Origin: Parahaliea mediterranea
GTDB lineage: Bacteria > Pseudomonadota > Gammaproteobacteria > Pseudomonadales > Halieaceae
Length of the DNA: 64,000 bases
Reading direction: 5' to 3'
NCBI RefSeq assembly: GCF_003402235.1
Contig: NZ_QEWO01000001.1
Location: 1,054,001-1,118,000, forward strand
The notes under the pieces were generated by a model. That model was not told the origin of the DNA and searched no databases. It saw only the letters and a list, made by a program, of their open reading frames with translations. Positions 1-64,000 of the stretch are shown here, piece after piece (the stretch's first letter is position 1; every line of letters starts with the position of its first letter). Made by a program: the position numbers and the translations under genes.

Positions 1-72
1 CGGGGATTGCAGTGTCCAGATTGTAAAAATGTGGGCCAGCTCGCAAAGGCGGGCCCGAACTGTGGTAACTAG
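1..72 (+). CDS. C-terminal fragment of an unidentified protein with a zinc-ribbon-like tail (partial)
   Basis: Frame 1 is open from the window edge to a TAG at 70-72 and encodes 23 residues ending in a Cys-rich tail, with C-P-D-C followed later by a single Cys-Gly-Asn. The CxxC knuckle suggests half of a zinc ribbon, but a complete ribbon would need a second CxxC and only one further Cys is visible. Most of the gene lies outside the window, so no function is assigned. It converges on the next gene with only 5 bp between the stop codons. Confidence 0.35.
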   Translation, partial: RGLQCPDCKNVGQLAKAGPNCGN

Positions 73-77
73 CTGCT

Positions 78-341
78 TTAGCCGCGTCGCTCGCGCCTGG
101 AGCGGCGATCCTTCACCACCCACAGCCCGTTGATTTCGCATGGGAAACTGTGACCAGCCTCACGCCTGCGGTCGGCGGTGGCCCGGCTCACGTGATAGCG
201 TGGGTGACGCGGCGGCCGGCGCTCGTCGGGGCTGCAATAGCACTCCGAGACATAGGATCGCGCCGAATAGGTAAAAACGAAAACAGCTAGCCCCAAGGCC
301 ACGAGCAGCAAAACGGCAAGGATGCCGAGTGTAAACTCCAT
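78..341 (-). CDS. Small membrane protein, unknown function (87 aa)
   Basis: The protein has one N-terminal hydrophobic helix (about residues 5-24), then a strongly basic, Arg-rich cytoplasmic-type tail with two Cys in a C-Y-C arrangement. A good GGGGGAAA ribosome-binding site lies about 6 nt before the ATG at 341, which is the main reason to accept it as a gene. I do not recognise the family. It is transcribed towards the window edge, separate from the epsB operon, with about 237 bp of non-coding DNA upstream. Confidence 0.45.
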   Translation of the reverse strand: MEFTLGILAVLLLVALGLAVFVFTYSARSYVSECYCSPDERRPPRHPRYHVSRATADRRREAGHSFPCEINGLWVVKDRRSRRERRG

Positions 342-412
342 GTGACATTTCCCCCACGGTGGTTCTTCTTATTGGCTGGTCTTTCTGTGTGTGACCTGTG
401 CCTTTAATACCA

Positions 413-432
413 CTGTCCTACAGCAAGGACAG
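413..432. repeat. Inverted repeat upstream of the small membrane gene
   Basis: CTGTCC and GGACAG are perfect inverted arms separated by 8 nt, in the upstream region of the small membrane protein gene. This could be an operator or an RNA hairpin. No protein partner can be named. Confidence 0.25.
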
Positions 433-549
433 GAAGTCCAGCCGGCAGCAACCGTTGCAAGCAACTATTGCACCAACTCGAAATTGCTCGTTCAAATCAG
501 GGGCTTGGCTATCGCAAGCCAACGCCAAGGCTGACATCATCGCCCGGAC

Positions 550-566
550 TGTCAGAAAAGCTGACA
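550..566. repeat. Inverted repeat just downstream of epsB
   Basis: TGTCAG and CTGACA are perfect 6-bp arms around AAAAG, 13 bp past the epsB stop codon. A further CTGACA half-site lies just upstream near position 531. On the minus strand the hairpin is not followed by a T-run, so it is not a convincing intrinsic terminator. Confidence 0.25.
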
Positions 567-578
567 ACCACTAGCGAC

Positions 579-1985
579 TCAGCGCACGCCCTCGCCAAAG
601 AGCACCACCTCGGTAGTGCTGAGAATAATCATGAAGTCGAGGAAGACGCTGTGGTTCTTGATGTAGTACAGCTCATACTGCAGTTTCTGGCGCGCGTCTT
701 CCTCGCTGGCGCCATAGGGATAGTGCAACTGGGCCCAGCCCGCAATGCCCGGCTTGACCTGGTGGCGGGCCGAGTAAAACGGGATGCCCTGCTCCAGTTG
801 CCGTACAAACTCCGGGCGCTCCGGCCGGGGGCCTACCAGCGACATATCCCCGCGCAGGATGTTGAGAATCTGCGGTAATTCGTCGATGCGCAGCCGGCGA
901 ATAACGGAGCCAACGCGGGTGATGCGGCCGTCGTTTTTGGCCGCCCAACGCGCCTTGCCATCACCCTCGGCATCCACGCGCATGCTGCGCAGCTTCAGCA
1001 GGTCGAACACCCGCCCATACAGCCCCACCCGCTGCTGCCGGTAAATGGCGGGGGTGCCAAAACCATCCTCAAGCCAGATGGCGAGCAGGGTCAGCATCAT
1101 GACCGGCCATACAATCATTAACAGTGCCAGGCTGGCGACGATGTCAAAGAGACGCTTGCTGGCCTGGCGCCAGGTGCTCTGCTTGAAGCCGTCGGAAAAG
1201 ACGAGCCAGCTGGGGCTGACAAAGTCCAGCATGATCTTGCCCGCCTCCCGTTCGAAGAAGGTGGCGACATCCAGCACTTCGATACCGGCCAGGCGGCATT
1301 TTACCAGCGCGTCAATGGGCAGGGCGTTGCGCCGGTCATCCAGGGCAACCACTATCTGGTCTATGTCCAGCGAGTCGGCCAACGCCTCCAGCGGCACATC
1401 CGACTCGACAATGTTCTGCCCCTCCACCTGCACCGGCTCGCCGTTGCTGCGCACAAAGCCGACAAAGCGGAAGCTGCGGCGATCACTGTCGCGACGCAGC
1501 CAGCCCAGCGCGGTATTGGCGCGCCAGCCGGTGCCCAGCACAAGCACCCGGGACTTGAGCTGCTCGTTGTCGACCAAACGCGAAAACGTGGCGCGGCTGA
1601 GCAGGCTGAAAACAAAGGCAACCAGCAGCGACTGGGCAAACACACCGCGCCAGAGGTGGAGGTTGGGCAGCAGGTAAAATACCAAGGACATGCCCAAAAT
1701 GGTCAGCACAAAGGCGCTCATCAGCCGTAGCAATACGCCACTGGAGCCCTCCCGGAGATGGGGTTTGTACAGGCCCACCGCTACCATTGCAGCAAGGCTG
1801 ACCAGGGCAAACACCAGCGCCCGGGGCAGGATGGAGGTGATGTGCTCCGCCATCTCTGCCTGTTCCTGCAAGAAGTACAGCTGTGCCCCCAGGTAAAAGG
1901 CGGCAATGAACAGCAGGCCTTCTATCACCGCGAGCAGGTAGTAGACCGAATGCACATGATGGTTGAACAGGCTTACCGTACGCAT
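579..1985 (-). CDS. epsB: Undecaprenyl-phosphate sugar phosphotransferase, XrtA-associated (EpsB, TIGR03013-type)
   Basis: This is the initiating enzyme of exopolysaccharide synthesis. It transfers a hexose-1-phosphate from a UDP-sugar to undecaprenyl phosphate at the inner membrane. The 468-residue protein has the polyisoprenyl-phosphate transferase layout: four N-terminal TM helices (about 13-130), a nucleotide-binding-like CoA_binding_3 domain (about 145-245), a further membrane helix (about 280-305) and a C-terminal bacterial sugar transferase domain. That domain shows KLRSMR at 331-336, RGDMSLVGPRPERPE near 378-392 and KPGIAGWAQ at 411-419, all hallmarks of the PglC/WcaJ catalytic core. 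It lies downstream of the PLP decarboxylase, 40 bp away and in the same direction, so it is probably co-transcribed. The sugar donor cannot be read from the sequence. Confidence 0.93.
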   Translation of the reverse strand: MRTVSLFNHHVHSVYYLLAVIEGLLFIAAFYLGAQLYFLQEQAEMAEHITSILPRALVFALVSLAAMVAVGLYKPHLREGSSGVLLRLMSAFVLTILGMSLVFYLLPNLHLWRGVFAQSLLVAFVFSLLSRATFSRLVDNEQLKSRVLVLGTGWRANTALGWLRRDSDRRSFRFVGFVRSNGEPVQVEGQNIVESDVPLEALADSLDIDQIVVALDDRRNALPIDALVKCRLAGIEVLDVATFFEREAGKIMLDFVSPSWLVFSDGFKQSTWRQASKRLFDIVASLALLMIVWPVMMLTLLAIWLEDGFGTPAIYRQQRVGLYGRVFDLLKLRSMRVDAEGDGKARWAAKNDGRITRVGSVIRRLRIDELPQILNILRGDMSLVGPRPERPEFVRQLEQGIPFYSARHQVKPGIAGWAQLHYPYGASEEDARQKLQYELYYIKNHSVFLDFMIILSTTEVVLFGEGVR

Positions 1986-2025
1986 GGGATGTCCCGGCCC
2001 GCGGGCCTTGCTGCCATGAGGGCAC

Positions 2026-3264
2026 TCATACCAGTATCTGCCGTGGTGAGGGATGGCTCAGGAAGCCGTGGGGGCTTGCGCTGTAGCCGTAGGCGCCAGA
2101 CTGGAATACCGCCACCAGATCACCCACACCGGCCCGCGGCAGAGTGACCTTGTCAGCGAGAATATCCAGCGGGGTACACAGCGGACCGACGATGTTGACC
2201 GTCTCCTGCTCGCCGGCCTGCATGCAACTGGCGATGCACACCGGGTAGTTCTTGCGAATGACCTGGCCGAAGTTGCCGGAGGCGGCCAGATGGTGATGAA
2301 GCCCGCCGTTAGTGATGAGGTAGGTTTCGCCGCGCGACTGTTTGCGATCGATCACCTCGGCCACGTACACCCCGGCCTCGGCCACCAGATAGCGACCCAG
2401 CTCCATCACCAAGTGGGCGCCGCCCAGCTGCTGCGCGGCCACCTCGCACAAGTGCGCCAGGTTGGCGGCAATGGAATCAAGCTCCAGTGGCTGCTCGCCG
2501 GGAAAATACGGCACACCCAGCCCGCCGCCGATGTTCACCCAACTTGGCGCCACTGGCAGCCCCTCGGCAAGACGGGCCGCCAGCTCCAGGCTCAGGTTCT
2601 GGGCCTCAATAATGGCCTGTGCCTTCAGGTTCTGGGAGCCGGCGAAGATATGAAAGCCCTGGAAGGCAAGGCCCAGGGCCGCCAGTTCGTCCAGCATCTG
2701 CGGAACGCGCTCTTCGTCAACACCGAAGGGCTTGGGGCCGCCGCCCATCTTCATGCCGGAGGTTTTCAGTTCGAAGGCAGGGTTGACCCTCACTGCCACC
2801 CGCGGGGTGATGCCAAGACGTTCGCCTTGCACCGCAAGCCGGCGCATCTCGCCCTCGGATTCCAGGTTCACCACCACGCCAGCTGCAACCGCTGCCGCCA
2901 GCTCACCGTCTGTTTTGCCAGGGCCGGCAAAGCTGATGCGCCCGGCCTGCATTCCGCTAGCGCACGCCAGCTGGACCTCACCCGCCGAGGCGACATCCAG
3001 GCCATCCACCAGGGTAGCCAGCAACGCAATAACCGCCGGCATGGGGTTGGCCTTGATCGCGTAGTGCAGGTGCAGCGCCGGCGGCATGATCCCCCGCAGC
3101 GCTGCCACCCGCTGGCGTATCAGCCCACTGTCGTAGGCATAAAAGGGTGTGCCCCCCACCTGGCGGGCCAGCTCAGTCACTGTCTGGCCGCCGACAACGA
3201 GCTGGTTGTCGCGGGTGGAAAACTGCGTCATCGGCGCATGTAGCGGTGGCGTCCTTGCAACCAT
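2026..3264 (-). CDS. Pyridoxal-dependent decarboxylase, exosortase A system-associated (TIGR03099-type)
   Basis: This is a fold-type III PLP enzyme of the ornithine/diaminopimelate decarboxylase family. In the 412-residue protein the PLP lysine is K71 in the motif H-Y-A-I-K-A-N-P, and the glycine loop for the PLP phosphate is seen as G-G-G-L-G-V. A C-terminal Cys-containing segment (P-L-C-T-P-L-D) matches the decarboxylase active site. The chosen ATG at 3264 lies behind an AGGAG site formed by the end of the ligase gene. That is preferred over an in-frame start 14 codons upstream inside that gene. This subfamily occurs only in XrtA loci beside the acyl-CoA ligase and ACP genes. Its substrate is not established. 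Confidence 0.9.
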   Translation of the reverse strand: MVARTPPLHAPMTQFSTRDNQLVVGGQTVTELARQVGGTPFYAYDSGLIRQRVAALRGIMPPALHLHYAIKANPMPAVIALLATLVDGLDVASAGEVQLACASGMQAGRISFAGPGKTDGELAAAVAAGVVVNLESEGEMRRLAVQGERLGITPRVAVRVNPAFELKTSGMKMGGGPKPFGVDEERVPQMLDELAALGLAFQGFHIFAGSQNLKAQAIIEAQNLSLELAARLAEGLPVAPSWVNIGGGLGVPYFPGEQPLELDSIAANLAHLCEVAAQQLGGAHLVMELGRYLVAEAGVYVAEVIDRKQSRGETYLITNGGLHHHLAASGNFGQVIRKNYPVCIASCMQAGEQETVNIVGPLCTPLDILADKVTLPRAGVGDLVAVFQSGAYGYSASPHGFLSHPSPRQILV

Positions 3265-3266
3265 GT

Positions 3267-4928
3267 TCACTCCTGAAAATAGTGGCTGTATTCGCTCGCC
3301 AGCCACTTCCTGTCCAGTTTGCCGTTGGGGCCCAGCGGCAGCTCGGCAAGCACAATGACCGCCTGGGGCACCATAAAGCTCGGCAATTCCCGGCGGCAGT
3401 GCCCCAGCACCGCCTGCTGCAGAGCGTGGCCGCTGTCGTCGATTTCTGTGTCTGTACCTGTGCCTGCATTGCTCACGGGGCTGACAAGCACCAGTATCGC
3501 CTGGCCCAGGGAAGGATGAGCCAAACCCATGGCCGCCGCCTGGGCGATGTTGCCGGCGCCGTAGACCACCTCCTCCACCTCGGTGGGGCTGACCCGGTAG
3601 CCGGAGGTTTTGATCATGTCGTCCTCGCGGCTGAGAAAATAGAGATAGCCTTCGCGGTCGCGCCTGACTCTATCGCCAGACCACACGGCCAGCTCCGGCG
3701 TGGACAGCTCCGGTGGCCGCCCTGGCGCGGGGCGAAAACGCCGGGCCGTCAGTTCCGGGGCGTTCCAGTACCCCATGGCTACCAATGGCCCTCGGTGCAC
3801 CAGTTCGCCGGGTTCATCCGGGGCACACTCCCGCCCATTGGCATCAACCACCAGAATTTCGGCGTTGGGAATGGCCCTGCCGATGGAATCCGGACGCAGC
3901 GCCACCTGATCGGGCGGCAGGTAGGTGGAGCGGAACGCTTCGGTCAAACCGTACATGAGGAAGATCTGTGTATGCGGCAGCCGGGCGGCAAGGCTGCGCG
4001 TGGTGGCGGTGGGCATGGCGCCGCCGGTATTGGTGATGTAGCGCAGGCGCTGCACCACGGCGCTCGGCCATTCAAGGCCCGCCAGCTGGTTCCAGATTGG
4101 TGGCACGGCCCCCAATCCCGTCACCTCGAAACGCTCCAGCGCGCGCAGCACATCACCCGGCAGCAGGTAGTCCATGAGCACGGCGCTGCCGCCGCAGAAA
4201 AACATGGTCGTAAGCTGACTGAGGCCCGCATCGAAACTGAGCGGCAACAGGGCCAGCACCCTGTCACTGGCGGTGTTGCCCAGATAACTGGCAACACTCT
4301 CGGCACCGGCCAGCAGGTTGCGGTGGGACAGCACCACCCCCTTCGGATGCCCGGTACTGCCGGAGGTATAAAGAATGGCTGCCATGTCGGCATCGATACG
4401 CTCAGCTACCGCAGCTATTGGCGCATCGGCATCAACGAAGTCTGGCCAGCCTGTGATCTTTGTGGCGAGGCTTTCTCGGTAGTGTTCTGTGCAGCTTGCA
4501 TTGGCCCCTGCAGCAGCACTTGCTGCAAGCGGCGCATCCACTGTCACCACGAGCTGTAAATCGGGGCACTGTTGCAGCACGTCCTGCAGGCCCTTCAGGC
4601 GCTGGGCGGAGGTCACCAACACCTGCACATTACAGTCACTGAGGATATGCACCACCTGGCGCGGTTTCAGCAGCGGGTTTACCGGCACAAATACACCGCC
4701 CGCGGCAGAGGTACCAAACAGAGTAAACACCGTCTCAGGCTGTTTGGGCAGAAAGCACGCCACCCGTGCGCCGGCAGACAAGCCTGTACGGCGCAGCCCC
4801 TGGGCGAAGGCCTGGCAAGCATCCCACAGCGTTTGATAGTCCAGCGTGGTATCGCGGTAGTACAGCGCACAGCTAGAGCCAAACTGCTCTGCTTTGCGCT
4901 GCACAAGATGATGTACCTGAGAAAGCAT
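3267..4928 (-). CDS. Acyl-CoA ligase (AMP-forming), exosortase A system-associated (TIGR03098-type)
   Basis: This ANL-superfamily adenylating enzyme (553 aa) activates a carboxylate with ATP and passes it to CoA or a carrier protein. The P-loop-like motif Y-T-S-G-S-T-G-H-P-K-G, the M-Y-G-L-T-E motif, the S-G-D-R hinge segment and the C-terminal G-K-L-D-R-K with its catalytic Lys are all present. The start at ATG 4928 follows a GGGAG about 13 nt upstream and matches the expected N-terminus. An in-frame ATG 14 codons earlier is less likely. Its stop codon nearly abuts the start of the PLP decarboxylase, implying translational coupling. Together with the ACP at 15562-15807 it suggests an acyl or aminoacyl transfer branch of the pathway. 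Confidence 0.9.
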   Translation of the reverse strand: MLSQVHHLVQRKAEQFGSSCALYYRDTTLDYQTLWDACQAFAQGLRRTGLSAGARVACFLPKQPETVFTLFGTSAAGGVFVPVNPLLKPRQVVHILSDCNVQVLVTSAQRLKGLQDVLQQCPDLQLVVTVDAPLAASAAAGANASCTEHYRESLATKITGWPDFVDADAPIAAVAERIDADMAAILYTSGSTGHPKGVVLSHRNLLAGAESVASYLGNTASDRVLALLPLSFDAGLSQLTTMFFCGGSAVLMDYLLPGDVLRALERFEVTGLGAVPPIWNQLAGLEWPSAVVQRLRYITNTGGAMPTATTRSLAARLPHTQIFLMYGLTEAFRSTYLPPDQVALRPDSIGRAIPNAEILVVDANGRECAPDEPGELVHRGPLVAMGYWNAPELTARRFRPAPGRPPELSTPELAVWSGDRVRRDREGYLYFLSREDDMIKTSGYRVSPTEVEEVVYGAGNIAQAAAMGLAHPSLGQAILVLVSPVSNAGTGTDTEIDDSGHALQQAVLGHCRRELPSFMVPQAVIVLAELPLGPNGKLDRKWLASEYSHYFQE

Positions 4929-4961
4929 GCGTGATTTGGCTCCCGGCCCGGATCCATCCTG

Positions 4962-4990
4962 TTGGGGCAATGGAAAAAATTGTATATGCT
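4962..4990 (+). promoter_or_regulatory. Candidate sigma-70 promoter for the Wzy-like gene
   Basis: TTGGGG at 4962-4967 and TATGCT at 4985-4990 are separated by 17 bp, 62 bp before the start of the plus-strand membrane protein gene, in the divergent spacer. The -10 box matches 4/6 and the -35 box 4/6. This is a sequence match only. Confidence 0.4.
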
Positions 4991-5052
4991 AGCTGCGGCC
5001 CTGCTAAGAGATTGTAGCCGCAGGCTTATCAATTTGTGACGCAGTCGCTGAT

Positions 5053-6984
5053 ATGGATCCAGAGACAGGCCGAAATCGTCCGCTTTTCCCCGTGGCGGGC
5101 CAGGGGCAGGCCACGGCATCGTCTGGGCCGCAGAGCCTGAAGCGCTGGCGGCGACGTTCCGCGCTGCGCCTGACACCCGCTGTTGTCACCCGTCTGATTC
5201 TCGCCTGGTCGCTGCTGTCACTGGCACTGGCTCCCTTCCTGGACTACCCGCTGATTGGCGCCGGGGGCGCAGTGTTTGCACTGCTCTACCTCGGTCTGCT
5301 GTTCCTGTTCCCTCGGCTCTGGCTGTACGCCATCCCCCTTGCCGCTGTCTTTCCGGACTTTGCCAGTTACACTGGCCGCGAGTTCTACACCCTGCTCGAC
5401 CTTGTGGTGTTGGTGACGATAGCCGGCAGCCTGTGCTTCAATCGCTACCACTTTCAGGTGCTGCGCCCCTCGCCAGCGGTGCTCGGCATCGAGATCCTCC
5501 TGGTGTTCAGCCTGATCGGCTACGGTGCCTGGCACACCTTCGTCGCGCCCCCCGGCGCCCTGACCAGCGCGCCCTGGAGCGCGTCGGCCAATGCCTACAT
5601 GGCGGTCAAAGGCATGCTCTGGGCGCTACTGCTCATGCCGGTCTACGGCCATGCCATGTCGCGCAACAAGGCCGCCACCACCCGGGACCTGGTGGCCGGA
5701 TGCACCGCGGCGGCATGCCTTTTGCTGATAGTGGGGGCGGCAGAGTTTATCGCCAGCAACACTGCAGGCCAGGCGGCGCCGGCCGCCGCCCTGTATGCCA
5801 CCAGTGCCTACCTGGGCCACTATGCCGGCACCCCGGGCGCCCTGGCCCTGCTGCTGATACCGCTGGTGCTGTACAACGCCGTGCACCAGTCCGGCCTGCT
5901 GCCGGTTGCCTGCGGCGTTGTCATCGCCAACGGCCTGCTACTGTTCCTGAACGGCCAGCCGCTGGCACTGGCCGCAACGGCGGCCACTGTGTTGATTTAC
6001 CTGGGGCTGGAAAGCCTGGCCCCGGCGCTGCGCCGGCGCTGCACGCAAACGGCCCTGCTCACACTGCCAGCCATCGCCCTGCTGTTTGTGGCCAGTGTAT
6101 TGGCACCCGGAAAGGTCACCGCGCCCGACGCCGCTGCGCCCATCTCCGCCCCGCCGGCAGCGGAAGCATCAACGGTGCTGGGCTTGCTGTTCGGGCATGG
6201 AGCGGGCGCCATCCAGCAACGCGACAGCCGGTCATTCGCCGATATCGACATTGCCGACCAAGACGGCAAGAGCCTGCTGCAACTTCACCCCGCCTCGGCC
6301 CCCGAGTTACGCAGCCTGATCGGCCAGCGCATACGGCTGGATAGCGATGATCCCTACACGCTGGCTTTCAATGCCCGCGCCGACGAGCCGGCCAGGCTGG
6401 CCTTTCTGCTGTGTGACGGGCTGCCCCGCCAAAGCCGGCACAACCCACAGAACTGCCACCTCACCGAGTGGGCGCTTGAAGGGCTGCCCGGCCAGATGAA
6501 CCGCTACAGCGCCGAGTTGGAGGTGGCCGACATTACCGCCGCCCTGCCAGGCGGCAAGCGCCCCAACCTGCTGCTGCTGCGCAACGACAGCCAGGGTGCG
6601 GCAATAACGCTGGACTCCGTGGCCTTTATTACCGACGAATTGAATGTGCTGAGGAACAGTTCCTTCACCGACGCTTTTGACCTGTGGCTGCACCATGCAC
6701 CCGGCAGGCTGGGCATTGGCAGCAACCTCTACGCCGACCTGCTCTATGAAGCGGGCGCCCTGTCGGTTGCTACCCTGCTCGGGTTGCTGCTGCTGTCCCT
6801 GAACCGGGCCTATGGCGCCCGGTCTGCCAGTTCTCTGGCCCCGGCCTTTGCCGCGGCGGCGTGCGGCATTGCCCTGCTGGGCCTGTTTGCCTCGCCGCTA
6901 CTGTCGCCGCGGGTCGCCCTGCTGTTTTACGCGTTTCTGTTTGCCAACCTGATCGCCCTGCGGCCGTTGCGCGCCGACGCCTGA
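5053..6984 (+). CDS. Polytopic membrane protein, O-antigen polymerase/ligase-like, with a large extracytoplasmic insertion
   Basis: The 643-residue protein starts with a basic segment, then has about ten hydrophobic helices (residues about 45-350). A soluble, probably periplasmic stretch follows (about 355-560), and then a final group of helices (about 570-640). Just before the last helices there is a segment with G-I-G-S-N-L-Y-A-D-L-L-Y-E-A-G, which resembles the H-N-x-Y-L-x-x-L-x-E-x-G signature of Wzy/WaaL-family proteins. Asn replaces the usual first His. It heads a plus-strand run that also contains a flippase, so a role in polymerisation or ligation of a surface glycan is plausible. A dedicated XrtA O-ligase exists at 27600-28931, so this would be a second such enzyme. 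Confidence 0.6.
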   Translation: MDPETGRNRPLFPVAGQGQATASSGPQSLKRWRRRSALRLTPAVVTRLILAWSLLSLALAPFLDYPLIGAGGAVFALLYLGLLFLFPRLWLYAIPLAAVFPDFASYTGREFYTLLDLVVLVTIAGSLCFNRYHFQVLRPSPAVLGIEILLVFSLIGYGAWHTFVAPPGALTSAPWSASANAYMAVKGMLWALLLMPVYGHAMSRNKAATTRDLVAGCTAAACLLLIVGAAEFIASNTAGQAAPAAALYATSAYLGHYAGTPGALALLLIPLVLYNAVHQSGLLPVACGVVIANGLLLFLNGQPLALAATAATVLIYLGLESLAPALRRRCTQTALLTLPAIALLFVASVLAPGKVTAPDAAAPISAPPAAEASTVLGLLFGHGAGAIQQRDSRSFADIDIADQDGKSLLQLHPASAPELRSLIGQRIRLDSDDPYTLAFNARADEPARLAFLLCDGLPRQSRHNPQNCHLTEWALEGLPGQMNRYSAELEVADITAALPGGKRPNLLLLRNDSQGAAITLDSVAFITDELNVLRNSSFTDAFDLWLHHAPGRLGIGSNLYADLLYEAGALSVATLLGLLLLSLNRAYGARSASSLAPAFAAAACGIALLGLFASPLLSPRVALLFYAFLFANLIALRPLRADA

Positions 6985-7129
6985 CGCCCCGCCAAGCACC
7001 AGTTACCGGGTTTGAGAGCTGGGTCACTTGCATTCGTGGCCAGATGGTGTTGAATGCCCATAGGCACTTTGTTGCCACTGCGACTGGAACGGAAACCGTC
7101 ATTTTACCTGTGAGGATTGGCACGCCACC

Positions 7130-7822
7130 ATGAGATTGCTCGCCACACTTTGCCTCGGCGGCCTCATTGGCGTGACGGGCGCCGTGCCGGCCCTGTCGGC
7201 AAACAACGCGGCTCCCTGGGTGGGCACTACCTTCAGGGGCACACCCTGCCGTGGCGAATGGATGAACTACGGCCCCTACGATTACCTCCAGCGCAATGCG
7301 ATACCCGAAAAGCTAACAATTGTTGAGAGGCATCATTTCACACCGGCGATTGAGCAGTTGGTTGCCGGCGAAAAGGTCGTGCCGAATATAGACTACACCC
7401 TACGCGCCTGGCCCAACCACCATCGCGCACTCTATTCAATTATTCGCGTCTACCTTATGGGGAATGTGCGACTTGGCCAACACAAAGGCAGTACGCCTGA
7501 GTGTTATTTACAGCGCGCCCTGAACTACAGCCCCGAGGATCCAGTGGCTCACATGCTGTTTGGCATCTATCTGCAGCGCAAGGGCAAAACCGAGCAGGCC
7601 ATGAAAATGTATCAGCAGGCGGAGAAGCTTGACCCGATGAACATGCAGGTTAAATACAACCTCGGCCTACTGTTTGCCCGGCAAGGCGACTATGTAGCCG
7701 CAAGGGAGTACGCCAGACAGGTATATAATGCCGGCTTCCCACTGGCAGGCCTTAGAGAAAGATTGCAAAGCGCAAATCAGTGGCAGGGGGTTTTATCGAA
7801 CAATAGTGCGAGCCCGGATTAA
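7130..7822 (+). CDS. Secreted tetratricopeptide-repeat protein
   Basis: The 230-residue protein has a Sec-type signal peptide (about residues 1-24, cleavage near A-L-S-A). A family-specific region containing C-R-G-E-W-M-N-Y-G-P-Y-D follows. Two to three TPR units then run from about 120 to 205, as seen from the A-L-N-Y-S-P-E-D and A-E-K-L-D-P-M-N helix ends. The function is unknown. Such small TPR proteins recur in XrtA-type glycan loci and may scaffold envelope assembly. The ribosome-binding site is weak (GAGG about 14 nt upstream). Base composition here and in the next two genes looks more AT-rich by eye than in the core XrtA operon, which suggests separate acquisition. Confidence 0.7.
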   Translation: MRLLATLCLGGLIGVTGAVPALSANNAAPWVGTTFRGTPCRGEWMNYGPYDYLQRNAIPEKLTIVERHHFTPAIEQLVAGEKVVPNIDYTLRAWPNHHRALYSIIRVYLMGNVRLGQHKGSTPECYLQRALNYSPEDPVAHMLFGIYLQRKGKTEQAMKMYQQAEKLDPMNMQVKYNLGLLFARQGDYVAAREYARQVYNAGFPLAGLRERLQSANQWQGVLSNNSASPD

Positions 7823-7893
7823 ACCCTATTGCTGGCACCGCCAGCCTAATCTTGCGGGAGCGTCACTCCCGACACTATCTTTGACCAAGGTTC

Positions 7894-9357
7894 ATGCCGT
7901 TTACAACGCGAAAATCCATCGCATTTAGCATCGTGGCACGCTACTTCAGCTTGCTGTGTCAATTCGCCTCCACCATGGTACTGGCGCGCCTACTGACGCC
8001 AGAAGACATAGGCATCTACACTGCGGGATTCTCCGTAGTTGCCCTTGCACAACTATTTCGAGACTTTGGGCTTAATCAATACCTGATTCAGGAGCGCGAA
8101 CTGGATCGCGATAAGGTTGGCAGTGCCTTCACGCTCACGCTCATCCTGTCCTGGCTTCTAGGCGCCTCACTTTTGCTCGGCAGCTCGGCCGTCGCGCGTT
8201 TTTTCAGTGAGCCTAGTATTTCGCCACTGCTGAAGTTGCTCTCAATCAACTTCTTTGTCATTCCCTTCGGCGCCGTCACCCTGGCCCTGCTACGCAAGTC
8301 ACTGCGCTTCCACATTACCGCCAGTATCGCGGTAACGGCATCGCTGGTATCGATCGCTGTTTCCATCACCACAGCGTTGATGGGAGCGCGCTACTTCAGC
8401 CTTGCCTACGGTGCGATTGCTGAAAGCCTCTGCACGGTGATCCTCGCCCTGTGGTTCCGGGATTCCCAGTTCCCATTCCGCCCCACCCTACGCGGCGCAC
8501 GCCCCATACTGAGGTTCGGCTCAATGATTGGCGCGGGCAATATCATCAACCAGCTATCAATTAGTGGTACCGACGCGATGGTAGCGCGCTTCATGGGGCT
8601 TCCCGCACTGGGCTATTTTTCCAGAGCCTACGGGACCTTTTCGCTGTTTGGCCGCTTATTCACAAGTAGTGTTAGCGGCATCATCCTGCCGCTATTTGCA
8701 CGAGACAACCACAATGTCGATGCACTGGCGAATGGGTACCTAAAATCCCTCAACTACGCGATGATTTTCGCCTGGCCGTTCTTCGTTTTTCTCTATCTGT
8801 TCACTGGACAGATCATTCTTTTGCTCTATGGCGATCAATGGGCGCAAGCGGTACCAATGGTACAAGTGCTGTGTATTGGCGGCCTGCTACTGCCACCCAT
8901 CCTATTCAGTGACAACCTCTTTATAGCATTCGGTCGACCCGACATCACTCTCAAAATTGGCACCACCGCCAATTTTACCAAGCTGGCACTGGTTGCATTC
9001 GCTTGCCAGTTTGATCTGCAAGCAGTGTGCTTGGCGCTAGTTGGATTTCAGGTCATTAAGCTGACGGCAACCCTCTACTATCTGCGACGCAATTTAGGTA
9101 TTGGCCTCAAGCCGGTTTTTCGAGCGGTTCTACATACCCTGCCTTGCCTTATTGCTTCGATGCTACCAGCGGCGATACTGGGACAATATTTGCTCGGTGG
9201 CTCTTTAGGAGACCTGCCGGCGATGCTGTTGATTGGTGCTGTCGCCACCACCGGCTGGCTACTGGGACTGGTCTGTAGCAAACACCCCTTTAGATTGGAA
9301 ATCTATGCCATGGCCTCAAAACTTCCCGGTCTACGCGCAATTACAGCAGGCGTTTAA
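7894..9357 (+). CDS. wzx: Polysaccharide/lipopolysaccharide flippase, Wzx-like (MOP superfamily)
   Basis: The 487-residue protein is made of about twelve to fourteen hydrophobic helices. It opens with a family-typical N-terminus in which an A-R-L-L-T-P-E-D-I-G-I-Y motif follows the first helix. This is the WzxC/RfbX-type layout of proteins that flip undecaprenyl-linked repeat units from the cytoplasmic to the periplasmic face. It stands between the Wzy-like membrane protein and the first sulfotransferase on the same strand. The next gene begins one nucleotide after its stop codon, so the two are coupled. The transported unit is presumably the product of the glycosyltransferases in this window. 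Confidence 0.85.
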   Translation: MPFTTRKSIAFSIVARYFSLLCQFASTMVLARLLTPEDIGIYTAGFSVVALAQLFRDFGLNQYLIQERELDRDKVGSAFTLTLILSWLLGASLLLGSSAVARFFSEPSISPLLKLLSINFFVIPFGAVTLALLRKSLRFHITASIAVTASLVSIAVSITTALMGARYFSLAYGAIAESLCTVILALWFRDSQFPFRPTLRGARPILRFGSMIGAGNIINQLSISGTDAMVARFMGLPALGYFSRAYGTFSLFGRLFTSSVSGIILPLFARDNHNVDALANGYLKSLNYAMIFAWPFFVFLYLFTGQIILLLYGDQWAQAVPMVQVLCIGGLLLPPILFSDNLFIAFGRPDITLKIGTTANFTKLALVAFACQFDLQAVCLALVGFQVIKLTATLYYLRRNLGIGLKPVFRAVLHTLPCLIASMLPAAILGQYLLGGSLGDLPAMLLIGAVATTGWLLGLVCSKHPFRLEIYAMASKLPGLRAITAGV

Positions 9358-9358
9358 T

Positions 9359-10237
9359 ATGCAGGCGCTAAAATACTCTGCCCCGGTCGTAGCGCTTGCA
9401 CGCTGGTGGTATAGCTTCAGGACTCGCGGGGTAGAACAGTGGGTTTTTGTTGCCACCACCGGCCGCAGTGGCACACTTACCCTGGTCGATTTGTTCTCGC
9501 AAGTTCCGCATTGTGTTGCGCTACATGAACCCTATCCCGTCATGCACGACCATCTGCTTCACAGTGCAAGTTACCGAGACACCGCAAGCGTTGAACAATT
9601 CTATCGCAAGCGAAAAGCGATAAATATTCGCCGCAGTGCCGTGGGCGCAAAGACATACCTAGAGGCAAATCACCTGTTCATAAAGTCCTTCGGCGATCAG
9701 GCAGCTTCAGACTTCGGTGATCGTCTTCGGGTTATACACCTGATACGAGACCCGGCCAGTGTCGCCCACTCCATTTACCAACTACAGGATCAACCGGGGA
9801 CCATAGAAGGTAATCGCTGGTGGCTGGACTACAAGGCACCAACCAACCTGATTCCCTTGGCCGACGAACTGGAGAACCACCCAAATTACTCCCACCCCTA
9901 CTACAAAGGGCTATGGTATTGGTTCGAGATAGAGGCGCGTGTCCAGCATTGGCGCGAACGCTGGCCGTCCCTTCCCGTTATCACATTCCACACCGAAGAT
10001 TTCAGTTCTCACCAAGCCGTCAGGCGCCTGTTTGCGGGACTCAATATTGTTCTGAGTGATCAGCAAATTGAATCCATGATTACCGTTCGTCGCCACCAAC
10101 GCGCGCACCAGAAGCGGCAAGCGCCGTTGTCCATGGCCGATAGACAGGCGATGACTAACGCTTTCCTTGGCCTGCTGGAACAGCGAGGCTTCAGCCTACC
10201 CAAGACTTACCAGCGCTATGCTGATGACCCGGTCTGA
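9359..10237 (+). CDS. Sulfotransferase family protein (first of three)
   Basis: The PAPS-dependent sulfotransferase fold is indicated by the 5'-phosphosulfate-binding loop T-T-G-R-S-G-T-L-T near residues 33-41, and by the 3'-phosphate motif L-I-R-D-P-A-S-V near 128-135. The protein has 292 residues from the ATG at 9359. That start is chosen because it sits one nucleotide after the flippase stop. An upstream in-frame start would overlap the flippase by more than 120 bp. Its end overlaps the ATP-grasp fusion gene by 20 bp, giving a coupled flippase-sulfotransferase-ATP-grasp group. A sugar hydroxyl of the exopolysaccharide is the likely acceptor (inference). No PAPS-synthesis genes are in the window. 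Confidence 0.8.
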   Translation: MQALKYSAPVVALARWWYSFRTRGVEQWVFVATTGRSGTLTLVDLFSQVPHCVALHEPYPVMHDHLLHSASYRDTASVEQFYRKRKAINIRRSAVGAKTYLEANHLFIKSFGDQAASDFGDRLRVIHLIRDPASVAHSIYQLQDQPGTIEGNRWWLDYKAPTNLIPLADELENHPNYSHPYYKGLWYWFEIEARVQHWRERWPSLPVITFHTEDFSSHQAVRRLFAGLNIVLSDQQIESMITVRRHQRAHQKRQAPLSMADRQAMTNAFLGLLEQRGFSLPKTYQRYADDPV

Positions 10238-11975
10238 CACCTTGGCAACGGTGCTGGTGCTGGACGCAGATACGCTTCCAGCGCTTGCCATTATTCGATC
10301 TCTGGGCCGCTCGGGTGTCAGGGTGTTGGCCGCGTCGAGCCGAAGCAAATCTATCGGCAGCTACTCTCGCTATGCCCTGCAACACCTGCACTATCCCGAC
10401 CCGATGTCACAGACAGAGGCCTTTCTCAACTGGATGGAGGGGAAACTCACTGACATCGCTGGCCTCGCCATGGTGATTCCTGTAACCGAACGCAGCCTGG
10501 TGCCACTTTCCCGGCACTTTGCAACAAGTGATCGTAGAGCCCTATTCGCAATGGCGGACGACCAGGCTCTTGAGCAGGTGCTGGATAAATCGCAAACCGC
10601 GGCACTGGCCGCACGCGTTCAGGTGAGCCAGCCCCGCAGTTGGCTCATCAACAGTATCGAGGCGCTGGATTCAATAGTCACTGAATTGCCGTTTCCCCTT
10701 GTTATCAAGCCGGCACGCTCCATCTCAGATAGTGACACACGCCAGCACCACAGTGTGCACTACGCCCACATCCTAGACGATTTGAGACGCAGTGCCCGCA
10801 CCACGCTGCCCCACACCGATCTGATCCTGCAGGAGTATTTCTACGGTGACGGCGTCGGCATTGAGGTACTGGCCAGTCGCGGAGAGATTCTCTATGCGTT
10901 TCAGCATCGGCGGCTGCACGAGGTCCCCTTGAGTGGGGGCGGCAGTAGCCTCAGGCGAAGCGAAGAGGTTAACCCCGAACTGCTCGAAGCGAGCCGGAGG
11001 CTACTGTCAGCCCTTGATTGGACCGGTGTGGCCATGGTCGAATTCAAGGTTCAGACAGACAGTGGCCGCTACATTCTGGTTGAAATCAACGGCCGCTTCT
11101 GGGGCTCACTCCCCCTTGCCCTGGCGGCAGGTGCCGACTTTCCCTTACTGTTGTGGCACCTACAGTGCGGGCTACCGCTCCCCGCACTGCCTGCCTACCG
11201 CCGGGGTGTGCTGTGCCACAAGTTATCTTCGGAGCTAAGCTGGTGCGAGGCGGTAATGCGGCGCCAGGCCGACACTCGCCTGGTTGCACTGCCGTCGCGA
11301 TTCGAGGCACTGCGAGAAACACTCTCCATGCTATTGCCTGGTCACCACCTCGATGCTCAATCCTGGTCCGACCCGCTGCCCGGGCTGATTGACCTTTGGC
11401 GGACAGCCTCTCGCTACGCCCGGCGTGCTGGCGGTGCGATAGCAGCCACTACAAGGCAGACAATCTGCCGGTTCGGTAGCCGTCGGTCGGTGATCGACAA
11501 GCGGGTGGCTCAAGCTCGCCACATTCTGTTTATCTGCTATGGCAACATCAATCGCAGCGCACTTGCCGAAGCCACTGCACGAGACAAAGCGGGCAGCCTC
11601 AACAATATTGAGTTCCGCTCGGCGGGCTTTCACCCCGAGGCTGACAGGGCGCCCGACCCACACACGGTGGCATTGGCGGCGGCTCAGGGCATTGATATGT
11701 CGCACCTTCGTTCACGGGTGTTGGATGAAGAGATGGCGCACTGGGCGGACCTGATTCTAGTGATGGAGTCGGGGCAAGTTTTTGAGATCAAGCGGCGCTT
11801 TCCCAACAGGCCAGTCCTGCTACTCGGAGGTCTGCTGGAGACTGGCTGGCTCGCCAGGGAGATCCCTGACCCCTACAACCGCTCTGAGGATACCTACAAG
11901 CAAGCCTTCCGACAGGTTACCGGTGCGATCGACAATCTGATCGCTGCCCGGCTGACAGGGGCAGGCAGTGACTAA
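10218..11975 (+). CDS. ATP-grasp enzyme fused to a low-molecular-weight protein tyrosine phosphatase domain
   Basis: The 585-residue protein joins two modules. Residues about 10-400 form an ATP-grasp enzyme of the carbamoyl-phosphate-synthase/D-Ala-ligase type. It has an N-terminal Rossmann-like start (V-L-V-L-D-A-D), the nucleotide-binding segment F-P-L-V-I-K-P-A-R around 159-167, and the metal site L-V-E-I-N-G-R-F-W-G near 287-296. Residues about 433-585 are a complete LMW-PTP with the C-x5-R-S loop at C440-R446 and the D-P-Y acid loop at D551. The ATP-grasp half would form an acyl-phosphate and an amide or ester bond. The phosphatase half is of the Wzb kind that acts on tyrosine kinases. 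ATG 10218 is taken as start; ATG 10224 is an equal alternative. Confidence 0.85.
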   Translation: MLMTRSDTLATVLVLDADTLPALAIIRSLGRSGVRVLAASSRSKSIGSYSRYALQHLHYPDPMSQTEAFLNWMEGKLTDIAGLAMVIPVTERSLVPLSRHFATSDRRALFAMADDQALEQVLDKSQTAALAARVQVSQPRSWLINSIEALDSIVTELPFPLVIKPARSISDSDTRQHHSVHYAHILDDLRRSARTTLPHTDLILQEYFYGDGVGIEVLASRGEILYAFQHRRLHEVPLSGGGSSLRRSEEVNPELLEASRRLLSALDWTGVAMVEFKVQTDSGRYILVEINGRFWGSLPLALAAGADFPLLLWHLQCGLPLPALPAYRRGVLCHKLSSELSWCEAVMRRQADTRLVALPSRFEALRETLSMLLPGHHLDAQSWSDPLPGLIDLWRTASRYARRAGGAIAATTRQTICRFGSRRSVIDKRVAQARHILFICYGNINRSALAEATARDKAGSLNNIEFRSAGFHPEADRAPDPHTVALAAAQGIDMSHLRSRVLDEEMAHWADLILVMESGQVFEIKRRFPNRPVLLLGGLLETGWLAREIPDPYNRSEDTYKQAFRQVTGAIDNLIAARLTGAGSD

Positions 11976-12903
11976 ATTGGGCTTTTCGTTGGCCCTGCTG
12001 ATACTGTTTTGCCTCGCCCTTGGCACGGTTCTCTACGCCATCAAGGCCAGGCCTGTGACTAAGTTGTTTGTCTATAAAACTACCCCCTCTGGCGCACTGT
12101 ATCTGGAGGCACTTTACCCCGCCCAACAAGCCCCCGAGCGCCCGGCCATCCTGTTCCTGTTTGGGGGCGGCTGGGTTACCGGGCATCGCCAGCAATTTTT
12201 GCCCCAGGCGCGTTTTTTCGCCAGCCGGGGCTGGCTGAGCGTAGTCGCTGATTACCGTGTTGCCAGCCGTCACGGCAGCACGCCCCAGGACGCTCTTGCG
12301 GATGCCCGCGATGCCTGGGCCTGGCTACAGTCCCGGGCCGGGCAATTCGATATCGACCCGCGCCAGATGGTGCTGGCCGGCGGCTCCTCCGGCGGGCATC
12401 TCGCCGCCTGCATGGCGAGTGGGTGCGGCACAGCGCCGCTCTCGCCACCACCCAGGGCGCTGGTGCTCTACAACCCGGTGCTGGACCTAGTCGCCGCGAG
12501 GCCGCAGGACGGCTTCTCGACCGGCGAAATGGACCTGATCCGGCAGATGACAGCGGAGGAAAGGGAGCGGCTTTCTCCCTGGCGTGCTCCGGGTCATGCA
12601 CCTGGCCACCACTCCGGCCGCGCCGCCAGCCAGCCCCTCTGTGAACTGCCGATACCCCGGCTGCTGATCTATGGCGACCAGGACCCGCTGTACCGGCATT
12701 ACCTGACGCAGCCCTGCGGTGATGCTGGCGAGCCACAAGTGCCCCTGGGCGTCGCCACCTGGGAGGGCGTCGGCCACGGGTTCTTCAATGAACCGCCCTA
12801 TACCCGGCAAACCAACGAACTTATCGCGGATTTTTTGCAGCGCAGCGGTAGACTCAACCCGCAAGCTCCGCAGCGCGACGCCGCCAACGCCAACAGACCC
12901 TGA
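11968..12903 (+). CDS. Alpha/beta hydrolase, esterase/lipase-like (BD-FAE/HSL type)
   Basis: The 311-residue protein begins with a hydrophobic anchor (about residues 4-24), followed by an alpha/beta hydrolase domain facing the periplasm. The oxyanion motif F-G-G-G-W lies at 65-69, the nucleophile elbow G-G-S-S-G-G-H at 138-144 with S141, and a catalytic His in G-V-G-H-G-F near 270. This arrangement matches carbohydrate esterases and acetyl-hydrolases that trim acyl groups from glycans or small esters. The GTG start at 11968 overlaps the preceding gene by 8 bp and has AGGGG upstream. Removal of acyl groups from the polysaccharide is a reasonable guess but cannot be read from the sequence. Confidence 0.75.
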   Translation: MTKLGFSLALLILFCLALGTVLYAIKARPVTKLFVYKTTPSGALYLEALYPAQQAPERPAILFLFGGGWVTGHRQQFLPQARFFASRGWLSVVADYRVASRHGSTPQDALADARDAWAWLQSRAGQFDIDPRQMVLAGGSSGGHLAACMASGCGTAPLSPPPRALVLYNPVLDLVAARPQDGFSTGEMDLIRQMTAEERERLSPWRAPGHAPGHHSGRAASQPLCELPIPRLLIYGDQDPLYRHYLTQPCGDAGEPQVPLGVATWEGVGHGFFNEPPYTRQTNELIADFLQRSGRLNPQAPQRDAANANRP

Positions 12904-12906
12904 GCC

Positions 12907-13695
12907 ATGCCGACAAACGCACTTGACCATCACGACTTCGTATTTATCGCTGGCGTGCATCGCAGTGGCACATCGCTGATTCACGAGCTGCTGCGTGCGC
13001 ATCCGATGATCAGTGGTTTCAAAGACACCCCGGCCTACATGGAAGATGAGGGCCAGTTTCTGCAAACGGTGTACCCGCGCGGCGAAGTGTTTGGCGGGCC
13101 GGGGCGCTTTGCCTTTGATGCGGCATCGCACATGACCGAAACCCACCCACTGGTGAGCGCGGACAATGCGCAGGCACTGTTCACCCAGTGGAGTGAATAC
13201 TGGGACCTGAGCCGCCCGGTGCTGATAGAGAAATCGCCCCCCAATATCGTGCGCACGCGCTTTCTGCAGGCGCTCTTTCCCCGCACGCGATTCATTGTGA
13301 TTCTGCGCCACCCCGTGGCCGTGGCCTATGCCACCCAGAAATGGAGCCACACTTCCATCGGGTCGTTGATAGATCACACCCTTACGGCCTACGAGCAATT
13401 CCTGCAGGACCAGCCCGCCCTGCGCCACTCCCTGCTGCTGTACTACGAAGATTTTGTGCAGGCACCGCAGCGTCATCTGGATGAACTGCTCACCTTCCTC
13501 GGCCTGCCCTCCATCGACCTGGACCGCCCGGTGAAACAGGCCATCAACGAGCACTACTTTGCCCGGTGGCGGGCCGATCGCTGGAAGTTCTGGAAGTCCG
13601 CACCGCTGCGCCTGCCCTCAAGCCTTGAGCAGCGGGCACGGCGCCTGGGCTACAGCCTTAAATCGCTGGAGCGCATTGATTCAGGCAGGGGTTGA
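12907..13695 (+). CDS. Sulfotransferase family protein (second of three)
   Basis: The 262-residue protein has the PAPS loop A-G-V-H-R-S-G-T-S at about residues 15-23 and the 3'-phosphate motif L-R-H-P-V-A-V near 135-141. It resembles the Sulfotransfer_3/heparan-type family. It starts 3 bp after the esterase stop codon and ends the plus-strand run. It is clearly different in sequence from the sulfotransferases at 9359 and 25514, so the three probably modify different positions or sugars. A 12-bp tandem repeat begins in its last codons. Confidence 0.8.
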   Translation: MPTNALDHHDFVFIAGVHRSGTSLIHELLRAHPMISGFKDTPAYMEDEGQFLQTVYPRGEVFGGPGRFAFDAASHMTETHPLVSADNAQALFTQWSEYWDLSRPVLIEKSPPNIVRTRFLQALFPRTRFIVILRHPVAVAYATQKWSHTSIGSLIDHTLTAYEQFLQDQPALRHSLLLYYEDFVQAPQRHLDELLTFLGLPSIDLDRPVKQAINEHYFARWRADRWKFWKSAPLRLPSSLEQRARRLGYSLKSLERIDSGRG

Positions 13696-13726
13696 GACAG
13701 TTGTTGAGACGGGGATTGAGACAGAG
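13691..13726. repeat. 12-bp tandem repeat, three copies, across the sulfotransferase stop codon
   Basis: Three consecutive 12-bp units, each containing TTGAGAC, start at 13691, 13703 and 13715. Because the period is a multiple of three, each copy repeats the same in-frame TGA. This looks like slippage duplication at a gene end. Confidence 0.6.
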
Positions 13727-13739
13727 AGGCCGGGGCCGC

Positions 13740-14642
13740 TCAGCCTCCCGCACTCCTGGCCGCCACCGTCTCCAGCCAGTTTCCCAGCAGCTGGGTGACC
13801 GTCTTGCGCGCCGAGCGGCTGGAAAACGCCTGGTCGGCATCCGGCAACACTTCGCGGGCGGTGATCTTGCGCTCGGTTACCGCCTGCCAGGCGGGCTGTT
13901 GTTGCACCAGGGCATCAAATTCACGACTGATCAGGCTGCGTCCGCTCATCAGCAGTAGCACTGGCCCGTCAAACGCGTCGAGCCCGCGGCGCATCCGATC
14001 CATAAAGGAGCCCTGCGCTTGCTGAGCCGGTCTTGCACCTTCGGAGCGCGCCGCGCCGCCGCCACCGCCCGAGGTCCCCAGTCGGCTACCGAGTGCGCTG
14101 GCTGCGGAGCGGGCATAGCCCATCAGCTGATATTCGCCGCGCAGCAACTTCAACCAGAAAGACGCCTGGCCCAACCGCTGCAGGTAGTGGCGGCGCACCA
14201 CCGCGGCCTGGGTTTCACGGCTGGATACCCAGGGGTTGCCCACGGCGATGGCCACAACACGCTCCAGCGTGTGGGCGTGAATCAGAATACCCGAGGCGGC
14301 ATCGCAGCCACCCCACAGCACAATGTGCTCAAGCTCCGGCACGGCGCTGCGAAACGCCTTTACCGCGCTGGCGAGATCCGCCCCAATGTGTTCAAAGCCC
14401 TGAAACACGCCATCGCTGTCGCCCATGCCCCGGTAGTCAAAACGCAAGACAGGGAAGCCCTGTTCGGCGAGCGCATCGCCCATTTCCACCAGCCCTCGCC
14501 CAACACCAGCGCGATACTGGGGGCCGCCGGCAACCACGGTAATCAGGCCGACGTTTTTCACCTGGACCGGGCGATGCACAATGCCCACCAAGGTGCTGCC
14601 CTCGCAGTCAAACAGCAGCGGTTCTTTCTGCGGATGGGTCAT
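13740..14642 (-). CDS. Hydrolase 1, exosortase A system-associated (TIGR03100-type)
   Basis: This alpha/beta hydrolase (300 aa) occurs only in XrtA loci. The oxyanion region (V-V-A-G-G-P-Q-Y-R near 36-44) and the strand R-F-D-Y-R-G-M-G-D-S-D-G (67-78) are clear. The nucleophile elbow reads W-G-G-C-D-A-A-S with C113 where most relatives have Ser, so the nucleophile would be Cys. A Gly-rich stretch of five glycines interrupts the cap region near 190. The start overlaps the stop of hydrolase 2 as ATGA, so the pair is translationally coupled. The substrate is unknown; a thioester on the neighbouring ACP is a plausible one. Confidence 0.87.
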   Translation of the reverse strand: MTHPQKEPLLFDCEGSTLVGIVHRPVQVKNVGLITVVAGGPQYRAGVGRGLVEMGDALAEQGFPVLRFDYRGMGDSDGVFQGFEHIGADLASAVKAFRSAVPELEHIVLWGGCDAASGILIHAHTLERVVAIAVGNPWVSSRETQAAVVRRHYLQRLGQASFWLKLLRGEYQLMGYARSAASALGSRLGTSGGGGGAARSEGARPAQQAQGSFMDRMRRGLDAFDGPVLLLMSGRSLISREFDALVQQQPAWQAVTERKITAREVLPDADQAFSSRSARKTVTQLLGNWLETVAARSAGG

Positions 14643-15514
14643 GGACGGTACAGTGCCCCCAGCACGTCAAGCAGTTCAGGCGTCGCCGCCCGCTCGTTCA
14701 ATTGCCAAATGGCCGGGCCAGCAAAGCCGTGCAGCTCCACCTGGGCACCGCCTTCGCGGAGCGTGTCCAACATACGCTGCACAGCTAGCCCGGGCTCGTC
14801 CTGGCCCTCGCCGAGGTGTTCCAGCCAGCGCAGGGGCAGGCCTGCCAGGTTGAAATCCGTAAGTTCCATTTGCTCCAGTTCCAGCATCAGCCGGGCCGAT
14901 GGCTGGTAGCCGCCGATTTCCACCGACTCACCGGCCTGCCAGCGCTGTTGAATGTCCTCGCTGCTTGTTTCGCCTGCCCCGCGCTCGACAGCGGCCGCTA
15001 TGCGCTGGCGCACCAATTGGCGCACAAATCGACGCCCGGACACCACCGGCTGCAACATCAGCAGACCGGCAATGCGCGTCCCGATTGCGCTGGCGGCAGT
15101 GGAATTGGTGACAGTGGAACTGGCATTGGCGGCACCGGCAGTACACGCCCCCAGCAAACAGCCACTGCGAATGCCCCACAGCAGCGGCGGCTGGCTGTAA
15201 CGCTGCGCGATGTCATCAAGCACCAGGCCGACGTCGGCCAGCCAGTCCTGCAGCGATACCGCTTCGAACACGCCATCGCTGTCGCCAGTGCCGCGGTAAT
15301 CCATCAGGGTGCAGCCATAGCCCGCCGCCGCGAACTGCCGGGCCTGGGCAGCGGCTAGCGCTCGGCAGCGGTTCATCTCTTCGGCAAACGGCGGCAGGTA
15401 GAGCACCTGGCCCCGCGCAGCCTGCTGCGGCTGGAATGACAGGGTAAAAACCCGCTCGCCCGGCACCCCCAGGTAGCGGGCACTCAGTTGTTCACCCGTC
15501 GCTACCGCTGTCAT
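14639..15514 (-). CDS. Hydrolase 2, exosortase A system-associated (TIGR03101-type)
   Basis: This second alpha/beta hydrolase is paralogous in layout to hydrolase 1. It shares the strand motif D-Y-R-G-T-G-D-S-D-G-V-F (72-83), but its nucleophile elbow is W-G-I-R-S-G with S117. The protein has 291 residues from ATG 15514; a TTG nine codons upstream is possible. A low-complexity Ala/Ser/Thr stretch near 125-150 contains a 15-bp DNA duplication. It lies directly downstream of the ACP gene. Both hydrolases and the ACP belong to the standard XrtA accessory set, and their joint chemistry has not been worked out as far as I know. Confidence 0.85.
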   Translation of the reverse strand: MTAVATGEQLSARYLGVPGERVFTLSFQPQQAARGQVLYLPPFAEEMNRCRALAAAQARQFAAAGYGCTLMDYRGTGDSDGVFEAVSLQDWLADVGLVLDDIAQRYSQPPLLWGIRSGCLLGACTAGAANASSTVTNSTAASAIGTRIAGLLMLQPVVSGRRFVRQLVRQRIAAAVERGAGETSSEDIQQRWQAGESVEIGGYQPSARLMLELEQMELTDFNLAGLPLRWLEHLGEGQDEPGLAVQRMLDTLREGGAQVELHGFAGPAIWQLNERAATPELLDVLGALYRP

Positions 15515-15561
15515 TGCGGGCGGCTGCGCTGCGTTGCACAAAGGATTTGCGGCGCCATCAT

Positions 15562-15807
15562 TCAGGCCAACTTTTCATCAATGAAGTCGGCCAGGGAGCC
15601 GACACTCTCAAAAATTTCCCCGGAGATTTCATCGTCGTGGATCTCGCACCCGGTTTCATCCTCGATCGCCGCCAGGATGGAGGTGATGGTCAGGGAATTG
15701 AATTCCGGCAGCGCACCCAGCAGCGCCACGTCACGATCAAAGTGCGCGGCTTCCTCCAGTTGCAAATTGGTTTTCAGGATACGTCTTGTCAGTGCCAGGG
15801 TGTCCAT
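15562..15807 (-). CDS. Acyl carrier protein, exosortase A system-associated
   Basis: The 81-residue acidic protein is of the phosphopantetheine-carrier type. The attachment Ser is S38 in F-N-S-L-T-I, where the usual D-S-L is replaced by N-S-L. Helix 2 and 3 segments rich in Glu/Asp follow, as in other carriers. An AGGAG site lies about 10 nt before the ATG. It heads the operon with hydrolases 2 and 1. It likely carries the group activated by the acyl-CoA ligase at 3267-4928, which is now separated from it by the inserted plus-strand genes. Confidence 0.85.
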   Translation of the reverse strand: MDTLALTRRILKTNLQLEEAAHFDRDVALLGALPEFNSLTITSILAAIEDETGCEIHDDEISGEIFESVGSLADFIDEKLA

Positions 15808-15867
15808 ACGTGTTGCTGCTCCTAAAAATATTCGTGTGTGTACTTATCGGGCACTGCGCTGTGCCAT

Positions 15868-16905
15868 TTATTCGCGCCGGCCTACCAACGCGTCCGACAA
15901 TGCCCGGCCTGCGAGAAGCAGGGTAAACAAAAACCATCTCAGGGTAGCGCCGTTGACCACCGCTTCCGCGGCAAAATTGAAAGCCAAACCGCTATCACCT
16001 CGGTCAACCATCAGCCGAGCCAGGTCGCGGTTGACATGGGAGAGTCGCTTGCGGCACTGCCGCTTCAGGGCGGCAGAGTGCAGCTTTAGCAGCGACTTGC
16101 TCAACAACTGGCGACGGCTGATCAGACGTTCGATACGCCTCAACCCCTGGGACACGCTGTCTCGCGCCTCACCACTGGCGGTATAGTGCCGCGATACCGT
16201 GTCAGGCAGCAAGAGAATGCCCTGCGCTGAATCCACGGCACGAAGGTAAAACTCAAGGTCTTCTTCATACAATAAAAATTCGTCAAAGCCGCCGATGGAG
16301 TTGAACAGGTCGCGCCTGACAACAGTTGTATTGAGGTGACAAAAACCACTGAATGCCGCCAGATTGGCAACGGTCAGTGCGTAGCAACCCTCCCGCTGCA
16401 CTTTGCCCGCTTGCCGCATTCTCTCAGCCAGGCGGTGTAACCACAGGGGCTTAGATTCACCGCTGCTGGCCTCTATGGCTACCTGATTGGCAAAGAGGAT
16501 GTCCGCCGCCCCGGCGCGCAGCGCTGCGTGGGCTTTCTCAAGGTAGGCAGCATCACTCCACTCATCATCATCATCCAGGAAGGCCAGATACTGGCCGCGG
16601 GCTCGCCAAGCACCCACGTTGCGGACATAGGCAGGGCCACGGCCGCGTCGGTAGCTGCCCAGGTGGAGATACTCAGCGGGGATGCGGCAGGCTTTGACCA
16701 ACGCCCCACAGGCATTTGCACACGCCGGCTTCGAGCCGTCGTCCACCACCAGCACTTCAACATCGCGAAAGCGCTGAGCCTCCACCGAAGCCAGCGCGCG
16801 CGATAGTAATTCGGCTCTGTCGCGAGTAGGGATTACCACGCTGAAAAATGGACCGACCTCATCCACCTTGTCAGCCGCCACAGTATTGGTAACCACACAG
16901 CCCAT
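15868..16905 (-). CDS. Glycosyltransferase family 2
   Basis: The 345-residue protein has a GT-A fold. The nucleotide-binding segment F-S-V-V-I-P-T-R-D-R lies at 21-30, V-V-D-D-G-S at 53-58 and the metal-binding D-D-D-D-E-W at 111-116. An acceptor-side acidic motif Y-E-E-D-L-E-F-Y is near 213-220. The C-terminus ends in a short hydrophobic helix (about 322-338) that could anchor it to the inner membrane. It is divergent from the HzsA-like gene and on the same strand as the ACP-hydrolase genes 60 bp downstream. It would add one sugar to the lipid-linked repeat unit. Donor and linkage are not predictable. Confidence 0.88.
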   Translation of the reverse strand: MGCVVTNTVAADKVDEVGPFFSVVIPTRDRAELLSRALASVEAQRFRDVEVLVVDDGSKPACANACGALVKACRIPAEYLHLGSYRRGRGPAYVRNVGAWRARGQYLAFLDDDDEWSDAAYLEKAHAALRAGAADILFANQVAIEASSGESKPLWLHRLAERMRQAGKVQREGCYALTVANLAAFSGFCHLNTTVVRRDLFNSIGGFDEFLLYEEDLEFYLRAVDSAQGILLLPDTVSRHYTASGEARDSVSQGLRRIERLISRRQLLSKSLLKLHSAALKRQCRKRLSHVNRDLARLMVDRGDSGLAFNFAAEAVVNGATLRWFLFTLLLAGRALSDALVGRRE

Positions 16906-17043
16906 CCCATCGCGGACACGACGCCAATGGCACTCTAACGCTCCGAATAATGCTCATTTTCGACTATCCATACCCTATCAGTGTAGAAAACCGCTTCGAT
17001 TGTTGTACACAGCGCGCAAAAAGTTGAGTTCCGCAGCTTCACA

Positions 17044-17074
17044 TTGGTACCTTGCTCACACAATAGGCTATACT
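17044..17074 (+). promoter_or_regulatory. Candidate sigma-70 promoter for the HzsA-like gene
   Basis: TTGGTA at 17044-17049 and TATACT at 17069-17074 have a 19-bp spacer, 85 bp before the gene. The -10 element is strong and the spacing is at the long end of the accepted range. Confidence 0.3.
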
Positions 17075-17159
17075 TCGAGGCCAGATCAGCTGATAGCGGC
17101 GGCGCAAGCTGCATCATTCTGACCAGCAGCGAAACCGCCGTTTCAGACGAGGCTGCCTC

Positions 17160-19721
17160 ATGTCACATCATCGCAGAATGCTACCTGCCGGTGCCTTGGC
17201 TCTGTGCCTTGTGCTGGTTGGCGTTTTTGCTTCCCCTAGCATAACAACGGCGTCGACAGCCCCGGAGCATCCCCTCGCCATAGGTGAAACGGCATTCTGG
17301 GACTGGCTAAGCAAAATACGACGCGCCCTGCAAAATGGCGGGGTTCCACCGGCACCCCTGCCAGTCTCCCCGCCAACACCACCGGCACCCCCAGCCACTC
17401 CAGAGGCACCGCCACCCATAGTGGACTCCAATCCGGACTCCGGTAGTGGGGGCCCGGTGAAGCCGGCAGAGCCGCACCCCGGCGAGGTCGTTGCGCCACA
17501 ACCGGCGCCGGCCAATGCGCTGGAGCCCATTGTCTATACCCGAGTAGCTCGCACACACGGGGAGCGCCGCGCCACGCTAAAGGATGGCTCGCCCTACACA
17601 CTGAACAGCCCTGACATCTGGGATCGGCTGCCAGATACCAAGCATATCTTCGACGGCTTTAACGCGCCCGGCCAATTGGTGTACCGGGACACCAACGGCG
17701 ATGAGCGGATTCTTTTTGATTGCATGAAAGAGGCGCAGCCCTGTGTTCCCCTGGACCCGGCGGTATCGCTGGATGGCCGCAGTATCCTATTTTCCGTGTA
17801 TCGCTCCAATAAGTTGGTAAACGCCACTTGGGGTAGGACGCAGCTACCCAACCGGCGACTGGGACCAATATCCGGCGCACAGTTGCATATCATCAATATG
17901 GCGACGGGCGAACTGAAACGCTTGCCGCAGCCCAAGGGAGCCCTGGATATCAGCCCGACTTGGCTACCCGATGGCCGGATCATGTTCGCCTCCAACCGAA
18001 ACCCTCAGCGCGAGCCCTACCTCGATCGCATTACCTCCAACAATCGGCCAGACCCCAGGCTTTACATCGCCAATGCTGATGGCAGCGACGTGCAGTTGGC
18101 CACCCATCACGAGATCAGCACAGCCATGCACCCCTACCTGATGCGCAACGGCAGGGTTGCCTACGGCTCGCAGTGGCTCAGCCACAACCTTGCCTATATG
18201 CATACCAACGGCGCCATAAACTGGCCGGGCACACTCGATAATATGTGGGTGGTCATGGACATGGACTACCGCGGGGGGGACATGACTGCGCTTTACGGCG
18301 CCCACCGAGCGTCACTGCGGACCACCACTGGGCGCACCAAGACAACCAAGGCCCTGCACTTTCTCGGCCAGCGTCGCAATGGCGATATGTGTGTTGCCAA
18401 TTACTATCGCGGCAACAACCTTGGGCTAGGTGATGTCATTTGCTGGGGGCCAGAACCCGTTGGTGTGGAGGGTAAGCTGCCAAACTTCCAGCCGCGCAAA
18501 CTGTACAACGTGGCGGACTGGTCGCGCTCTGACGACAACCCTTCAATACGTGTGAATGGCATCTATCAGGGAAAGATCGGCTATCCGGAGGGGGCACCTA
18601 ACAACCAGTTACTGCTTAGCGTGGGCCGGGGCTACTGCACCCAGGTATCTGGGACTGTCGAGAGCTTTCAGAAAAATGTCGCCAATCAACCACAAAAGCT
18701 CGGCTGTGATGTCGGCCTGTACCTCACTACCCGCATCCCATCCAGGCACATGGATGACTTAAGACGAGTTGTCGATGAACCCGATTGGCACGAGTTTGGC
18801 GCCCGCGCGGTGGTGGCCCGGCAGATAGAAGCACCGCAACTGTCCAATACGGACGATGGCAGCTGCCAGCTGGCCAGCAGCAATGCAGGCGCGGCTGAGA
18901 CCAGTCCGCAACAACCCTATCGGTTTAACCACAACTACTGGACATCCGCCAATAACGGCGGGGAGATCGATGGTGTACCCCACTCCCAACTTGCCGGCAT
19001 CCGTTTTTGGGAGGTGATACCCAACAGCCAAAAACGCAATTTTTCCAATTTCAGTGGGAATCGCCTGCGCATGCTAGGCGACGTTCCACTACTGCCCGAT
19101 AAGTCCTTCAAGGTGTCGCTACCCTGCGAAACCCCATATATCATGGCGGGTATCGACGCCGAGGGTCGTGTCATTAAGCGCGATCAAGTCCCTCAGTCCC
19201 TGCGCCCCGGCGAAAAGCGGGTTTGCGGCGGGTGCCACCTGCATTCGCGCAAGGGGCGTCCCTATGAGGACAGCCTGGCATTCCGCGCCGAACCGCTGCC
19301 ACTGATGAATGCCACCGCAGTTCCTGTCTACGAGCGCGATATCAAGCCCATCTTCGCCCGCCGCTGCCTCACCTGCCACGTCAGTGACGTGCCGCTGATG
19401 GACTATGACAGCCTGGTCTGGGATCAATTCCAGAAAACCGTGGCGCCAGAGCGCCGCCTTCAAGTCAGCGAATCGGACAATGAGAAACGCCGCTTTGGCC
19501 TGCAGCGACCCTATACCAGCAAATATGTCAACAGCATGTTCGCCAGGGAAAGCCTACTGTACTGGAAGGCGGCGAATAGACGAACGGATGGTCGTAGTGA
19601 CGCCACCTACCGTGACGACATCGATTTTGGGCCATCCCACCCTACGCAAATCACCGACGAGGAGCTGCGAATTCTCGCAGAGTGGATAGACTCCGGTGCC
19701 ACCCACCTCCTGGCGGACTGA
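17160..19721 (+). CDS. Exported HzsA-like protein: beta-propeller region plus two c-type heme motifs
   Basis: The 853-residue protein starts with a signal peptide (about 1-32). A short conserved segment and a long Pro-rich linker (about 62-120) follow. A region with TolB/WD40-like blade signatures runs from about 170 to 420: S-L-D-G-R-S-I-L-F, W-L-P-D-G-R-I-M-F-A-S-N-R and Y-I-A-N-A-D-G-S-D. Near the C-terminus are two CxxCH heme-attachment motifs, C-G-G-C-H at 689-693 and C-L-T-C-H at 736-740. A typical planctomycete-cytochrome ending (I-T-D-E-E-L-R-I-L-A-E-W-I-D-S-G) closes the protein. This order matches proteins annotated as HzsA-related, after the hydrazine synthase alpha subunit. Hydrazine synthesis itself is most unlikely here, since no partner subunits are visible. 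A periplasmic redox or sensing role is possible. Confidence 0.75.
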   Translation: MSHHRRMLPAGALALCLVLVGVFASPSITTASTAPEHPLAIGETAFWDWLSKIRRALQNGGVPPAPLPVSPPTPPAPPATPEAPPPIVDSNPDSGSGGPVKPAEPHPGEVVAPQPAPANALEPIVYTRVARTHGERRATLKDGSPYTLNSPDIWDRLPDTKHIFDGFNAPGQLVYRDTNGDERILFDCMKEAQPCVPLDPAVSLDGRSILFSVYRSNKLVNATWGRTQLPNRRLGPISGAQLHIINMATGELKRLPQPKGALDISPTWLPDGRIMFASNRNPQREPYLDRITSNNRPDPRLYIANADGSDVQLATHHEISTAMHPYLMRNGRVAYGSQWLSHNLAYMHTNGAINWPGTLDNMWVVMDMDYRGGDMTALYGAHRASLRTTTGRTKTTKALHFLGQRRNGDMCVANYYRGNNLGLGDVICWGPEPVGVEGKLPNFQPRKLYNVADWSRSDDNPSIRVNGIYQGKIGYPEGAPNNQLLLSVGRGYCTQVSGTVESFQKNVANQPQKLGCDVGLYLTTRIPSRHMDDLRRVVDEPDWHEFGARAVVARQIEAPQLSNTDDGSCQLASSNAGAAETSPQQPYRFNHNYWTSANNGGEIDGVPHSQLAGIRFWEVIPNSQKRNFSNFSGNRLRMLGDVPLLPDKSFKVSLPCETPYIMAGIDAEGRVIKRDQVPQSLRPGEKRVCGGCHLHSRKGRPYEDSLAFRAEPLPLMNATAVPVYERDIKPIFARRCLTCHVSDVPLMDYDSLVWDQFQKTVAPERRLQVSESDNEKRRFGLQRPYTSKYVNSMFARESLLYWKAANRRTDGRSDATYRDDIDFGPSHPTQITDEELRILAEWIDSGATHLLAD

Positions 19722-19916
19722 TTGCCCCCTGAGCGCGTCGAGCACCACGTGCCTCATCACCCTTGGCGGGAGGCCGCCGTGAACGTGGCACTGCGTCGCA
19801 GTTTGGTGGCCCAGCGCTTGAGTTTCACTCGCTATGTGACCACACTATCGCCAGTATTGTCATCGCGTACCAGTTTGGACAATCACCGCAAAGGATAGCG
19901 ACAGGCGCAGCAAAAG

Positions 19917-21782
19917 ATGGGTATATCAGAAGACCAATCCTTGGCCGATGCGGAAGTACCTGGTTTTCTCGCTACCCTCAACGCGCCTCATCCCCCCCTT
20001 AGCGACGCGCCTCAAAAAGAACACTGGCATACTACCCTCGCCGGCACCAATGCCACCGTATCAGCCCCTGAGCAGGTCTACCGTTCACCGGACGGACAAG
20101 TGCTTATCGCTTCACTCGGCCGCTACCAGTGGCAGAGTGCCGATTTGGCATCCATCGCGGCCAGGGAAGGGGACGTGGCAGCACTCTATGCTGCCTACCA
20201 AGAGCATGGGGCAGACATGCTCAAGTACATCCGGGGCCAATTCGGCTTCGCCCTGGTGGATAGTGCCAACGCCATACTCATCGCCGCCACCGATCGCTTT
20301 GGCTCGGTACCAATTTATTACTGCTGCCAGGACAGCGGAGTCGCCGCCGCCACCCATCTGGCGGACTTGCCGGCGGCACGGGAGGGGGCCGCTCTCGATA
20401 AACAGGCACTGTTCAATTACTGCTATTTTCATTTTGTTCCCTCCCCTACCTCGATCGCCACAGGCGTCGGCAAATTACCTGGCGCACATGCACTGGTGTC
20501 GATAGCGAGCGATACTCGCATCACCCCCTACTGGCTGCCGGATTTTCGCGCCAAGGTTCAATGTGCAGCATCCGGAGAACAAGAGGCCAATCTGCGGCAC
20601 CTGTTGCGCACGGCTGTCCGGCGCGGCTGCGAACACGCCCAGCGCCCTGCGGCCTTTCTCAGCGGTGGCCTGGACTCCTCCACAGTGGCCGGATTTCTGG
20701 CGGAGCTACAGAGCGAGGCAACGGCGTACTGCATCGGCTTTGATGCCGAGGGCTATGACGAGACCCCCTTTGCGCGCATTACCGCGGCTCACTTTGGCCT
20801 GCATCTAAAGGAGTATTACCTCAGCCCCGCAGATATCGTTGACACCCTGCCCAAGTTAGCCTCTTCGACCCAGGAGCCCTTTGGCAACTCATCCATGCTG
20901 CCCGCGTATTTTTGCGCAAAACGGGCAGCCGAAGACGGGGTCGACCTCATGCTGGCCGGGGATGGCGGCGACGAACTGTTTGCCGGCAACGAGCGCTATC
21001 TGCGCCAGCGTGTGTTCGCCCCCTATCACAGGCTGCCGGCCGGATTGCGCCGCAACCTGCTGGAGCCACTTGCCAGGCACCTACCTGAACGCTTTGGGGC
21101 AACACGCAAAATCGCCAGCTATATTGAGCAGGCTGCCACCCCCCTGCCCGACCGTTTGCAGAGTTATAACTTCCTGCATCGCTTCGATCCGGCGCAGATG
21201 TTCCAACCCGCTTTCCTCAAAGGTGTTGACTTGAACCAGCCCTTGAACATGTTGCGGGAGCTCTACAACCGGCCTGCGCAGGGCACAGAACTGGATCGCC
21301 TGCTCTATCATGATTGGCAGGTCACACTGGCCGACAACGACCTACGCAAGGTTGGGCACGCCTGCCAGGTGGCTGGCGTACAGGTTGCCTACCCCCTTCT
21401 CGACTCGGAACTGGCAGATTTTTCCATTGGCATTCCCGACACAGTGCTGCTGCAAAATGGCACCCTGCGCGGCTTCTACAAAAAGGCCCTGCGCGGGTGG
21501 TTGCCAGACGCGACGCTGGACAAATCCAAACACGGTTTCGGCCTGCCATTCGGGGTCTGGATGCGGGAGCACAAGCCCCTACAGGATCTGGTTTATGACA
21601 GCATCTCAGACCTTGCCCAGCGGGATATTTTCCAGCCTGACTTCCTGTCCCAGTCAGTGGCACTGCACCGCGATGGGCATGCCGCATACTACGGGGAGCT
21701 TTTGTGGGTATTAACCTGCCTGGAGTTGTGGCTTGGCGCCAATGACGGGTCTTCCTCTCCAAGCCCCAGTTCCAAAAGATGA
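19917..21782 (+). CDS. Asparagine synthase-like amidotransferase lacking the N-terminal catalytic Cys
   Basis: The 621-residue protein has the AsnB layout. An N-terminal Ntn-hydrolase-like domain (about 1-200) includes R-G-Q-F-G-F-A-L and A-A-T-D-R-F-G-S-V-P-I-Y-Y. A C-terminal ATP pyrophosphatase domain carries the PP-loop S-G-G-L-D-S-S at 249-255. The N-terminus does not begin M-C-G, and I see no Cys at position 2 of any nearby start, so glutamine hydrolysis by the usual nucleophile is not expected. The synthetase half looks intact (G-D-G-G-D-E-L-F near 348-355). It may use ammonia or an amine directly, like beta-lactam-synthetase-type relatives. It overlaps the next gene by 4 bp (ATGA). 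Confidence 0.85.
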   Translation: MGISEDQSLADAEVPGFLATLNAPHPPLSDAPQKEHWHTTLAGTNATVSAPEQVYRSPDGQVLIASLGRYQWQSADLASIAAREGDVAALYAAYQEHGADMLKYIRGQFGFALVDSANAILIAATDRFGSVPIYYCCQDSGVAAATHLADLPAAREGAALDKQALFNYCYFHFVPSPTSIATGVGKLPGAHALVSIASDTRITPYWLPDFRAKVQCAASGEQEANLRHLLRTAVRRGCEHAQRPAAFLSGGLDSSTVAGFLAELQSEATAYCIGFDAEGYDETPFARITAAHFGLHLKEYYLSPADIVDTLPKLASSTQEPFGNSSMLPAYFCAKRAAEDGVDLMLAGDGGDELFAGNERYLRQRVFAPYHRLPAGLRRNLLEPLARHLPERFGATRKIASYIEQAATPLPDRLQSYNFLHRFDPAQMFQPAFLKGVDLNQPLNMLRELYNRPAQGTELDRLLYHDWQVTLADNDLRKVGHACQVAGVQVAYPLLDSELADFSIGIPDTVLLQNGTLRGFYKKALRGWLPDATLDKSKHGFGLPFGVWMREHKPLQDLVYDSISDLAQRDIFQPDFLSQSVALHRDGHAAYYGELLWVLTCLELWLGANDGSSSPSPSSKR

Positions 21783-22783
21783 TGACAAGCGCGACCAGCG
21801 TTGCGATCACCTTCGATATCGAATTCGATATCAATGGCGCCTTCACTCATCCCGCGCTGCGCGCACCCAAGGGTGCAATCACGTTGCTCGGCCACCCAGG
21901 CAACCACCCTCCCACCGGTCTATCACATATTCTCGATACCCTTGAACGGCATAACGTGCGCGCCACGTTTTTTATAGAAACCCTGAACACCTGCTGGTTT
22001 GGGCTGGAGGAAATGGGAGCGGTGGCCCACCGCATCGCCGGGCGAGGCCACGAGCTACAACTGCATTTACACCCCGCCTGGCTACAATTCGAGCACCCGA
22101 ACTGGGCAGAACTTGCGCGCGAGGACCCACCTCGCTCCGACATACACGACAATCTCGCAAGCCGCAGCACGGAGCAAGCCGCCGACATCATCCGCCACGG
22201 CCTTTCGGTATTTAAGGACTGGGGGCTGCCCGCACCGAGCGCCGTGCGAACCGGCAACCTGATGATTGAACCCCATCTGTATCCGGCCTTTTACGCCTGC
22301 GGGCTGCGGCTGTCCTCATCAATCGGACTCGGGCATCAAACACCCCAGTCACAGAGTCTGCACCGCTATCACGCAGCGTTGAATCGCGAGGGTGTTATCG
22401 AGCTGCCTGTGTCAAGTTATCAAGGCAGCGACTACCTACTCAGGCCAAAAACACGACTGGCCACACTGATCGGGATGGGGCTGGATGAACAGGCCGCCCT
22501 GCTGGAAGCGGCGCAACGGCAGTCGACCCCCTTTTTGGTACTGCTTTCCCACGTCTGCGAGTTCCATCACTCGACAAACGACGGCGCCTATCGCCGCAAC
22601 CGGCTGACTGAACTCAAATTCGAGCGACTCTGCCAGCAACTGTGTAGTACCCCAGACCTGAATGCTGTAACCATCGGCGAACTGGCTGCGCAGGTGGACG
22701 ACATCACCAATGAGGTACCGTTACGCGTACCCCCTTGGCGGTCCGCGAGACGGCTTCTTGACAGAGCCACCCATATTCGATGA
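21779..22783 (+). CDS. Polysaccharide deacetylase-like protein (NodB fold)
   Basis: The 334-residue protein has a NodB-type start, T-F-D-I-E-F-D at 11-17. A second metal motif follows as H-E-L-Q-L-H-L-H-P at 91-99, and the intervening strand R-A-T-F-F-I-E is typical. The usual T-F-D-D is altered to T-F-D-I-E, as in non-classical members of the superfamily, so the exact reaction is uncertain. De-N-acetylation of an amino sugar, which would create a free amine, is the default expectation. It overlaps the genes on both sides by ATGA junctions, so the three proteins are probably made in fixed ratio and act together. Confidence 0.75.
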   Translation: MMTSATSVAITFDIEFDINGAFTHPALRAPKGAITLLGHPGNHPPTGLSHILDTLERHNVRATFFIETLNTCWFGLEEMGAVAHRIAGRGHELQLHLHPAWLQFEHPNWAELAREDPPRSDIHDNLASRSTEQAADIIRHGLSVFKDWGLPAPSAVRTGNLMIEPHLYPAFYACGLRLSSSIGLGHQTPQSQSLHRYHAALNREGVIELPVSSYQGSDYLLRPKTRLATLIGMGLDEQAALLEAAQRQSTPFLVLLSHVCEFHHSTNDGAYRRNRLTELKFERLCQQLCSTPDLNAVTIGELAAQVDDITNEVPLRVPPWRSARRLLDRATHIR

Positions 22784-23664
22784 ATAGCACCCGCTTTTCA
22801 CTACGCTTTACCGTCGCCAACCGAACCCTTGTCTCGTGGCCACTACGCATTATTCACCTCAGTGCCTTTGAGTTGGACAAGGGGCACCTGGCAAATCAAC
22901 TGCTGCCCCAGCACTGGCCAACATCTACTGATGGCTTTTTACTACACGGTGTACCGGCCACCGACCAGCCACCTACCCTACAGCGAACCGCTCATGGCCT
23001 GTGCTACCACTTGCCCAGTTACACACACTATCGGACCGACCTCAGAAGCAGCTTTGAAGACTTCCTGCAGCTAAAATCCAGTAAGACCCGGTCGACATTG
23101 CGCCGAAAAGTGCGCAAATTTGTCGAAGCCTCCATCTCTAACGAAATAGACTGCAGGGAATACCACTCACCCGAAGCCGTTGATGAGTTTTTCAGGTTGG
23201 CAGGGCCATTGGCCCAACGCACTTACCAGGCGCAGTTGTTCGATGGCGCCCTCCCGCTGGACACGGCATTCCGGAGCAGCGCCAAAGCACTGGCGTCTAT
23301 GGGCGCGCTGCGCTGCTACCTGCTATTCATGGATGATGTACCGGCGGCCTATCTCTATGCTCCCCTACAAGAACGCACAGCAATCTACGCCTACCTAGGC
23401 TACGACAAGCAGTTGTCCAGGCTCTCTCCCGGCACCGTACTGCAGTACCTGGTGCACGAACGGTTGTTTTCCGACCCCGAGGTGGACTGGTTTGATTTTA
23501 CCGAGGGAGAGGGGGCGCACAAGGCGCTATTTGCAAGCGAGCAGTACGAGCGACGCAACCAGCTTTATCTCCGCGATAGTTGGTACTACCGCGTACTGCT
23601 GTGGGCGCATTATCGCTGGGATCAACTGGTGGAACGGATTAAGCGCTGGCGACGAAGGCCATAG
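22780..23664 (+). CDS. GNAT/FemAB-like acyltransferase (BioF2-like, Acetyltransf_6 type)
   Basis: The 294-residue protein resembles the FemAB-like half of the GNAT superfamily. The segment S-S-K-T-R-S-T-L-R-R-K-V-R-K (about 99-112) is the conserved basic motif of this group. It is followed by a domain containing Y-L-L-F-M-D-D-V-P-A-A-Y and a terminal D-F-T-E-G-E-G-A-H-K. Such enzymes transfer acyl or aminoacyl groups to amines, often on polysaccharides or peptidoglycan. It ends the coupled trio with the AsnB-like and deacetylase-like genes. A scheme of deacetylate, make an amide-forming donor, then N-acylate would fit (inference). A second FemAB-type gene belongs to the core XrtA set at 38470. 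Confidence 0.78.
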   Translation: MNSTRFSLRFTVANRTLVSWPLRIIHLSAFELDKGHLANQLLPQHWPTSTDGFLLHGVPATDQPPTLQRTAHGLCYHLPSYTHYRTDLRSSFEDFLQLKSSKTRSTLRRKVRKFVEASISNEIDCREYHSPEAVDEFFRLAGPLAQRTYQAQLFDGALPLDTAFRSSAKALASMGALRCYLLFMDDVPAAYLYAPLQERTAIYAYLGYDKQLSRLSPGTVLQYLVHERLFSDPEVDWFDFTEGEGAHKALFASEQYERRNQLYLRDSWYYRVLLWAHYRWDQLVERIKRWRRRP

Positions 23665-23696
23665 AACGTCGCAACCACCACAGCGCCGGATACCTC

Positions 23697-24293
23697 TCAA
23701 CCCAGGCAGATACTAAACAAGGGAAAACCAGGGGGGCGGCGCCAGCGAATCACCAGCACTCGTAAAAGCACCAAGTAGTCCATTCTACCCAAGAACACCA
23801 TACCCGCCTTTCGCAATCCTTTGCCGGAAGCGATATTGTCAACAGAGGTTTCTGCCACCACCTGGTCGAAACCCAGTTTGTTGGCATAGCATGCCCGTTT
23901 TAGCAGGGAGCGTCCCTGGCAGCCACGGCCACGGAATGCCGGCACAGTAAAGGCATTTCCAGCCAACGCGGTTTTAACGGGAAGACCCAACAACAGGGCA
24001 CTGCGATTCTTCAGGTAGAGAAAACCATAGTGGGCCAGCTTCCCATCCACCGTAATCAATGCACAGGCCATTCGCCCTCTGTGGATTTCCCGCAGGTAAT
24101 CACGGTTCTGAGTATTGATATTCACCAGCGCCGACAATAGATCGGGGTACGCTGCGGCGGAGTCGCGATCCACCAGGGTGATCAGTTCTCCATCTGGTGG
24201 CGACGGCGGCGCGAGTGATCGGCAATCAATACCGTAGAGATGGTGCGAACGAAAAGACAGCAACTGCCGCGCCAGACGCCTCAGCCAAGCCAT
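23697..24293 (-). CDS. GNAT-family acyltransferase
   Basis: The 198-residue protein has a GNAT acetyl-CoA-binding region with V-P-A-F-R-G-R-G-C-Q-G-R-S (near 123-135, the R-G-x-G-x-G/A-type loop), a central strand containing H-Y-G-F-L-Y-L, and a closing A-G-M-V-F-L-G-R strand. ATG 24293 is preferred; the longer frame adds eight residues. It converges with the preceding plus-strand gene and lies 60 bp downstream of the ATP-grasp gene on the same strand. The acceptor is unknown; an amino sugar of the glycan is plausible. Confidence 0.65.
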   Translation of the reverse strand: MAWLRRLARQLLSFRSHHLYGIDCRSLAPPSPPDGELITLVDRDSAAAYPDLLSALVNINTQNRDYLREIHRGRMACALITVDGKLAHYGFLYLKNRSALLLGLPVKTALAGNAFTVPAFRGRGCQGRSLLKRACYANKLGFDQVVAETSVDNIASGKGLRKAGMVFLGRMDYLVLLRVLVIRWRRPPGFPLFSICLG

Positions 24294-24353
24294 AGCCGCC
24301 CCTTCATAACGCCACAAACAACAAAAACCTCTGGCGCAGGCAAGCTGCCAAGC

Positions 24354-25415
24354 TCAGGTCGTGGGCGATACATCACGCATCCGAGCCATACGTTCGCGCA
24401 TCCGGCCGTCCTCGTTGTGGGCGTCCCAGTAACGGTTACCTTCTATGAGAACAGGCCCCGCCGGGCTAAGGCCAATATCCCAGCCAATAGCGCGCGAGGG
24501 AAGAAACGCCAGCGCCGCACGCTCCGCTAGCGCCACTACCTCATCCCACAGCGGCACTCGCTCCCCCACCAGGATCTTGCCGGTTTCAATGTGCCGGTCG
24601 ACGGCATCAAGCGCAAACTCACGAGGGAAATTCTTACCTCGGTAGGCAATTTCTATCCGGCCTGTTTCAGGCACAATATTGCACAGCAACCCGAGGCGAG
24701 TGCCAAAACAGAAATTGTCAACGTAGGCATGAACACTGGCCAAACGCCATTGGGCGGCGACCAATTGTACCTTGTCATCACAATCGACAAAGGTAACCAC
24801 CCTCACCGTTTGTAGAGCGTGAGATGGGCTCAAAGCCAACACGTCGCGGTGATTGGCAAGCCGCTCTTCTATCAGCCAGTGGCAAAATTCGCGGTGCGTC
24901 GCACAGTGGTGGCGAAGCTGCTCCACCAACGCTTCTTCGCTTTCCGGTTGCTGCTGATGGACAACGGGTAAAACGCCCTTGCCGTGGCAGCCGCGTGTGG
25001 GTTTGAGAATATAATCACCCGACGGCAGTCTAGCCACCAGTTGCCTGATTGGCTCTATCATGACAGGGTCAACTTGTGAGCCAAAATCGAATTGGCCGAC
25101 TTGTTTTGCGATGGGGAGGTGGTGCTGGCGACAGAGCCTGGCGAAAACCTGTTTGTCTTCCGTGTCGGTATAGTGAGATTCTGGATTTAGACCGCGCTGG
25201 AAGTCGAGCAGTTCTTCATTACTGACAAAATCGCGCAGACGCGTACCGGCCTCTGCCGTATTGAGTAGGTCGCATTCTGCTATTTCTGTGGGTGAAAAAC
25301 CTTGTCGCAAAGCCTGGAGAAAACGCCAGGCAACTACCAATCTATTGGCCCTGTAGTCCTTGGCCGCCTTGTTAATCATAAACGAGGCCAGACGAATTTT
25401 TTCGACTGTATCCAT
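24354..25415 (-). CDS. Sugar-transfer-associated ATP-grasp protein
   Basis: The 353-residue protein matches the ATPgrasp_ST type found in polysaccharide loci. An N-terminal helical region contains C-D-L-L-N. The ATP-binding strand Y-I-L-K-P-T-R-G-C-H-G-K-G lies near 140-152, and the metal site is near the C-terminus as I-G-W-D-I-G-L-S followed by L-I-E-G-N-R-Y-W-D. Members of this group are thought to ligate a carboxylate to an amine or hydroxyl on a sugar, but no reaction is established. ATG 25415 is chosen over an ATG three codons upstream. It is the second ATP-grasp enzyme of the accessory region. Confidence 0.8.
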   Translation of the reverse strand: MDTVEKIRLASFMINKAAKDYRANRLVVAWRFLQALRQGFSPTEIAECDLLNTAEAGTRLRDFVSNEELLDFQRGLNPESHYTDTEDKQVFARLCRQHHLPIAKQVGQFDFGSQVDPVMIEPIRQLVARLPSGDYILKPTRGCHGKGVLPVVHQQQPESEEALVEQLRHHCATHREFCHWLIEERLANHRDVLALSPSHALQTVRVVTFVDCDDKVQLVAAQWRLASVHAYVDNFCFGTRLGLLCNIVPETGRIEIAYRGKNFPREFALDAVDRHIETGKILVGERVPLWDEVVALAERAALAFLPSRAIGWDIGLSPAGPVLIEGNRYWDAHNEDGRMRERMARMRDVSPTT

Positions 25416-25513
25416 ACAGAACATGCACTCCGTGCGTAAATTAGCGTCCTAAGGCTACGCCAAGACTGCAAACCAACGCCAACAATAGCCCACTTTCAAC
25501 AGCCTTACCGATA

Positions 25514-26554
25514 TCAAGCCGAATAATCCACTCGCTCGCGCACACTGTTATCCAGCAGAACATTGTAGTCGATGCCAAATCCATCCATTACAGCGGCTAT
25601 CTCGCGCTGCTGCCTGACAGAAAAAAAGTCCCGCCACCTGGTGAGACTGTCGCCGATGTTGCGGAACTCTGCGGAGGCAACCATTTCACGACCACGCCCT
25701 GCATAGGCGGTTGAACTCCTGACTTGCCTGCTGGCCAGTACCCGTTGCCGGAAGGGTAGACCGATGTCGTCCAACAGTTGGCAGAAGGTCTGTTCGAACT
25801 CCAGGGCCAGGTTTTCGTAAACCACTAGCGACCAGCCACGTTCATGCCAAACATCCAGCAACCACCGATTCTCCAGGCACCAAATAAAAGCCTCTTGTTG
25901 GACGTCGCTGGGCGCATTCCCTAGCAAGGGACGATAGCGTTCAAAGTAAGCCTGAAAGAAGGGATCGTCGGTAGCAAACAGCTGTAGCGGGTCGTAGCAG
26001 AATTTACTGACAAATTGTCCTCCGGCCACCGATTTTTTGAGAATTTTAGAACGAATGACATCGAAGGGGTTGCGTATCAGGTAAATAACCCGCAGCGTTT
26101 GACCACCGAGGTGCGTCTGTAAGAAGTCGAGGCAAAAATTGGCGCGGGTGGATTTGATAAGCACACCCCGCGCCAGCCAGTGGATATTCCTGGAATTGCG
26201 GTGCTGCTGACTCCAGTCACGCCGGTCGCAGTGCTGTAGGGAAGTCACGAAGTCTGTTCGCTCATCCAGCGAGTGCCCCGCAGACAGCACATAGCGAGGG
26301 GTCTCAAAGTCCCGGAGGCTGAATTCAGCATTTGGCACCGCCTCAAACAGAACCCTGTACGGCGCCGTTTTCAGCAACAGTTCCATGAGCCAGGTGCTCC
26401 CACTGCGCGCCGAGCTGGCAACCAGCACCGTCGGCAGCGACTGGGACACCTGCAGGGTTGGCAGATAGTTGTGGAATAGGTTGTTGCGAACCTTGTTCGC
26501 AACAAACTCCCATTCCCCCCGGCACAGTTCTGACCAGAGTTCCTTCAGCGCCAT
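25514..26554 (-). CDS. Sulfotransferase family protein (third of three)
   Basis: The 346-residue protein shows the PAPS loop A-S-S-A-R-S-G-S-T-W at about 46-55 and the 3'-phosphate motif Y-L-I-R-N-P-F-D-V-I-R-S at 158-169, both canonical for Sulfotransfer_1/3 enzymes. It is longer than the other two sulfotransferases in the window and not closely similar to them. It is co-directional with the deacetylase 49 bp upstream and the ATP-grasp gene 98 bp downstream. Sulfation of the exopolysaccharide is inferred from context; sulfated glycans are common in marine bacteria. Confidence 0.82.
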   Translation of the reverse strand: MALKELWSELCRGEWEFVANKVRNNLFHNYLPTLQVSQSLPTVLVASSARSGSTWLMELLLKTAPYRVLFEAVPNAEFSLRDFETPRYVLSAGHSLDERTDFVTSLQHCDRRDWSQQHRNSRNIHWLARGVLIKSTRANFCLDFLQTHLGGQTLRVIYLIRNPFDVIRSKILKKSVAGGQFVSKFCYDPLQLFATDDPFFQAYFERYRPLLGNAPSDVQQEAFIWCLENRWLLDVWHERGWSLVVYENLALEFEQTFCQLLDDIGLPFRQRVLASRQVRSSTAYAGRGREMVASAEFRNIGDSLTRWRDFFSVRQQREIAAVMDGFGIDYNVLLDNSVRERVDYSA

Positions 26555-26603
26555 TTCACCCGCCCACCAACCGGCGACAAAGAATCGTGCCCCGCTAGCG
26601 CCA

Positions 26604-27572
26604 TTAGCACGTTACCAACCGACGGCGCATCAGCGCCATTCTCAACAAGTAGCGTGGCACAGTCTGATCCCATGGCGTGTAACGCGGCAATTGGAAAGTA
26701 TCTGTAGCGCCAGCGGCAACCCCAACACGGGTGCTCACCGCAGTGCTAAAGCCGGCCGCCCTGACCTGGGCAACGTGTTCATCGTCGTAGTCCTGCCCTG
26801 GTCGCCCATTGGGATAGGCGAAGGCCTGTACAGGCCCGTCTACCATGGATTCGAGCCTGGCCTTGCCTCCGGCAATTTCCGCCGCCGAGGCCGCAGTGTC
26901 CAGGCCCGAGAGGATGGGATGGCTGTGGGTATGGCCACCAACTTCAACGCCCCCAACGCGCAGCGATCGCAGTTGTTCGGATGTCATCATTAAATCATCC
27001 GGTAGCCGCCTCGCGTGCTTGGCCAGCGTCGTCGCCAGACGCTCCCGTTCGGCGCTGCCAAGGTATTTCGCGTGACGAATCACTAATTCCGCCGCCCGGC
27101 ATCGGCTGGCTTCATCGTCCAGGCGCAGCACCGGCAACCCCTCGGCCGACAAGTCAAGTTTATCGCTGGCAACCGTGCGGAAAGTTTCAATAATCGTGTC
27201 ATTCCACATGCGACCGCCATTCAGGTATGCCGTAGCCACAAATACCGTGGCCGGCAGCCCCAGTCGTCGCAGAATGGGCAACGCCAGTGTCGCATTATCG
27301 GCATAACCATCATCAAAAGTAATCGCGACAGCCCTGGGCGGCAGGGTGCCATTGCGTAAGGCTTGCGCGGCCTCCACCAAAGGCAGGACGTTAAAATAGC
27401 GACGCAGCAACTGCATTTGCCAGGCAAACTGTGCCGTAGTTGGCTCGCCCGGGCGCATAAAATCTGGGGCGGCTAGCACTCTATGGTAAATAAGCACGGA
27501 CAACGGCCGCCGCCGGCTATCGCCCGCTAAATTCAGTGCCGCACGATACAATGGCGCGGCTATCCTAGACAT
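26604..27572 (-). CDS. Polysaccharide deacetylase family protein
   Basis: The 322-residue protein has a NodB homology domain with the classic first motif T-F-D-D-G-Y-A-D at 85-92 (catalytic D87, metal D88). The second motif is G-G-H-T-H-S-H-P near 208-215, and A-Y-P-N-G-R-P follows. These are the residues of metal-dependent N- or O-deacetylases acting on chitin-like or EPS substrates. ATG 27572 is chosen because GAGGA lies 7 nt upstream; an earlier GTG would overlap the O-ligase stop region. It starts 27 bp after the O-ligase stop on the same strand, so it probably belongs to the end of the long XrtA operon. Confidence 0.85.
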   Translation of the reverse strand: MSRIAAPLYRAALNLAGDSRRRPLSVLIYHRVLAAPDFMRPGEPTTAQFAWQMQLLRRYFNVLPLVEAAQALRNGTLPPRAVAITFDDGYADNATLALPILRRLGLPATVFVATAYLNGGRMWNDTIIETFRTVASDKLDLSAEGLPVLRLDDEASRCRAAELVIRHAKYLGSAERERLATTLAKHARRLPDDLMMTSEQLRSLRVGGVEVGGHTHSHPILSGLDTAASAAEIAGGKARLESMVDGPVQAFAYPNGRPGQDYDDEHVAQVRAAGFSTAVSTRVGVAAGATDTFQLPRYTPWDQTVPRYLLRMALMRRRLVTC

Positions 27573-27599
27573 ATGGCTTTCCTCATACAACCACACCCA

Positions 27600-28931
27600 T
27601 TACGTCGCCGCACGGCTAGAAAGCCTATTGCCATATTGCCCATTCGGCGCATGTTTTGCTGGCCTTGTTTGCGCGGCAGGGCCTTCTGCCCGCAGGCTCT
27701 TCCCTTGTCCCAACGCACGTAAAATGACACCCATGGCCACAATATGCCACGGCAGATCGAAATAGGTCAGGCTGAGGAAGGCGCCTCCCGACAAATAGGC
27801 CACCAGGCTGACTTGCAGCATCTTGGCCAGAAAAACGTCGTCATCCGACCAGGTGCTCGCGCGGTTGGCGATGACCACCGACAGCGATCGCCAGGTGAGC
27901 CATAGAACCAGTAAGAACATCAACAGCCCCGGCCAACCGTGGTCGGCAAGGGGGGCAAAGTAGATGCTATGGGCCACAAACACCCACTCGGGCCGGGGTG
28001 CATAGCGCTCGAACATCTCCCTGGTCCAGGATGAGAACCCAGCCCCGACCACGGAATCATTGGCCACATTAACTGAATACTCCCAGGAGTTCAGACGCTG
28101 CATCGCCGAATCATCTTGTTCGTAGTTCTTAATGCTCTGCATGCGCTGGTGCCAGCTGTCCGGCATAAACGTCAGAAAAAGTACGGCTCCCAATACCACA
28201 GCTGGCCCTGTGACAATCTTGGAGCTGCTTTTCCACCAGTAGAAACCGGCCACTGCGAGAATAGACACCAGTGCCCCGCGGGACTGAGAGCCAATAGCCG
28301 CGATCGTGCTAAGGCCAATAGCCGCACCCAGCAACCACTTCAGTTTGCGGTTGCCACCGTAAAGCCGGTGTAAATAGACCATCAGCGGAATGATCATTAA
28401 CACCGCCACAGCCAGTGAATTGTTCTCTTCGATGAAGCTGCCGGTGGGGCCCCAAACACGAAAGGCGCCACCGGTGAGAATGGTAAAGACCCCGCCCTTA
28501 ACGCTAAAAAATCCGATTGAAAAAACAATGGCGATAATGAGGTGGTCCAGCTTTTTCCGGTCATTGATCAACACCAGGGTCAGCAGCGCCACCAGCTGGA
28601 TTTTCAGTACCTTGGTCAACTGGATCATGGCCGCATCGGGATACACCGCCAGCGCTGTGGTCAGGCACATCCAGATAACAAACAGCAGCCAGACAGCGGT
28701 GGTGCCGGTCAGCGGGAAGGATTTTTTCTCGCTGGAGAACAGCAGCGCCACCAGCAGTGTGAGGGCGACAATCTGCGCGAAGGGCATGTTGTAGGCAAAG
28801 CCGTAGGTCAGCCGGTGAGGGTTCATGTAGCTGAGCCAGGACCACACCAGAATGCCGATATAGGGCCGCCACAGGATCAGCGGCAGGCTGCCAAATACCA
28901 GGGCGGTCACCAGCAGGTCGCGTATTCCCAT
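27600..28931 (-). CDS. Putative O-glycosylation ligase, exosortase A-associated (TIGR03097-type)
   Basis: This inner-membrane protein (443 aa) of the Wzy/WaaL O-antigen ligase family has about eleven hydrophobic helices. It carries the family features S-F-I-E-E-N-N-S-L-A near 170-179, the large loop with V-V-G-A-G-F-S-S-W near 300-308, and a late H-S-I-Y-F-A-P-L-A-D-H-G-W-P-G-L signature near 330-345 whose His is typical of the ligase active region. It is proposed to transfer or polymerise the glycan in the periplasm, possibly onto sorted proteins. It lies 18 bp downstream of the CapK-like gene in the main operon. Confidence 0.88.
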   Translation of the reverse strand: MGIRDLLVTALVFGSLPLILWRPYIGILVWSWLSYMNPHRLTYGFAYNMPFAQIVALTLLVALLFSSEKKSFPLTGTTAVWLLFVIWMCLTTALAVYPDAAMIQLTKVLKIQLVALLTLVLINDRKKLDHLIIAIVFSIGFFSVKGGVFTILTGGAFRVWGPTGSFIEENNSLAVAVLMIIPLMVYLHRLYGGNRKLKWLLGAAIGLSTIAAIGSQSRGALVSILAVAGFYWWKSSSKIVTGPAVVLGAVLFLTFMPDSWHQRMQSIKNYEQDDSAMQRLNSWEYSVNVANDSVVGAGFSSWTREMFERYAPRPEWVFVAHSIYFAPLADHGWPGLLMFLLVLWLTWRSLSVVIANRASTWSDDDVFLAKMLQVSLVAYLSGGAFLSLTYFDLPWHIVAMGVILRALGQGKSLRAEGPAAQTRPAKHAPNGQYGNRLSSRAAT

Positions 28932-28949
28932 GACCTCAGGCGCCCCGCA

Positions 28950-30299
28950 TCACTGGCCAACCCGGCTGACGACGTAGCGGAACTTGCCGGATTTTTCCGC
29001 GGGCAGCTCGGCGACTTGCCGCACATCCACCTGCACCCCCTGCCCCAACCGGCGGCGGAAGCCTTCGTGGATGCGGGTGATCTGCCCCTGGCCAAAACCG
29101 GGGCCGGGAATCAGTTCCACCGCCACCTGATCCACCGTGTGCTGGATAATCTTAAATGCGCTAACCTCGGGCATGTCGCGCAGAATGTAGATCAGCGCCA
29201 GGCCGTGCACGCGGGTGCCGTCCTGGGCCACCAGAAAGTCGGTGCTGCGCCCTTCCACTTCCGCCAGCACGGGCAGGCCGCGCCCACAGGCACAGGGTTG
29301 TGTGCCCAGCCGGCCGATATCCCCGGTGCGATAGCGCACAAAGGGAAAGGCCCGGGTGGCCATGTGGGTCACCACAATTTCGCCACTTTGGCCGGGCGCC
29401 ACGGCATTGCCCTGCTCATCGATAATTTCCACAATCTGGTCATCCGCCGTCAGGTGCAGGCTGCCGGCGGGACACTGGTGGGCCACAAAGCCGGCATCGC
29501 GGCCCCCGTAGCCGTTGGCCACCGGGCAGGCAAAGCAGGCTTCAATGGCACTGCGCTGATGGTCGTAGAGGCGCTCGGAAGTCACAAACACCACCTGCAG
29601 CCCGACATTCCCCATGGCGATGCCCTGCGCCTGCGCCCGCGCCGCCAGCAGGCTGATGGCCGAAGGATAGCCAAAAAGCATGCGCGGTCGCAGCCGGCGG
29701 ATTTGTTGCAGGTAGGCATCCATCCGCGCCGGCGACATCTCGAAGGCCGACAACAGCCGGGTGCGCAGCAGGCGATCGCGCCACAGCCGGACACGATCCT
29801 GGGCCCCCAGCTCGATGGGCGAGCCCCACAGCACCACTTCGCGATCGCCGATATCCACGCCCCACCAGCGGGTGGCGCGCCACTTGGCGGCAACGTCGTG
29901 ACTCACCCGTTCGTTATCCAGGTAGAACACCAGCGGCTCGCCGCTGGAACCCCCCGTGTTGAAGCGCTGCAGGTTGCCGGCCAGCTCTGAACGCAGGGCG
30001 TCGCCGGCCGCTCGGATCCGGGCCTTGTCCAGCAGGGGCAAGCGGGCCAGTTCATCCAGCGATTGCAGGCTGTGGGGGTCAAAGTCCAGGCGCTGGAATA
30101 AGTCCCGGTAGTGGGGCACGTGCTGGCCGATATGGCTCAGGAAGTCGCGCAGGCGCAGCAGCTGGTTGGCGGCAATGGCCTCGGGCGCCAGCCATTGGTC
30201 TTCTTCCATCTGCCGCCGGAGGGCCACGGTGGAATGCCCCTTGAGGCGCTCGTGCAAGGGAAACAGCACCCCGCTGACCAGGCGCGTATACAGGCTCAT
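28950..30299 (-). CDS. CapK/PaaK-like adenylate-forming enzyme
   Basis: The 449-residue protein resembles phenylacetate-CoA ligase and the capsule protein CapK. It has the nucleotide loop N-T-G-G-S-S-G-E-P near 111-119, N-G-Y-G-G-R-D-A-G in place of the usual Y-G-x-T-E, and Y-R-T-G-D-I near 326-331. A Cys-rich knuckle C-A-C-G-R-G follows, as in PaaK proteins. It probably activates a carboxylic acid as an adenylate for attachment to the glycan or a carrier. Its start overlaps the upstream glycosyltransferase stop as ATGA (ATG 30299), so the earlier in-frame start is not used. Confidence 0.85.
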   Translation of the reverse strand: MSLYTRLVSGVLFPLHERLKGHSTVALRRQMEEDQWLAPEAIAANQLLRLRDFLSHIGQHVPHYRDLFQRLDFDPHSLQSLDELARLPLLDKARIRAAGDALRSELAGNLQRFNTGGSSGEPLVFYLDNERVSHDVAAKWRATRWWGVDIGDREVVLWGSPIELGAQDRVRLWRDRLLRTRLLSAFEMSPARMDAYLQQIRRLRPRMLFGYPSAISLLAARAQAQGIAMGNVGLQVVFVTSERLYDHQRSAIEACFACPVANGYGGRDAGFVAHQCPAGSLHLTADDQIVEIIDEQGNAVAPGQSGEIVVTHMATRAFPFVRYRTGDIGRLGTQPCACGRGLPVLAEVEGRSTDFLVAQDGTRVHGLALIYILRDMPEVSAFKIIQHTVDQVAVELIPGPGFGQGQITRIHEGFRRRLGQGVQVDVRQVAELPAEKSGKFRYVVSRVGQ

Positions 30300-31369
30300 G
30301 CCGCGGCCACCGTAGTCCGGTACAGATTGAGCCACTGCTCTCGCACCGCGGGCCAGGTGTAGGCGCGGGTCTGCGCCAAGGCGGCGGCGGCGATGGCCCG
30401 ATAGCGCGCGGCATCATCCACCAGCTGCAGTACCGCCTCGGCCATTGCCTCGGGGGCATCGGGCGCCACCAGCAGCCCGGTGGCGCCATCGTCAATGATG
30501 TAGGGCACCCCACCCACTGCCGTCGACACCACCGGCAGGCCACAGGCCATCGCCTCAAGGACAGAGTTGGGCATGTTGTCCACCCGCGCCGGGTTCAGCA
30601 GCACATCGGATTGGGCGTACAGCGCGGCGATCTCCTCCCGCGACAGACGCCCGGCGAAGTAGACGGCGCCGGCAAGGCCCAGCTCGGCGGCCAGGGCCTC
30701 GAGGGCAGCGCGCTGCGGGCCGCTGCCGGCGATGGTCAGCGTGCTGCCGGGCCGGGCCTTTTGCAGGTGGGCCAGGGCGCGGATGGCGGTGTCCAGGCCG
30801 TAGATGGGCTCCAGGTTGCGCGTGACCGCCAAGCGCAGGGGCAGCGCGCGATCGGGTAACCGCTCCACCGGTGCAAAGCAGCGCGTATCGACAATGTTGG
30901 GCACCACCTGGCTGGGCACCCCGTAGCCGTTGAACACGGCCTGCAAAAAACCCGAAGGCACAGCCAGCACCGATGCCCGCCGCAGGGTTGGCAATACCCG
31001 GGGTGCAGCCTGCTCCAGGTACTCGGCCGCGCCGCCGCCGCGATAATTGACGATCACCGGCACCCTGCGCCAGCTGGCCAGCCAGATCAGCGGCGTGGCG
31101 AACAACTGCCAGGACCAGCCTGAGTTCGCCATCAGGTGCACCAGATCGACCCGCCCCAGCAAGCGCCAGCACTGCCACAGGTAGGGCAGCAGGCGAAACA
31201 GGGCCCGCACGCCGCGCACCCGGCCAATCCACCGGGGGCGATAGGGCGCATTCACCGCCAGCACGTCCACCTGCACGCCGTCTTCGCGCAGCAGGCGGGC
31301 CAGCTGTTCTGTCTGCATGGCCATGCCGCCGTTGGGCGGCGGCAGCGGCCCCACCAGGCCGAGCTTCAC
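30296..31369 (-). CDS. Glycosyltransferase family 4 (GT-B fold)
   Basis: The 357-residue GT-B enzyme has the N-terminal loop G-P-L-P-P-P-N-G-G-M-A near 7-17 and the C-terminal GT4 nucleotide-sugar motif N-S-V-L-E-A-M-A-C-G-L-P-V-V near 271-284. The Glu of the E-x7-E region lies in that motif. It overlaps the CapK-like gene by ATGA and the upstream glycosyltransferase by 4 bp. It would add one residue of the repeat unit at the cytoplasmic face. Donor sugar and linkage cannot be predicted. Confidence 0.88.
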   Translation of the reverse strand: MKLGLVGPLPPPNGGMAMQTEQLARLLREDGVQVDVLAVNAPYRPRWIGRVRGVRALFRLLPYLWQCWRLLGRVDLVHLMANSGWSWQLFATPLIWLASWRRVPVIVNYRGGGAAEYLEQAAPRVLPTLRRASVLAVPSGFLQAVFNGYGVPSQVVPNIVDTRCFAPVERLPDRALPLRLAVTRNLEPIYGLDTAIRALAHLQKARPGSTLTIAGSGPQRAALEALAAELGLAGAVYFAGRLSREEIAALYAQSDVLLNPARVDNMPNSVLEAMACGLPVVSTAVGGVPYIIDDGATGLLVAPDAPEAMAEAVLQLVDDAARYRAIAAAALAQTRAYTWPAVREQWLNLYRTTVAAA

Positions 31370-32574
31370 GTAAGCCCCCCGTACACTGTCTGGTAGCGGG
31401 CGACACTCGCCGCCCAGTTGCGCTCTGTTTCCACATACTCGCGGCCGGCGGCGCGCAGGCCGGGCCAGCTTTCAGGGGCACTGTATAGGCGGTCCAGGGC
31501 GTCGGCCAGCGCCTCGGCGGAGCCGGCCTTAAACAGCACCCCGTTGTCGTCGTTGCGTATCAGCTCCCGGTGCCCCCCCACATCCGACGCCACCACCAAT
31601 TTGCCCTCGGCCATGGCCTCCAGGGGCTTGAGCGGTGTAACAAGATCGGTAAGGCGCATGGACTGGCGCGGGTAGGCGAAGATATCCACCAGGCTGTAAT
31701 AGCGCTGCACCTCCTCGTGCGGCACCCGGCCGGTGAACACCACCTGGGCGTCCAGGCCCAGCTCGCCAATGCGCTGTTTGATCAACCCTTCCTGGGGCCC
31801 ACCGCCCACCAGCAGCAGGGCCAAATCCGGGTGGCGCTCGCGCAGGGCCGCCATGGCATCCAGCAACAGGGGAATGCCCTCGTAGGCATAGAAGGATCCG
31901 ATAAAACCGGTAACCCGCCGCCCGCTCAGGCCGAGTTGGGCGGCCAGTGCTTCGTCCCGCGGCCGGTCCAGGGCGAAGGCCTGCACATCCACCGCGTTCG
32001 GGATCACCGTGACCTTCGCCGCGTCGATGCCCCGCCCGACAATATCGGACTTCAGGCCTTCGCAGATGGTAGTCACCGCATCGGCCTTGCGAAAAACCCG
32101 GGATTCCAGCGCCCGGGTCAGGCGATAGCGCGCGCCACCTTCAACACTGGTGCCATGGTCAACGGCCGCGTCCTCCCAGAAGGCGCGGCATTCATACACC
32201 ACCGGCAGGCCCCGGCGACGCCCGACCTGCAAGGCGGCCAGTCCGTTCAGGGCCGGCGAGTGCGCATGCAGCACGTCGGGGCGCTCGCGCTCAACCACTT
32301 CGTCGATACGCCGGGCCAGTGTGCGCACCACCTGCCACTGGCTGGCCAGCGGTAGCCGTTCCAGCACAGCGCCGGTAGCCGGGGTACGGTAAAAACGCAG
32401 GCCGTCGACCTCTTCCTCGGCAGGGCCTGCCTGGGTGTGCTTGAGCCCGGTCACGTGACTGGTGTGCCAGCCCCGCTCGCGCTGGGCGCGCAGGATGCTG
32501 CGGGTGCGGAAGGTATAGCCACTGTGCATGGGGATGGAATGATCCAGCACGTGCAGAATATGCAGAGGCGCCAT
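31366..32574 (-). CDS. Glycosyltransferase, exosortase A system-associated (TIGR04063-type)
   Basis: The 402-residue GT-B/GT4 enzyme has an N-terminus, H-V-L-D-H-S-I-P-M-H-S-G-Y-T, that is the recognisable signature of the XrtA-associated subgroup. The C-terminal sugar-nucleotide motif is P-L-K-P-L-E-A-M-A-E-G-K-L-V-V. The start at ATG 32574 shares its A with the TGA stop of the amidotransferase gene (TGATG), so an in-frame start 19 codons earlier is rejected. It belongs to the core glycan assembly set and is co-translated with the neighbours on both sides. Confidence 0.9.
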   Translation of the reverse strand: MAPLHILHVLDHSIPMHSGYTFRTRSILRAQRERGWHTSHVTGLKHTQAGPAEEEVDGLRFYRTPATGAVLERLPLASQWQVVRTLARRIDEVVERERPDVLHAHSPALNGLAALQVGRRRGLPVVYECRAFWEDAAVDHGTSVEGGARYRLTRALESRVFRKADAVTTICEGLKSDIVGRGIDAAKVTVIPNAVDVQAFALDRPRDEALAAQLGLSGRRVTGFIGSFYAYEGIPLLLDAMAALRERHPDLALLLVGGGPQEGLIKQRIGELGLDAQVVFTGRVPHEEVQRYYSLVDIFAYPRQSMRLTDLVTPLKPLEAMAEGKLVVASDVGGHRELIRNDDNGVLFKAGSAEALADALDRLYSAPESWPGLRAAGREYVETERNWAASVARYQTVYGGLT

Positions 32575-34478
32575 CACGCCACCCCCAGGTCGTCGTCGCG
32601 CGTTGCCGCCTGGAACATCAGCAGGGACCACAGCGGCGCGCTGTATTCACGCCGCCCCGACTGGTGATCATCCACCATTTTGCGCAGCGTTTCGGGGTTG
32701 AACAGGCCGCTGTCGGCCAGCCCGCCTTCCAGCAGCGCCGCCCGCAGGCGCTGCTTCAGCGGGCCGCGAAACCACTGGCCAATGGGCACCCCAAAGCCCA
32801 TCTTGGGCCGATACAGCACGTCGTGGGGGAGATGGGCTTCCATGGATTTTTTCAGCAGGTATTTGCCCTCCTGCCCCTTCAGCTTGACCGAGGACGGCAG
32901 GCCCGACACCCACTCCGACAGCGGGTGATCCAGCAGCGGCACCCGCACCTCCAGGGAATGGGCCATGCTGGCCCGGTCCACCTTGGTGAGAATATCCCCC
33001 ACCAGGTAGGTTTTCATATCCAGGTACTGGATCAGCGACAGCGGGTCACTGCTCGGGCAGCGCCGGGCGTGTTCCTCAAACACCGCATCCACCCGGTAGC
33101 CCTGCTGCGCGCTGCGCAGGGCGGGGCTGAACAGGGCCGCGCGCTGCTCGCTGGAGGTCAGCGAGACAGAGTGCAGGTAGGCCGCCACGGCATCCCGCGC
33201 CAGCGCCTGGAAGGTGGTTTTGGCGCGCAGCACCCGCGGCGCCCAATCGGCCTTGGGGTAGAGCCGCCCCAGCGGGCCAAAGACGGCCCGGCGCATGCCC
33301 AGCGGCAGCCTCGAGCGCAGCCGCTCCTCGTTCATGTGCCAGCGATAGCGCCGATAGCCGGCAAAATTCTCGTCGCCGCCATCGCCGGACAGGGCCACCG
33401 TCACCCGCTGGCGTGCCAGTTGGCACACCCGGTAGGTGGGCAGGGCGGAGCTGTCGGCATAGGGTTCGTCGTACAGTTGCGCCAGCGTATCCAACAACGA
33501 GAAGTCGGCGCTGTCGATGCTGTGTTCGGCGTGATTGGTGTGGTAGCGCTCGGCGACGGAGCGGGCATAGGCGGTTTCGTCGTAGTCGGCCACATCAAAA
33601 CCGATGGCACAGGTATTTACCGGGTCCGCCTGCTGCTGGGCCATCAGTGCCACCACGGCGCTGGAATCCACACCGCCCGAAAGAAAGGCCCCCAGCGGCA
33701 CTTCGGCGATCATGCGCACCCGCACCGCCTCGCGCATGCGCTCCACCAGCTCACCCGCCAGGTCGCCTTCGGATTGCGCCCCGGCCAGCGGCGTGAAGGG
33801 AATATCCCAGTACTGGCGCTGCACGGGCGGCGGTGCCCCGCGCCGGAACAGCAGGGTATGCCCCGGAGACAGTTTGTGGGTGTCGCGGTAGATGGTTTTG
33901 GGCTCGGGGATGTAACCCAGGGCGAAGTAGTCCTCCACCGCTTCCGGGTCAATACGCCGGCTGAGGGCCGGGTGGGCTTTGAGCACCTTGAGTTCGGAGC
34001 CAAACAGCAGCCGGCCGTCCGGCAACAGGCTGTAGAACAGCGGCTTGATGCCAAAGCGATCGCGGGCCAAAAACAGGCTGTCGGCCCGGCGGTCGTACAG
34101 GGCGAAGGCAAACATGCCGCGAAAGCGCGTCACGCAGGCTTCGCCCCAGGCCTGCCAGGCGTACAGAATCACCTCGGTGTCGCAGCGGGTACGGAATGCA
34201 TAGCCGAGCGCGCGCAGCTCCCGGGTCAGTTCCGGGAAGTTGTAGATCTCCCCGTTGTACACCACGCAGACGTTGCCATCGGCACTGAACATGGGCTGCT
34301 GCCCGCTGGACAGATCGATGATGGACAGGCGGCGGTGGGCCAGGCCGATGCCGGGTTCAATGTGAACCCCGTCTTCGTCGGGGCCCCGGTGAAACTGGAC
34401 AAGGTTCATCGCGGCCAGCTGCGCCGCATCCACCGGCGCCCGTCCCCGCGTATCGAAAATGCCCGCAATACCGCACAT
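32574..34478 (-). CDS. XrtA/PEP-CTERM system amidotransferase, asparagine synthase family (TIGR03108-type)
   Basis: This glutamine-dependent amidotransferase (634 aa) begins M-C-G-I-A-G, so the catalytic Cys2 becomes the N-terminal nucleophile after Met removal. The Ntn domain shows R-G-P-D-E-D-G (about 32-38) and Y-N-G-E-I-Y-N-F. The synthetase domain has the PP-loop S-G-G-V-D-S-S near residue 265 and G-D-G-G-D-E-N-F later. It would amidate a carboxylate, for example a uronic acid of the repeat unit (inference). ATG 34478 has GGGAGT upstream and lies 7 bp after the preceding stop; the longer frame would overlap that gene. It contrasts with the Cys-less homologue at 19917-21782. Confidence 0.93.
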   Translation of the reverse strand: MCGIAGIFDTRGRAPVDAAQLAAMNLVQFHRGPDEDGVHIEPGIGLAHRRLSIIDLSSGQQPMFSADGNVCVVYNGEIYNFPELTRELRALGYAFRTRCDTEVILYAWQAWGEACVTRFRGMFAFALYDRRADSLFLARDRFGIKPLFYSLLPDGRLLFGSELKVLKAHPALSRRIDPEAVEDYFALGYIPEPKTIYRDTHKLSPGHTLLFRRGAPPPVQRQYWDIPFTPLAGAQSEGDLAGELVERMREAVRVRMIAEVPLGAFLSGGVDSSAVVALMAQQQADPVNTCAIGFDVADYDETAYARSVAERYHTNHAEHSIDSADFSLLDTLAQLYDEPYADSSALPTYRVCQLARQRVTVALSGDGGDENFAGYRRYRWHMNEERLRSRLPLGMRRAVFGPLGRLYPKADWAPRVLRAKTTFQALARDAVAAYLHSVSLTSSEQRAALFSPALRSAQQGYRVDAVFEEHARRCPSSDPLSLIQYLDMKTYLVGDILTKVDRASMAHSLEVRVPLLDHPLSEWVSGLPSSVKLKGQEGKYLLKKSMEAHLPHDVLYRPKMGFGVPIGQWFRGPLKQRLRAALLEGGLADSGLFNPETLRKMVDDHQSGRREYSAPLWSLLMFQAATRDDDLGVA

Positions 34479-34485
34479 AACGCAT

Positions 34486-35697
34486 TTACTCCCTGTAATC
34501 TGCTGTGGCGACAGCCACGTCGCCGGCGGGCGTCCGCCCGAGCAGGCGGTCATAGAGGCCGAGGTAATTGTCGATGGTTGCCGGCCAGGAAAAGCGCTCG
34601 CTCACAAAGCGCCGGGCGTTTTGCCCGTAGCGGGCGCGCCGGGCGGCATCGCTGCACAGCGGTGCCAGCACGGCCGCCAGTGCCTGGGCATCGCCCACCG
34701 GAAACAGCTCGCCATGCTGGCCGGGGCGCACCAGTTCCGGGTTGCCGCCAACGTCGCTGGCCACCACCGGCAGCCCGCTGGCCATGGCTTCCAGCAGGGT
34801 GTTGGAAATCCCTTCCCCCAGGGACGGCAGTACAAACAGGTCCATGCAGCCCAGCAGTTCGGGGATGTCATCCCGGTCGCCGGGCATCCACAGAATATCG
34901 CTCACGCCCAGGTCACAGGCGCTGCGCTGCAGCCTGTCGCGCATCACGCCCTCCCCCACCAGCACAATGCGCAGGCGCGGGGCCAGGGCCGGCAGCATCT
35001 GGCGCAGCGCTGCAACGGCCTCCAGCAGGGTGTGCTGGCTCTTTACTTCGGCAAGCCGGCCCACGCTGCCAATCACCAGCACATCGTCTTCCGCGGCGCT
35101 CAACAGGCCCGCGGGCAACAGCTGGCGGCGCAGGGCGGGGCTTGCACTTGCCGCCCCCTGAAAGCGCTGGATGTCCACCCCGTTGTAAATTTGCGTCAGC
35201 CGATCCGGCTTTACGCCGATGCTGTGCCTGAGCCAGCCCGCCAAATCCTGGCTGACCGCAATATAGTGATGCACCAACAGGCGCATGGCCCGGCGGAACA
35301 GGCGGTAACGCCGGTTGCTGCCATCGAGGTCGGCCATGTCGCGGCCGTGTTCGCCGTGTACGCGCCGCACGCCGGCCAGCCCCAGGGTGGCCAACTGGGC
35401 TTCCAGTGGCGCGAGATTGCGGCTGTGAACAATGTCCGGGCGCAGCCTGCGCACCAGGCGCCGCAGGCGGCGGTAGGCAGACACATCGGTGCCCGGGCGC
35501 ATGTGCAGCTCATACACAGCCACCTGCTCATCCTGCAGCCTGCGCTGGAACCCTTCGGCTTGGGTCAGGCAGACAATGGCATGGCGATAACGCCCGGGGG
35601 GAGTGCCGTTGATGATGTGTATCAGGCCGTTTTCCAGCCCGCCGGTGCCCAGGGCATAGATGATGTGCAGCACCAGCGGCGGCTGTTCGCTCGCCAT
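34486..35697 (-). CDS. Glycosyltransferase, XrtA/PEP-CTERM-associated (TIGR03088-type)
   Basis: The 403-residue GT-B/GT4 enzyme has the N-terminal subgroup signature H-I-I-Y-A-L-G-T-G-G-L-E-N-G-L. The C-terminal donor site reads G-I-S-N-T-L-L-E-A-M-A-S-G-L-P-V-V. ATG 35697 lies one base after the xrtA stop codon, so a start 27 codons upstream, inside xrtA, is rejected. The gene order xrtA, this glycosyltransferase, AsnB is the conserved core of XrtA loci. It extends the lipid-linked repeat unit. Confidence 0.92.
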   Translation of the reverse strand: MASEQPPLVLHIIYALGTGGLENGLIHIINGTPPGRYRHAIVCLTQAEGFQRRLQDEQVAVYELHMRPGTDVSAYRRLRRLVRRLRPDIVHSRNLAPLEAQLATLGLAGVRRVHGEHGRDMADLDGSNRRYRLFRRAMRLLVHHYIAVSQDLAGWLRHSIGVKPDRLTQIYNGVDIQRFQGAASASPALRRQLLPAGLLSAAEDDVLVIGSVGRLAEVKSQHTLLEAVAALRQMLPALAPRLRIVLVGEGVMRDRLQRSACDLGVSDILWMPGDRDDIPELLGCMDLFVLPSLGEGISNTLLEAMASGLPVVASDVGGNPELVRPGQHGELFPVGDAQALAAVLAPLCSDAARRARYGQNARRFVSERFSWPATIDNYLGLYDRLLGRTPAGDVAVATADYRE

Positions 35698-35698
35698 G

Positions 35699-37213
35699 TC
35701 AGCCGCCCCCCAGCAGCGTCGCGCCCTGCGCTGCGACAAAGCGCTCCAGCACGGCGGCAGCGCTGCCCTGCTCGTCATCGGCGGTCGCCAGAATCACGCG
35801 CTCGGTGCCCTGCCCGTGCGGTTTAAGGCGCTGCCACAATTCCAGCAGTTTGACTTCGGCGGGGCTGGCGGTGTTGGTGTTGCCCACCCGGAACCAGTAC
35901 CAGATGCGCAGGCGCTGCTCCTGACCCTGGGCCTGGGATTTAGCCTTTAAGATCACTTCCATTACGGTGACGGTGTCGTCCGCCAACACCAGTTCCCGCG
36001 CGCGCAGTCGGCGCACCTCCCACTCATCGGGCACCGGGTTCAACTCGCGAAAGCGCACCGCTGCCTCAACACCCGGCTGTGGCGGAAACTGCTGGATATC
36101 GAGGAAGACCGGCGTCCCGTCCAGGTTGTTCACACTGCGGGTCAGGCGGCTCGCCCCCTCGCTGCGGGCCACCCAGGGCCAGTCGGCGGTGCGCTGCTGG
36201 TGCGCCAGCGCAGGCGGCGTGCTGCTATGGCCCTGCGCCTCGTAGCGCCCGGCAAGCAACCACCAGGGGCTCCAGGCCAGGGCAATGGCCGCCAGCGTTA
36301 CCCCAGCCAGCGCCCACGCTGAGCCGGGTGCCTGTGGCGCTGGCTGCGGTGCGTTGGCGCTGTGGGGGTCATCGCTCCAGAAAGACCCGACCCAGAACAG
36401 AAGGAGCATCACCACCCCGAAGAACACCCAGCCGTAGATCAGATGATCCACTCCGGCTGCCAGCTCGCCACTGCTGAGGTGACCGAGCATCACAATCAGG
36501 TAGGCGCGCACCGCATTGGCCGCTATCGGCAGCACCAGGGATACCAGGGCAAACAGCAGCCGCTTTCGCCAGTGGGTGTAATTCAGGTAGGCATACAGAA
36601 CGCCCAGGGTGAAGGAGGCAATCAAATAGCGTACGCCGCTGCAGGCCTCCACCACGCGCCAGTTGCCTGTCGGCAGGCTGAACAGCATGCCGTCGCGAAA
36701 CACCGGCACACCGGACAGCTCAACCAGCCGCACGGTGGCAAAGGCGGTAAATTCCTGCAGGGGCGGAATGAGCGCCTCGCCCATCGGCACCGCCAGAAAC
36801 AGGTAGCCCAGGGGAAAGGCGATCAGCCGTGCGACGCTGTTGCCAACAATGGCCCAGGAGCCGGCGACCAGCAGACCCACCAGCGCCAGTTGCTGCGCCA
36901 CGTTGATATCCACCAGGTAGCCCGCCAGCCAGAGAGCCGCCGCCGGCAACATCCAGGCCAGCCCCCAAAGGCCAGGCGCCGGCTGCGCCTGGCGCAGCGC
37001 TTCGCGCTGGCGATACACCAGCCAGCAGCAGATCGGCAGAATCAGGTAGCCGTGGGCGAAGGTATCCGAGCGCGCCCAGATCGCCTCCATGCCAAGCGCC
37101 GTGTCGCGAAACAGCCAGAGTACCGCCAGCCAGTAGGCCGCGATGCCCGCCACGGCAGCCGGCCAGCGGCTGCGGCCGTCCGTGCCGGCGCTGCCTGTCG
37201 CCACACTAACCAT
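35699..37213 (-). CDS. xrtA: Exosortase A with fused EpsI domain (XrtA/EpsH)
   Basis: This is the polytopic membrane transpeptidase-like enzyme that recognises the C-terminal PEP-CTERM signal of exported proteins. The 504-residue protein has eight or so helices in residues 20-275. The catalytic triad is visible: C191 in E-A-C-S-G-V-R, R236 in A-N-A-V-R-A-Y and H257 in D-H-L-I-Y-G-W. Residues about 300-504, after one more helix, form the EpsI domain commonly fused to XrtA. ATG 37213 overlaps the upstream glycosyltransferase stop by 8 bp. Its likely targets include the PEP-CTERM protein at 62183-63091. It sits in the middle of the glycan operon, in line with a link between sorting and polysaccharide attachment. 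Confidence 0.95.
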   Translation of the reverse strand: MVSVATGSAGTDGRSRWPAAVAGIAAYWLAVLWLFRDTALGMEAIWARSDTFAHGYLILPICCWLVYRQREALRQAQPAPGLWGLAWMLPAAALWLAGYLVDINVAQQLALVGLLVAGSWAIVGNSVARLIAFPLGYLFLAVPMGEALIPPLQEFTAFATVRLVELSGVPVFRDGMLFSLPTGNWRVVEACSGVRYLIASFTLGVLYAYLNYTHWRKRLLFALVSLVLPIAANAVRAYLIVMLGHLSSGELAAGVDHLIYGWVFFGVVMLLLFWVGSFWSDDPHSANAPQPAPQAPGSAWALAGVTLAAIALAWSPWWLLAGRYEAQGHSSTPPALAHQQRTADWPWVARSEGASRLTRSVNNLDGTPVFLDIQQFPPQPGVEAAVRFRELNPVPDEWEVRRLRARELVLADDTVTVMEVILKAKSQAQGQEQRLRIWYWFRVGNTNTASPAEVKLLELWQRLKPHGQGTERVILATADDEQGSAAAVLERFVAAQGATLLGGG

Positions 37214-38459
37214 GGTTTGCCACCCTGGACGGCTCGCCGGGCAGGCCCATCCACTGCGCCAGGCGCAAAAAGGCGGTGTCCCAGCTATAGTCGTTCCGCA
37301 CACGCGCGCGCGCTGCCGCACCAAGGCCGGCATGGCGCCCCTCAATCACTGCGGTGAGGTGACGGCTGTAATCATCCGCGCTCTCTGCCAGCAACACCTC
37401 GCGTGCGTCTTGTGCGGTTATGCCTTCCAGCCCGGCGCTGCTCACCAGCACTGGCCGCGCCATGGCCATTGCCTCCAGCACTTTGTTCTGAACCCCCCGG
37501 GCCACGCGCAGCGGCGCCACAGCCGCCAGGCTGTGCTGCAGGTAGGGCCTGACATCGGCCACCCGTCCGGTCACCACCACGCCGGGCAGCGCCGCCAGCT
37601 TCTGCACCGCAGACGCCGGCTTGCTGCCCACAATATAAAAGCGCAGATCGGCAAAACGCTGGCGCAGCGGCGGCAACACCTCGCGCGCAAACCAGCTCAC
37701 CGCATCGATGTTGGGCCAGTAATCCATGGCGCCGGTAAACACCAGCGCGGTTTCGCCCGCCGCAAAGGGGCTGGCAAAGGCGTGATCCGGTGAGAAAAAT
37801 TCGTGATCTACCCCGTTGTTCACATGATCGACCCGCTCGGGGTGCTCCACCACCTGGCGTCGGAACAGCGCCGCCTCGGCCGCTGACACAAACAGGCTGG
37901 CCTGGCACCGGCGGTGCAGGCGCTGTTCAAAGGCTGCCAATGTCGCCGCCTCGCGCCGGTACAGCCAGGACAGGGGCCAGGGCTTGCCCTGGGCATACTG
38001 GCGCCACTTGTCGGAGTCCACATCCACAAAATCCACCACCCGGCGGAGGTCGTCAAAGCGCCCATCCAGCAGGTACTGCCCCATGGCGCCGGAAAATACC
38101 ACCGCGATATCAATGCCTTCGGCGCGCACCGTGTCTGCGACCCAGTCCTGCATAGCCGGCTGGTGGTAGAGCGGCAGGGTCAGGGGCTCGGATTGCGCAA
38201 CACAGCGCGCCAGGCGCAGCGGGGCCGGCACCTTGGGCCTTGGCAGCAGACGGCAACTGCGGCACAAGCGCGAGAGGGCATCGGCATGTTGCCAGTCATC
38301 CGCGTCATCCACGAAGGCCCCCAGGTGGACGTCAAAACGCTCGCTGAGGTAGCGCAGCAAATGAAAGGAGCGAATTTTATCGCCCTTGTTGGGCGGATAG
38401 GGAATGCGGTGGCACAGCAGCAACAGCGGCCGGCGTGCGGTGGACGAAGACTGGGTCAT
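37206..38459 (-). CDS. Glycosyltransferase, XrtA/PEP-CTERM-associated (TIGR03087-type)
   Basis: The 417-residue GT-B enzyme has the subgroup signature H-R-I-P-Y-P-P-N-K-G-D-K-I-R near residues 17-30. The C-terminal motif G-V-Q-N-K-V-L-E-A-M-A-M-A-R-P-V-L follows in the usual donor-site position. It starts 10 bp after the FemAB stop (ATG 38459) and overlaps xrtA by 8 bp at its end. It is part of the conserved glycosyltransferase-xrtA-glycosyltransferase-AsnB block. Confidence 0.92.
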   Translation of the reverse strand: MTQSSSTARRPLLLLCHRIPYPPNKGDKIRSFHLLRYLSERFDVHLGAFVDDADDWQHADALSRLCRSCRLLPRPKVPAPLRLARCVAQSEPLTLPLYHQPAMQDWVADTVRAEGIDIAVVFSGAMGQYLLDGRFDDLRRVVDFVDVDSDKWRQYAQGKPWPLSWLYRREAATLAAFEQRLHRRCQASLFVSAAEAALFRRQVVEHPERVDHVNNGVDHEFFSPDHAFASPFAAGETALVFTGAMDYWPNIDAVSWFAREVLPPLRQRFADLRFYIVGSKPASAVQKLAALPGVVVTGRVADVRPYLQHSLAAVAPLRVARGVQNKVLEAMAMARPVLVSSAGLEGITAQDAREVLLAESADDYSRHLTAVIEGRHAGLGAAARARVRNDYSWDTAFLRLAQWMGLPGEPSRVANHG

Positions 38460-38469
38460 TGTGGCCGCC

Positions 38470-39501
38470 TCATCCCAGGCTGCCTGCCACCAACGGCCCA
38501 ATCCGGTTGGCAATGGGCAGTGGCAGGCGCCGCCAGGTGTTGATCAGCAGCCGGTAGCGCGGGTTGGCCGGGCTCAGGTTCGGCATGGCCGCCGCGCGAA
38601 CCAGATGGTATTCATAGGGCAGCGGCTGTGGCTCAAAACCCCAGTTCTTCTTGAAACTGAAGGGGCCGGTGTCGATCTTGCTGCGGCCAAAATCAAACCC
38701 CAGCACTCCCTCATCCACCGAGCGCCGCATCAATTCCCAGTACATGAAATGGTTGCAGCCCTTGATGTCACGGGCGCGCGCAACGCTGCCGCCGTAATAG
38801 GGCAGCACCTCGCCGCGATGGTAGAAACTGAGCACGCCAGCCACGTCCTCGCCGCCCTCGCGGATCATGAGCATGCGGCAATCATCACCAAAGGTCTGCC
38901 TCAGCACATCCAGGTAGCGGCGCGCAAAAACGGGTGTCCCCAGGTTGCGAACGCTCTCGGCATAAACGCGGTAGAGCCGCTTGGTGGAGGTGGTTTGCTC
39001 GCTGCTGAGGCCGGCGCCAATGCCCTTGCGAATCATCGCCCGCTGGCGGTTGGGTATCGCCTTGAGGTTGCTGTCGTGATCGCGCGACAATTCGCGGCGA
39101 AACGTGTAGTACAGGTCCTTGCTCGGCCAGCCGCTGTTGCCCGCTCGGGTGGAGCGCAGCTCCAGCGCATCAACCTGCAGTTGCTCCGCCAGGTCACAAG
39201 CCGCCTGGCGCAGGGCATGGTCGGCCTGCGCGTTGGTGGCCACCACGCCCCCGTACACGCAAAAGGGCAAACTGGAGAGCGAGTGTCCGAACAGCCGGCT
39301 TTTGACTTCCGCCAGCGGCAGAATGCCAACCACCTCGCCATCCTGCTCGGCGAGCAGGGGCCGCGGGCGGTGGCCAAAGGCCTGCTCCAGCACCGGCGCC
39401 CATTCAAAGCGGTGGCAGAAGGTGGCCGCTGCATGATCCAGCACAAAGGCGTTCCAGCGGGCGGCATCGGCGGCGGTGGCCTGGCGCACCTGCAAGCTCA
39501 T
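38470..39501 (-). CDS. FemAB family protein, XrtA/PEP-CTERM-associated (TIGR03019-type)
   Basis: The 343-residue protein is related to FemABX aminoacyl transferases and GNATs. A conserved basic region, I-P-N-R-Q-R-A-M-I-R-K-G (about 148-159), precedes a second half containing S-F-Y-H-R-G-E-V-L-P-Y-Y-G-G-S and D-F-G-R-S-K-I-D-T-G. The start is set at ATG 39501 because it overlaps the deacetylase stop (ATGA). A much longer frame reaches 92 codons upstream, but that part shadows the deacetylase gene. It presumably acylates an amino group exposed by the neighbouring deacetylase. Confidence 0.92.
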   Translation of the reverse strand: MSLQVRQATAADAARWNAFVLDHAAATFCHRFEWAPVLEQAFGHRPRPLLAEQDGEVVGILPLAEVKSRLFGHSLSSLPFCVYGGVVATNAQADHALRQAACDLAEQLQVDALELRSTRAGNSGWPSKDLYYTFRRELSRDHDSNLKAIPNRQRAMIRKGIGAGLSSEQTTSTKRLYRVYAESVRNLGTPVFARRYLDVLRQTFGDDCRMLMIREGGEDVAGVLSFYHRGEVLPYYGGSVARARDIKGCNHFMYWELMRRSVDEGVLGFDFGRSKIDTGPFSFKKNWGFEPQPLPYEYHLVRAAAMPNLSPANPRYRLLINTWRRLPLPIANRIGPLVAGSLG

Positions 39502-40373
39502 GCCACTGCACCCGCGTCCACCGGGTAGACCCTGTCCACCCGATCCCAGGTGAAATCGCTCAGCAGTTGCTTTAGCCGCGACTCCATGCGGTGCAGGTTG
39601 AGATAGTGGCGAAAGCGCGCGCGGGCGCTGGAGCCGGCTATGCGCGGCTGGGCAGGGTCTATTTCCCACGGGTGGAAATAGAAAATTCCCGACTCGCCCT
39701 CCACCTCGTTGATACGGCGCAGGCACCAGCGCGACAGGGCGTAGGGATACAGGCGAAACCAGCCACCGCCACCACAACTGAAATTGCGCCCGGCAAGGGT
39801 CACGGTGCTTACTGGAATCTCCAGCAAGCGGCCCTCGGCAGCGGCAAAGGGAAAGCGCGGCGCCTCGGGCATGCCGTACAGATCATGGCGTATGGGCACA
39901 ATGCTGGAACTGTAGCGATAGCCCGCGTCGGCCAGTTCATCCAGGGCCCAGAGGTTGGCCCCGCCGATGGAGTAACTGGCCGCCCGGTAGCCCTGCACGG
40001 CGCAGCCGCCAATCTCTTCAAGGGTTGCCTTGGTGCGCCGAATATCGGCGCCAAACTCGCTCCGTGCCTGCTGGGTCACCCGCACATGGGACCAACCGTG
40101 GCTGGCCAGTTCGTGCCCCTGCGCCACGATACGGCGCACCATTTCGGGGTGTTTTGACGCCACGCAGCCCAGGGTAAAGAAGGTCGCCTTGATGCCGGCT
40201 GTGTCAAACAAGGCCAGAATACGATCAACATTGGCCTCTACCCGGCACGGCATGTCGTCCCACTCGGAACGGGATACCGCCGACTCAAAGGCAGAGACCT
40301 GATAGTAATCCTCAACATCCACTGTCATGGCATTACGCATGGGATGCAATCCGTTGCTGCCCGCCGTGTTCAT
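39498..40373 (-). CDS. Polysaccharide deacetylase, XrtA-associated (TIGR03006/DUF3473-type)
   Basis: The 291-residue NodB-fold deacetylase has the first motif T-V-D-V-E-D-Y-Y at 17-24, which is the DUF3473-family form of T-F-D-D. It has the second motif S-H-G-W-S-H near 90-95 and a terminal Y-F-H-P-W-E. It would remove N-acetyl groups from an amino sugar of the polymer. ATG 40373 overlaps the wecB stop as ATGA. The longer frame (21 more codons) lies within wecB and is rejected. Confidence 0.92.
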   Translation of the reverse strand: MNTAGSNGLHPMRNAMTVDVEDYYQVSAFESAVSRSEWDDMPCRVEANVDRILALFDTAGIKATFFTLGCVASKHPEMVRRIVAQGHELASHGWSHVRVTQQARSEFGADIRRTKATLEEIGGCAVQGYRAASYSIGGANLWALDELADAGYRYSSSIVPIRHDLYGMPEAPRFPFAAAEGRLLEIPVSTVTLAGRNFSCGGGGWFRLYPYALSRWCLRRINEVEGESGIFYFHPWEIDPAQPRIAGSSARARFRHYLNLHRMESRLKQLLSDFTWDRVDRVYPVDAGAVA

Positions 40374-41506
40374 GTGCCGGCCACTAGCCAGTCGCTGATG
40401 TTGGCCGCAATGCGCTCTGCGGCGCGCCCGTCCCACAGGGACGGAATACGCCCCGCCTTGCCCCCGGTTTGGCGAAAATCCCGGTAGGCCGTCAGGATTC
40501 GCTCGGCGGAGGTGCCCACAATGGTATTGGTGCCCTCGGTTACTGTGATGGGCCGCTCGGTACTGTGGCGCAGGGTCAAACAGGGAATGCCAAGGGCTGT
40601 GGTCTCTTCCTGCAGGCCGCCGGAATCGGTAAGCACCAATGAAGAGCGCTGCATCACGCCGAGCATCTCCAGGTAACTCAGGGGCCCGGTCACGCAGATG
40701 CCTGAGTCCGCCAGCTGTTTGTCGAGGCCAAAGCGCTCGATATTGTTGCGCGTGCGCGGGTGCATAGGGAACACCAGCGGCATGTCACGGCCGATGTCGC
40801 AGAGCGTGCCCAGCAGTGCTTCCAGCACCGCCGGATCGTCCACGTTGGACGGCCGGTGCAGGGTCACCAGGCCGAAGGGCTCTTCCGCCGCGGGCGGCGC
40901 ACCAAAACGCTCAAAGGTATGCTCTGCGGGGATGGCCAGGGACAGGTTCTGCAACAGCGAATCGATCATCACGTTGCCCACGAAGTGGATTTTCCCGGCG
41001 TCGATGCCTTCGCGCTGCAGGTTGGCCGCAGCGTCCTGTTCGGTGGTGAACAGCAGATCCGACAGCTGGTCGGTGAGAATACGGTTGATCTCCTCGGGCA
41101 TGGCGCGGTCGCCGCTGCGCAGGCCGGCCTCCACGTGAATTACCGGAATGCCCTTTTTGACCGCCACCAGCGAACAGGCAATGGTGGAGTTTACATCGCC
41201 CACCACCAGCACCGCCCGTGGCGGGTTGGCATCCAGCTCCGGCTCAAAGCGCTTCATGATCTCGGCGGTCTGCACGGCGTGGCTACCCGAGCCAACCCCC
41301 AGGTCCAGGTCGGGCTCTGGAATGCGCAGCTGGGTGAAGAAGGAGGCCTTCATGGCCGCGTCGTAATGCTGGCCGGTATGCACCAGGCGGCTGGGGACAG
41401 GCACCGCCGCCGCACTGAAGGCACGCATGATGGGGGCGATTTTCATGAAGTTTGGCCGGGCACCCACCACGCAAAGTACGTGCCCCCGCGTACTTTTCTG
41501 AGTCAT
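40370..41506 (-). CDS. wecB: UDP-N-acetylglucosamine 2-epimerase (non-hydrolysing)
   Basis: This cytosolic enzyme interconverts UDP-GlcNAc and UDP-ManNAc. The 378-residue protein begins with G-A-R-P-N-F-M-K-I-A-P, the hallmark N-terminus. It continues with H-T-G-Q-H-Y-D, the catalytic region H-V-E-A-G-L-R-S-G-D, and a C-terminal D-S-G-G-L-Q-E-E-T nucleotide-binding motif. All are standard for WecB/MnaA. Its presence says the polymer probably contains a ManNAc-type residue. It lies 10 bp downstream of the outer-membrane protein gene in the core operon. Confidence 0.94.
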   Translation of the reverse strand: MTQKSTRGHVLCVVGARPNFMKIAPIMRAFSAAAVPVPSRLVHTGQHYDAAMKASFFTQLRIPEPDLDLGVGSGSHAVQTAEIMKRFEPELDANPPRAVLVVGDVNSTIACSLVAVKKGIPVIHVEAGLRSGDRAMPEEINRILTDQLSDLLFTTEQDAAANLQREGIDAGKIHFVGNVMIDSLLQNLSLAIPAEHTFERFGAPPAAEEPFGLVTLHRPSNVDDPAVLEALLGTLCDIGRDMPLVFPMHPRTRNNIERFGLDKQLADSGICVTGPLSYLEMLGVMQRSSLVLTDSGGLQEETTALGIPCLTLRHSTERPITVTEGTNTIVGTSAERILTAYRDFRQTGGKAGRIPSLWDGRAAERIAANISDWLVAGT

Positions 41507-41516
41507 TGCTGATTAC

Positions 41517-43022
41517 CTAAATCTGATACCGAAACTGCAGAAGAACGCGGTTCTCCTCGTATTCATCCAGAGGATTGTCGGACTGCCGCTCGTTGTACTG
41601 GTAGGCCAGGCCTACGCTGGTGCGCTGGCCGAGCTGATAGTCGAAACCAAGGGTCGCGCGTCCGTTATCCGAATCCGGCGCCAGCAGATCACGTCGCTGA
41701 TCAGCCTCCCTGCGGGTCCAGGTCAAGCGCACATAGCTGCTGAGGCGTGCGCCCAGTGCGCGCTCCACCCCGATACCCGCCGCAATAAAGGTGTCTTCCA
41801 GGCCATCCTCGGAGCGGGTCTGTTCGGAGTGCGAGGCATTAACGGAAAACGTCGTTCTGCGCGTGGTAAAGCGATAGGTCAGCAAAAAACGCTCGTCCAG
41901 AATCGGGCTGTTGGTGATGGTGGTTTCTTCTCCACCTTCACCGATAATGCCCTGGTCATCCGGCAAACCACCGTCAATCAGCTCGTCCACGTCATCGGCG
42001 AAAGGGTCCGTACCGCGCAGTGTCCTGTCGTAGGTCAGGGTCCGCTGGTAGCTCGCCCGCAGGGTGCTGCGCTTGTGGCGATAGGCGATGGAGGCGCGGG
42101 GGGTTTCGCCAAAAAAACGCTCGCCCGTGCCAAGGTCCACCGTGACCCGCGTGTTGGGCGTCCAGCGCAGGCCCACGTCCCAGAAGCTACCTTCGTCATC
42201 CTGGAACACGCTGACATAGTCGTTCCATTCCTCACCAATGTAGCCATTGAACTGGACACTGCGATTCAACTGGAAGGCGGCACGAACCTGGGCCGATGAC
42301 AGCTGGTTGTTGAAGGGCTCTTCACCGCCGAAACGCTCGTCGTAGTCGATCTCACTGTAGGTGCCACTCACGCCTATACTGAAGCGCGCCAGTTCAGGCA
42401 CCGTGCCCAAATCGAACTGGGCCTGTTGCAGTTGGTTGTCATTCAGCGCGTCTTCGGTGTTGTACTCTTCACTGTAGCGATAGCGAACCAGCAGGGCCGC
42501 GTCATCGCCCAGGCGGCGCGCAATGTAGGGTGAAATGGCGTACTGGTAACTGGTGTTCAGGTTGCCACGGCCATCGAGGGCATCTTCGCCGCCGGCGGCA
42601 AAAGGATTGATACGGTTCTGGTCGGCAAAGGCGGTAGCGTCCACATACAACCAGTTACTGAGCAATTCGGCATCACCGTTGAAGCGAATACGGGGAGCCG
42701 GCGAGATGTTGTCGGCGCCGACCACACCACAGTCCACGCCGCTGTTTTCCATGGTGTTGAACTGGGCCGCTGCGTACAGGTCCATGCTGGCCCGGGCGCC
42801 CTCGCCCTTCAGCCGCACATTGGGCGTAACGATGCCGATGGTATCGTCAAGCTTGTCGTTACTGCGCAGGCAGACGTTGTCGGTGTAGATAGCGCCGGCG
42901 GTGATGCCCGCGCCGCGCGTCCACTCGGCGGACATGGTGGGCGCGCAAAATACCGCGAGCCCCACAGCGGTCAGGGCCCCTGGCTGCGCCAGCCTGCCTA
43001 TCCGGGACAATCGACGACTCAT
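41517..43022 (-). CDS. Outer-membrane beta-barrel protein, XrtA/PEP-CTERM-associated (TIGR03016-type)
   Basis: The 501-residue protein has a signal peptide (about 1-32, ending M-S-A). The rest consists of alternating strands with regular aromatic girdles and acidic loops, such as R-Y-R-Y-S-E-E-Y and G-F-D-Y-Q-L-G-Q-R. It ends V-L-L-Q-F-R-Y-Q-I, a typical barrel C-terminus. It probably forms the outer-membrane exit route or support for the polysaccharide together with the Wza-like lipoprotein. It overlaps the tyrosine kinase gene by 4 bp (ATGA). Confidence 0.9.
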   Translation of the reverse strand: MSRRLSRIGRLAQPGALTAVGLAVFCAPTMSAEWTRGAGITAGAIYTDNVCLRSNDKLDDTIGIVTPNVRLKGEGARASMDLYAAAQFNTMENSGVDCGVVGADNISPAPRIRFNGDAELLSNWLYVDATAFADQNRINPFAAGGEDALDGRGNLNTSYQYAISPYIARRLGDDAALLVRYRYSEEYNTEDALNDNQLQQAQFDLGTVPELARFSIGVSGTYSEIDYDERFGGEEPFNNQLSSAQVRAAFQLNRSVQFNGYIGEEWNDYVSVFQDDEGSFWDVGLRWTPNTRVTVDLGTGERFFGETPRASIAYRHKRSTLRASYQRTLTYDRTLRGTDPFADDVDELIDGGLPDDQGIIGEGGEETTITNSPILDERFLLTYRFTTRRTTFSVNASHSEQTRSEDGLEDTFIAAGIGVERALGARLSSYVRLTWTRREADQRRDLLAPDSDNGRATLGFDYQLGQRTSVGLAYQYNERQSDNPLDEYEENRVLLQFRYQI

Positions 43023-44029
43023 GACCTCACCGACGCCCCTTCGGCATCAGCGGATTGTGCCGCACTGCGCCGCTCAAATTCCTCGTGACCGTATCCATAG
43101 CCGTACCCGTAGCCGTATCCATAGCCATAACCGAAGCCCATACGACGGCGGCGACTGCCGTTTAGTACCACGCCGACCGCCTTGTCCTGGCCGATGTGTT
43201 CAATGGCCTCCACCACGGCCTGCTGCGGGGTGCGCCCGGCACCCACCACAAACACCACCTGGCCGACAAAACTGGCGAGAACACCGGCTTCGGTGGTCAT
43301 CAGCAGGGGCGGCGAATCAAACACAATGACGCGATCGCTGTAGCGCTGGGACATTTCCACCATCAGGCGTTTCATGCCCTCGCTGGCCAGCAGTTCGTTG
43401 GACTTGGCATGCACGCGGCCCGCCGGCAGTATGCTGAGCTTCTCCATGTTGGTGCGGCACAGCACGTCGGACACTTCCAGGCTTCGGTCTTCCAGCAGGT
43501 CGATCAGGCCCGGGCTGTTGCGCGGCACGCCCAGCAACCGCCCGGCGGTGGCCTTGGCCACGTCGGCATCGACAAACAGCACGGTCTTGTCCATTTCCAT
43601 GGCAATGCTGAGGGCCAGGTTGATGGAGGAGAAAGTCTTGCCATCCCCCTCCAGGGCGCTGGTCACCATCACCAGGTTGGCAAAGCGAATGTCGGTGGCG
43701 GTCTCGCCGTCGATGTTGCGCAGGATGGGGCGCTTGATGGTGCGATATTCCTCGGCAATCATGCTGCGCGGGGTGGCCGGCGTCAGCATGCCGCGCTGGT
43801 GCAGGTCATCAAAGGGAATGTCCACCACCTTGGGGCTTGCCCCGGGGCCTGCCAGAGCAGCGCCCGGTTCTGTCGCCGGGGCCCCGGGGGCCTGCGTTAC
43901 CTGTTGCTCGGGCAGGGTGGGACTCACCCTCGCTCCCGCCTTGTGCACGGTATCGTCGCCGCGTTTTTCGCTGCGCTCGGACGAGCGAGCTTTGCTGAGC
44001 TCGCTGACGGCCTTCTCAATGATGCTCAT
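43019..44029 (-). CDS. XrtA-associated tyrosine autokinase (BY-kinase, CpsD/EpsG-like, TIGR03018-type)
   Basis: This 336-residue cytoplasmic BY-kinase acts on polysaccharide chain-length control. A disordered Pro/Ala-rich N-terminus (about 20-70) is followed by an ATPase domain with Walker A S-A-L-E-G-D-G-K-T-F (124-133), Walker A' V-L-F-V-D-A-D-V (150-157) and Walker B I-V-F-D-S-P-P. The C-terminus carries seven consecutive Gly-Tyr pairs (about 300-315), a regular version of the Tyr cluster that BY-kinases autophosphorylate. The DNA for this tract is a 6-bp-based repeat near 43087-43134 on the plus strand. It is separate from, but next to, the Wzz-like partner. Likely opposing phosphatases are at 57750-58256 and in the fusion at 10218. 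Confidence 0.93.
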   Translation of the reverse strand: MSIIEKAVSELSKARSSERSEKRGDDTVHKAGARVSPTLPEQQVTQAPGAPATEPGAALAGPGASPKVVDIPFDDLHQRGMLTPATPRSMIAEEYRTIKRPILRNIDGETATDIRFANLVMVTSALEGDGKTFSSINLALSIAMEMDKTVLFVDADVAKATAGRLLGVPRNSPGLIDLLEDRSLEVSDVLCRTNMEKLSILPAGRVHAKSNELLASEGMKRLMVEMSQRYSDRVIVFDSPPLLMTTEAGVLASFVGQVVFVVGAGRTPQQAVVEAIEHIGQDKAVGVVLNGSRRRRMGFGYGYGYGYGYGYGYGHEEFERRSAAQSADAEGASVRS

Positions 44030-44060
44030 AGTCCCGGGCTCCCAATCATCTCAACCGCCA

Positions 44061-45602
44061 TCAGACCGACAACCCAAACAGGGAACTCTGGCCCAGGCTG
44101 AGCCCGACATAGGCCGCGACCAACGCAATCACCAGCGAGGCATAGGTCAGCGAGGCAAACAGGTCTCTGCGCTGTTCCTGCTGTGTCTGCACCAGGGTCA
44201 CCGTGCCCAGCAGGGGTAGGCCCGTCACGTTCACCAGGGTGCGCGGATCCGACACCACCGGCGACAGGATAGACAGCAAAAGGCCCGCGCCAATCCCACC
44301 GCCCACGCCCACCAGCAATGCCCCGGCATTGAGCAGCGGCTTGTTCGGGTCGCTGGGCTTGGTGGGAACAAAGGGTGGATCGATCACCCGGAAGGTCACG
44401 CTGGATGCCTGCTGCTCCACGTCTTCCGACAGACGGGCAGATTCGCGGCGCTGCAGCAGTTCCTGGTGCTGGCCGGCCAGCACGTTGTAATCGCGATCCA
44501 GTTGCTTGAGCTCGGTTTCCACCTCGGGAATGCTGTTGACCTTGTCTTCCAGCAGGCCAACCCGCCGTTCGAACTCGGCAACCCGCACCTTCAGCTCGGC
44601 AACCCGCGCCTCCGTTTCCGCCAGCATGCTGCGCATGCCCTGGTAGACCGGGCTGCTGGACAGCTCGGTGTAACCGGCCCCTCCGGTGGCCAGCATCAAC
44701 TCCATTTCGGCGGCCTTCTCGCGCTGCAGTTCCTCCAGCAGGCCCTGCAGCTGGCGCACTTCGGGGTGCTTTTCGGTATAGCGCGACTTCAACGCGTCCA
44801 GCTGCAACTGCAGCGCCTGTATGCGCGCATCCAGCGGCGAGCCACCGGCGCCACTGGCCAGAAAGACCGGCACTTCGCCAGCGAGCTGGCTCTTCAGCTC
44901 GCTGCGCCGGTTCTCCGCCTCGCGCAGGGACAGTCGGGCCGACGCCAACTCGGCCTTGGAGGCTTCCAGGCGGCTGTAATAACCACCGCCGGCACCAGGC
45001 AGCACGTCGACATTCTCCTGCTTGAAGCGGGCCAGCCGGTTCTCCGCCTCAACCAGGCGCTGCTCGTAATCGGCAATCTGCTCATCGATGAAGCTCTGGG
45101 CACCGGAGCTGTCGTCCCGCTTGTCGCTGCGGGAGCTTTCGATAAAGACGGTGATCAGCGACTGGGCAATGCGCTTGGCCATGTCGCGGTCCGAATCCCG
45201 CACGGAGATGGAATACAGGGAGGAGTTGCCACGGTCGCCGCTGAGCCTGATGGCATCGCGCAGGTCGGCCACCATTTCCTCGCGCTCAAGCTCGGTGCTG
45301 ACGTTGAGGTCCAGATCCGTCATGCGCATGAGTTTTTCGAGGTTGGGCCGGCTGAGCAGGGTGCGGCTCATCATCGCGATACGCTGATCGATGTCAGGCT
45401 GGATGGCCAGGCCCCGCAATAACGGCCGCAGGACGCTGTTGGTATCCACGTAAATTCTGGCGGTGGCCACGTAGGCCTCCGGCAGGCGCCAGATCCAGAC
45501 CCACGCCGCAATGGCAATGAGCCAGGCCACCATCAGTACCAGCCAGCGATGACGCCATACGCCCAGCGCGTAGGACCAGATTTGAGCTAATGCATCCTGC
45601 AT
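44061..45602 (-). CDS. wzz: Polysaccharide chain-length determinant, XrtA system (Wzz/GNVR, TIGR03007-type)
   Basis: The 513-residue inner-membrane protein has a TM helix near 18-36, then a periplasmic region with long coiled coils (about 165-400; E-A-E-N-R-L-A-R, L-Q-L-Q-L-D-A-L-K and similar heptads). A second TM pair lies at about 425-448 and 485-505. The R-V-I-D-P-P-F-V-P-T-K-P segment before the last helices is the Wzz/GNVR motif. It controls polymer length together with the tyrosine kinase. It starts 25 bp after the Wza-like gene. Confidence 0.92.
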   Translation of the reverse strand: MQDALAQIWSYALGVWRHRWLVLMVAWLIAIAAWVWIWRLPEAYVATARIYVDTNSVLRPLLRGLAIQPDIDQRIAMMSRTLLSRPNLEKLMRMTDLDLNVSTELEREEMVADLRDAIRLSGDRGNSSLYSISVRDSDRDMAKRIAQSLITVFIESSRSDKRDDSSGAQSFIDEQIADYEQRLVEAENRLARFKQENVDVLPGAGGGYYSRLEASKAELASARLSLREAENRRSELKSQLAGEVPVFLASGAGGSPLDARIQALQLQLDALKSRYTEKHPEVRQLQGLLEELQREKAAEMELMLATGGAGYTELSSSPVYQGMRSMLAETEARVAELKVRVAEFERRVGLLEDKVNSIPEVETELKQLDRDYNVLAGQHQELLQRRESARLSEDVEQQASSVTFRVIDPPFVPTKPSDPNKPLLNAGALLVGVGGGIGAGLLLSILSPVVSDPRTLVNVTGLPLLGTVTLVQTQQEQRRDLFASLTYASLVIALVAAYVGLSLGQSSLFGLSV

Positions 45603-45627
45603 AGGCCTGCTCCTGCGAAACGAACTG

Positions 45628-46281
45628 CTAGAACCAGGACTCCGAGATGATCACGATATCCCCTGGCATCAGCGCCAGGTTGGCAGAAATATCGCCGTCC
45701 TTGAGCAAATCATCCAGGCGCAGTTTGTAGGATGTCTGCCCGCCGTCATCGGTGCGCACCAGTACCGAACCGTTGCCGTCGGCAAACTCGGTCATGCCAC
45801 CCACGGCGATCATCAGATCCAGCAGGGTCATGTGCTTGCGATACGGCACACTGGCCGGCTGGGCAGCCTCGCCCACCACCCGCACCTGTTGGGAGGGCAC
45901 GCCGACAAAGCCGTTGACGATGACACTGACTACCGGTTGACGCACATATTCGCCGTAGGACTTTTCGATATCACGGGCCAACTGGGTTGAGGTTTTGCCG
46001 CTCGCCTCGAGGTCCTCCACCAACCGGGTGGTGAACTTGCCGTCGGGCCGGACAACACCCACCGAGGAAAGCTCCTCGTTACCCCACACAAAGACTTCCA
46101 GGGTGTCACCAGGGCCGATGACATAGTCAAAATCCGCCGCTGCGGTGCGCTGCGCATCCGACATGGGCGGGCTGCTGTTGCCGGCGCAGGCTGCCAGCAA
46201 CACCGACAGCAAACCCGCAACGCCTGCATGAATCACTCCCCTTACCAAACCGGCCCGCATTTTTCCCTTTTGCTCGGACAT
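45628..46281 (-). CDS. Polysaccharide export lipoprotein, Wza/BexD-like, XrtA system (TIGR03027-type)
   Basis: The 217-residue outer-membrane lipoprotein has a signal with lipobox L-L-A-A-C at 28-32, so C32 is the acylated residue. A poly_export domain starts with D-Y-V-I-G-P-G-D-T-L-E-V. One SLBB-like domain follows, with V-R-V-V-G-E-A and a G-G-M-T-E-F-A loop. ATG 46281 is chosen because a near-perfect AAGGAGG lies 6 nt upstream; the frame extends 17 codons further without such a site. It begins the export part of the operon, and together with the barrel it would form the periplasm-to-surface channel. Confidence 0.93.
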   Translation of the reverse strand: MSEQKGKMRAGLVRGVIHAGVAGLLSVLLAACAGNSSPPMSDAQRTAAADFDYVIGPGDTLEVFVWGNEELSSVGVVRPDGKFTTRLVEDLEASGKTSTQLARDIEKSYGEYVRQPVVSVIVNGFVGVPSQQVRVVGEAAQPASVPYRKHMTLLDLMIAVGGMTEFADGNGSVLVRTDDGGQTSYKLRLDDLLKDGDISANLALMPGDIVIISESWF

Positions 46282-46363
46282 CTCTACCTCCTTGTGGGCA
46301 ACCTGCACCCTGTCTGTTATCCCAATGAGCATAGCACGCAGCCCGAATAACGCTGCATCTGCC

Positions 46364-47290
46364 CTACCTATCTGTGAAAGGCGTCACAGGCGCATCGGAG
46401 CGGCTGGCGACCGGGCTTTGCGGCGCTGCGCCAAGCTCCACCCACACCATGCGCTCGCCACTGCCATCCTCGCTGTCGTGACTGCCACCGTCGACTGGCG
46501 CTGCACCACTGCCGCGCCCCAGCACCTGCATGCGATCACGGGGAACCCCCAGCGCTGACAGCGCCGCCGCCACCGCGCCGGCGCGCCGCTGGGATAGCTG
46601 GAGATTATAGTCATCAGAGCCCACGGTATCGGCAAAACCGGTCACCGTGACCGGTGTGCCCGCATCGGCCTTACCGAGGACGCGGGCCGCCTCAGCCACC
46701 TGCGCCCGCCCGGCGGCGCTGAGGACGGCGCTGTCGAAGGCAAAGCGAATACTGGCCAGGGGGATGGGAGTGAGGGCTGTATCGGTTCCTGTATCGATCC
46801 CTGCATGGGAAGCAGCAACCTCATGAAAGATGCCATCGGCATCGCCCAGGGCGTCTGCGACCGTAGCGAGCGCGGCATTTGAAGCCACTTCGCCGGCCGT
46901 GCTCGCCACCGGGCTATACGCAGCCAGGTCCACAGGGGCGACCGGCGTTGCACTGACGACAACGGGCTGCAACGCCAGGCGTTCGGGGCCAAAGGCGCTG
47001 GCTGTCGGCCTTACCGGCTCGGCGGTGGTGTTGGGTGAAGCCGAGACCTGATCAGGCAGCGTCGCCTTGCGGCCCACGGCATCCCCCAGGGCGGGCCAGA
47101 GGCGAACAACCATCACGCCGGCCGCGCCCAGCAGCAGTATTACTAAGGTTACCAGCCCCCAGCGCCCCCGGGAGCGGCGCTGCCTGCGCCGGCTTCTGGC
47201 CCGCGACGGTGCCGATTTGGCCGGGGCATGGGCGGGCGGTGTATCTGGATGATCCGGTTTTTGACTGGCCACAGGCGCTGGACTGACCAC
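46364..47290 (-). CDS. TM plus OmpA-like peptidoglycan-binding ORF, probably the -1 frame extension of the ATPase gene
   Basis: Read from the first possible start, a GTG, this is a 308-residue product. It has a Pro/Ala-rich stretch, a very basic patch (about 29-43), one TM helix (about 45-64), a long linker and an OmpA_C domain (about 175-295). The peptidoglycan-contact pattern G-F-A-D-T and L-S-Q-R-R-A is present. No ATG occurs before the one inside the TM helix, no good ribosome-binding site precedes the GTG, and that GTG sits in an 18-bp coding repeat. The frame stays open upstream to an A9 tract inside the ATPase gene. I therefore think it is translated mainly as a fusion, about 679 residues in all, after a -1 shift at 47339-47347. 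Co-directional gene order and an ExeA-like logic (ATPase, TM, peptidoglycan binding) support this. Confidence 0.65.
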   Translation of the reverse strand: MVSPAPVASQKPDHPDTPPAHAPAKSAPSRARSRRRQRRSRGRWGLVTLVILLLGAAGVMVVRLWPALGDAVGRKATLPDQVSASPNTTAEPVRPTASAFGPERLALQPVVVSATPVAPVDLAAYSPVASTAGEVASNAALATVADALGDADGIFHEVAASHAGIDTGTDTALTPIPLASIRFAFDSAVLSAAGRAQVAEAARVLGKADAGTPVTVTGFADTVGSDDYNLQLSQRRAGAVAAALSALGVPRDRMQVLGRGSGAAPVDGGSHDSEDGSGERMVWVELGAAPQSPVASRSDAPVTPFTDR

Positions 47291-47298
47291 AGGCGCTG
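47263..47298. repeat. 18-bp tandem duplication in the linker of the ATPase/OmpA junction
   Basis: Two 18-bp units (47263-47280 and 47281-47298) differ at one base. On the minus strand they encode the repeated hexapeptide P-A-P-V-V/A-S, a linker-type sequence. Confidence 0.7.
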
Positions 47299-47303
47299 GC
47301 GCT

Positions 47304-47322
47304 GGGCGCGGTTGTCGCGCCC
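47304..47322 (-). promoter_or_regulatory. RNA hairpin downstream of the putative slippery site
   Basis: On the minus-strand transcript GGGCGCG pairs perfectly with CGCGCCC around ACAAC (7-bp all-G/C stem). It starts about 15 nt after the AAG of the slippery heptamer. No T-run follows, so it is not an intrinsic terminator. It may stimulate frameshifting, although 15 nt is longer than the spacer in E. coli dnaX. Confidence 0.45.
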
Positions 47323-47328
47323 CGGTTT

Positions 47329-48402
47329 CTAGTTCAGCTTTTTTTTTAGGGGCGCCTTTATCAGGGGCACTACCTGGGAGGTAGCGGCCACCCTGGCATC
47401 ATCGCCCGCATTGATACCTTCATTGCCACCTGCACTGCTATCCTCACTGCTAGCCTCACCGCCACCGTCATCACCGGGCAACGGCGGCGCTGCGGGGGCA
47501 TCATCAGCCGCAGTGGCCTCACTGCGCGGCGGGGCGTCGAACTCGTCCTCTACCGCAAAATCACTGTCACTGAATGCCTGGCCGGCGGCCAGGTGCTCGG
47601 ATTGCAGTTCATGGATGACCGCCTTGACTTCGGCACTGCCCAATTGGTGCTTCTGCTCCACCAGACAGTGCAGCAGCAGCCGGCTGCAGATAAGGTTGAT
47701 GCGCCGCGGCACGCCCTCGCTGAATTTATGGATCAGCGGATACACCGAGCGGCTGATGGCCGGGTCGTTCTGCCACCCTACCTGCTCCAGCCGGTGGCGG
47801 ATGTAGGCTTCGGTTTCGTCGGCCTGCAGGGCGGTGAGATGGCTGGCGGCGACAATCCGCTGGTGTACCTGCTCCATTTCAGGCCGCAGCACCAGTTCCC
47901 GCAGTTCCGGCTGCCCCAGCAAGAATACCTGCAGCAAGGGCTGGCCCTTGCTCTGGATGTTGGTCAGCAGGCGCAATTCTTCCATCGCAGTTAACGACAG
48001 GTCCTGCGCTTCATCCACAATTAACAGCGCCCTGCGCTGCTCACGGTTCCAGCGGTGCAGCAATTCGGTGAGCCCCTGCAGTAACTCGCCCTTCTCCACC
48101 ACCGCACTGCTGATGCCAAAGCTGTAGGCAACCATTTTCAGCAGGTCGTTGGCCTCCAACTGGGTACACACCAGGTTGGCGGTGGTCACCGATTCGTCCG
48201 CAAGGCTGTCGATCAAATCGCCAATCAGCGTGGTTTTACCGGTGCCGGGGCGCCCGGTGATCATGGCGAAGCCTTCGGCGCGCATGTAGGCGTAGGTCAT
48301 GTAGGCCCGCGCCTTGGCGTAGGCCGCATGCTCGTAGCGGAAGTGATGATCCGGACTCAGCCGAAAGGGCTCAGCGGTCAGGTTGAAATGGCGTTCGTAC
48401 AT
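47329..48402 (-). CDS. XrtA/PEP-CTERM-associated ATPase, ExeA/GspA-like (TIGR03015-type)
   Basis: The 357-residue protein is a cytoplasmic AAA ATPase with the N-terminal Y-x-x-x-F-x-L-x-x-x-P-F signature of ExeA-like proteins. Walker A G-R-P-G-T-G-K-T-T is at 50-58 and Walker B L-L-I-V-D-E-A-Q at 126-133. The sensor/arginine-finger region includes G-V-P-R-R-I-N near 230-236. After about residue 275 the domain ends in an acidic, low-complexity linker with a 12-bp coding repeat, closing with K-K-K-L-N. That end is encoded by nine A residues and includes an in-frame A-AAA-AAG heptamer. In ExeA a TM helix and peptidoglycan-binding domain follow on the same chain; here they are in the next reading frame. 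Confidence 0.93.
   Translation of the reverse strand: MYERHFNLTAEPFRLSPDHHFRYEHAAYAKARAYMTYAYMRAEGFAMITGRPGTGKTTLIGDLIDSLADESVTTANLVCTQLEANDLLKMVAYSFGISSAVVEKGELLQGLTELLHRWNREQRRALLIVDEAQDLSLTAMEELRLLTNIQSKGQPLLQVFLLGQPELRELVLRPEMEQVHQRIVAASHLTALQADETEAYIRHRLEQVGWQNDPAISRSVYPLIHKFSEGVPRRINLICSRLLLHCLVEQKHQLGSAEVKAVIHELQSEHLAAGQAFSDSDFAVEDEFDAPPRSEATAADDAPAAPPLPGDDGGGEASSEDSSAGGNEGINAGDDARVAATSQVVPLIKAPLKKKLN
47339..47347 (-). promoter_or_regulatory. A9 slippery tract (candidate -1 frameshift or transcriptional slippage site)
   Basis: On the coding (minus) strand CCT is followed by nine A and then GCTGAACTAG. In the ATPase frame the codons are CTA AAA AAA AAG CTG AAC TAG, which contain the A-AAA-AAG heptamer of dnaX. 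Slipping back one base gives GCT GAA CTA and 13 more sense codons into the TM-OmpA frame. Confidence 0.6.
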
Positions 48403-48504
48403 GGTGAAACGGATCTACCGGTACACAGCGCAGGTGCAGGGAGCTTTGCAGAGCGGCCGAGGCTTTGCAAGTCCGGCCTGCCAGGACCTGCGGAGACTGC
48501 CAAG

Positions 48505-48532
48505 CCTGTCGCAAATTGCCTGTCGCAAATTG
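48505..48532. repeat. 14-bp tandem duplication between the nucleotidyltransferase and ATPase genes
   Basis: CCTGTCGCAAATTG occurs twice in tandem, perfectly, at 48505-48518 and 48519-48532, in the leader region upstream of the ATPase gene. It may be a duplicated binding site or slippage. Confidence 0.6.
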
Positions 48533-48535
48533 GCC

Positions 48536-49645
48536 TCACCCACCCTGCCCCGCCGCTTTGCGCCCGGGGGTGGACGCGGCCTCGGGCCGCAGGTCCATCC
48601 AGGCCTTGCGCAGCAGGTGGGGGAGCAGCAAATGCAAGGGCATGCGCAGGTAGTGGGAGCGCACATACAGGCAAAACAGGGCAAAGCCGGTCAGCGGCAG
48701 GCGGCAACTGCTGTGATCCGGGGTAAAGGCCCGCCGAAACAGAAAGTCCATAAATGGCGCCTTCAGCGCTGCCAAGCCCCGCGGCCGCAGCCCGCGCACC
48801 AGGGCCGGCGGCAGCGGCGTTCCCAGCACCCGCGTCGCGTGCACACAGGCGTAATACAGGGGGCGCTGCAAGCCCATGTGCCGCGCCCGGTCAGTCAGGC
48901 GGGCGTAAAAACCTTCGCCGCCCTGTTCGGCAAAGTGCCTGAGCAGCCCATCAAGGTCGAGCAGGTCACGCAGGCCGTGGCCAAATTCACCTTCGTGGAA
49001 CAGGTGGGCGGCGCTGTGCAGCACCATGTCTTCCGGCCCCAGCACACAGACGCCGGGCTGTATGGCCACCGCCTGCGCCCACAGCGCATCCACGTCGATA
49101 CGGCCCGTGGATGTGGGGGGCAAAATGCTGTGGTGCACATCCAGTGTGCTGCGCCGATCACGGTGCCCCAGGGGGGGGATTTCGTGCATCCACTGGCGGT
49201 AATAGCGCTCGTTGTAAGGGTCGATCTTGCCCGCCGACCAGCCGTGGGCCGCCAGCGCGGCCTCGACAGCGGGCAGGCTGCCGGCGTGCACCAGAATGTC
49301 GATGTCGGACATCAGCCGCCCGGCCGCCGGCGGCAGGGCCGCCACGATGTAGGCCGCGCCCTTGAGCAGCAGCAGGGGTTCGCCCGCTTCGGCCAGCGCC
49401 GGCACCAGGTGGCGCAGCTCATAGGTTAGTCCCTGGCACTGCTTGCGCTGCAGCACAACGGCAGACCCGAGGTGGCGCGCCACCTCCGGCGGCACCGCCC
49501 CGCTCACGCCCGCCTCCCACAGCCGCGCCGCCAGGGTGGCCAGCAGATGGGCCTGCCGGGCCTGTGGGACAACCACGTCCCACTGCGCCGGGGTGAGCCC
49601 GGCAGCGCAACCGGGGTCGCGCAGCAACTCAACCAGCAGCGCCAT
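48536..49645 (-). CDS. Nucleotidyltransferase family protein of the HPr-rel-A cassette (PF14907-like)
   Basis: The 369-residue protein has a minimal nucleotidyltransferase core: L-L-L-L-K-G-A-A-Y near 91-99 and the metal-binding pair D114-x-D116 in M-S-D-I-D-I-L-V. A downstream helical region contains a His-rich H-S-A-A-H-L-F-H. This combination (K-G, then D-x-D) defines the uncharacterised NTP_transf_5 family. ATG 49645 lies one base after the kinase stop codon, so the long N-terminal extension of the frame is rejected. It is the third gene of the PqqD-HprK-NTase set, and it might nucleotidylate a peptide, protein or sugar. Confidence 0.8.
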   Translation of the reverse strand: MALLVELLRDPGCAAGLTPAQWDVVVPQARQAHLLATLAARLWEAGVSGAVPPEVARHLGSAVVLQRKQCQGLTYELRHLVPALAEAGEPLLLLKGAAYIVAALPPAAGRLMSDIDILVHAGSLPAVEAALAAHGWSAGKIDPYNERYYRQWMHEIPPLGHRDRRSTLDVHHSILPPTSTGRIDVDALWAQAVAIQPGVCVLGPEDMVLHSAAHLFHEGEFGHGLRDLLDLDGLLRHFAEQGGEGFYARLTDRARHMGLQRPLYYACVHATRVLGTPLPPALVRGLRPRGLAALKAPFMDFLFRRAFTPDHSSCRLPLTGFALFCLYVRSHYLRMPLHLLLPHLLRKAWMDLRPEAASTPGRKAAGQGG

Positions 49646-49646
49646 G

Positions 49647-50567
49647 TCAGGCAAACTCTCCGACCAAAGCATCCAGGCGCGCCACCGCCGCATCCAGGTC
49701 GCTGTAGCGCAGGTCAAAGCAGTCCAGGCCATCGATAAAATGGCACATGGCGTCAAAGCCCGCTTCGCGCAGCAGGCTGTAGTTGAAGGCGTGGTGCGCG
49801 GCAAACAGGAAGCTCTCCGCCCGCCCCTTGGGTCGCAGTTCAAGCGGCGCACCGGCCTGGAATTCTGGGAACACCATCAACCGGGCGGCCACCGGCGCGC
49901 GGCAGTGGCTGTCGGGGTGAAGGTCTGCCTTCAGGTGGGCCACGCTGCCCTTGTGGGTATCATTTGAAACGGGCCCGATCACAGCGGCCGCATCCCGCCC
50001 ACGAATAACGTTGATAGACGCATTCTTGAGGCTGACCGGGCGATACACCGGCACCACTTCCCGGCGGCCGGGGGGAATCAGGGCATGCTCATCCGACAGC
50101 ACCCGCCAGCCACGCAGCGCCAGCGCCGCGCACAGGGTGCTTTTGCCGGCCCCGGGCAGCCCCGGCATAACCAGGGCAATGCCGTCCTTGGCCACCACCG
50201 CCGCATGCAGCTTGAGGTACTCGTTCATGGTCACCGATAGGCACCAGTTGAGCCCCCACTCCAGAAAGGCATAAGCCTGGCTGCGGGGCACGCTGCCGAA
50301 GGGGCGGCGCTCGTCGAGGAAGAAATCCAGTTGGCCCCGCAGCCGCTGGCGCCAGCCGGTGGGGCCAAAGGTCACATGGAAGTCGGCAAAGCCACCGGCA
50401 GGCACCAGCGGGAAATCCCCATACAGGGTGGCCAGCCCCCTGGCCACCACGGCCTCGGGGCTCTGGATGGCATAACAGTAGGGGCCAACCCGCAGGCGCA
50501 AACCGTCGCCCGACAGTTGCTCGCCCAGGGCATCGCTACCAAGATCGGCCAGCCGGGCGTAGCTCAC
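49647..50567 (-). CDS. HprK-related kinase A (TIGR04352-type)
   Basis: The 306-residue protein is related to the C-terminal kinase domain of HPr kinase. The P-loop P-G-L-P-G-A-G-K-S-T lies at 135-144. L-S-D-E-H-A-L-I follows, where HprK has its catalytic Asp region. The typical N-terminal HPr-binding domain is missing, and residues 1-120 are a different domain with Y-G-D-F-P-L-V near 49-55. The GTG start at 50567 overlaps the PqqD-like stop as GTGA. Its substrate is not HPr in any obvious way, since no PTS genes are in the window. The adjacent PqqD-like chaperone suggests a peptide or small-protein target. Confidence 0.87.
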   Translation of the reverse strand: MSYARLADLGSDALGEQLSGDGLRLRVGPYCYAIQSPEAVVARGLATLYGDFPLVPAGGFADFHVTFGPTGWRQRLRGQLDFFLDERRPFGSVPRSQAYAFLEWGLNWCLSVTMNEYLKLHAAVVAKDGIALVMPGLPGAGKSTLCAALALRGWRVLSDEHALIPPGRREVVPVYRPVSLKNASINVIRGRDAAAVIGPVSNDTHKGSVAHLKADLHPDSHCRAPVAARLMVFPEFQAGAPLELRPKGRAESFLFAAHHAFNYSLLREAGFDAMCHFIDGLDCFDLRYSDLDAAVARLDALVGEFA

Positions 50568-50782
50568 TGGCAATAGACCAGGCCGGCGGCAGCCAGCTCG
50601 GCCAGCAGCGCGTCTGCGGCCAGGACCGCAGCATCCGCTGGGCCGTCGCGTAACTGCAAAAGAAGCTGCTGCGCATCGGCGCTGATCAGATGGGTATCGC
50701 CGCTGTCCGCGTGATAACACACCACAACGCCTTCGCTGCGATCATAGAATTGTAGGGGGCCAGTCAGCTCCCATAGCGGCAT
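50564..50782 (-). CDS. PqqD-family peptide chaperone, HPr-rel-A system (TIGR04353-type)
   Basis: The 72-residue protein has the winged-helix RiPP-recognition layout of PqqD proteins: an N-terminal strand region V-V-V-C-Y, then G-D-T-H-L-I-S-A-D-A-Q-Q-L-L-L and a C-terminal helix ending G-L-V-Y. In RiPP systems such proteins hold a leader peptide for the modifying enzyme. Here the coupled neighbour is the HprK-like kinase, so phosphorylation of a bound peptide is a reasonable model. It is the first gene of the cassette. A 13-bp triple repeat lies about 100 bp upstream. Confidence 0.85.
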   Translation of the reverse strand: MPLWELTGPLQFYDRSEGVVVCYHADSGDTHLISADAQQLLLQLRDGPADAAVLAADALLAELAAAGLVYCQ

Positions 50783-50882
50783 GCCATTGCTCCTTGCTAA
50801 GGCCAGACAATGGCATTATTGCAGAGTGAGGATCAAAGGGGGTGGAAGTCGTTCACAGTCCGGTCACAGCGGGGCTATCTTG

Positions 50883-50921
50883 TACCGGGCTTACCTACCG
50901 GGCTTACCTACCGACCTTACC
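50883..50921. repeat. 13-bp tandem repeat, three copies, upstream of the HPr-rel-A cassette
   Basis: TACCGGGCTTACC occurs at 50883-50895 and 50896-50908, and TACCGACCTTACC at 50909-50921. A partial fourth GGGCT follows. It lies about 100 bp upstream of the PqqD-like start, where a promoter or operator would be expected. Confidence 0.7.
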
Positions 50922-50998
50922 GGGCTGTGCCGGGGTATTGCGTCCGGCATTACTGCTCCCAGCATCAATGCACTGGGCATCTTTATCATTAAAACAAG

Positions 50999-51511
50999 CT
51001 ACCAGGGCTTGCCGTGGTCGTCGTTTTTGCCGCCCTTGCCGCTTTCGTAGCCCCAGTTCATGAATTCCTGCTTGTAGTCGCGCCCGGAGCCCAGGCTAAA
51101 GTGATTGCCGCCACCCTGTTTATGATCGTCGTCGTGATCACGGGACTTGGACTTGCGCACACAGTACTCGCCCTTGGAGGCATCCAGTTCGTAGGGACGA
51201 TCGGACTTTTCGAGGTACTTCTTGAACTTTTCCACTTCCCGGCGCTGCTCATCCGTCGGCGCGGAGGACGCGCTGCCATCGCCGTTGACGTAAGAATCCC
51301 ACACATGCTGCGAAACGCAGACCTTTTTACCACCATCGCCATGCCGGTCCCCGCCACCCCATGCCACCCGGTTGCCCAAGGTGAGCACCACGGCGCCACC
51401 TATGGCCGCAGAGCGGGTAAACCGACGGCGCGACTGGCCCTGGGCTGCGCTGGCTGGCGCAGCGCCCGGGGAGGCGCCTGTGTCCTGCTGACTGTCGAGA
51501 TCCTTATCCAT
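50999..51511 (-). CDS. Exported protein with Tat-like signal, unknown function
   Basis: The 170-residue protein has an N-terminal polar stretch, then a twin-arginine-type signal: S-R-R-R-F near 27-31 followed by a hydrophobic segment, A-A-I-G-G-A-V-V-L-T-L. The mature part is rich in Lys, Asp, Gly and His, with two Cys about 50 residues apart (V-C-V-S-Q-H and Y-C-V-R-K). A charged D-H-D-D-D-H-K-Q-G-G-G segment follows. I do not recognise a family. ATG 51511 is chosen over a TTG two codons upstream. It lies upstream of the PqqD/HprK/NTase cassette on the same strand, 216 bp away, and is a candidate target of that kinase. Confidence 0.65.
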   Translation of the reverse strand: MDKDLDSQQDTGASPGAAPASAAQGQSRRRFTRSAAIGGAVVLTLGNRVAWGGGDRHGDGGKKVCVSQHVWDSYVNGDGSASSAPTDEQRREVEKFKKYLEKSDRPYELDASKGEYCVRKSKSRDHDDDHKQGGGNHFSLGSGRDYKQEFMNWGYESGKGGKNDDHGKPW

Positions 51512-51743
51512 GCCCAATTACCTGTCCTTGAGGCCCGTCACGGCAGCGAAATCAATCCGTATGCGCTGCTGCCGTACAGGCACGATGGTGAAGCACATAC
51601 CATGCCATCCACACAAGCCCATGATTCCACGGGCCTTTTTTTGCGGTGCATTGCCGTGTCGAGGGGCACAGCACCGGGTTTGTAAAAAATATCGACACTC
51701 TTTCGGCGTTGTTTCCACACGCGCACGCCTGCCAGCCCCAGGA

Positions 51744-53039
51744 TTATAGACGCCACACCACAGCGCCGCCCGCCTCCGCGGGGCGCCGCTCCAGGGCTGA
51801 CTTCACGTCGATAACCACGCCGTCGGGCGCCAGCAACTCACTGATGCCATCAAGCCCGCTGGCCAGGTAGGCCCGGTGGGGAACCGCCAGCACCACCGCC
51901 TCGGCATTGGCAAGTTCGTCCCAGTCCGCCAGCGCCAGGCCGTATTCGTGCATGGCCTCTTCCGCGCTGGCCAGCGGGTCGTGCACACGCACATCGCAAC
52001 AGAAGTCCTGCAGCTCCCGCACGATATCCACCACTCGGGAATTGCGCAGGTCGGGGCAGTTTTCCTTAAAGGTCAGCCCGAGCACCGCAACCCGCGCACC
52101 GCTGACCGGATGGCCGCCGCGCACCAATTGCTTGACGGTCTGCTCGGCAATGTACTTGCCCATGCCGTCGTTGGTCTGGCGCCCGCCCAGGACCACCTGG
52201 GGGTGAAAGCCAACGCTCTGGGCCTTGTAGGTCAGGTAATACGGGTCCACGCCGATGCAGTGGCCACCAACCAGCCCCGGCCGGAAGGGCAAGAAATTCC
52301 ACTTGGTGCCGGCGGCCTCCAGCACATCCAGGGTGTCGATTTCCAGCCGGTTGAAGATCATCGCCAGCTCGTTCATCAGGGCGATATTGAGGTCGCGCTG
52401 GGTGTTCTCGATCACCTTCGCCGCCTCCGCCACCTTGATACTGGCGGCGCGATGCACCCCGGCGTGCACTACGCTGCCGTACAACTCGGCCAGTTGGTCC
52501 AGGGTTTGCGGGCAGTCACCGGAGACCACCTTGGTGATGGTTTGCAGCTTGTGCTCGTTGTCGCCGGGATTAATGCGCTCCGGCGAATAACCGATGCTGA
52601 AGCCCTCACTAGCGCCCGGCTGCCACTTGAGGCCGGATTCGCGCTCCAGAATCGGCACGCAGACTTCCTCGGTGCAGCCGGGATACACGGTGGACTCAAA
52701 CACCACTGTGGTGCCCTTGCGAAGGTGCCGGCCAACGGTATAGCAGGCGGATTGCAGCGGCGTGAGGTCGGGCCTGCGCGCATTGTCGATGGGCGTGGGC
52801 ACCACCACGATGATCACCGCGGCCTCTGCCAGGCGCGCCGGGTCGGCGGTGAGTTCCAGCTTCGCGGCCGCGGCAAATTCGGCCGCTTTTACTTCGCCAC
52901 TGGGGTCGTAGTGCTCGCGGTAGTGGGCCAGTTTGGTCTCGTTGACATCGAAACCGATAGTCCTGCGCTGGCCGCCGAAGGCCACCGCCAGGGGCAGGCC
53001 CACGTAACCGAGTCCAACGATGGCAATTGTCTCACTCAC
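51744..53039 (-). CDS. tviB: Nucleotide-sugar dehydrogenase, TviB/WbpA-like (UDP-HexNAc 6-dehydrogenase)
   Basis: This NAD-dependent enzyme oxidises C6 of a UDP-N-acetylhexosamine to the uronic acid. The 431-residue protein has the Rossmann start [13 protein letters not shown] at 5-17. It has the conserved S-P-E-R-I-N-P-G-D (152-160) and the catalytic C261 in [12 protein letters not shown]. The GTG start at 53039 overlaps the epimerase stop as GTGA. With the TviC-like neighbour this gives the Vi-antigen-type route to UDP-GalNAcA, so the polymer likely contains an acidic amino sugar. Confidence 0.9.
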
Positions 53040-54082
53040 TGGTTTACCACCTTCTGCTGACTGTGTTGTTGCCAAAACCAGCGCACGGTGGCTTGCAGCC
53101 CCTGTGCGGCGGTATAGGCCGGGGCGTAGCCCAGTAAATCCCGCGCCTTACTGATATCGGCCTGGGAATGACGGACATCCCCCTCACGAAATTCGCGATA
53201 GTGCGGCGCCGGCTCGGCCACGGCAACGCCAAGGGCTTGCAGATTGGCGCAGATCAGGGCGAACAGTTCGTTGAGGGTGGTGCGCCCGCCCACCGCGACA
53301 TTGTAAACCTGATTGGCGGCGGCGCTGTCTGTTGCCAGCGCCGCCAGCAGGTTGGCCTGCACGGCGTTATCCACGTAGCAGAAGTCGCGCGAGGTTTCGC
53401 CATCGCCGTTGATGGCGCAGGCTTCGCCCCGCAGCAGTTGCTCGATCCAGCGCGGTATCACGGCGGCATAGGCGCCGAATGGGTCCTGGCGCGGGCCAAA
53501 CACGTTGAAGTAGCGCAGCCCGATACAGTCCTGGCCGTAACTGCGGGCAAACACCTCGGCGTAGAGTTCGTTGACGTACTTGGTCACCGCGTAGGGCGAC
53601 AGGGGCTTGCCAATCTGCGCCTCTACCTTGGGCAGAGCCGGGTGATCGCCGTAAGTGGAGGACGACGCCGCATACACAAAGCGCTGTACGCCGGCATCCC
53701 GCGCGGCAACCAGCATGTGCAAAAAGCCATCGACATTGGACTGGTGGGTGCAGAGCGGGTCTTCCAGCGAGCGCGGCACGCTACCCAGCGCCGCCTGGTG
53801 CAGGACAAAGTCACAGCCGGCAACGGCCCGGCGGCAATCGTCCATGGCACGAATGTCGCCTTCAACAAAGCGGAAGTTGCTCCAGGCCGACTCGCCAACG
53901 CAGCGGCGCACCTGGTCCAGGTTGGAGCGGTGCCCGGTGCTGAAATTATCCAGCCCCACCACTTTCTGCCCGTGGGCCAGCAGGGTTTCTATCAAGTGGG
54001 ACCCGATAAAACCGGCGGCGCCGGTAACCAGCCAGGTGCGCTGATGTTGGAGCTGCGCCGCCAGGGCGTCTTCCGTGCTCAT
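53036..54082 (-). CDS. tviC: UDP-N-acetylglucosamine 4-epimerase, TviC/WbpP-like (extended SDR)
   Basis: The 348-residue extended SDR has the NAD motif G-A-A-G-F-I-G-S-H at 21-29. The catalytic Ser/Thr lies in A-S-S-S-T-Y-G-D near 144-151, with Y-A-V-T-K about 168-172. The [12 protein letters not shown] segment is typical of the WbpP/TviC group acting on UDP-HexNAc. It converts UDP-GlcNAc to UDP-GalNAc at the head of a two-gene operon with the dehydrogenase. It is divergent from prsK, with a 189-bp shared spacer. Confidence 0.9.
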
Positions 54083-54152
54083 ATCAGGGTTGTCTCCGGG
54101 TTGCTACTGCTGACCCTACTGTGTGCTGCATCCCAATACAGCGAGGTCGACA

Positions 54153-54179
54153 TTTACAGGATTGAGGCCAGAGTATAGT
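54153..54179 (+). promoter_or_regulatory. Candidate sigma-70 promoter for prsK
   Basis: TTTACA (54153-54158) and TATAGT (54174-54179) have a 15-bp spacer, 93 bp before the chosen prsK start. Both boxes match well but the spacer is short. Confidence 0.3.
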
Positions 54180-54271
54180 GTCTAGGGCAAATTCGAACCA
54201 ATGCAAAGCGTGATTCGGCCCGCAGTTCCGCGATGCAGATTGCGACCCCGGGGCCACAGCAGGGGCATGCC

Positions 54272-56362
54272 ATGCCAGCCAATATTGGCCTCTACAGCTA
54301 CCTTTCGGCCTGCGCCACCTTTGGCACGCTGACCCTGTTACTGCTGGCTTCCGGCCGCAAGCGTCCCTACGCCGCCCTGCTGATCAGCGCCAGTTTATTC
54401 ACCGCCCTGTGGGCCGGCATCGTTGCCCTGGGTACCCTGGCCGAGTACCCCCCCGTCACCTGGATACAGCTGGCCGAGTTCTGCCGCAACGCCCTTTGGC
54501 TGTTTCTGTTGATGCGCCTCAGCGCCAGCCAGTTCGACAATACCGCAGGCGCCAGCCCGGAAGCGGCGAACAAGCCCACGCGGCACTGGAACCTGATTTT
54601 TGCCCTGATCGCCGGCCTCGCCCTGTGCCTGCTGCTGGTGCCGGACCAGTTGGCCACCCTGGCGCCAGCGGCGGCCAGCACGGCGCGCAGTATCAACCTG
54701 ATCACCTGGCTCAGCATCGCCATTGCCGGGCTGGTGTTTGTCGAACACCTGTTCCGCAATGCCTCCGAGAGCCAGCGCTGGTCGATGAAATACCTGTGCA
54801 TGGGCCTGGCGATCCTGTTCGGCTACGACTTTTTCATGTACGCCGAGGGCCTGCTGTTCCAGCAGTTGGACCCGAACATCTGGCAGGCGCGGGGCCTGGC
54901 CAGCACCATTGCCGCGCCCCTACTGGCCGTAGCCATTGCCCGCAACGCCGATTGGCAATCCAGCCTGCATGTTTCCCGCCAGGTGGTGTTCCACTCGGTA
55001 ACCCTGATCGCCGCCGGGCTGTACCTGGTGGCCATGTCGGTGGTCGGCTATGCCATTCGCCTTTTTGGTGGCACCTGGGGCGGCGTGCTGCAAACGTCCT
55101 TCCTGGTGGCGGCCATTGCCATGCTGGTAGCACTGCTGCTGTCCGGCAAACTGCGCGCCCGCACGCGGGTGTTTCTCAGCAAGCATTTTTTCAGCTACCG
55201 CTACGACTACCGCGAACAATGGCTGCGCTTTACCAGGGCCCTGGCCGACACCGAGGACAACGTCCCCGAGGGTATTGTCAGCGCCATGGTGCCACTGGTA
55301 GGCGCCCAGGCGGGCCTGCTGTTTGCCGCCGATGGCGGCCATTATGTGCTGCTTGCCAACTACCAGATGCCCGCCCCCGAGGGCGAGCACGACATGGGCA
55401 CACTGCCCGGCTGGCTGGAGGAGACCCAGTGGGTCATCGACCTGGATGAATGGTCTGCCACCCCCGAGTTGTACCAGCATCTGGACATGCCGGCCTGGGT
55501 GCAGCGCACAGACCGCCCCTGGCTGATTGTGCCCCTGCTGTTTGGCGCGCGCCTTGCCGGCATCCTGGTGATTCGGCGCACAGACCTGCAGAGCACCATC
55601 AACTGGGAAGAGCGGGACCTGCTCAAAACCGCGGGCCGCCAGGCCGCCAGCCATCTGGCGCAATTCATGGCGCGCAAGGCGCTGGTGCAGGCGCGGCAGT
55701 TTGATGCCTTCAATCGCCTGTCGGCCTACGTGATTCACGATCTGAAAAACATTCTGGCCCAGCAATCGCTCATGGTGGCCAATGCCGAAAAGCACAAGCA
55801 CAACCCCGCCTTTGTCGATGACATGATTGCCACCGTGAACAATTCGGTGGCGCGCATGACGCGCCTGATGGAACAGATGCGCAGCGGCCTCAGGGACAAC
55901 CAGCCCGAGCCGCTGGACCTGGCAGGCCTGCTGCGCCAAATTGTCGCCAACCGGGCCGCGCAAACGCCCTGCCCGACCCTGGACATCGGCCCGGGGGATT
56001 TTACATTACAATCGGATCGTGAACGCCTGGCCACCGTATTCAATCATTTGATCCAGAATGCCCAGGAGGCCTGTGGCAAGCAGGATTCGGTGACCATTAC
56101 ACTGAGCCGCGCCGGCGCGTCCTTCATGGTTTGCATAAAGGACACCGGCAAGGGCATGGATCGCGAGTTTGTGGCCAACCGGCTGTTTACCCCCTTCGAC
56201 AGCACCAAGGGTTTGACCGGGATGGGCATCGGCGCCTTCGAAAGTCGCGACTTCATACGCGGCCTGGGGGGCGACATCACCGTGGATAGCGAGCCCGGAC
56301 ACGGTTCAACCTTCTATGTTCGCATTCCGGTGCAGCAGGACAACGAACACGAGGCGGCCTGA
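54272..56362 (+). CDS. prsK: PEP-CTERM system histidine kinase PrsK (TIGR02916-type)
   Basis: This membrane sensor kinase (696 aa) has about eight to ten TM helices in residues 5-310. A GAF-like domain follows (about 330-470), then the phosphoacceptor H489 in V-I-H-D-L-K-N. The ATPase domain has the N-box I-Q-N-A-Q-E-A, the G1 box D-T-G-K-G-M-D and the G2 box T-G-M-G-I-G-A-F. It is the PrsK type, found only with PEP-CTERM systems, and would phosphorylate PrsR. ATG 54272 is chosen because AGGGG lies 6 nt upstream; the frame begins 13 codons earlier. The signal sensed is unknown. Confidence 0.92.
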   Translation: MPANIGLYSYLSACATFGTLTLLLLASGRKRPYAALLISASLFTALWAGIVALGTLAEYPPVTWIQLAEFCRNALWLFLLMRLSASQFDNTAGASPEAANKPTRHWNLIFALIAGLALCLLLVPDQLATLAPAAASTARSINLITWLSIAIAGLVFVEHLFRNASESQRWSMKYLCMGLAILFGYDFFMYAEGLLFQQLDPNIWQARGLASTIAAPLLAVAIARNADWQSSLHVSRQVVFHSVTLIAAGLYLVAMSVVGYAIRLFGGTWGGVLQTSFLVAAIAMLVALLLSGKLRARTRVFLSKHFFSYRYDYREQWLRFTRALADTEDNVPEGIVSAMVPLVGAQAGLLFAADGGHYVLLANYQMPAPEGEHDMGTLPGWLEETQWVIDLDEWSATPELYQHLDMPAWVQRTDRPWLIVPLLFGARLAGILVIRRTDLQSTINWEERDLLKTAGRQAASHLAQFMARKALVQARQFDAFNRLSAYVIHDLKNILAQQSLMVANAEKHKHNPAFVDDMIATVNNSVARMTRLMEQMRSGLRDNQPEPLDLAGLLRQIVANRAAQTPCPTLDIGPGDFTLQSDRERLATVFNHLIQNAQEACGKQDSVTITLSRAGASFMVCIKDTGKGMDREFVANRLFTPFDSTKGLTGMGIGAFESRDFIRGLGGDITVDSEPGHGSTFYVRIPVQQDNEHEAA

Positions 56363-56384
56363 GGCCTCACCAAAAGGAGTTGCA

Positions 56385-57740
56385 GTGGCGGTGGAAAAAA
56401 AACACCTGTTGGTAGTGGAAGACGACAAAGGCCTGCAAAGCCAGTTGCGCTGGGCCTTTGAGGACTTTGAGGTTGCCATTGCCGGGGACCGGGAGGAAGC
56501 CATTGCCCACCTGCGCCGCTTCGAACCCGGCGTCGTCATTCTGGACTTGGGGCTGCCGCCGGACCCGGGCGGCGTCACCGAGGGCATGGCGACGCTGACG
56601 GCCATCCTGTCGCTGTCGCCGGACACCAAGATTGTGGTGGTCACCGGCGACAACGACCGCGCCAATGCCGTCAAGGCCATTGGCCTTGGCGCCTACGATT
56701 TTTACCAGAAGCCGGTGGACCCACAGCTGCTTGGGCTCATTGTGGATCGCGCCTATCGCGTGCACGAGCTGGAGCGGGACAACCGCCGTTTTTCCCGCAT
56801 TGAAGACAAGATGCCCTTAAACGGCATCATCGCCACCAGCCCGCAGATGCTAAAGGTGTGCCGCACGGTCGAAAAGGTGGCCCCCACCAACGCCACCACC
56901 CTGCTGCTTGGCGCCAGCGGCACCGGCAAAGAGCGCTTTGCGCGGGCCCTGCACGAGCTGAGCCAGCGTGCCAAGGGCAAAATGATCGCCATCAACTGCG
57001 CCGCCATTCCGGAGAACCTGCTGGAATCGGAGCTGTTTGGTTATGAAAAAGGCGCCTTTACCGGCGCCACCCAGACCACCCCCGGCAAGATCGAGTACGC
57101 CGACGGGGGCACCCTGTTCCTGGATGAAATTGGCGATTTGCCCATGGAGCTGCAGGCCAAGCTGCTGCGTTTTTTGCAGGAGCGGGTGGTGGAGCGCATC
57201 GGTGGCCGCAAGGAAATCCCGGTGGATGTACGCATTGTGTGCGCCACCCACCAGGACCTGACCACCCATATCAGCGAGGGCCGCTTCCGCGAAGACCTTT
57301 ACTACCGGGTCAGCGAGCTGGTTATCAACATCCCCCCGCTGCGCGACCGCGACGGCGACGCCCTGGTGCTGGCCACCGTGTTCCTGGATCGCTTTGCCAA
57401 GGAAATGGGCCGCAACATCAAGGGCTTTGACGAACAGGCCCGGCGCGCCATCGAGGCCCACACCTGGCCCGGCAACGTGCGGGAGCTGGAAAGCCGCGTG
57501 AAGCGCGCGGTGATTCTGGCTGATGGCGCCAATGTCACCGCCGAGGATCTGGAGCTTGACGAAGACCACCTTGAGGAGACCCCCTTCAACCTCAAGCAGG
57601 TGCGCGAGGAGGTCGAGCGCAAGGCCATCCGCCGGGCGCTCAGCCACTGTCAGGACAATATTTCCGAGACCGCGACCCTGCTCGGCATCACCCGCCCGAC
57701 CCTGTACAACCTGATGGAGAAATACCAGCTCAAGCCCTGA
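56385..57740 (+). CDS. prsR: PEP-CTERM-box response regulator PrsR (NtrC-type, TIGR02915-type)
   Basis: This sigma-54-dependent activator (451 aa) has a receiver domain with the phospho-acceptor D54 in I-L-D-L-G-L-P. The AAA+ domain has Walker A G-A-S-G-T-G-K-E at 176-183 and the sigma-54-contact loop G-A-F-T-G-A at 223-228. A C-terminal Fis-type helix-turn-helix (about 420-448, R-P-T-L-Y-N-L-M) completes it. GTG 56385 is chosen, 5 nt after AAAGGAG and 22 bp after the prsK stop. PrsR should bind upstream of PEP-CTERM genes and drive their sigma-54 promoters, which fits the promoter pair at 63192 and 63447. Confidence 0.93.
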   Translation: MAVEKKHLLVVEDDKGLQSQLRWAFEDFEVAIAGDREEAIAHLRRFEPGVVILDLGLPPDPGGVTEGMATLTAILSLSPDTKIVVVTGDNDRANAVKAIGLGAYDFYQKPVDPQLLGLIVDRAYRVHELERDNRRFSRIEDKMPLNGIIATSPQMLKVCRTVEKVAPTNATTLLLGASGTGKERFARALHELSQRAKGKMIAINCAAIPENLLESELFGYEKGAFTGATQTTPGKIEYADGGTLFLDEIGDLPMELQAKLLRFLQERVVERIGGRKEIPVDVRIVCATHQDLTTHISEGRFREDLYYRVSELVINIPPLRDRDGDALVLATVFLDRFAKEMGRNIKGFDEQARRAIEAHTWPGNVRELESRVKRAVILADGANVTAEDLELDEDHLEETPFNLKQVREEVERKAIRRALSHCQDNISETATLLGITRPTLYNLMEKYQLKP

Positions 57741-57749
57741 CGGGCAGGC

Positions 57750-58256
57750 TCAGTCCAGCGCCTGTTGCAGGCGGTCGGCCAGGGCGCCCACCAGCGGCCG
57801 CAGCAGGTCGTAAACCCGGGTAAAACCCGCCTCCGGGCCAAAGTAAGGATCCGGGATGTCGGCCAGCGACGCCCCCAACTGCTCAGGCGCCACTACCCGG
57901 TCCTGGAAATCTTCCGGCGCGCGGCTGCGCAGCCTGGCGGCCACCCGCCCATCCAGCCCCACAATCAGGCGGTAGCGCTGGAAATCACCGGCATCCACCG
58001 CGCGCGATGTCACGCGCTTGATGGGCACGCCCTTTTGGGCCAGCACCTTCTTGGCACGCGGATCCATGGCCCGCCCGATCACTGCCACCTCAACCCCCGC
58101 CGAAGCAACCCTGACCCGCCGCTGCAGTTGCCGCTGGCGAAGCGCATCGGCCAGCATCAACTGCGCCATGGGCGACCGGCACAGGTTGGCCCGGCACACC
58201 ACCAGCACCTCGCACTCGGGGGCGCGCCCAAGGCCCACCATGTCGGCAAGTCTCAC
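57750..58256 (-). CDS. Low-molecular-weight protein tyrosine phosphatase, Wzb-like
   Basis: The 168-residue phosphatase has the C-x5-R-S loop at C21-R27 (C-R-A-N-L-C-R-S-P) and the D-P-Y acid loop near 133-137 (I-P-D-P-Y-F-G-P). This is the Wzb/Etp family that dephosphorylates the BY-kinase of polysaccharide export. Its likely partner is the tyrosine kinase at 43019-44029. It overlaps the protease gene by 4 bp (ATGA), so kinase control and a protease are produced together. Confidence 0.92.
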   Translation of the reverse strand: MRLADMVGLGRAPECEVLVVCRANLCRSPMAQLMLADALRQRQLQRRVRVASAGVEVAVIGRAMDPRAKKVLAQKGVPIKRVTSRAVDAGDFQRYRLIVGLDGRVAARLRSRAPEDFQDRVVAPEQLGASLADIPDPYFGPEAGFTRVYDLLRPLVGALADRLQQALD

Positions 58257-59113
58257 GGACTGGCATCCGGCAACAGGCTATGCAGGTAAGTCACCGGAAT
58301 GGCGAAGGACATGCCCACCAGTTCCATCTTCTTGCTGAAGGCCGCGCGCCGGGTCAGGGCGCCAACGATAACGCCGATGACCTGCCCCGTCTCCACGTCG
58401 ATAACGGCGCTGCCGCTGTGCCCCGGCAGCACGGTGGCGTCCATCTGGTAGATCAGAAAGCCGTCCCGCAGGGCGCGAATCTGGGCGGCGGTGAGCTTCT
58501 CGCCGCCGCGAATGGGCTCCGCCGCCGGCGCAATGGCGGAGATGTAGCCAAAGTGGGTGATGGGGTAGGCGCCGGTGGTCATGCCCGCCGGGTAGCCGGA
58601 AAATGCCACCGCCGTGCCCACCGGGCGGTGCCGGCCATCGGCCAGCGACAGGGCCGGCAGCGGCTCGCCAGACACACGCAACACGGCCAGGTCGTGCTCT
58701 ACATCCCGGTACAACACCAGCGCCGGGCGGGCCTGCACCCGCTCGCCATCGCCGGTGAAGATCACCAGCCGCTCCCGGGCGCTTTCTATCTGGTCGACAA
58801 CATGGGCGCTGGTGACAATGCGGGAGCCCGGGGCAATCACAAAGCCCGAGCCGAGAAACCGCCCCGCCGGCTGGCCGCCGTGGCCCGAGGGTTTGTTGGA
58901 CAGGGTGCCAACCCCCACCGCCGCGGCCGCTGTGGTGCGCACGGTGTCGATGCGCCCGCCAGCTGTGGCAAGCGGCGCCTGGCACAGCGTTGTACACAGT
59001 ACCAGCCACAGCACCTTCCACCGCACCTTCCGCAGTACCTTCCACCGCAACCTACCCAGCAGCAGCGCATTGACGGCGGGCCAGGCGCGCTCGCTTACCC
59101 TGCCCAGACGCAT
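58253..59113 (-). CDS. Exported trypsin-like serine protease (S1C/DegP-like, no PDZ)
   Basis: The 286-residue protein has an N-terminal basic and hydrophobic segment (about 21-40, reading W-K-V-L-R-K-V-R-W-K-V-L) that acts as signal or anchor. A chymotrypsin-fold domain follows with H104 in S-A-H-V-V-D, D141 in E-H-D-L-A-V-L and S233 in G-H-S-G-S. The usual G-N-S-G-G is changed to G-H-S-G-S. ATG 59113 lies one base after the prsT stop. The N-terminal segment is encoded by a 12-bp tandem repeat. No PDZ domain is present, unlike DegP. Possible roles are processing of sorted proteins or envelope quality control. Confidence 0.85.
   Translation of the reverse strand: MRLGRVSERAWPAVNALLLGRLRWKVLRKVRWKVLWLVLCTTLCQAPLATAGGRIDTVRTTAAAAVGVGTLSNKPSGHGGQPAGRFLGSGFVIAPGSRIVTSAHVVDQIESARERLVIFTGDGERVQARPALVLYRDVEHDLAVLRVSGEPLPALSLADGRHRPVGTAVAFSGYPAGMTTGAYPITHFGYISAIAPAAEPIRGGEKLTAAQIRALRDGFLIYQMDATVLPGHSGSAVIDVETGQVIGVIVGALTRRAAFSKKMELVGMSFAIPVTYLHSLLPDASP
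59011..59046. repeat. 12-bp tandem repeat in the protease N-terminal coding region
   Basis: Three 12-bp units at 59011, 59023 and 59035, each with ACCTTCC, encode the repeated W/R-K-V pattern on the minus strand. The period is a multiple of three, so the frame is kept. Confidence 0.65.
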
Positions 59114-59114
59114 G

Positions 59115-61895
59115 CTAGGGTGCCGTGTCAATTTCCCTGAGCAAGGCTTCTGCCGCATCGCGCTCGGCAAAGTCGGGGTGGTTGTCCAGCAACTGGCGCA
59201 GGTTTTCAAGCGCCTCGCCCTGGGCCTTGGCCGCATTGGCGATTACAGCGCCGTGGTAAAGAAACTCCGGATTGTCGGGGTGGCTGCGCACCAGCTCGCG
59301 AATCACCCGGCGCGCCTGGTCGTGATCGCCACTGGCAGAGAGCACCATGGCCAGCGTGTCCTGCACGGTGGGTGCGCGGTTGCTGGCCTCGCTGGCGCGC
59401 TCGATGTAGGCCAGGGCCCGGGCGGAGTCGCTGTCCTTGAGCATCCAGGCCAGGTTGTTGAGAGCAATGATGTTGTCCGGGTCCTGCTCCAGCACGGTGG
59501 CATACTCGGCCACCGCCGTGTCCTCCTTGCCGGATTCAAGGTATTTGGCCGCCAGGGCCAGCCGCGCCGGAATGTCCTGCTCACGCTGCGCCACCCAGGT
59601 TTCCAGCAATTCCATGGCGCTTGCCGATTGCCCCAGCGCTTCGTACTGGCGCTGCAGGTTGAGCACGCTGAAGGTATCAGGCCGCTGCTCGAACAGTGCC
59701 TGCAGGATATCCAGGGCCGCCTGCTCGTCGCCGGCCAGTTTAGCCCTGCCGGCCAGCATCAGCTGGGTTCTGGCATCGTCCGGCGCCAGCCGCTGCAGGG
59801 CCTCAATCTGCTGCTCCAACAGCGGTAACTGCTGGGTCTCCATGGCGTAGCGGCCAAGGCTGACCCGGGCATCCACGTCATCCGGTGCCAGTTCCACCAG
59901 CTGCTCCAGTTGGGCCTGCATCTTGTTCAGGTCGCCCTTGCCCTCGTAGGCCCGGGCCATCAGGCGGTAATCCACCGCGCTGCCCTGCCCGGACTGCAGC
60001 ACCGGCTGCATCTGGGCCAGCGCATCGTCAAAGCGGCGCAGCTCCATCAGGGCCCGGGCGTTCAGCCGGCGTACCGTGGCGGAATCCGCCGTCTCCGCCG
60101 GCAAGCCGGTGAAGGCCACCGCCACCTTTTCGGGCTGGCTGGTGGCCAGGTAGGTACGGGCCAGAATAATGCGCGGCTGGGCGTTGTCCGGGTGGGCGGC
60201 AATGGCACGCTCCAGGTAGGTAGTCATCTGCGCCTGGTTCTCGGACACCCCTTCCAGCGCGGCCAGCGCCAGCAGTGTGCCCAGGGGATCTTCATGTACT
60301 TTGAGCACTTCGAGGTAGTGCCCCCGGGCGGCGTCGATGTCACCATCGCCAAAGGCCAGCGCCGCCAGCTGGTGGCGGGCGGCGGGGTAACCGGGCTCCA
60401 GTTCTACGGCCCGCATAAACTCGTCCCGCGCCTGCTCACGCTTGCCATCGGCCAGCAGCACCTGCCCGATCATGGCGTGGCCATAGGGCTCCTTCGGGTT
60501 GCGCGCCTGGTAGTCGCGGGCGGCGGCCAGGGCGCCGTCGATATCCCCTTCCCGCAGGCGGGTTGCCACCAGCAGGGTATCGCCGCTGGAGGATTCCGGG
60601 TCCAGCGCGATGGCTTCGCCCACCAGCTGCTCGGCCTCGGCATCGCGACCGGTGCTGGCATAGCCCGCCCCCAGCCGCACCCGGGCCGAGGCGGAATCCG
60701 GTTGCATCTCGGCCACCTGCGACAGGATGCCAATGGCCTCGTCGGCGCGCTGCTGGGCCACCAGGGCATTGGCCAGGGTATTCATCACCTCCACATCGTT
60801 GGGGTTTTGCGCCAGCAGCTCGCGGGCCAGCGCTTCGGCCTCTGCCGCCTTGCCGTGGCGCACCCAAAGGGAGGCAATCAGGCGCTGGCCGGTGGTGTTC
60901 TCGGGCACCAGGGCGTAAAACTCCTGGGCGTAGCGGTAAGCCTTGTCCTGCTCGCCCAGTTGCAGGTTGGCCATGGCCAGCAGCAACAGCGTGTTGGGCA
61001 GTTTGAATTTATCGGCTTCGGCAATCAGCAGGGCCGAGTTGGCCGCCTCGAACTGCTTCTGGTTGACCCGCAGCAGGCCCAGAGCGTAGTTCACGGCGGT
61101 GCTCTGGGGCACGTGCTTCAACAGCCAATCGATGTCGTCCTCGGCGGCATCCAGGTCACCGCTGCTGATATAGGTGAAGGCGCGCTGCAAGCGGTACTCC
61201 AGGTTGCGCGGCGCCAGTTCAACCGCCTTGCTGTAGCTTTCCAGCGCGCGCGCCTGCTGCCCGGCGCTATTGGCCAGGGCCGCGCCCAGGCCCCAGGCGC
61301 GCGCATCGGCGGCGTCGCTTGCCAGCAGCGGCGCCAGGGTTTCGCTGGCCGCTGCCATATCGCCAGAGGCGGCCAGATTGCGCGCCTTGGCATAACGCAG
61401 GTAGGTGGAATCGGGGGCGATCTTCTCGGCCTGGGCCAACAGGGCCGCGGCGCGCTCTGTCTCGCCCTGGCTGGTGTAGGCCAGGGCCTTGGCGGTGGTG
61501 ACCGCCGCGCGCTCTCTGTCCGAAAGGCCCTGCACTTCAATATCCAGCAACGCGTCGGTGCGCCCGAGCTGTTCCCAGGCCTTGGCCAGCATGGACACCA
61601 GTTCATCGCGGCCCTCGGGGCTGGATGATTGCACGCGTTCCAGTTCTTTCTCCGCCGACAGCAGGTCGCCCGTCTCGAAGTAGACCTTGCCCAGCAGGTA
61701 GCGGGCATCCCAGTTGCTGCCATTTTGCTGCAGTGCGTTCTTCAGCAGAATGATCGCTTCCGGGCTTTCACCCGCGGCCACCGCGCTCCTGGCCTGGGCC
61801 AGGTAATCCGCATCCGAGGTGGCGTCCGAGCAGCCCTGCAACACCGCTGCCAGCGACAGGCAAGCCAGCCAGTTCCTGTATGAGAAATCCTTCAT
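59115..61895 (-). CDS. prsT: XrtA/PEP-CTERM system TPR-repeat lipoprotein PrsT (TIGR02917-type)
   Basis: The 926-residue lipoprotein has a signal and lipobox V-L-Q-G-C with C22. It is followed by an almost continuous array of TPR units to the C-terminus, over twenty by inspection, each with the A-x-x-x-L-x-x-A-x-x-x-x-P pattern. PrsT is a conserved partner of the PEP-CTERM apparatus and is thought to scaffold polymer export or protein sorting in the periplasm. ATG 61895 is chosen over a start 25 codons upstream; AAGGAG lies 10 nt before it. A 14-bp triple repeat fills the leader just upstream of that site. Confidence 0.93.
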   Translation of the reverse strand: MKDFSYRNWLACLSLAAVLQGCSDATSDADYLAQARSAVAAGESPEAIILLKNALQQNGSNWDARYLLGKVYFETGDLLSAEKELERVQSSSPEGRDELVSMLAKAWEQLGRTDALLDIEVQGLSDRERAAVTTAKALAYTSQGETERAAALLAQAEKIAPDSTYLRYAKARNLAASGDMAAASETLAPLLASDAADARAWGLGAALANSAGQQARALESYSKAVELAPRNLEYRLQRAFTYISSGDLDAAEDDIDWLLKHVPQSTAVNYALGLLRVNQKQFEAANSALLIAEADKFKLPNTLLLLAMANLQLGEQDKAYRYAQEFYALVPENTTGQRLIASLWVRHGKAAEAEALARELLAQNPNDVEVMNTLANALVAQQRADEAIGILSQVAEMQPDSASARVRLGAGYASTGRDAEAEQLVGEAIALDPESSSGDTLLVATRLREGDIDGALAAARDYQARNPKEPYGHAMIGQVLLADGKREQARDEFMRAVELEPGYPAARHQLAALAFGDGDIDAARGHYLEVLKVHEDPLGTLLALAALEGVSENQAQMTTYLERAIAAHPDNAQPRIILARTYLATSQPEKVAVAFTGLPAETADSATVRRLNARALMELRRFDDALAQMQPVLQSGQGSAVDYRLMARAYEGKGDLNKMQAQLEQLVELAPDDVDARVSLGRYAMETQQLPLLEQQIEALQRLAPDDARTQLMLAGRAKLAGDEQAALDILQALFEQRPDTFSVLNLQRQYEALGQSASAMELLETWVAQREQDIPARLALAAKYLESGKEDTAVAEYATVLEQDPDNIIALNNLAWMLKDSDSARALAYIERASEASNRAPTVQDTLAMVLSASGDHDQARRVIRELVRSHPDNPEFLYHGAVIANAAKAQGEALENLRQLLDNHPDFAERDAAEALLREIDTAP

Positions 61896-61913
61896 CGCCC
61901 GTGTACTCCTTGT

Positions 61914-61954
61914 TTTCTGACGGCTGTTTTCTGACGGCAGCTTTCTGACGGCAG
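61914..61954. repeat. 14-bp triple tandem repeat in the prsT leader
   Basis: TTTCTGACGGCTG (61914-61926) and TTTCTGACGGCAG (61928-61940 and 61942-61954) recur with a 14-bp period directly upstream of the prsT ribosome-binding site. The shared core is TTTCTGACGGC. In the transcript the repeats read as GCCGTCAGAAA, so they could be protein- or RNA-binding elements in the leader. Confidence 0.75.
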
Positions 61955-62104
61955 CTGTTAATCGGCTCAACTCACTCTAATGTATCCCGTACGGGGGGCA
62001 AACCGCCGCGGTGCGCTGCAGCGTGCGCTGGTTCACAGAAGGTGAGGAATGTCGATAACCGTGTGCTGGAGTATAGACCGCCGCCACACCTGCCGACCGG
62101 GGCC

Positions 62105-62143
62105 TGAAAAAAGAAATCCCCCGACAGCAGCTGCCGGAGGATT
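62105..62143 (-). terminator. Intrinsic terminator downstream of the PEP-CTERM gene
   Basis: On the minus strand an imperfect hairpin (62115-62143), with outer arms AATCC/GGATT and inner CCGGCAGC/GCTGTCGG, is followed by TTTCTTTTTT at 62105-62114. It lies about 40 bp past the stop codon of the PEP-CTERM gene and before the prsT leader. It should isolate the two transcripts. Confidence 0.85.
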
Positions 62144-62182
62144 GAGTGGGTAGTACGCGGGGCATTACCCGCGCGACACGCC

Positions 62183-63091
62183 TCAGTGGGCGCGACGCCG
62201 ACGCCAGCCGATCAGGGCAAGGCCACTCAGGCCAAAGCCGAACAGGGCAAGAATGGAAGGCTCCGGCACCCGGGCGGTCAGGTTCACCAGGAACTGGAAC
62301 TCGTTCAGGCCACCTTCAGGGGTGAGCAGGCCCACGCAGCCGGTTGCGCCAGCGCCGAGGACGGCTTCACAGGCTTCGTCGGGCAGCACATCCAGCGGGG
62401 AGCCGTCAGCCTGGGAGACGAAGAAGTTATAGAAATACCCGTTGAAGAAAAAGCTGGTATCCAGCGGGCCTGCGCCCTGCACGACAAAGGCATCCTGGCA
62501 GGGGTTGCCACCACCGGCTTCACAGGGCACCGCGTCGTTGTCGGTTTCCAGGAAGTTGATGGTCTGGGTGCCACTGGTCGGGAAGACCCCGGCCGGGCCG
62601 GCACCAGCCGCAGGCTGCATGAAGTAGAGGGTATCCAGGAAGGCTTGCACCAGGGTATTGCCATTCACCACATTATTCTGGTGCTGGTACAGCGTGGCCG
62701 AGGCGGAACCCTCCCAGAAGCCCGGGGCAGTGTTGTTCAGCAGCAGCTGGGTAGCGCTGCCGTCGGCCCCCATGCCCGCTAGGGCGGTGGTACCCACATT
62801 GGGGTTTACAATGTTGATAAAGCTCTGGCTGCTGCTCCCGGGAGGCCACAGCAGGGTGGCATCACCGGCCAGCGGGCCGGCAGTAATCGGGTTGGCCGCA
62901 TCGGCCGCGCCGCCACCTTCGACGGTTCCGCCGGTCCAGGCCGCGAACAATGCCCAGTCCCACAGGGTAATTGGCGCGGCGGCAACGCTGCCACTGAACA
63001 ACATGGCCACACCCAGGCCCAAGCCCTTGAGGGCGGTGCCAAGGCCAGGTGAGCCGCGATTTTGCCTGTCTTGCTTGTGTAGAAGTGTCAT
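62183..63091 (-). CDS. PEP-CTERM sorting-domain protein (exosortase A substrate)
   Basis: The 302-residue secreted protein has a signal peptide (about 1-39, ending V-A-A-A). A middle region has no recognised domain and contains several Cys. The C-terminal tag is P-E-P-S at about 279-282, a hydrophobic helix rich in Gly and Leu, and the basic tail W-R-R-R-R-A-H. This is the classic tripartite PEP-CTERM signal recognised by exosortase A. ATG 63091 has GGAGGAT 8 nt upstream. A consensus sigma-54 promoter lies about 100 bp before it and an intrinsic terminator follows. It is a probable cargo of xrtA in this window and of PrsR regulation. Confidence 0.93.
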   Translation of the reverse strand: MTLLHKQDRQNRGSPGLGTALKGLGLGVAMLFSGSVAAAPITLWDWALFAAWTGGTVEGGGAADAANPITAGPLAGDATLLWPPGSSSQSFINIVNPNVGTTALAGMGADGSATQLLLNNTAPGFWEGSASATLYQHQNNVVNGNTLVQAFLDTLYFMQPAAGAGPAGVFPTSGTQTINFLETDNDAVPCEAGGGNPCQDAFVVQGAGPLDTSFFFNGYFYNFFVSQADGSPLDVLPDEACEAVLGAGATGCVGLLTPEGGLNEFQFLVNLTARVPEPSILALFGFGLSGLALIGWRRRRAH

Positions 63092-63191
63092 TTCTCTATC
63101 CTCCACCTGGCTGCCAGGTGCTGTCAGTACCGTTCATTCCGTGATCAGTCAACAACCATCAAGCGGTGATCGCTGCTTGCAGTCAGAGGGG

Positions 63192-63207
63192 TGCAAAGCC
63201 AGTGCCA
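63192..63207 (-). promoter_or_regulatory. Sigma-54 promoter of the PEP-CTERM gene
   Basis: On the minus strand TGGCAC is followed by 5 nt and TTGCA, which matches the -24/-12 consensus. The expected start is near 63181, giving a leader of about 90 nt. PrsR, an NtrC-type activator encoded 6 kb away, is the obvious partner. Confidence 0.85.
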
Positions 63208-63228
63208 ATCCCGAAAAATCCCCGTTTC

Positions 63229-63239
63229 TCAATAGCTTA
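63229..63239. repeat. CAATAGCTTAA element, copy 1
   Basis: CAATAGCTTAA at 63229-63239 recurs perfectly at 63430-63440. The copies flank the two divergent promoters, one 21 bp upstream of the minus promoter and one 6 bp upstream of the plus promoter. Confidence 0.5.
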
Positions 63240-63342
63240 AAATTTGATCAATTGATAGTTACAAGGCAATTGTAAAAATGGCTGACAGGGTAGGCGGCTT
63301 CTCGCGCCTGCCGCCCAGCACGGATAAACAACCGAAAAAGTG

Positions 63343-63360
63343 CGACGCAGTTCACTGTCG
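63343..63360. promoter_or_regulatory. Imperfect palindrome, candidate PrsR enhancer site
   Basis: The sequence contains CAGT-TC-ACTG inside CGAC...GTCG-like arms. It lies about 87 bp upstream of the plus promoter and 136 bp upstream of the minus promoter, in the distance range for enhancer binding by NtrC-type regulators. No binding site is proven. Confidence 0.35.
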
Positions 63361-63429
63361 GAGAAATTTACAAAGTCGCCAGAGAGCCAAAGAATCATCG
63401 CCAGCTAATTTCCAAAATTTTTGTGAATT

Positions 63430-63440
63430 CAATAGCTTAA
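63430..63440. repeat. CAATAGCTTAA element, copy 2
   Basis: This is the second perfect copy of the 11-bp element, directly before the TGGCACG of the plus-strand sigma-54 promoter. It could be a shared regulator or IHF-like site. Confidence 0.5.
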
Positions 63441-63446
63441 CGTTTC

Positions 63447-63462
63447 TGGCACGATGCCTGCT
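63447..63462 (+). promoter_or_regulatory. Sigma-54 promoter of the second secreted-protein gene
   Basis: TGGCACG, 4 nt and CTGCT match the consensus TGGCACG-N4-TTGCW with one mismatch, and the GG and GC dinucleotides are correctly spaced. The expected start is near 63474, 63 bp before the gene. Confidence 0.75.
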
Positions 63463-63536
63463 TTGCATTCTGCGAGCCAGCCGGCTACGCACGTCGGGAC
63501 TCAACCTAGAAACAACAATCCCATGGGGGACTCGCA

Positions 63537-64000
63537 ATGAAAAAACTGCTTCAACAACTCACTCTGGCTGTTGGCGTGATTTTTGGTGCTTCGGCCAATG
63601 CGGCTGTGATCACTGACACCATCACCTTCGGCCCGGATTACATCGGCTACGGTGAAACCTTCAGCTATAGCCACGACCTGAGCGGCCAGTTCCTGCTGGG
63701 CACTGCAACCTCCGGCACGCTGACTATCAGCCTCACTGATGACAACTCAGTACCCGGCGGCTTTGCCGGCCTGCTCGAAGCTGCCTTTGAATTCATCGGC
63801 ACCGACCTGGCTACGGTTGTGGTGGAGCTGTTTGATTTTGACACTGGCGCTGCTGGCATCCCGGTTTCTCCCGGTGGTTCGCTGTTCGCTCCCAACCTGG
63901 ATACTGCAGCGCTGCTCGCACTGAACGCTGACGGTATTCTGAATATTGACGTCCGGGGCTTCCTGGGTGCTGATGACCTCTACATCAACAGCTCCAGCCT
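63537..64000 (+). CDS. Secreted protein, probable PEP-CTERM protein (partial, runs off window)
   Basis: From ATG 63537, with GGGGGA about 6 nt upstream, an open frame runs to the window end (154 codons visible). It starts with a Sec signal, M-K-K-L-L-Q-Q-L, ending A-N-A-A near residue 23. The mature part is rich in Gly, Thr, Ser and Asp with short strand-like segments, as in many PEP-CTERM proteins. The C-terminal tag, if any, lies outside the window. The sigma-54 promoter and the shared upstream element link it to the PEP-CTERM gene on the other strand, which supports the assignment. Confidence 0.8.
   Translation, partial: MKKLLQQLTLAVGVIFGASANAAVITDTITFGPDYIGYGETFSYSHDLSGQFLLGTATSGTLTISLTDDNSVPGGFAGLLEAAFEFIGTDLATVVVELFDFDTGAAGIPVSPGGSLFAPNLDTAALLALNADGILNIDVRGFLGADDLYINSSS

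Follow-up and report, generated by a model that had tools for sequence, protein, structure and literature searches.

Introduction

To our knowledge, conserved recoding sites in cellular genes of bacteria, that is, outside insertion sequences and phages, are few. The E. coli dnaX gene has one at an A AAA AAG heptamer, with a stimulatory structure close downstream. The same heptamer is found in the gene described here, an ATPase gene within a 64,000-nucleotide stretch of the Parahaliea mediterranea genome (the window), but no conserved structure is present at this site and in its relatives. E. coli has a sole tRNA-Lys (PMC5009743), the only kind also found in the window genome, and its dnaX shift gives the shorter product (PMC1088944), whereas a shift in the window gene would give the longer one.

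In the dnaX gene of Thermus thermophilus an A9 tract lies in a gene with the long form in frame and near stops in both other frames, as described in PMC1088944 and PMC5009743. This layout is shared, with nine or ten A residues, by 16 of the 17 relatives of the window gene in which the long form is in frame. However, Thermus dnaX encodes a DNA polymerase subunit subject to transcriptional slippage, while our gene concerns an envelope protein for which slippage, its level, the two proteins produced and their task are all inferred from sequence. The window gene itself is arranged more like Shigella mxiE, where two out-of-frame ORFs are joined by an inserted base to give a longer product (PMC1088944); mxiE differs in that it has a U run, encodes a transcription activator and is not homologous.

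With respect to the product, the long form would resemble ExeA/GspA of type II secretion, which combines an ATPase, one transmembrane (TM) segment and periplasmic peptidoglycan binding on one chain; the type II secretin, an outer-membrane channel, depends on ExeA for its assembly (PMC4098917 for both). Unlike ExeA/GspA, our gene carries an OmpA-type PF00691 domain in the extension, lies in an XrtA polysaccharide locus and would yield two forms by the proposed slippage. It is like the XrtA/PEP-CTERM ATPases of family TIGR03015 in its full-length match and setting but differs by the slip site and the extension. Here we present the case that an A9/A10 tract in the linker of this XrtA-associated ATPase is likely to be a programmed slippage site giving a short and an extended form.

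Results

The slip site and the two reading frames

The short form and its 3′ end comprise the following features.

47329..48402, minus strand: XrtA-associated ATPase, short form, 357 aa, C-terminal KKKLN (TIGR03015 and AAA_22 PF13401 matches)
47339..47347, minus strand: A9 slippery tract (sequence; A9/A10 in 24 of 197 relatives)
47338..47344, minus strand: A AAA AAG heptamer in the zero frame, a potential site of ribosomal slippage (sequence and phase in relatives)
47329..47331, minus strand: zero-frame stop TAG, shortly after the A run (sequence)

In a profile search residues 1-269 of the short ATPase align with positions 1-269 of the 269 in the TIGR03015 model at 306.3 bits, which is 18 bits short of the curated cut-off of 324.5, and Pfam finds AAA_22 (PF13401) at 80.1 bits. 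For proteins of Halieaceae this threshold may be set too high: the one protein scored comes from a clear XrtA locus. Solved structures searched with the ATPase as query gave no match at 1e-5.

On the minus strand the gene ends CTA AAA AAA AAG CTG AAC TAG. The initial annotation had noted the run of nine A residues with the in-frame A AAA AAG at this end, and both are indeed present, at 47339-47347 and 47338-47344. The A9 is the only one in the 64-kb window, where 0.21 are expected from shuffles (at least one in 15 of 100 shuffles), and there are five such places in the whole 5.09-Mb genome. By itself the tract is therefore just mildly unusual and the weight of the argument rests on the relatives. 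Another coding A9 of this genome (L117, G000:C28:106647-106655) falls in the C-terminal tail, rich in Lys and Ala, of a protein judged HAD-like by eye; the other two frames are open around it, and it could be a second slip site or plain low complexity.

Beyond the A run the −1 frame offers a long extension.

46364..47341, minus strand: −1-frame extension, 325 aa, with linker, TM, periplasmic linker, OmpA domain and stop (frame reading)
47099..47155, minus strand: predicted transmembrane helix LVTLVILLLGAAGVMVVRL (19-residue hydropathy 2.52; coordinates derived by hand)
46481..46747, minus strand: OmpA-like peptidoglycan-binding domain (PF00691, 64.1 bits, extension residues 199-287; coordinates derived by hand)

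The frame stays open for 325 codons, to 46364, and joined to the ATPase it gives a long form of 679 aa, so that the fusion of about this length with a TM-OmpA part that had been proposed at first inspection is confirmed as a reading frame. The OmpA-type PF00691 domain is the sole Pfam match in the extension. Only if the frames are joined does the window gene place ATPase, TM and peptidoglycan-binding parts on one chain, an arrangement that is single-frame in the relatives of genus g6.

Among ATG, GTG and TTG, only two starts precede the TM helix, a GTG at codon 17 of the extension and another at codon 23. They sit in two 18-bp units that are identical at 17 of 18 positions by eye, in agreement with the earlier description of starts inside an 18-bp linker repeat, and a simple scan detects no Shine–Dalgarno-like motif at either. 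An ORF of 308 aa from the GTG at 47290 does exist, and the OmpA part might in principle be a separate gene with its own start to which the A run is incidental. We consider this very improbable. The start positions differ among relatives and in five genes none ahead of the TM has a Shine–Dalgarno-like motif; one relative (G027) has a linker-TM tail of 59 codons without any start before the helix, and in g6, L136 and L137 the ATPase and the extension form a single frame. An independent OmpA start was rejected for want of a conserved start or Shine–Dalgarno sequence.

Comparison of the extension between the window genome (G000) and P. aestuarii gives a dN of 0.46 and a dS of 1.51, and as judged from this pair the extension is evolving under amino-acid constraint. 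The linkers of the two species are 43% identical with saturated synonymous sites, and the A9 is nevertheless retained.

The XrtA locus

The ATPase gene heads an XrtA exopolysaccharide locus with all genes on the same strand. Downstream follow genes for an export protein, a chain-length protein, a kinase, an outer-membrane protein, an epimerase, a deacetylase, a FemAB protein, a glycosyltransferase and exosortase A.

45628..46332, minus strand: next gene, XrtA-system exopolysaccharide export protein (TIGR03027, 228.9 bits)

The family matches along this one strand are exosortase A, TIGR03087, TIGR03019, TIGR03006, TIGR03016, TIGR03018, TIGR03007 and TIGR03027. All nine named neighbours are XrtA-system or polysaccharide genes, and the window ATPase thus has the XrtA/PEP-CTERM polysaccharide setting expected of TIGR03015. 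A gene for an HprK-related kinase A (window positions 49647-50720, minus strand; TIGR04352, 332.5 bits) lies upstream of the ATPase at a distance of about 1.2 kb, on the same strand and with one unnamed ORF in between. ExeA/GspA works with ExeB and a type II secretin; a separate ExeA-like gene (36% identity) is found elsewhere in the genome at G000:C22:302298-303110.

The A run in related genes

The ATPase was found at 1e-85 in 39 of 140 genomes of the family. The Halieaceae counts comprise 37 genes from these 39 genomes; G008 and G020, of the short-paralog type with a longest run of A3, were left out here and included in the wider tree, and second homologs in G003, G022, G023 and G148 stand outside the 37. 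A scan of genome contigs gave 19 loci. Wider searches produced matches in 26 of 390 genomes of the order, 17 of 112 of family f41 and 94 of 369 of the class, with 79 class places fetched, 8 of which end at contig ends. After removal of duplicates the comparison set held 197 genes at ≥38% identity, a cut-off that may admit a few ExeA-type genes, and 13 genes below it.

An A9 or A10 run lies behind the ATPase domain in 24 of the 197 relatives, a count that is not one of independent genes since the genomes are related by descent. The longest A run in the tail is A7 in 11 genes, A8 in 5, A9 in 8, A10 in 16 and A11 or more in none; for the other homopolymers in the same tails the longest are eight T, eight G and nine C, and the 13 distant ExeA-like genes (<38% identity) have at most A6. 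Within Halieaceae, 13 of 37 genes carry A9 or A10 in the linker while the remaining 24 have A6 or less with none between, one of these 24 (G077) being cut by a contig end. L139, an XrtA-type ATPase gene of another family, has an in-frame C9 at codon 380, in its linker, which may be a slippery or variable tract of a different sort.

The initial annotation had suggested comparing the A run and the frames in relatives. Run, phase and extension do recur, and some relatives are single-frame. The short form is in frame with the extension in −1 in 7 of the 24 run-bearing genes, from three lineages of the tree, and the extension is never in +1; in the other 17 the extension is in frame. Five of the seven are from Halieaceae (G000 and G001 with A9; G004, G027 and G076 with A10), and in all five the zero-frame stop follows 3-5 codons on while the −1 frame continues to the TM. 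The heptamer A AAA AAG is in phase in each of the five, the two f41 genes having A AAA AAA instead. Pfam identifies OmpA in the −1 extensions of G000, G001, G004 and G076, and in frame in L136, L137 and G032, the sole g6 gene checked, which makes all seven of the TM-bearing tails submitted to Pfam; the 59-aa tail of G027 is too short for OmpA. In the eight g6 genes the run is A10 and the long TM form is read in frame. An A10 also precedes an in-frame TM-OmpA part in L136 and L137, which belong to other families of the class. In the ATPase-domain tree G000, G001, G004 and G027 form one clade and G076 groups with G077 beside g6.

Homopolymers are prone to error, and a single gene of the window kind might be put down to faulty sequencing or to a frameshift that simply destroyed the gene's function in one genome. 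Five assemblies of Halieaceae and two from a second family share the phase, however, which together with the constraint on the extension leaves this hardly credible.

Of the 24 run-bearing genes, 16 have a TM helix in the extension. The seven genes of genus g68 (family f41) share a homologous tail, read in frame in five species and in −1 in two (L124, L128); this tail (L095, L096, L122, L123, L126, L124, L128) is basic and RR-rich with a W/F-rich end and no TM, and the L095 tail gave no Pfam match. A membrane anchor is therefore not the common denominator. Two forms are not universally needed either, since several lineages have one form only: the short form in g4 and g14, the TM form in g27, g11 and g15. 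An in-frame fusion without an A run had initially been named as evidence against recoding. Such a gene exists, G155, whose in-frame long form of 726 aa has a longest A run of 3, yet the conserved tract elsewhere stands. In three Halieaceae genomes (G022, G003 and G023; L119, L120 and L121) a TM-type XrtA ATPase gene adjoins a divergent short soluble paralog, these paralogs sharing a clade with L016 and L017, and such side-by-side genes may represent a two-gene route to the same pair of proteins.

Phase variation would also involve a homopolymeric tract, its length changing during replication to turn the extended form on or off so that each cell has one form. Related clades do spell opposite states, and the named short-state genomes (P. 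aestuarii, P. mediterranea, S. albiluteola) are those of named strains while the named long-state g6 loci (L055, L058, L061) are from metagenome-assembled genomes. However, the state follows the tree rather than being scattered, the short state is always of the −1 kind in three lineages and never +1, and with one genome compared per species the runs are 9 or 10 only. The phase is also kept between A9 and A10 among the Halieaceae short-in-frame genes (xxA versus xAA start), so the length has varied without switching. On these last two counts, the tree-like distribution of states and the change of length at constant phase, phase variation is the weaker explanation, and we regard it as distinctly unlikely.

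Signs of selection on the run and its surroundings

An A/T run of about nine or more that is conserved in homologs is expected of programmed transcriptional slippage, and such a run is present in 24 of the 197 genes. It could also be a by-product of a KKK motif. KKK at codons 272-420 is found in 30 genes, 24 with A9/A10 and 6 without a run. When synonymous codons are redrawn (n = 189), 8.0 genes with at least A9 are expected versus 24 seen, and the listed redraw probabilities of the 13 Halieaceae run genes sum to about 1. The by-product explanation is thus rejected by the redraw for Halieaceae. It may still hold for g68, L131, L136 and L140: in the seven g68 genes the redraw alone often yields A9 (0.25-0.60), and for L131, L140 and L136 the redraw probabilities are 0.19, 0.68 and 0.48 and the off-frame stop values (see below) 0.46, 0.29 and 0.17. 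The runs of L131 and L140, and perhaps that of L136, could be due to chance.

In 16 of the 17 genes with the long form in frame, both other frames close within 17 codons. The median of the longer distance to an off-frame stop is 7 codons behind the run against 26 at other tail positions. These stops are closer than expected by chance for all 17 genes (P = 5e-5, the floor of 20,000 draws) and for a subset of 8 drawn from across the tree, with three g6 members (P = 0.0011; P = 0.0028 against positions behind lysine codons); a third set, of 12 genes including L072, was significant as well. The exception among the 17 is L072 (G148), whose +1 frame is open for 137 codons and contains a hydrophobic stretch.

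RNA polymerase or ribosome

Which machinery would slip is a question on which the evidence divides. We consider RNA-polymerase slippage somewhat more likely than ribosomal slippage, and both may act. A constant run length of 9-10, with both other frames closed by stops, fits slippage by RNA polymerase at least as well as by the ribosome; RNA polymerase is favoured in that the runs exceed what the ribosome needs and lack a conserved downstream hairpin. Single-base insertions predominate at A/T runs in RNA-polymerase slippage (PMC5574713), and since a single-base insertion is the change that opens the long form here, this also counts for RNA polymerase.

The alternative that the long form arises when ribosomes shift to −1 at A AAA AAG as in dnaX, with or without stimulation by a hairpin and without involvement of RNA polymerase, appears rather unlikely to us, though it has several points in its favour. 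The long form is always in −1, the heptamer is in frame in all five Halieaceae short-in-frame genes, and ARAGORN, run on the 40 places where Rfam marks a tRNA in the genome, identified one tRNA-Lys, with anticodon UUU, and none with CUU, the E. coli-like condition (PMC5009743). We therefore dropped an argument from tRNA-Lys for a Thermus-like mechanism; the finding of tRNA-Lys(UUU) only is compatible with ribosomal shifting and does not favour RNA polymerase. Against a purely ribosomal origin, the heptamer would need fewer A residues than the 9-10 seen, the two f41 genes do without A AAA AAG, and the stops in both off frames of the long-in-frame genes would be superfluous for a mechanism that shifts to −1 only. 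There is also no consistent downstream structure in the seven short-in-frame genes, with z-scores from −1.8 (G076) to +1.8 and folds of only −0.7 and −2.2 kcal/mol downstream of L124 and L128.

In the window a hairpin does follow the run.

47304..47322, minus strand: 7-bp GC hairpin, probably dispensable (stem 47316-47322 with 47304-47310, 5-nt loop)

This perfect 7-bp GC hairpin folds as first described, its stem starting 15 nt behind AAG, but for a sequence of this composition the folding energy is ordinary (z = −1.1). In P. aestuarii a 6-bp counterpart is recognizable by eye; outside Parahaliea the hairpin is not conserved. It was rejected as a conserved stimulator after folding 18 loci up- and downstream, which revealed nothing consistent. 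Stimulatory structures generally lie 5-8 nt downstream (PMC4066793); the window has the X XXY YYZ heptamer and no stimulatory structure at that distance. Of the dnaX-type mechanism proposed initially, the in-frame heptamer holds in five of the seven short-in-frame genes, while the hairpin is not conserved and the mechanism is not established.

Discussion

We favour programmed slippage at the A9/A10 tract as the source of two forms. The short product would be the ATPase ending just after KKK, and the long product would have the C-terminal extension added. In Parahaliea, where the DNA spells the short form, an added A, or a step of the ribosome into −1, would lead to the long form, while in genus g6, where it spells the long form, slippage in either direction would lead to the short one. 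The initial suggestion of a short ATPase alongside an envelope-anchored form of about 679 aa is well supported by relatives that share the run, its phase and the extension and by others that have this architecture in a single frame, and the production of both proteins is to be expected if the tract slips as proposed.

By analogy with ExeA, the long form might be anchored to peptidoglycan and take part in assembling the polysaccharide exporter, while the short form would constitute a free cytoplasmic pool. A more far-reaching and tentative possibility is that the tract acts as a topology switch: it would set the ratio of free to peptidoglycan-anchored ATPase and thereby dose assembly of the XrtA exporter, and, because the extension of about 1 kb lies ahead of the export genes, slippage would also set translation coverage and hence Rho-dependent polarity on these genes. 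The site would then have been reused across gammaproteobacterial families with either form spelled in the DNA.

The chemistry would be ordinary, of a known kind of recoding, and the recoded gene family appears to be new as far as literature searches show. Searches on slippage with PEP-CTERM, on frameshifting in the XrtA ATPase and on TIGR03015 found no report, and the claim of novelty reaches no further than these. By word search, the main text of PMC3711429 contains no ExeA, OmpA or ATPase, and that of PMC4066793 no ATPase, OmpA or exopolysaccharide.

A gene caller blind to slippage would probably record the short ATPase and perhaps the OmpA ORF as a gene of its own, and would overlook the fusion. 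One gene family contains both the layout of Thermus dnaX and that of mxiE. If the proposal is true, this is a protein switched between a soluble and an envelope-anchored state by recoding, and it gives a handle on the role of the ATPase of the XrtA locus.
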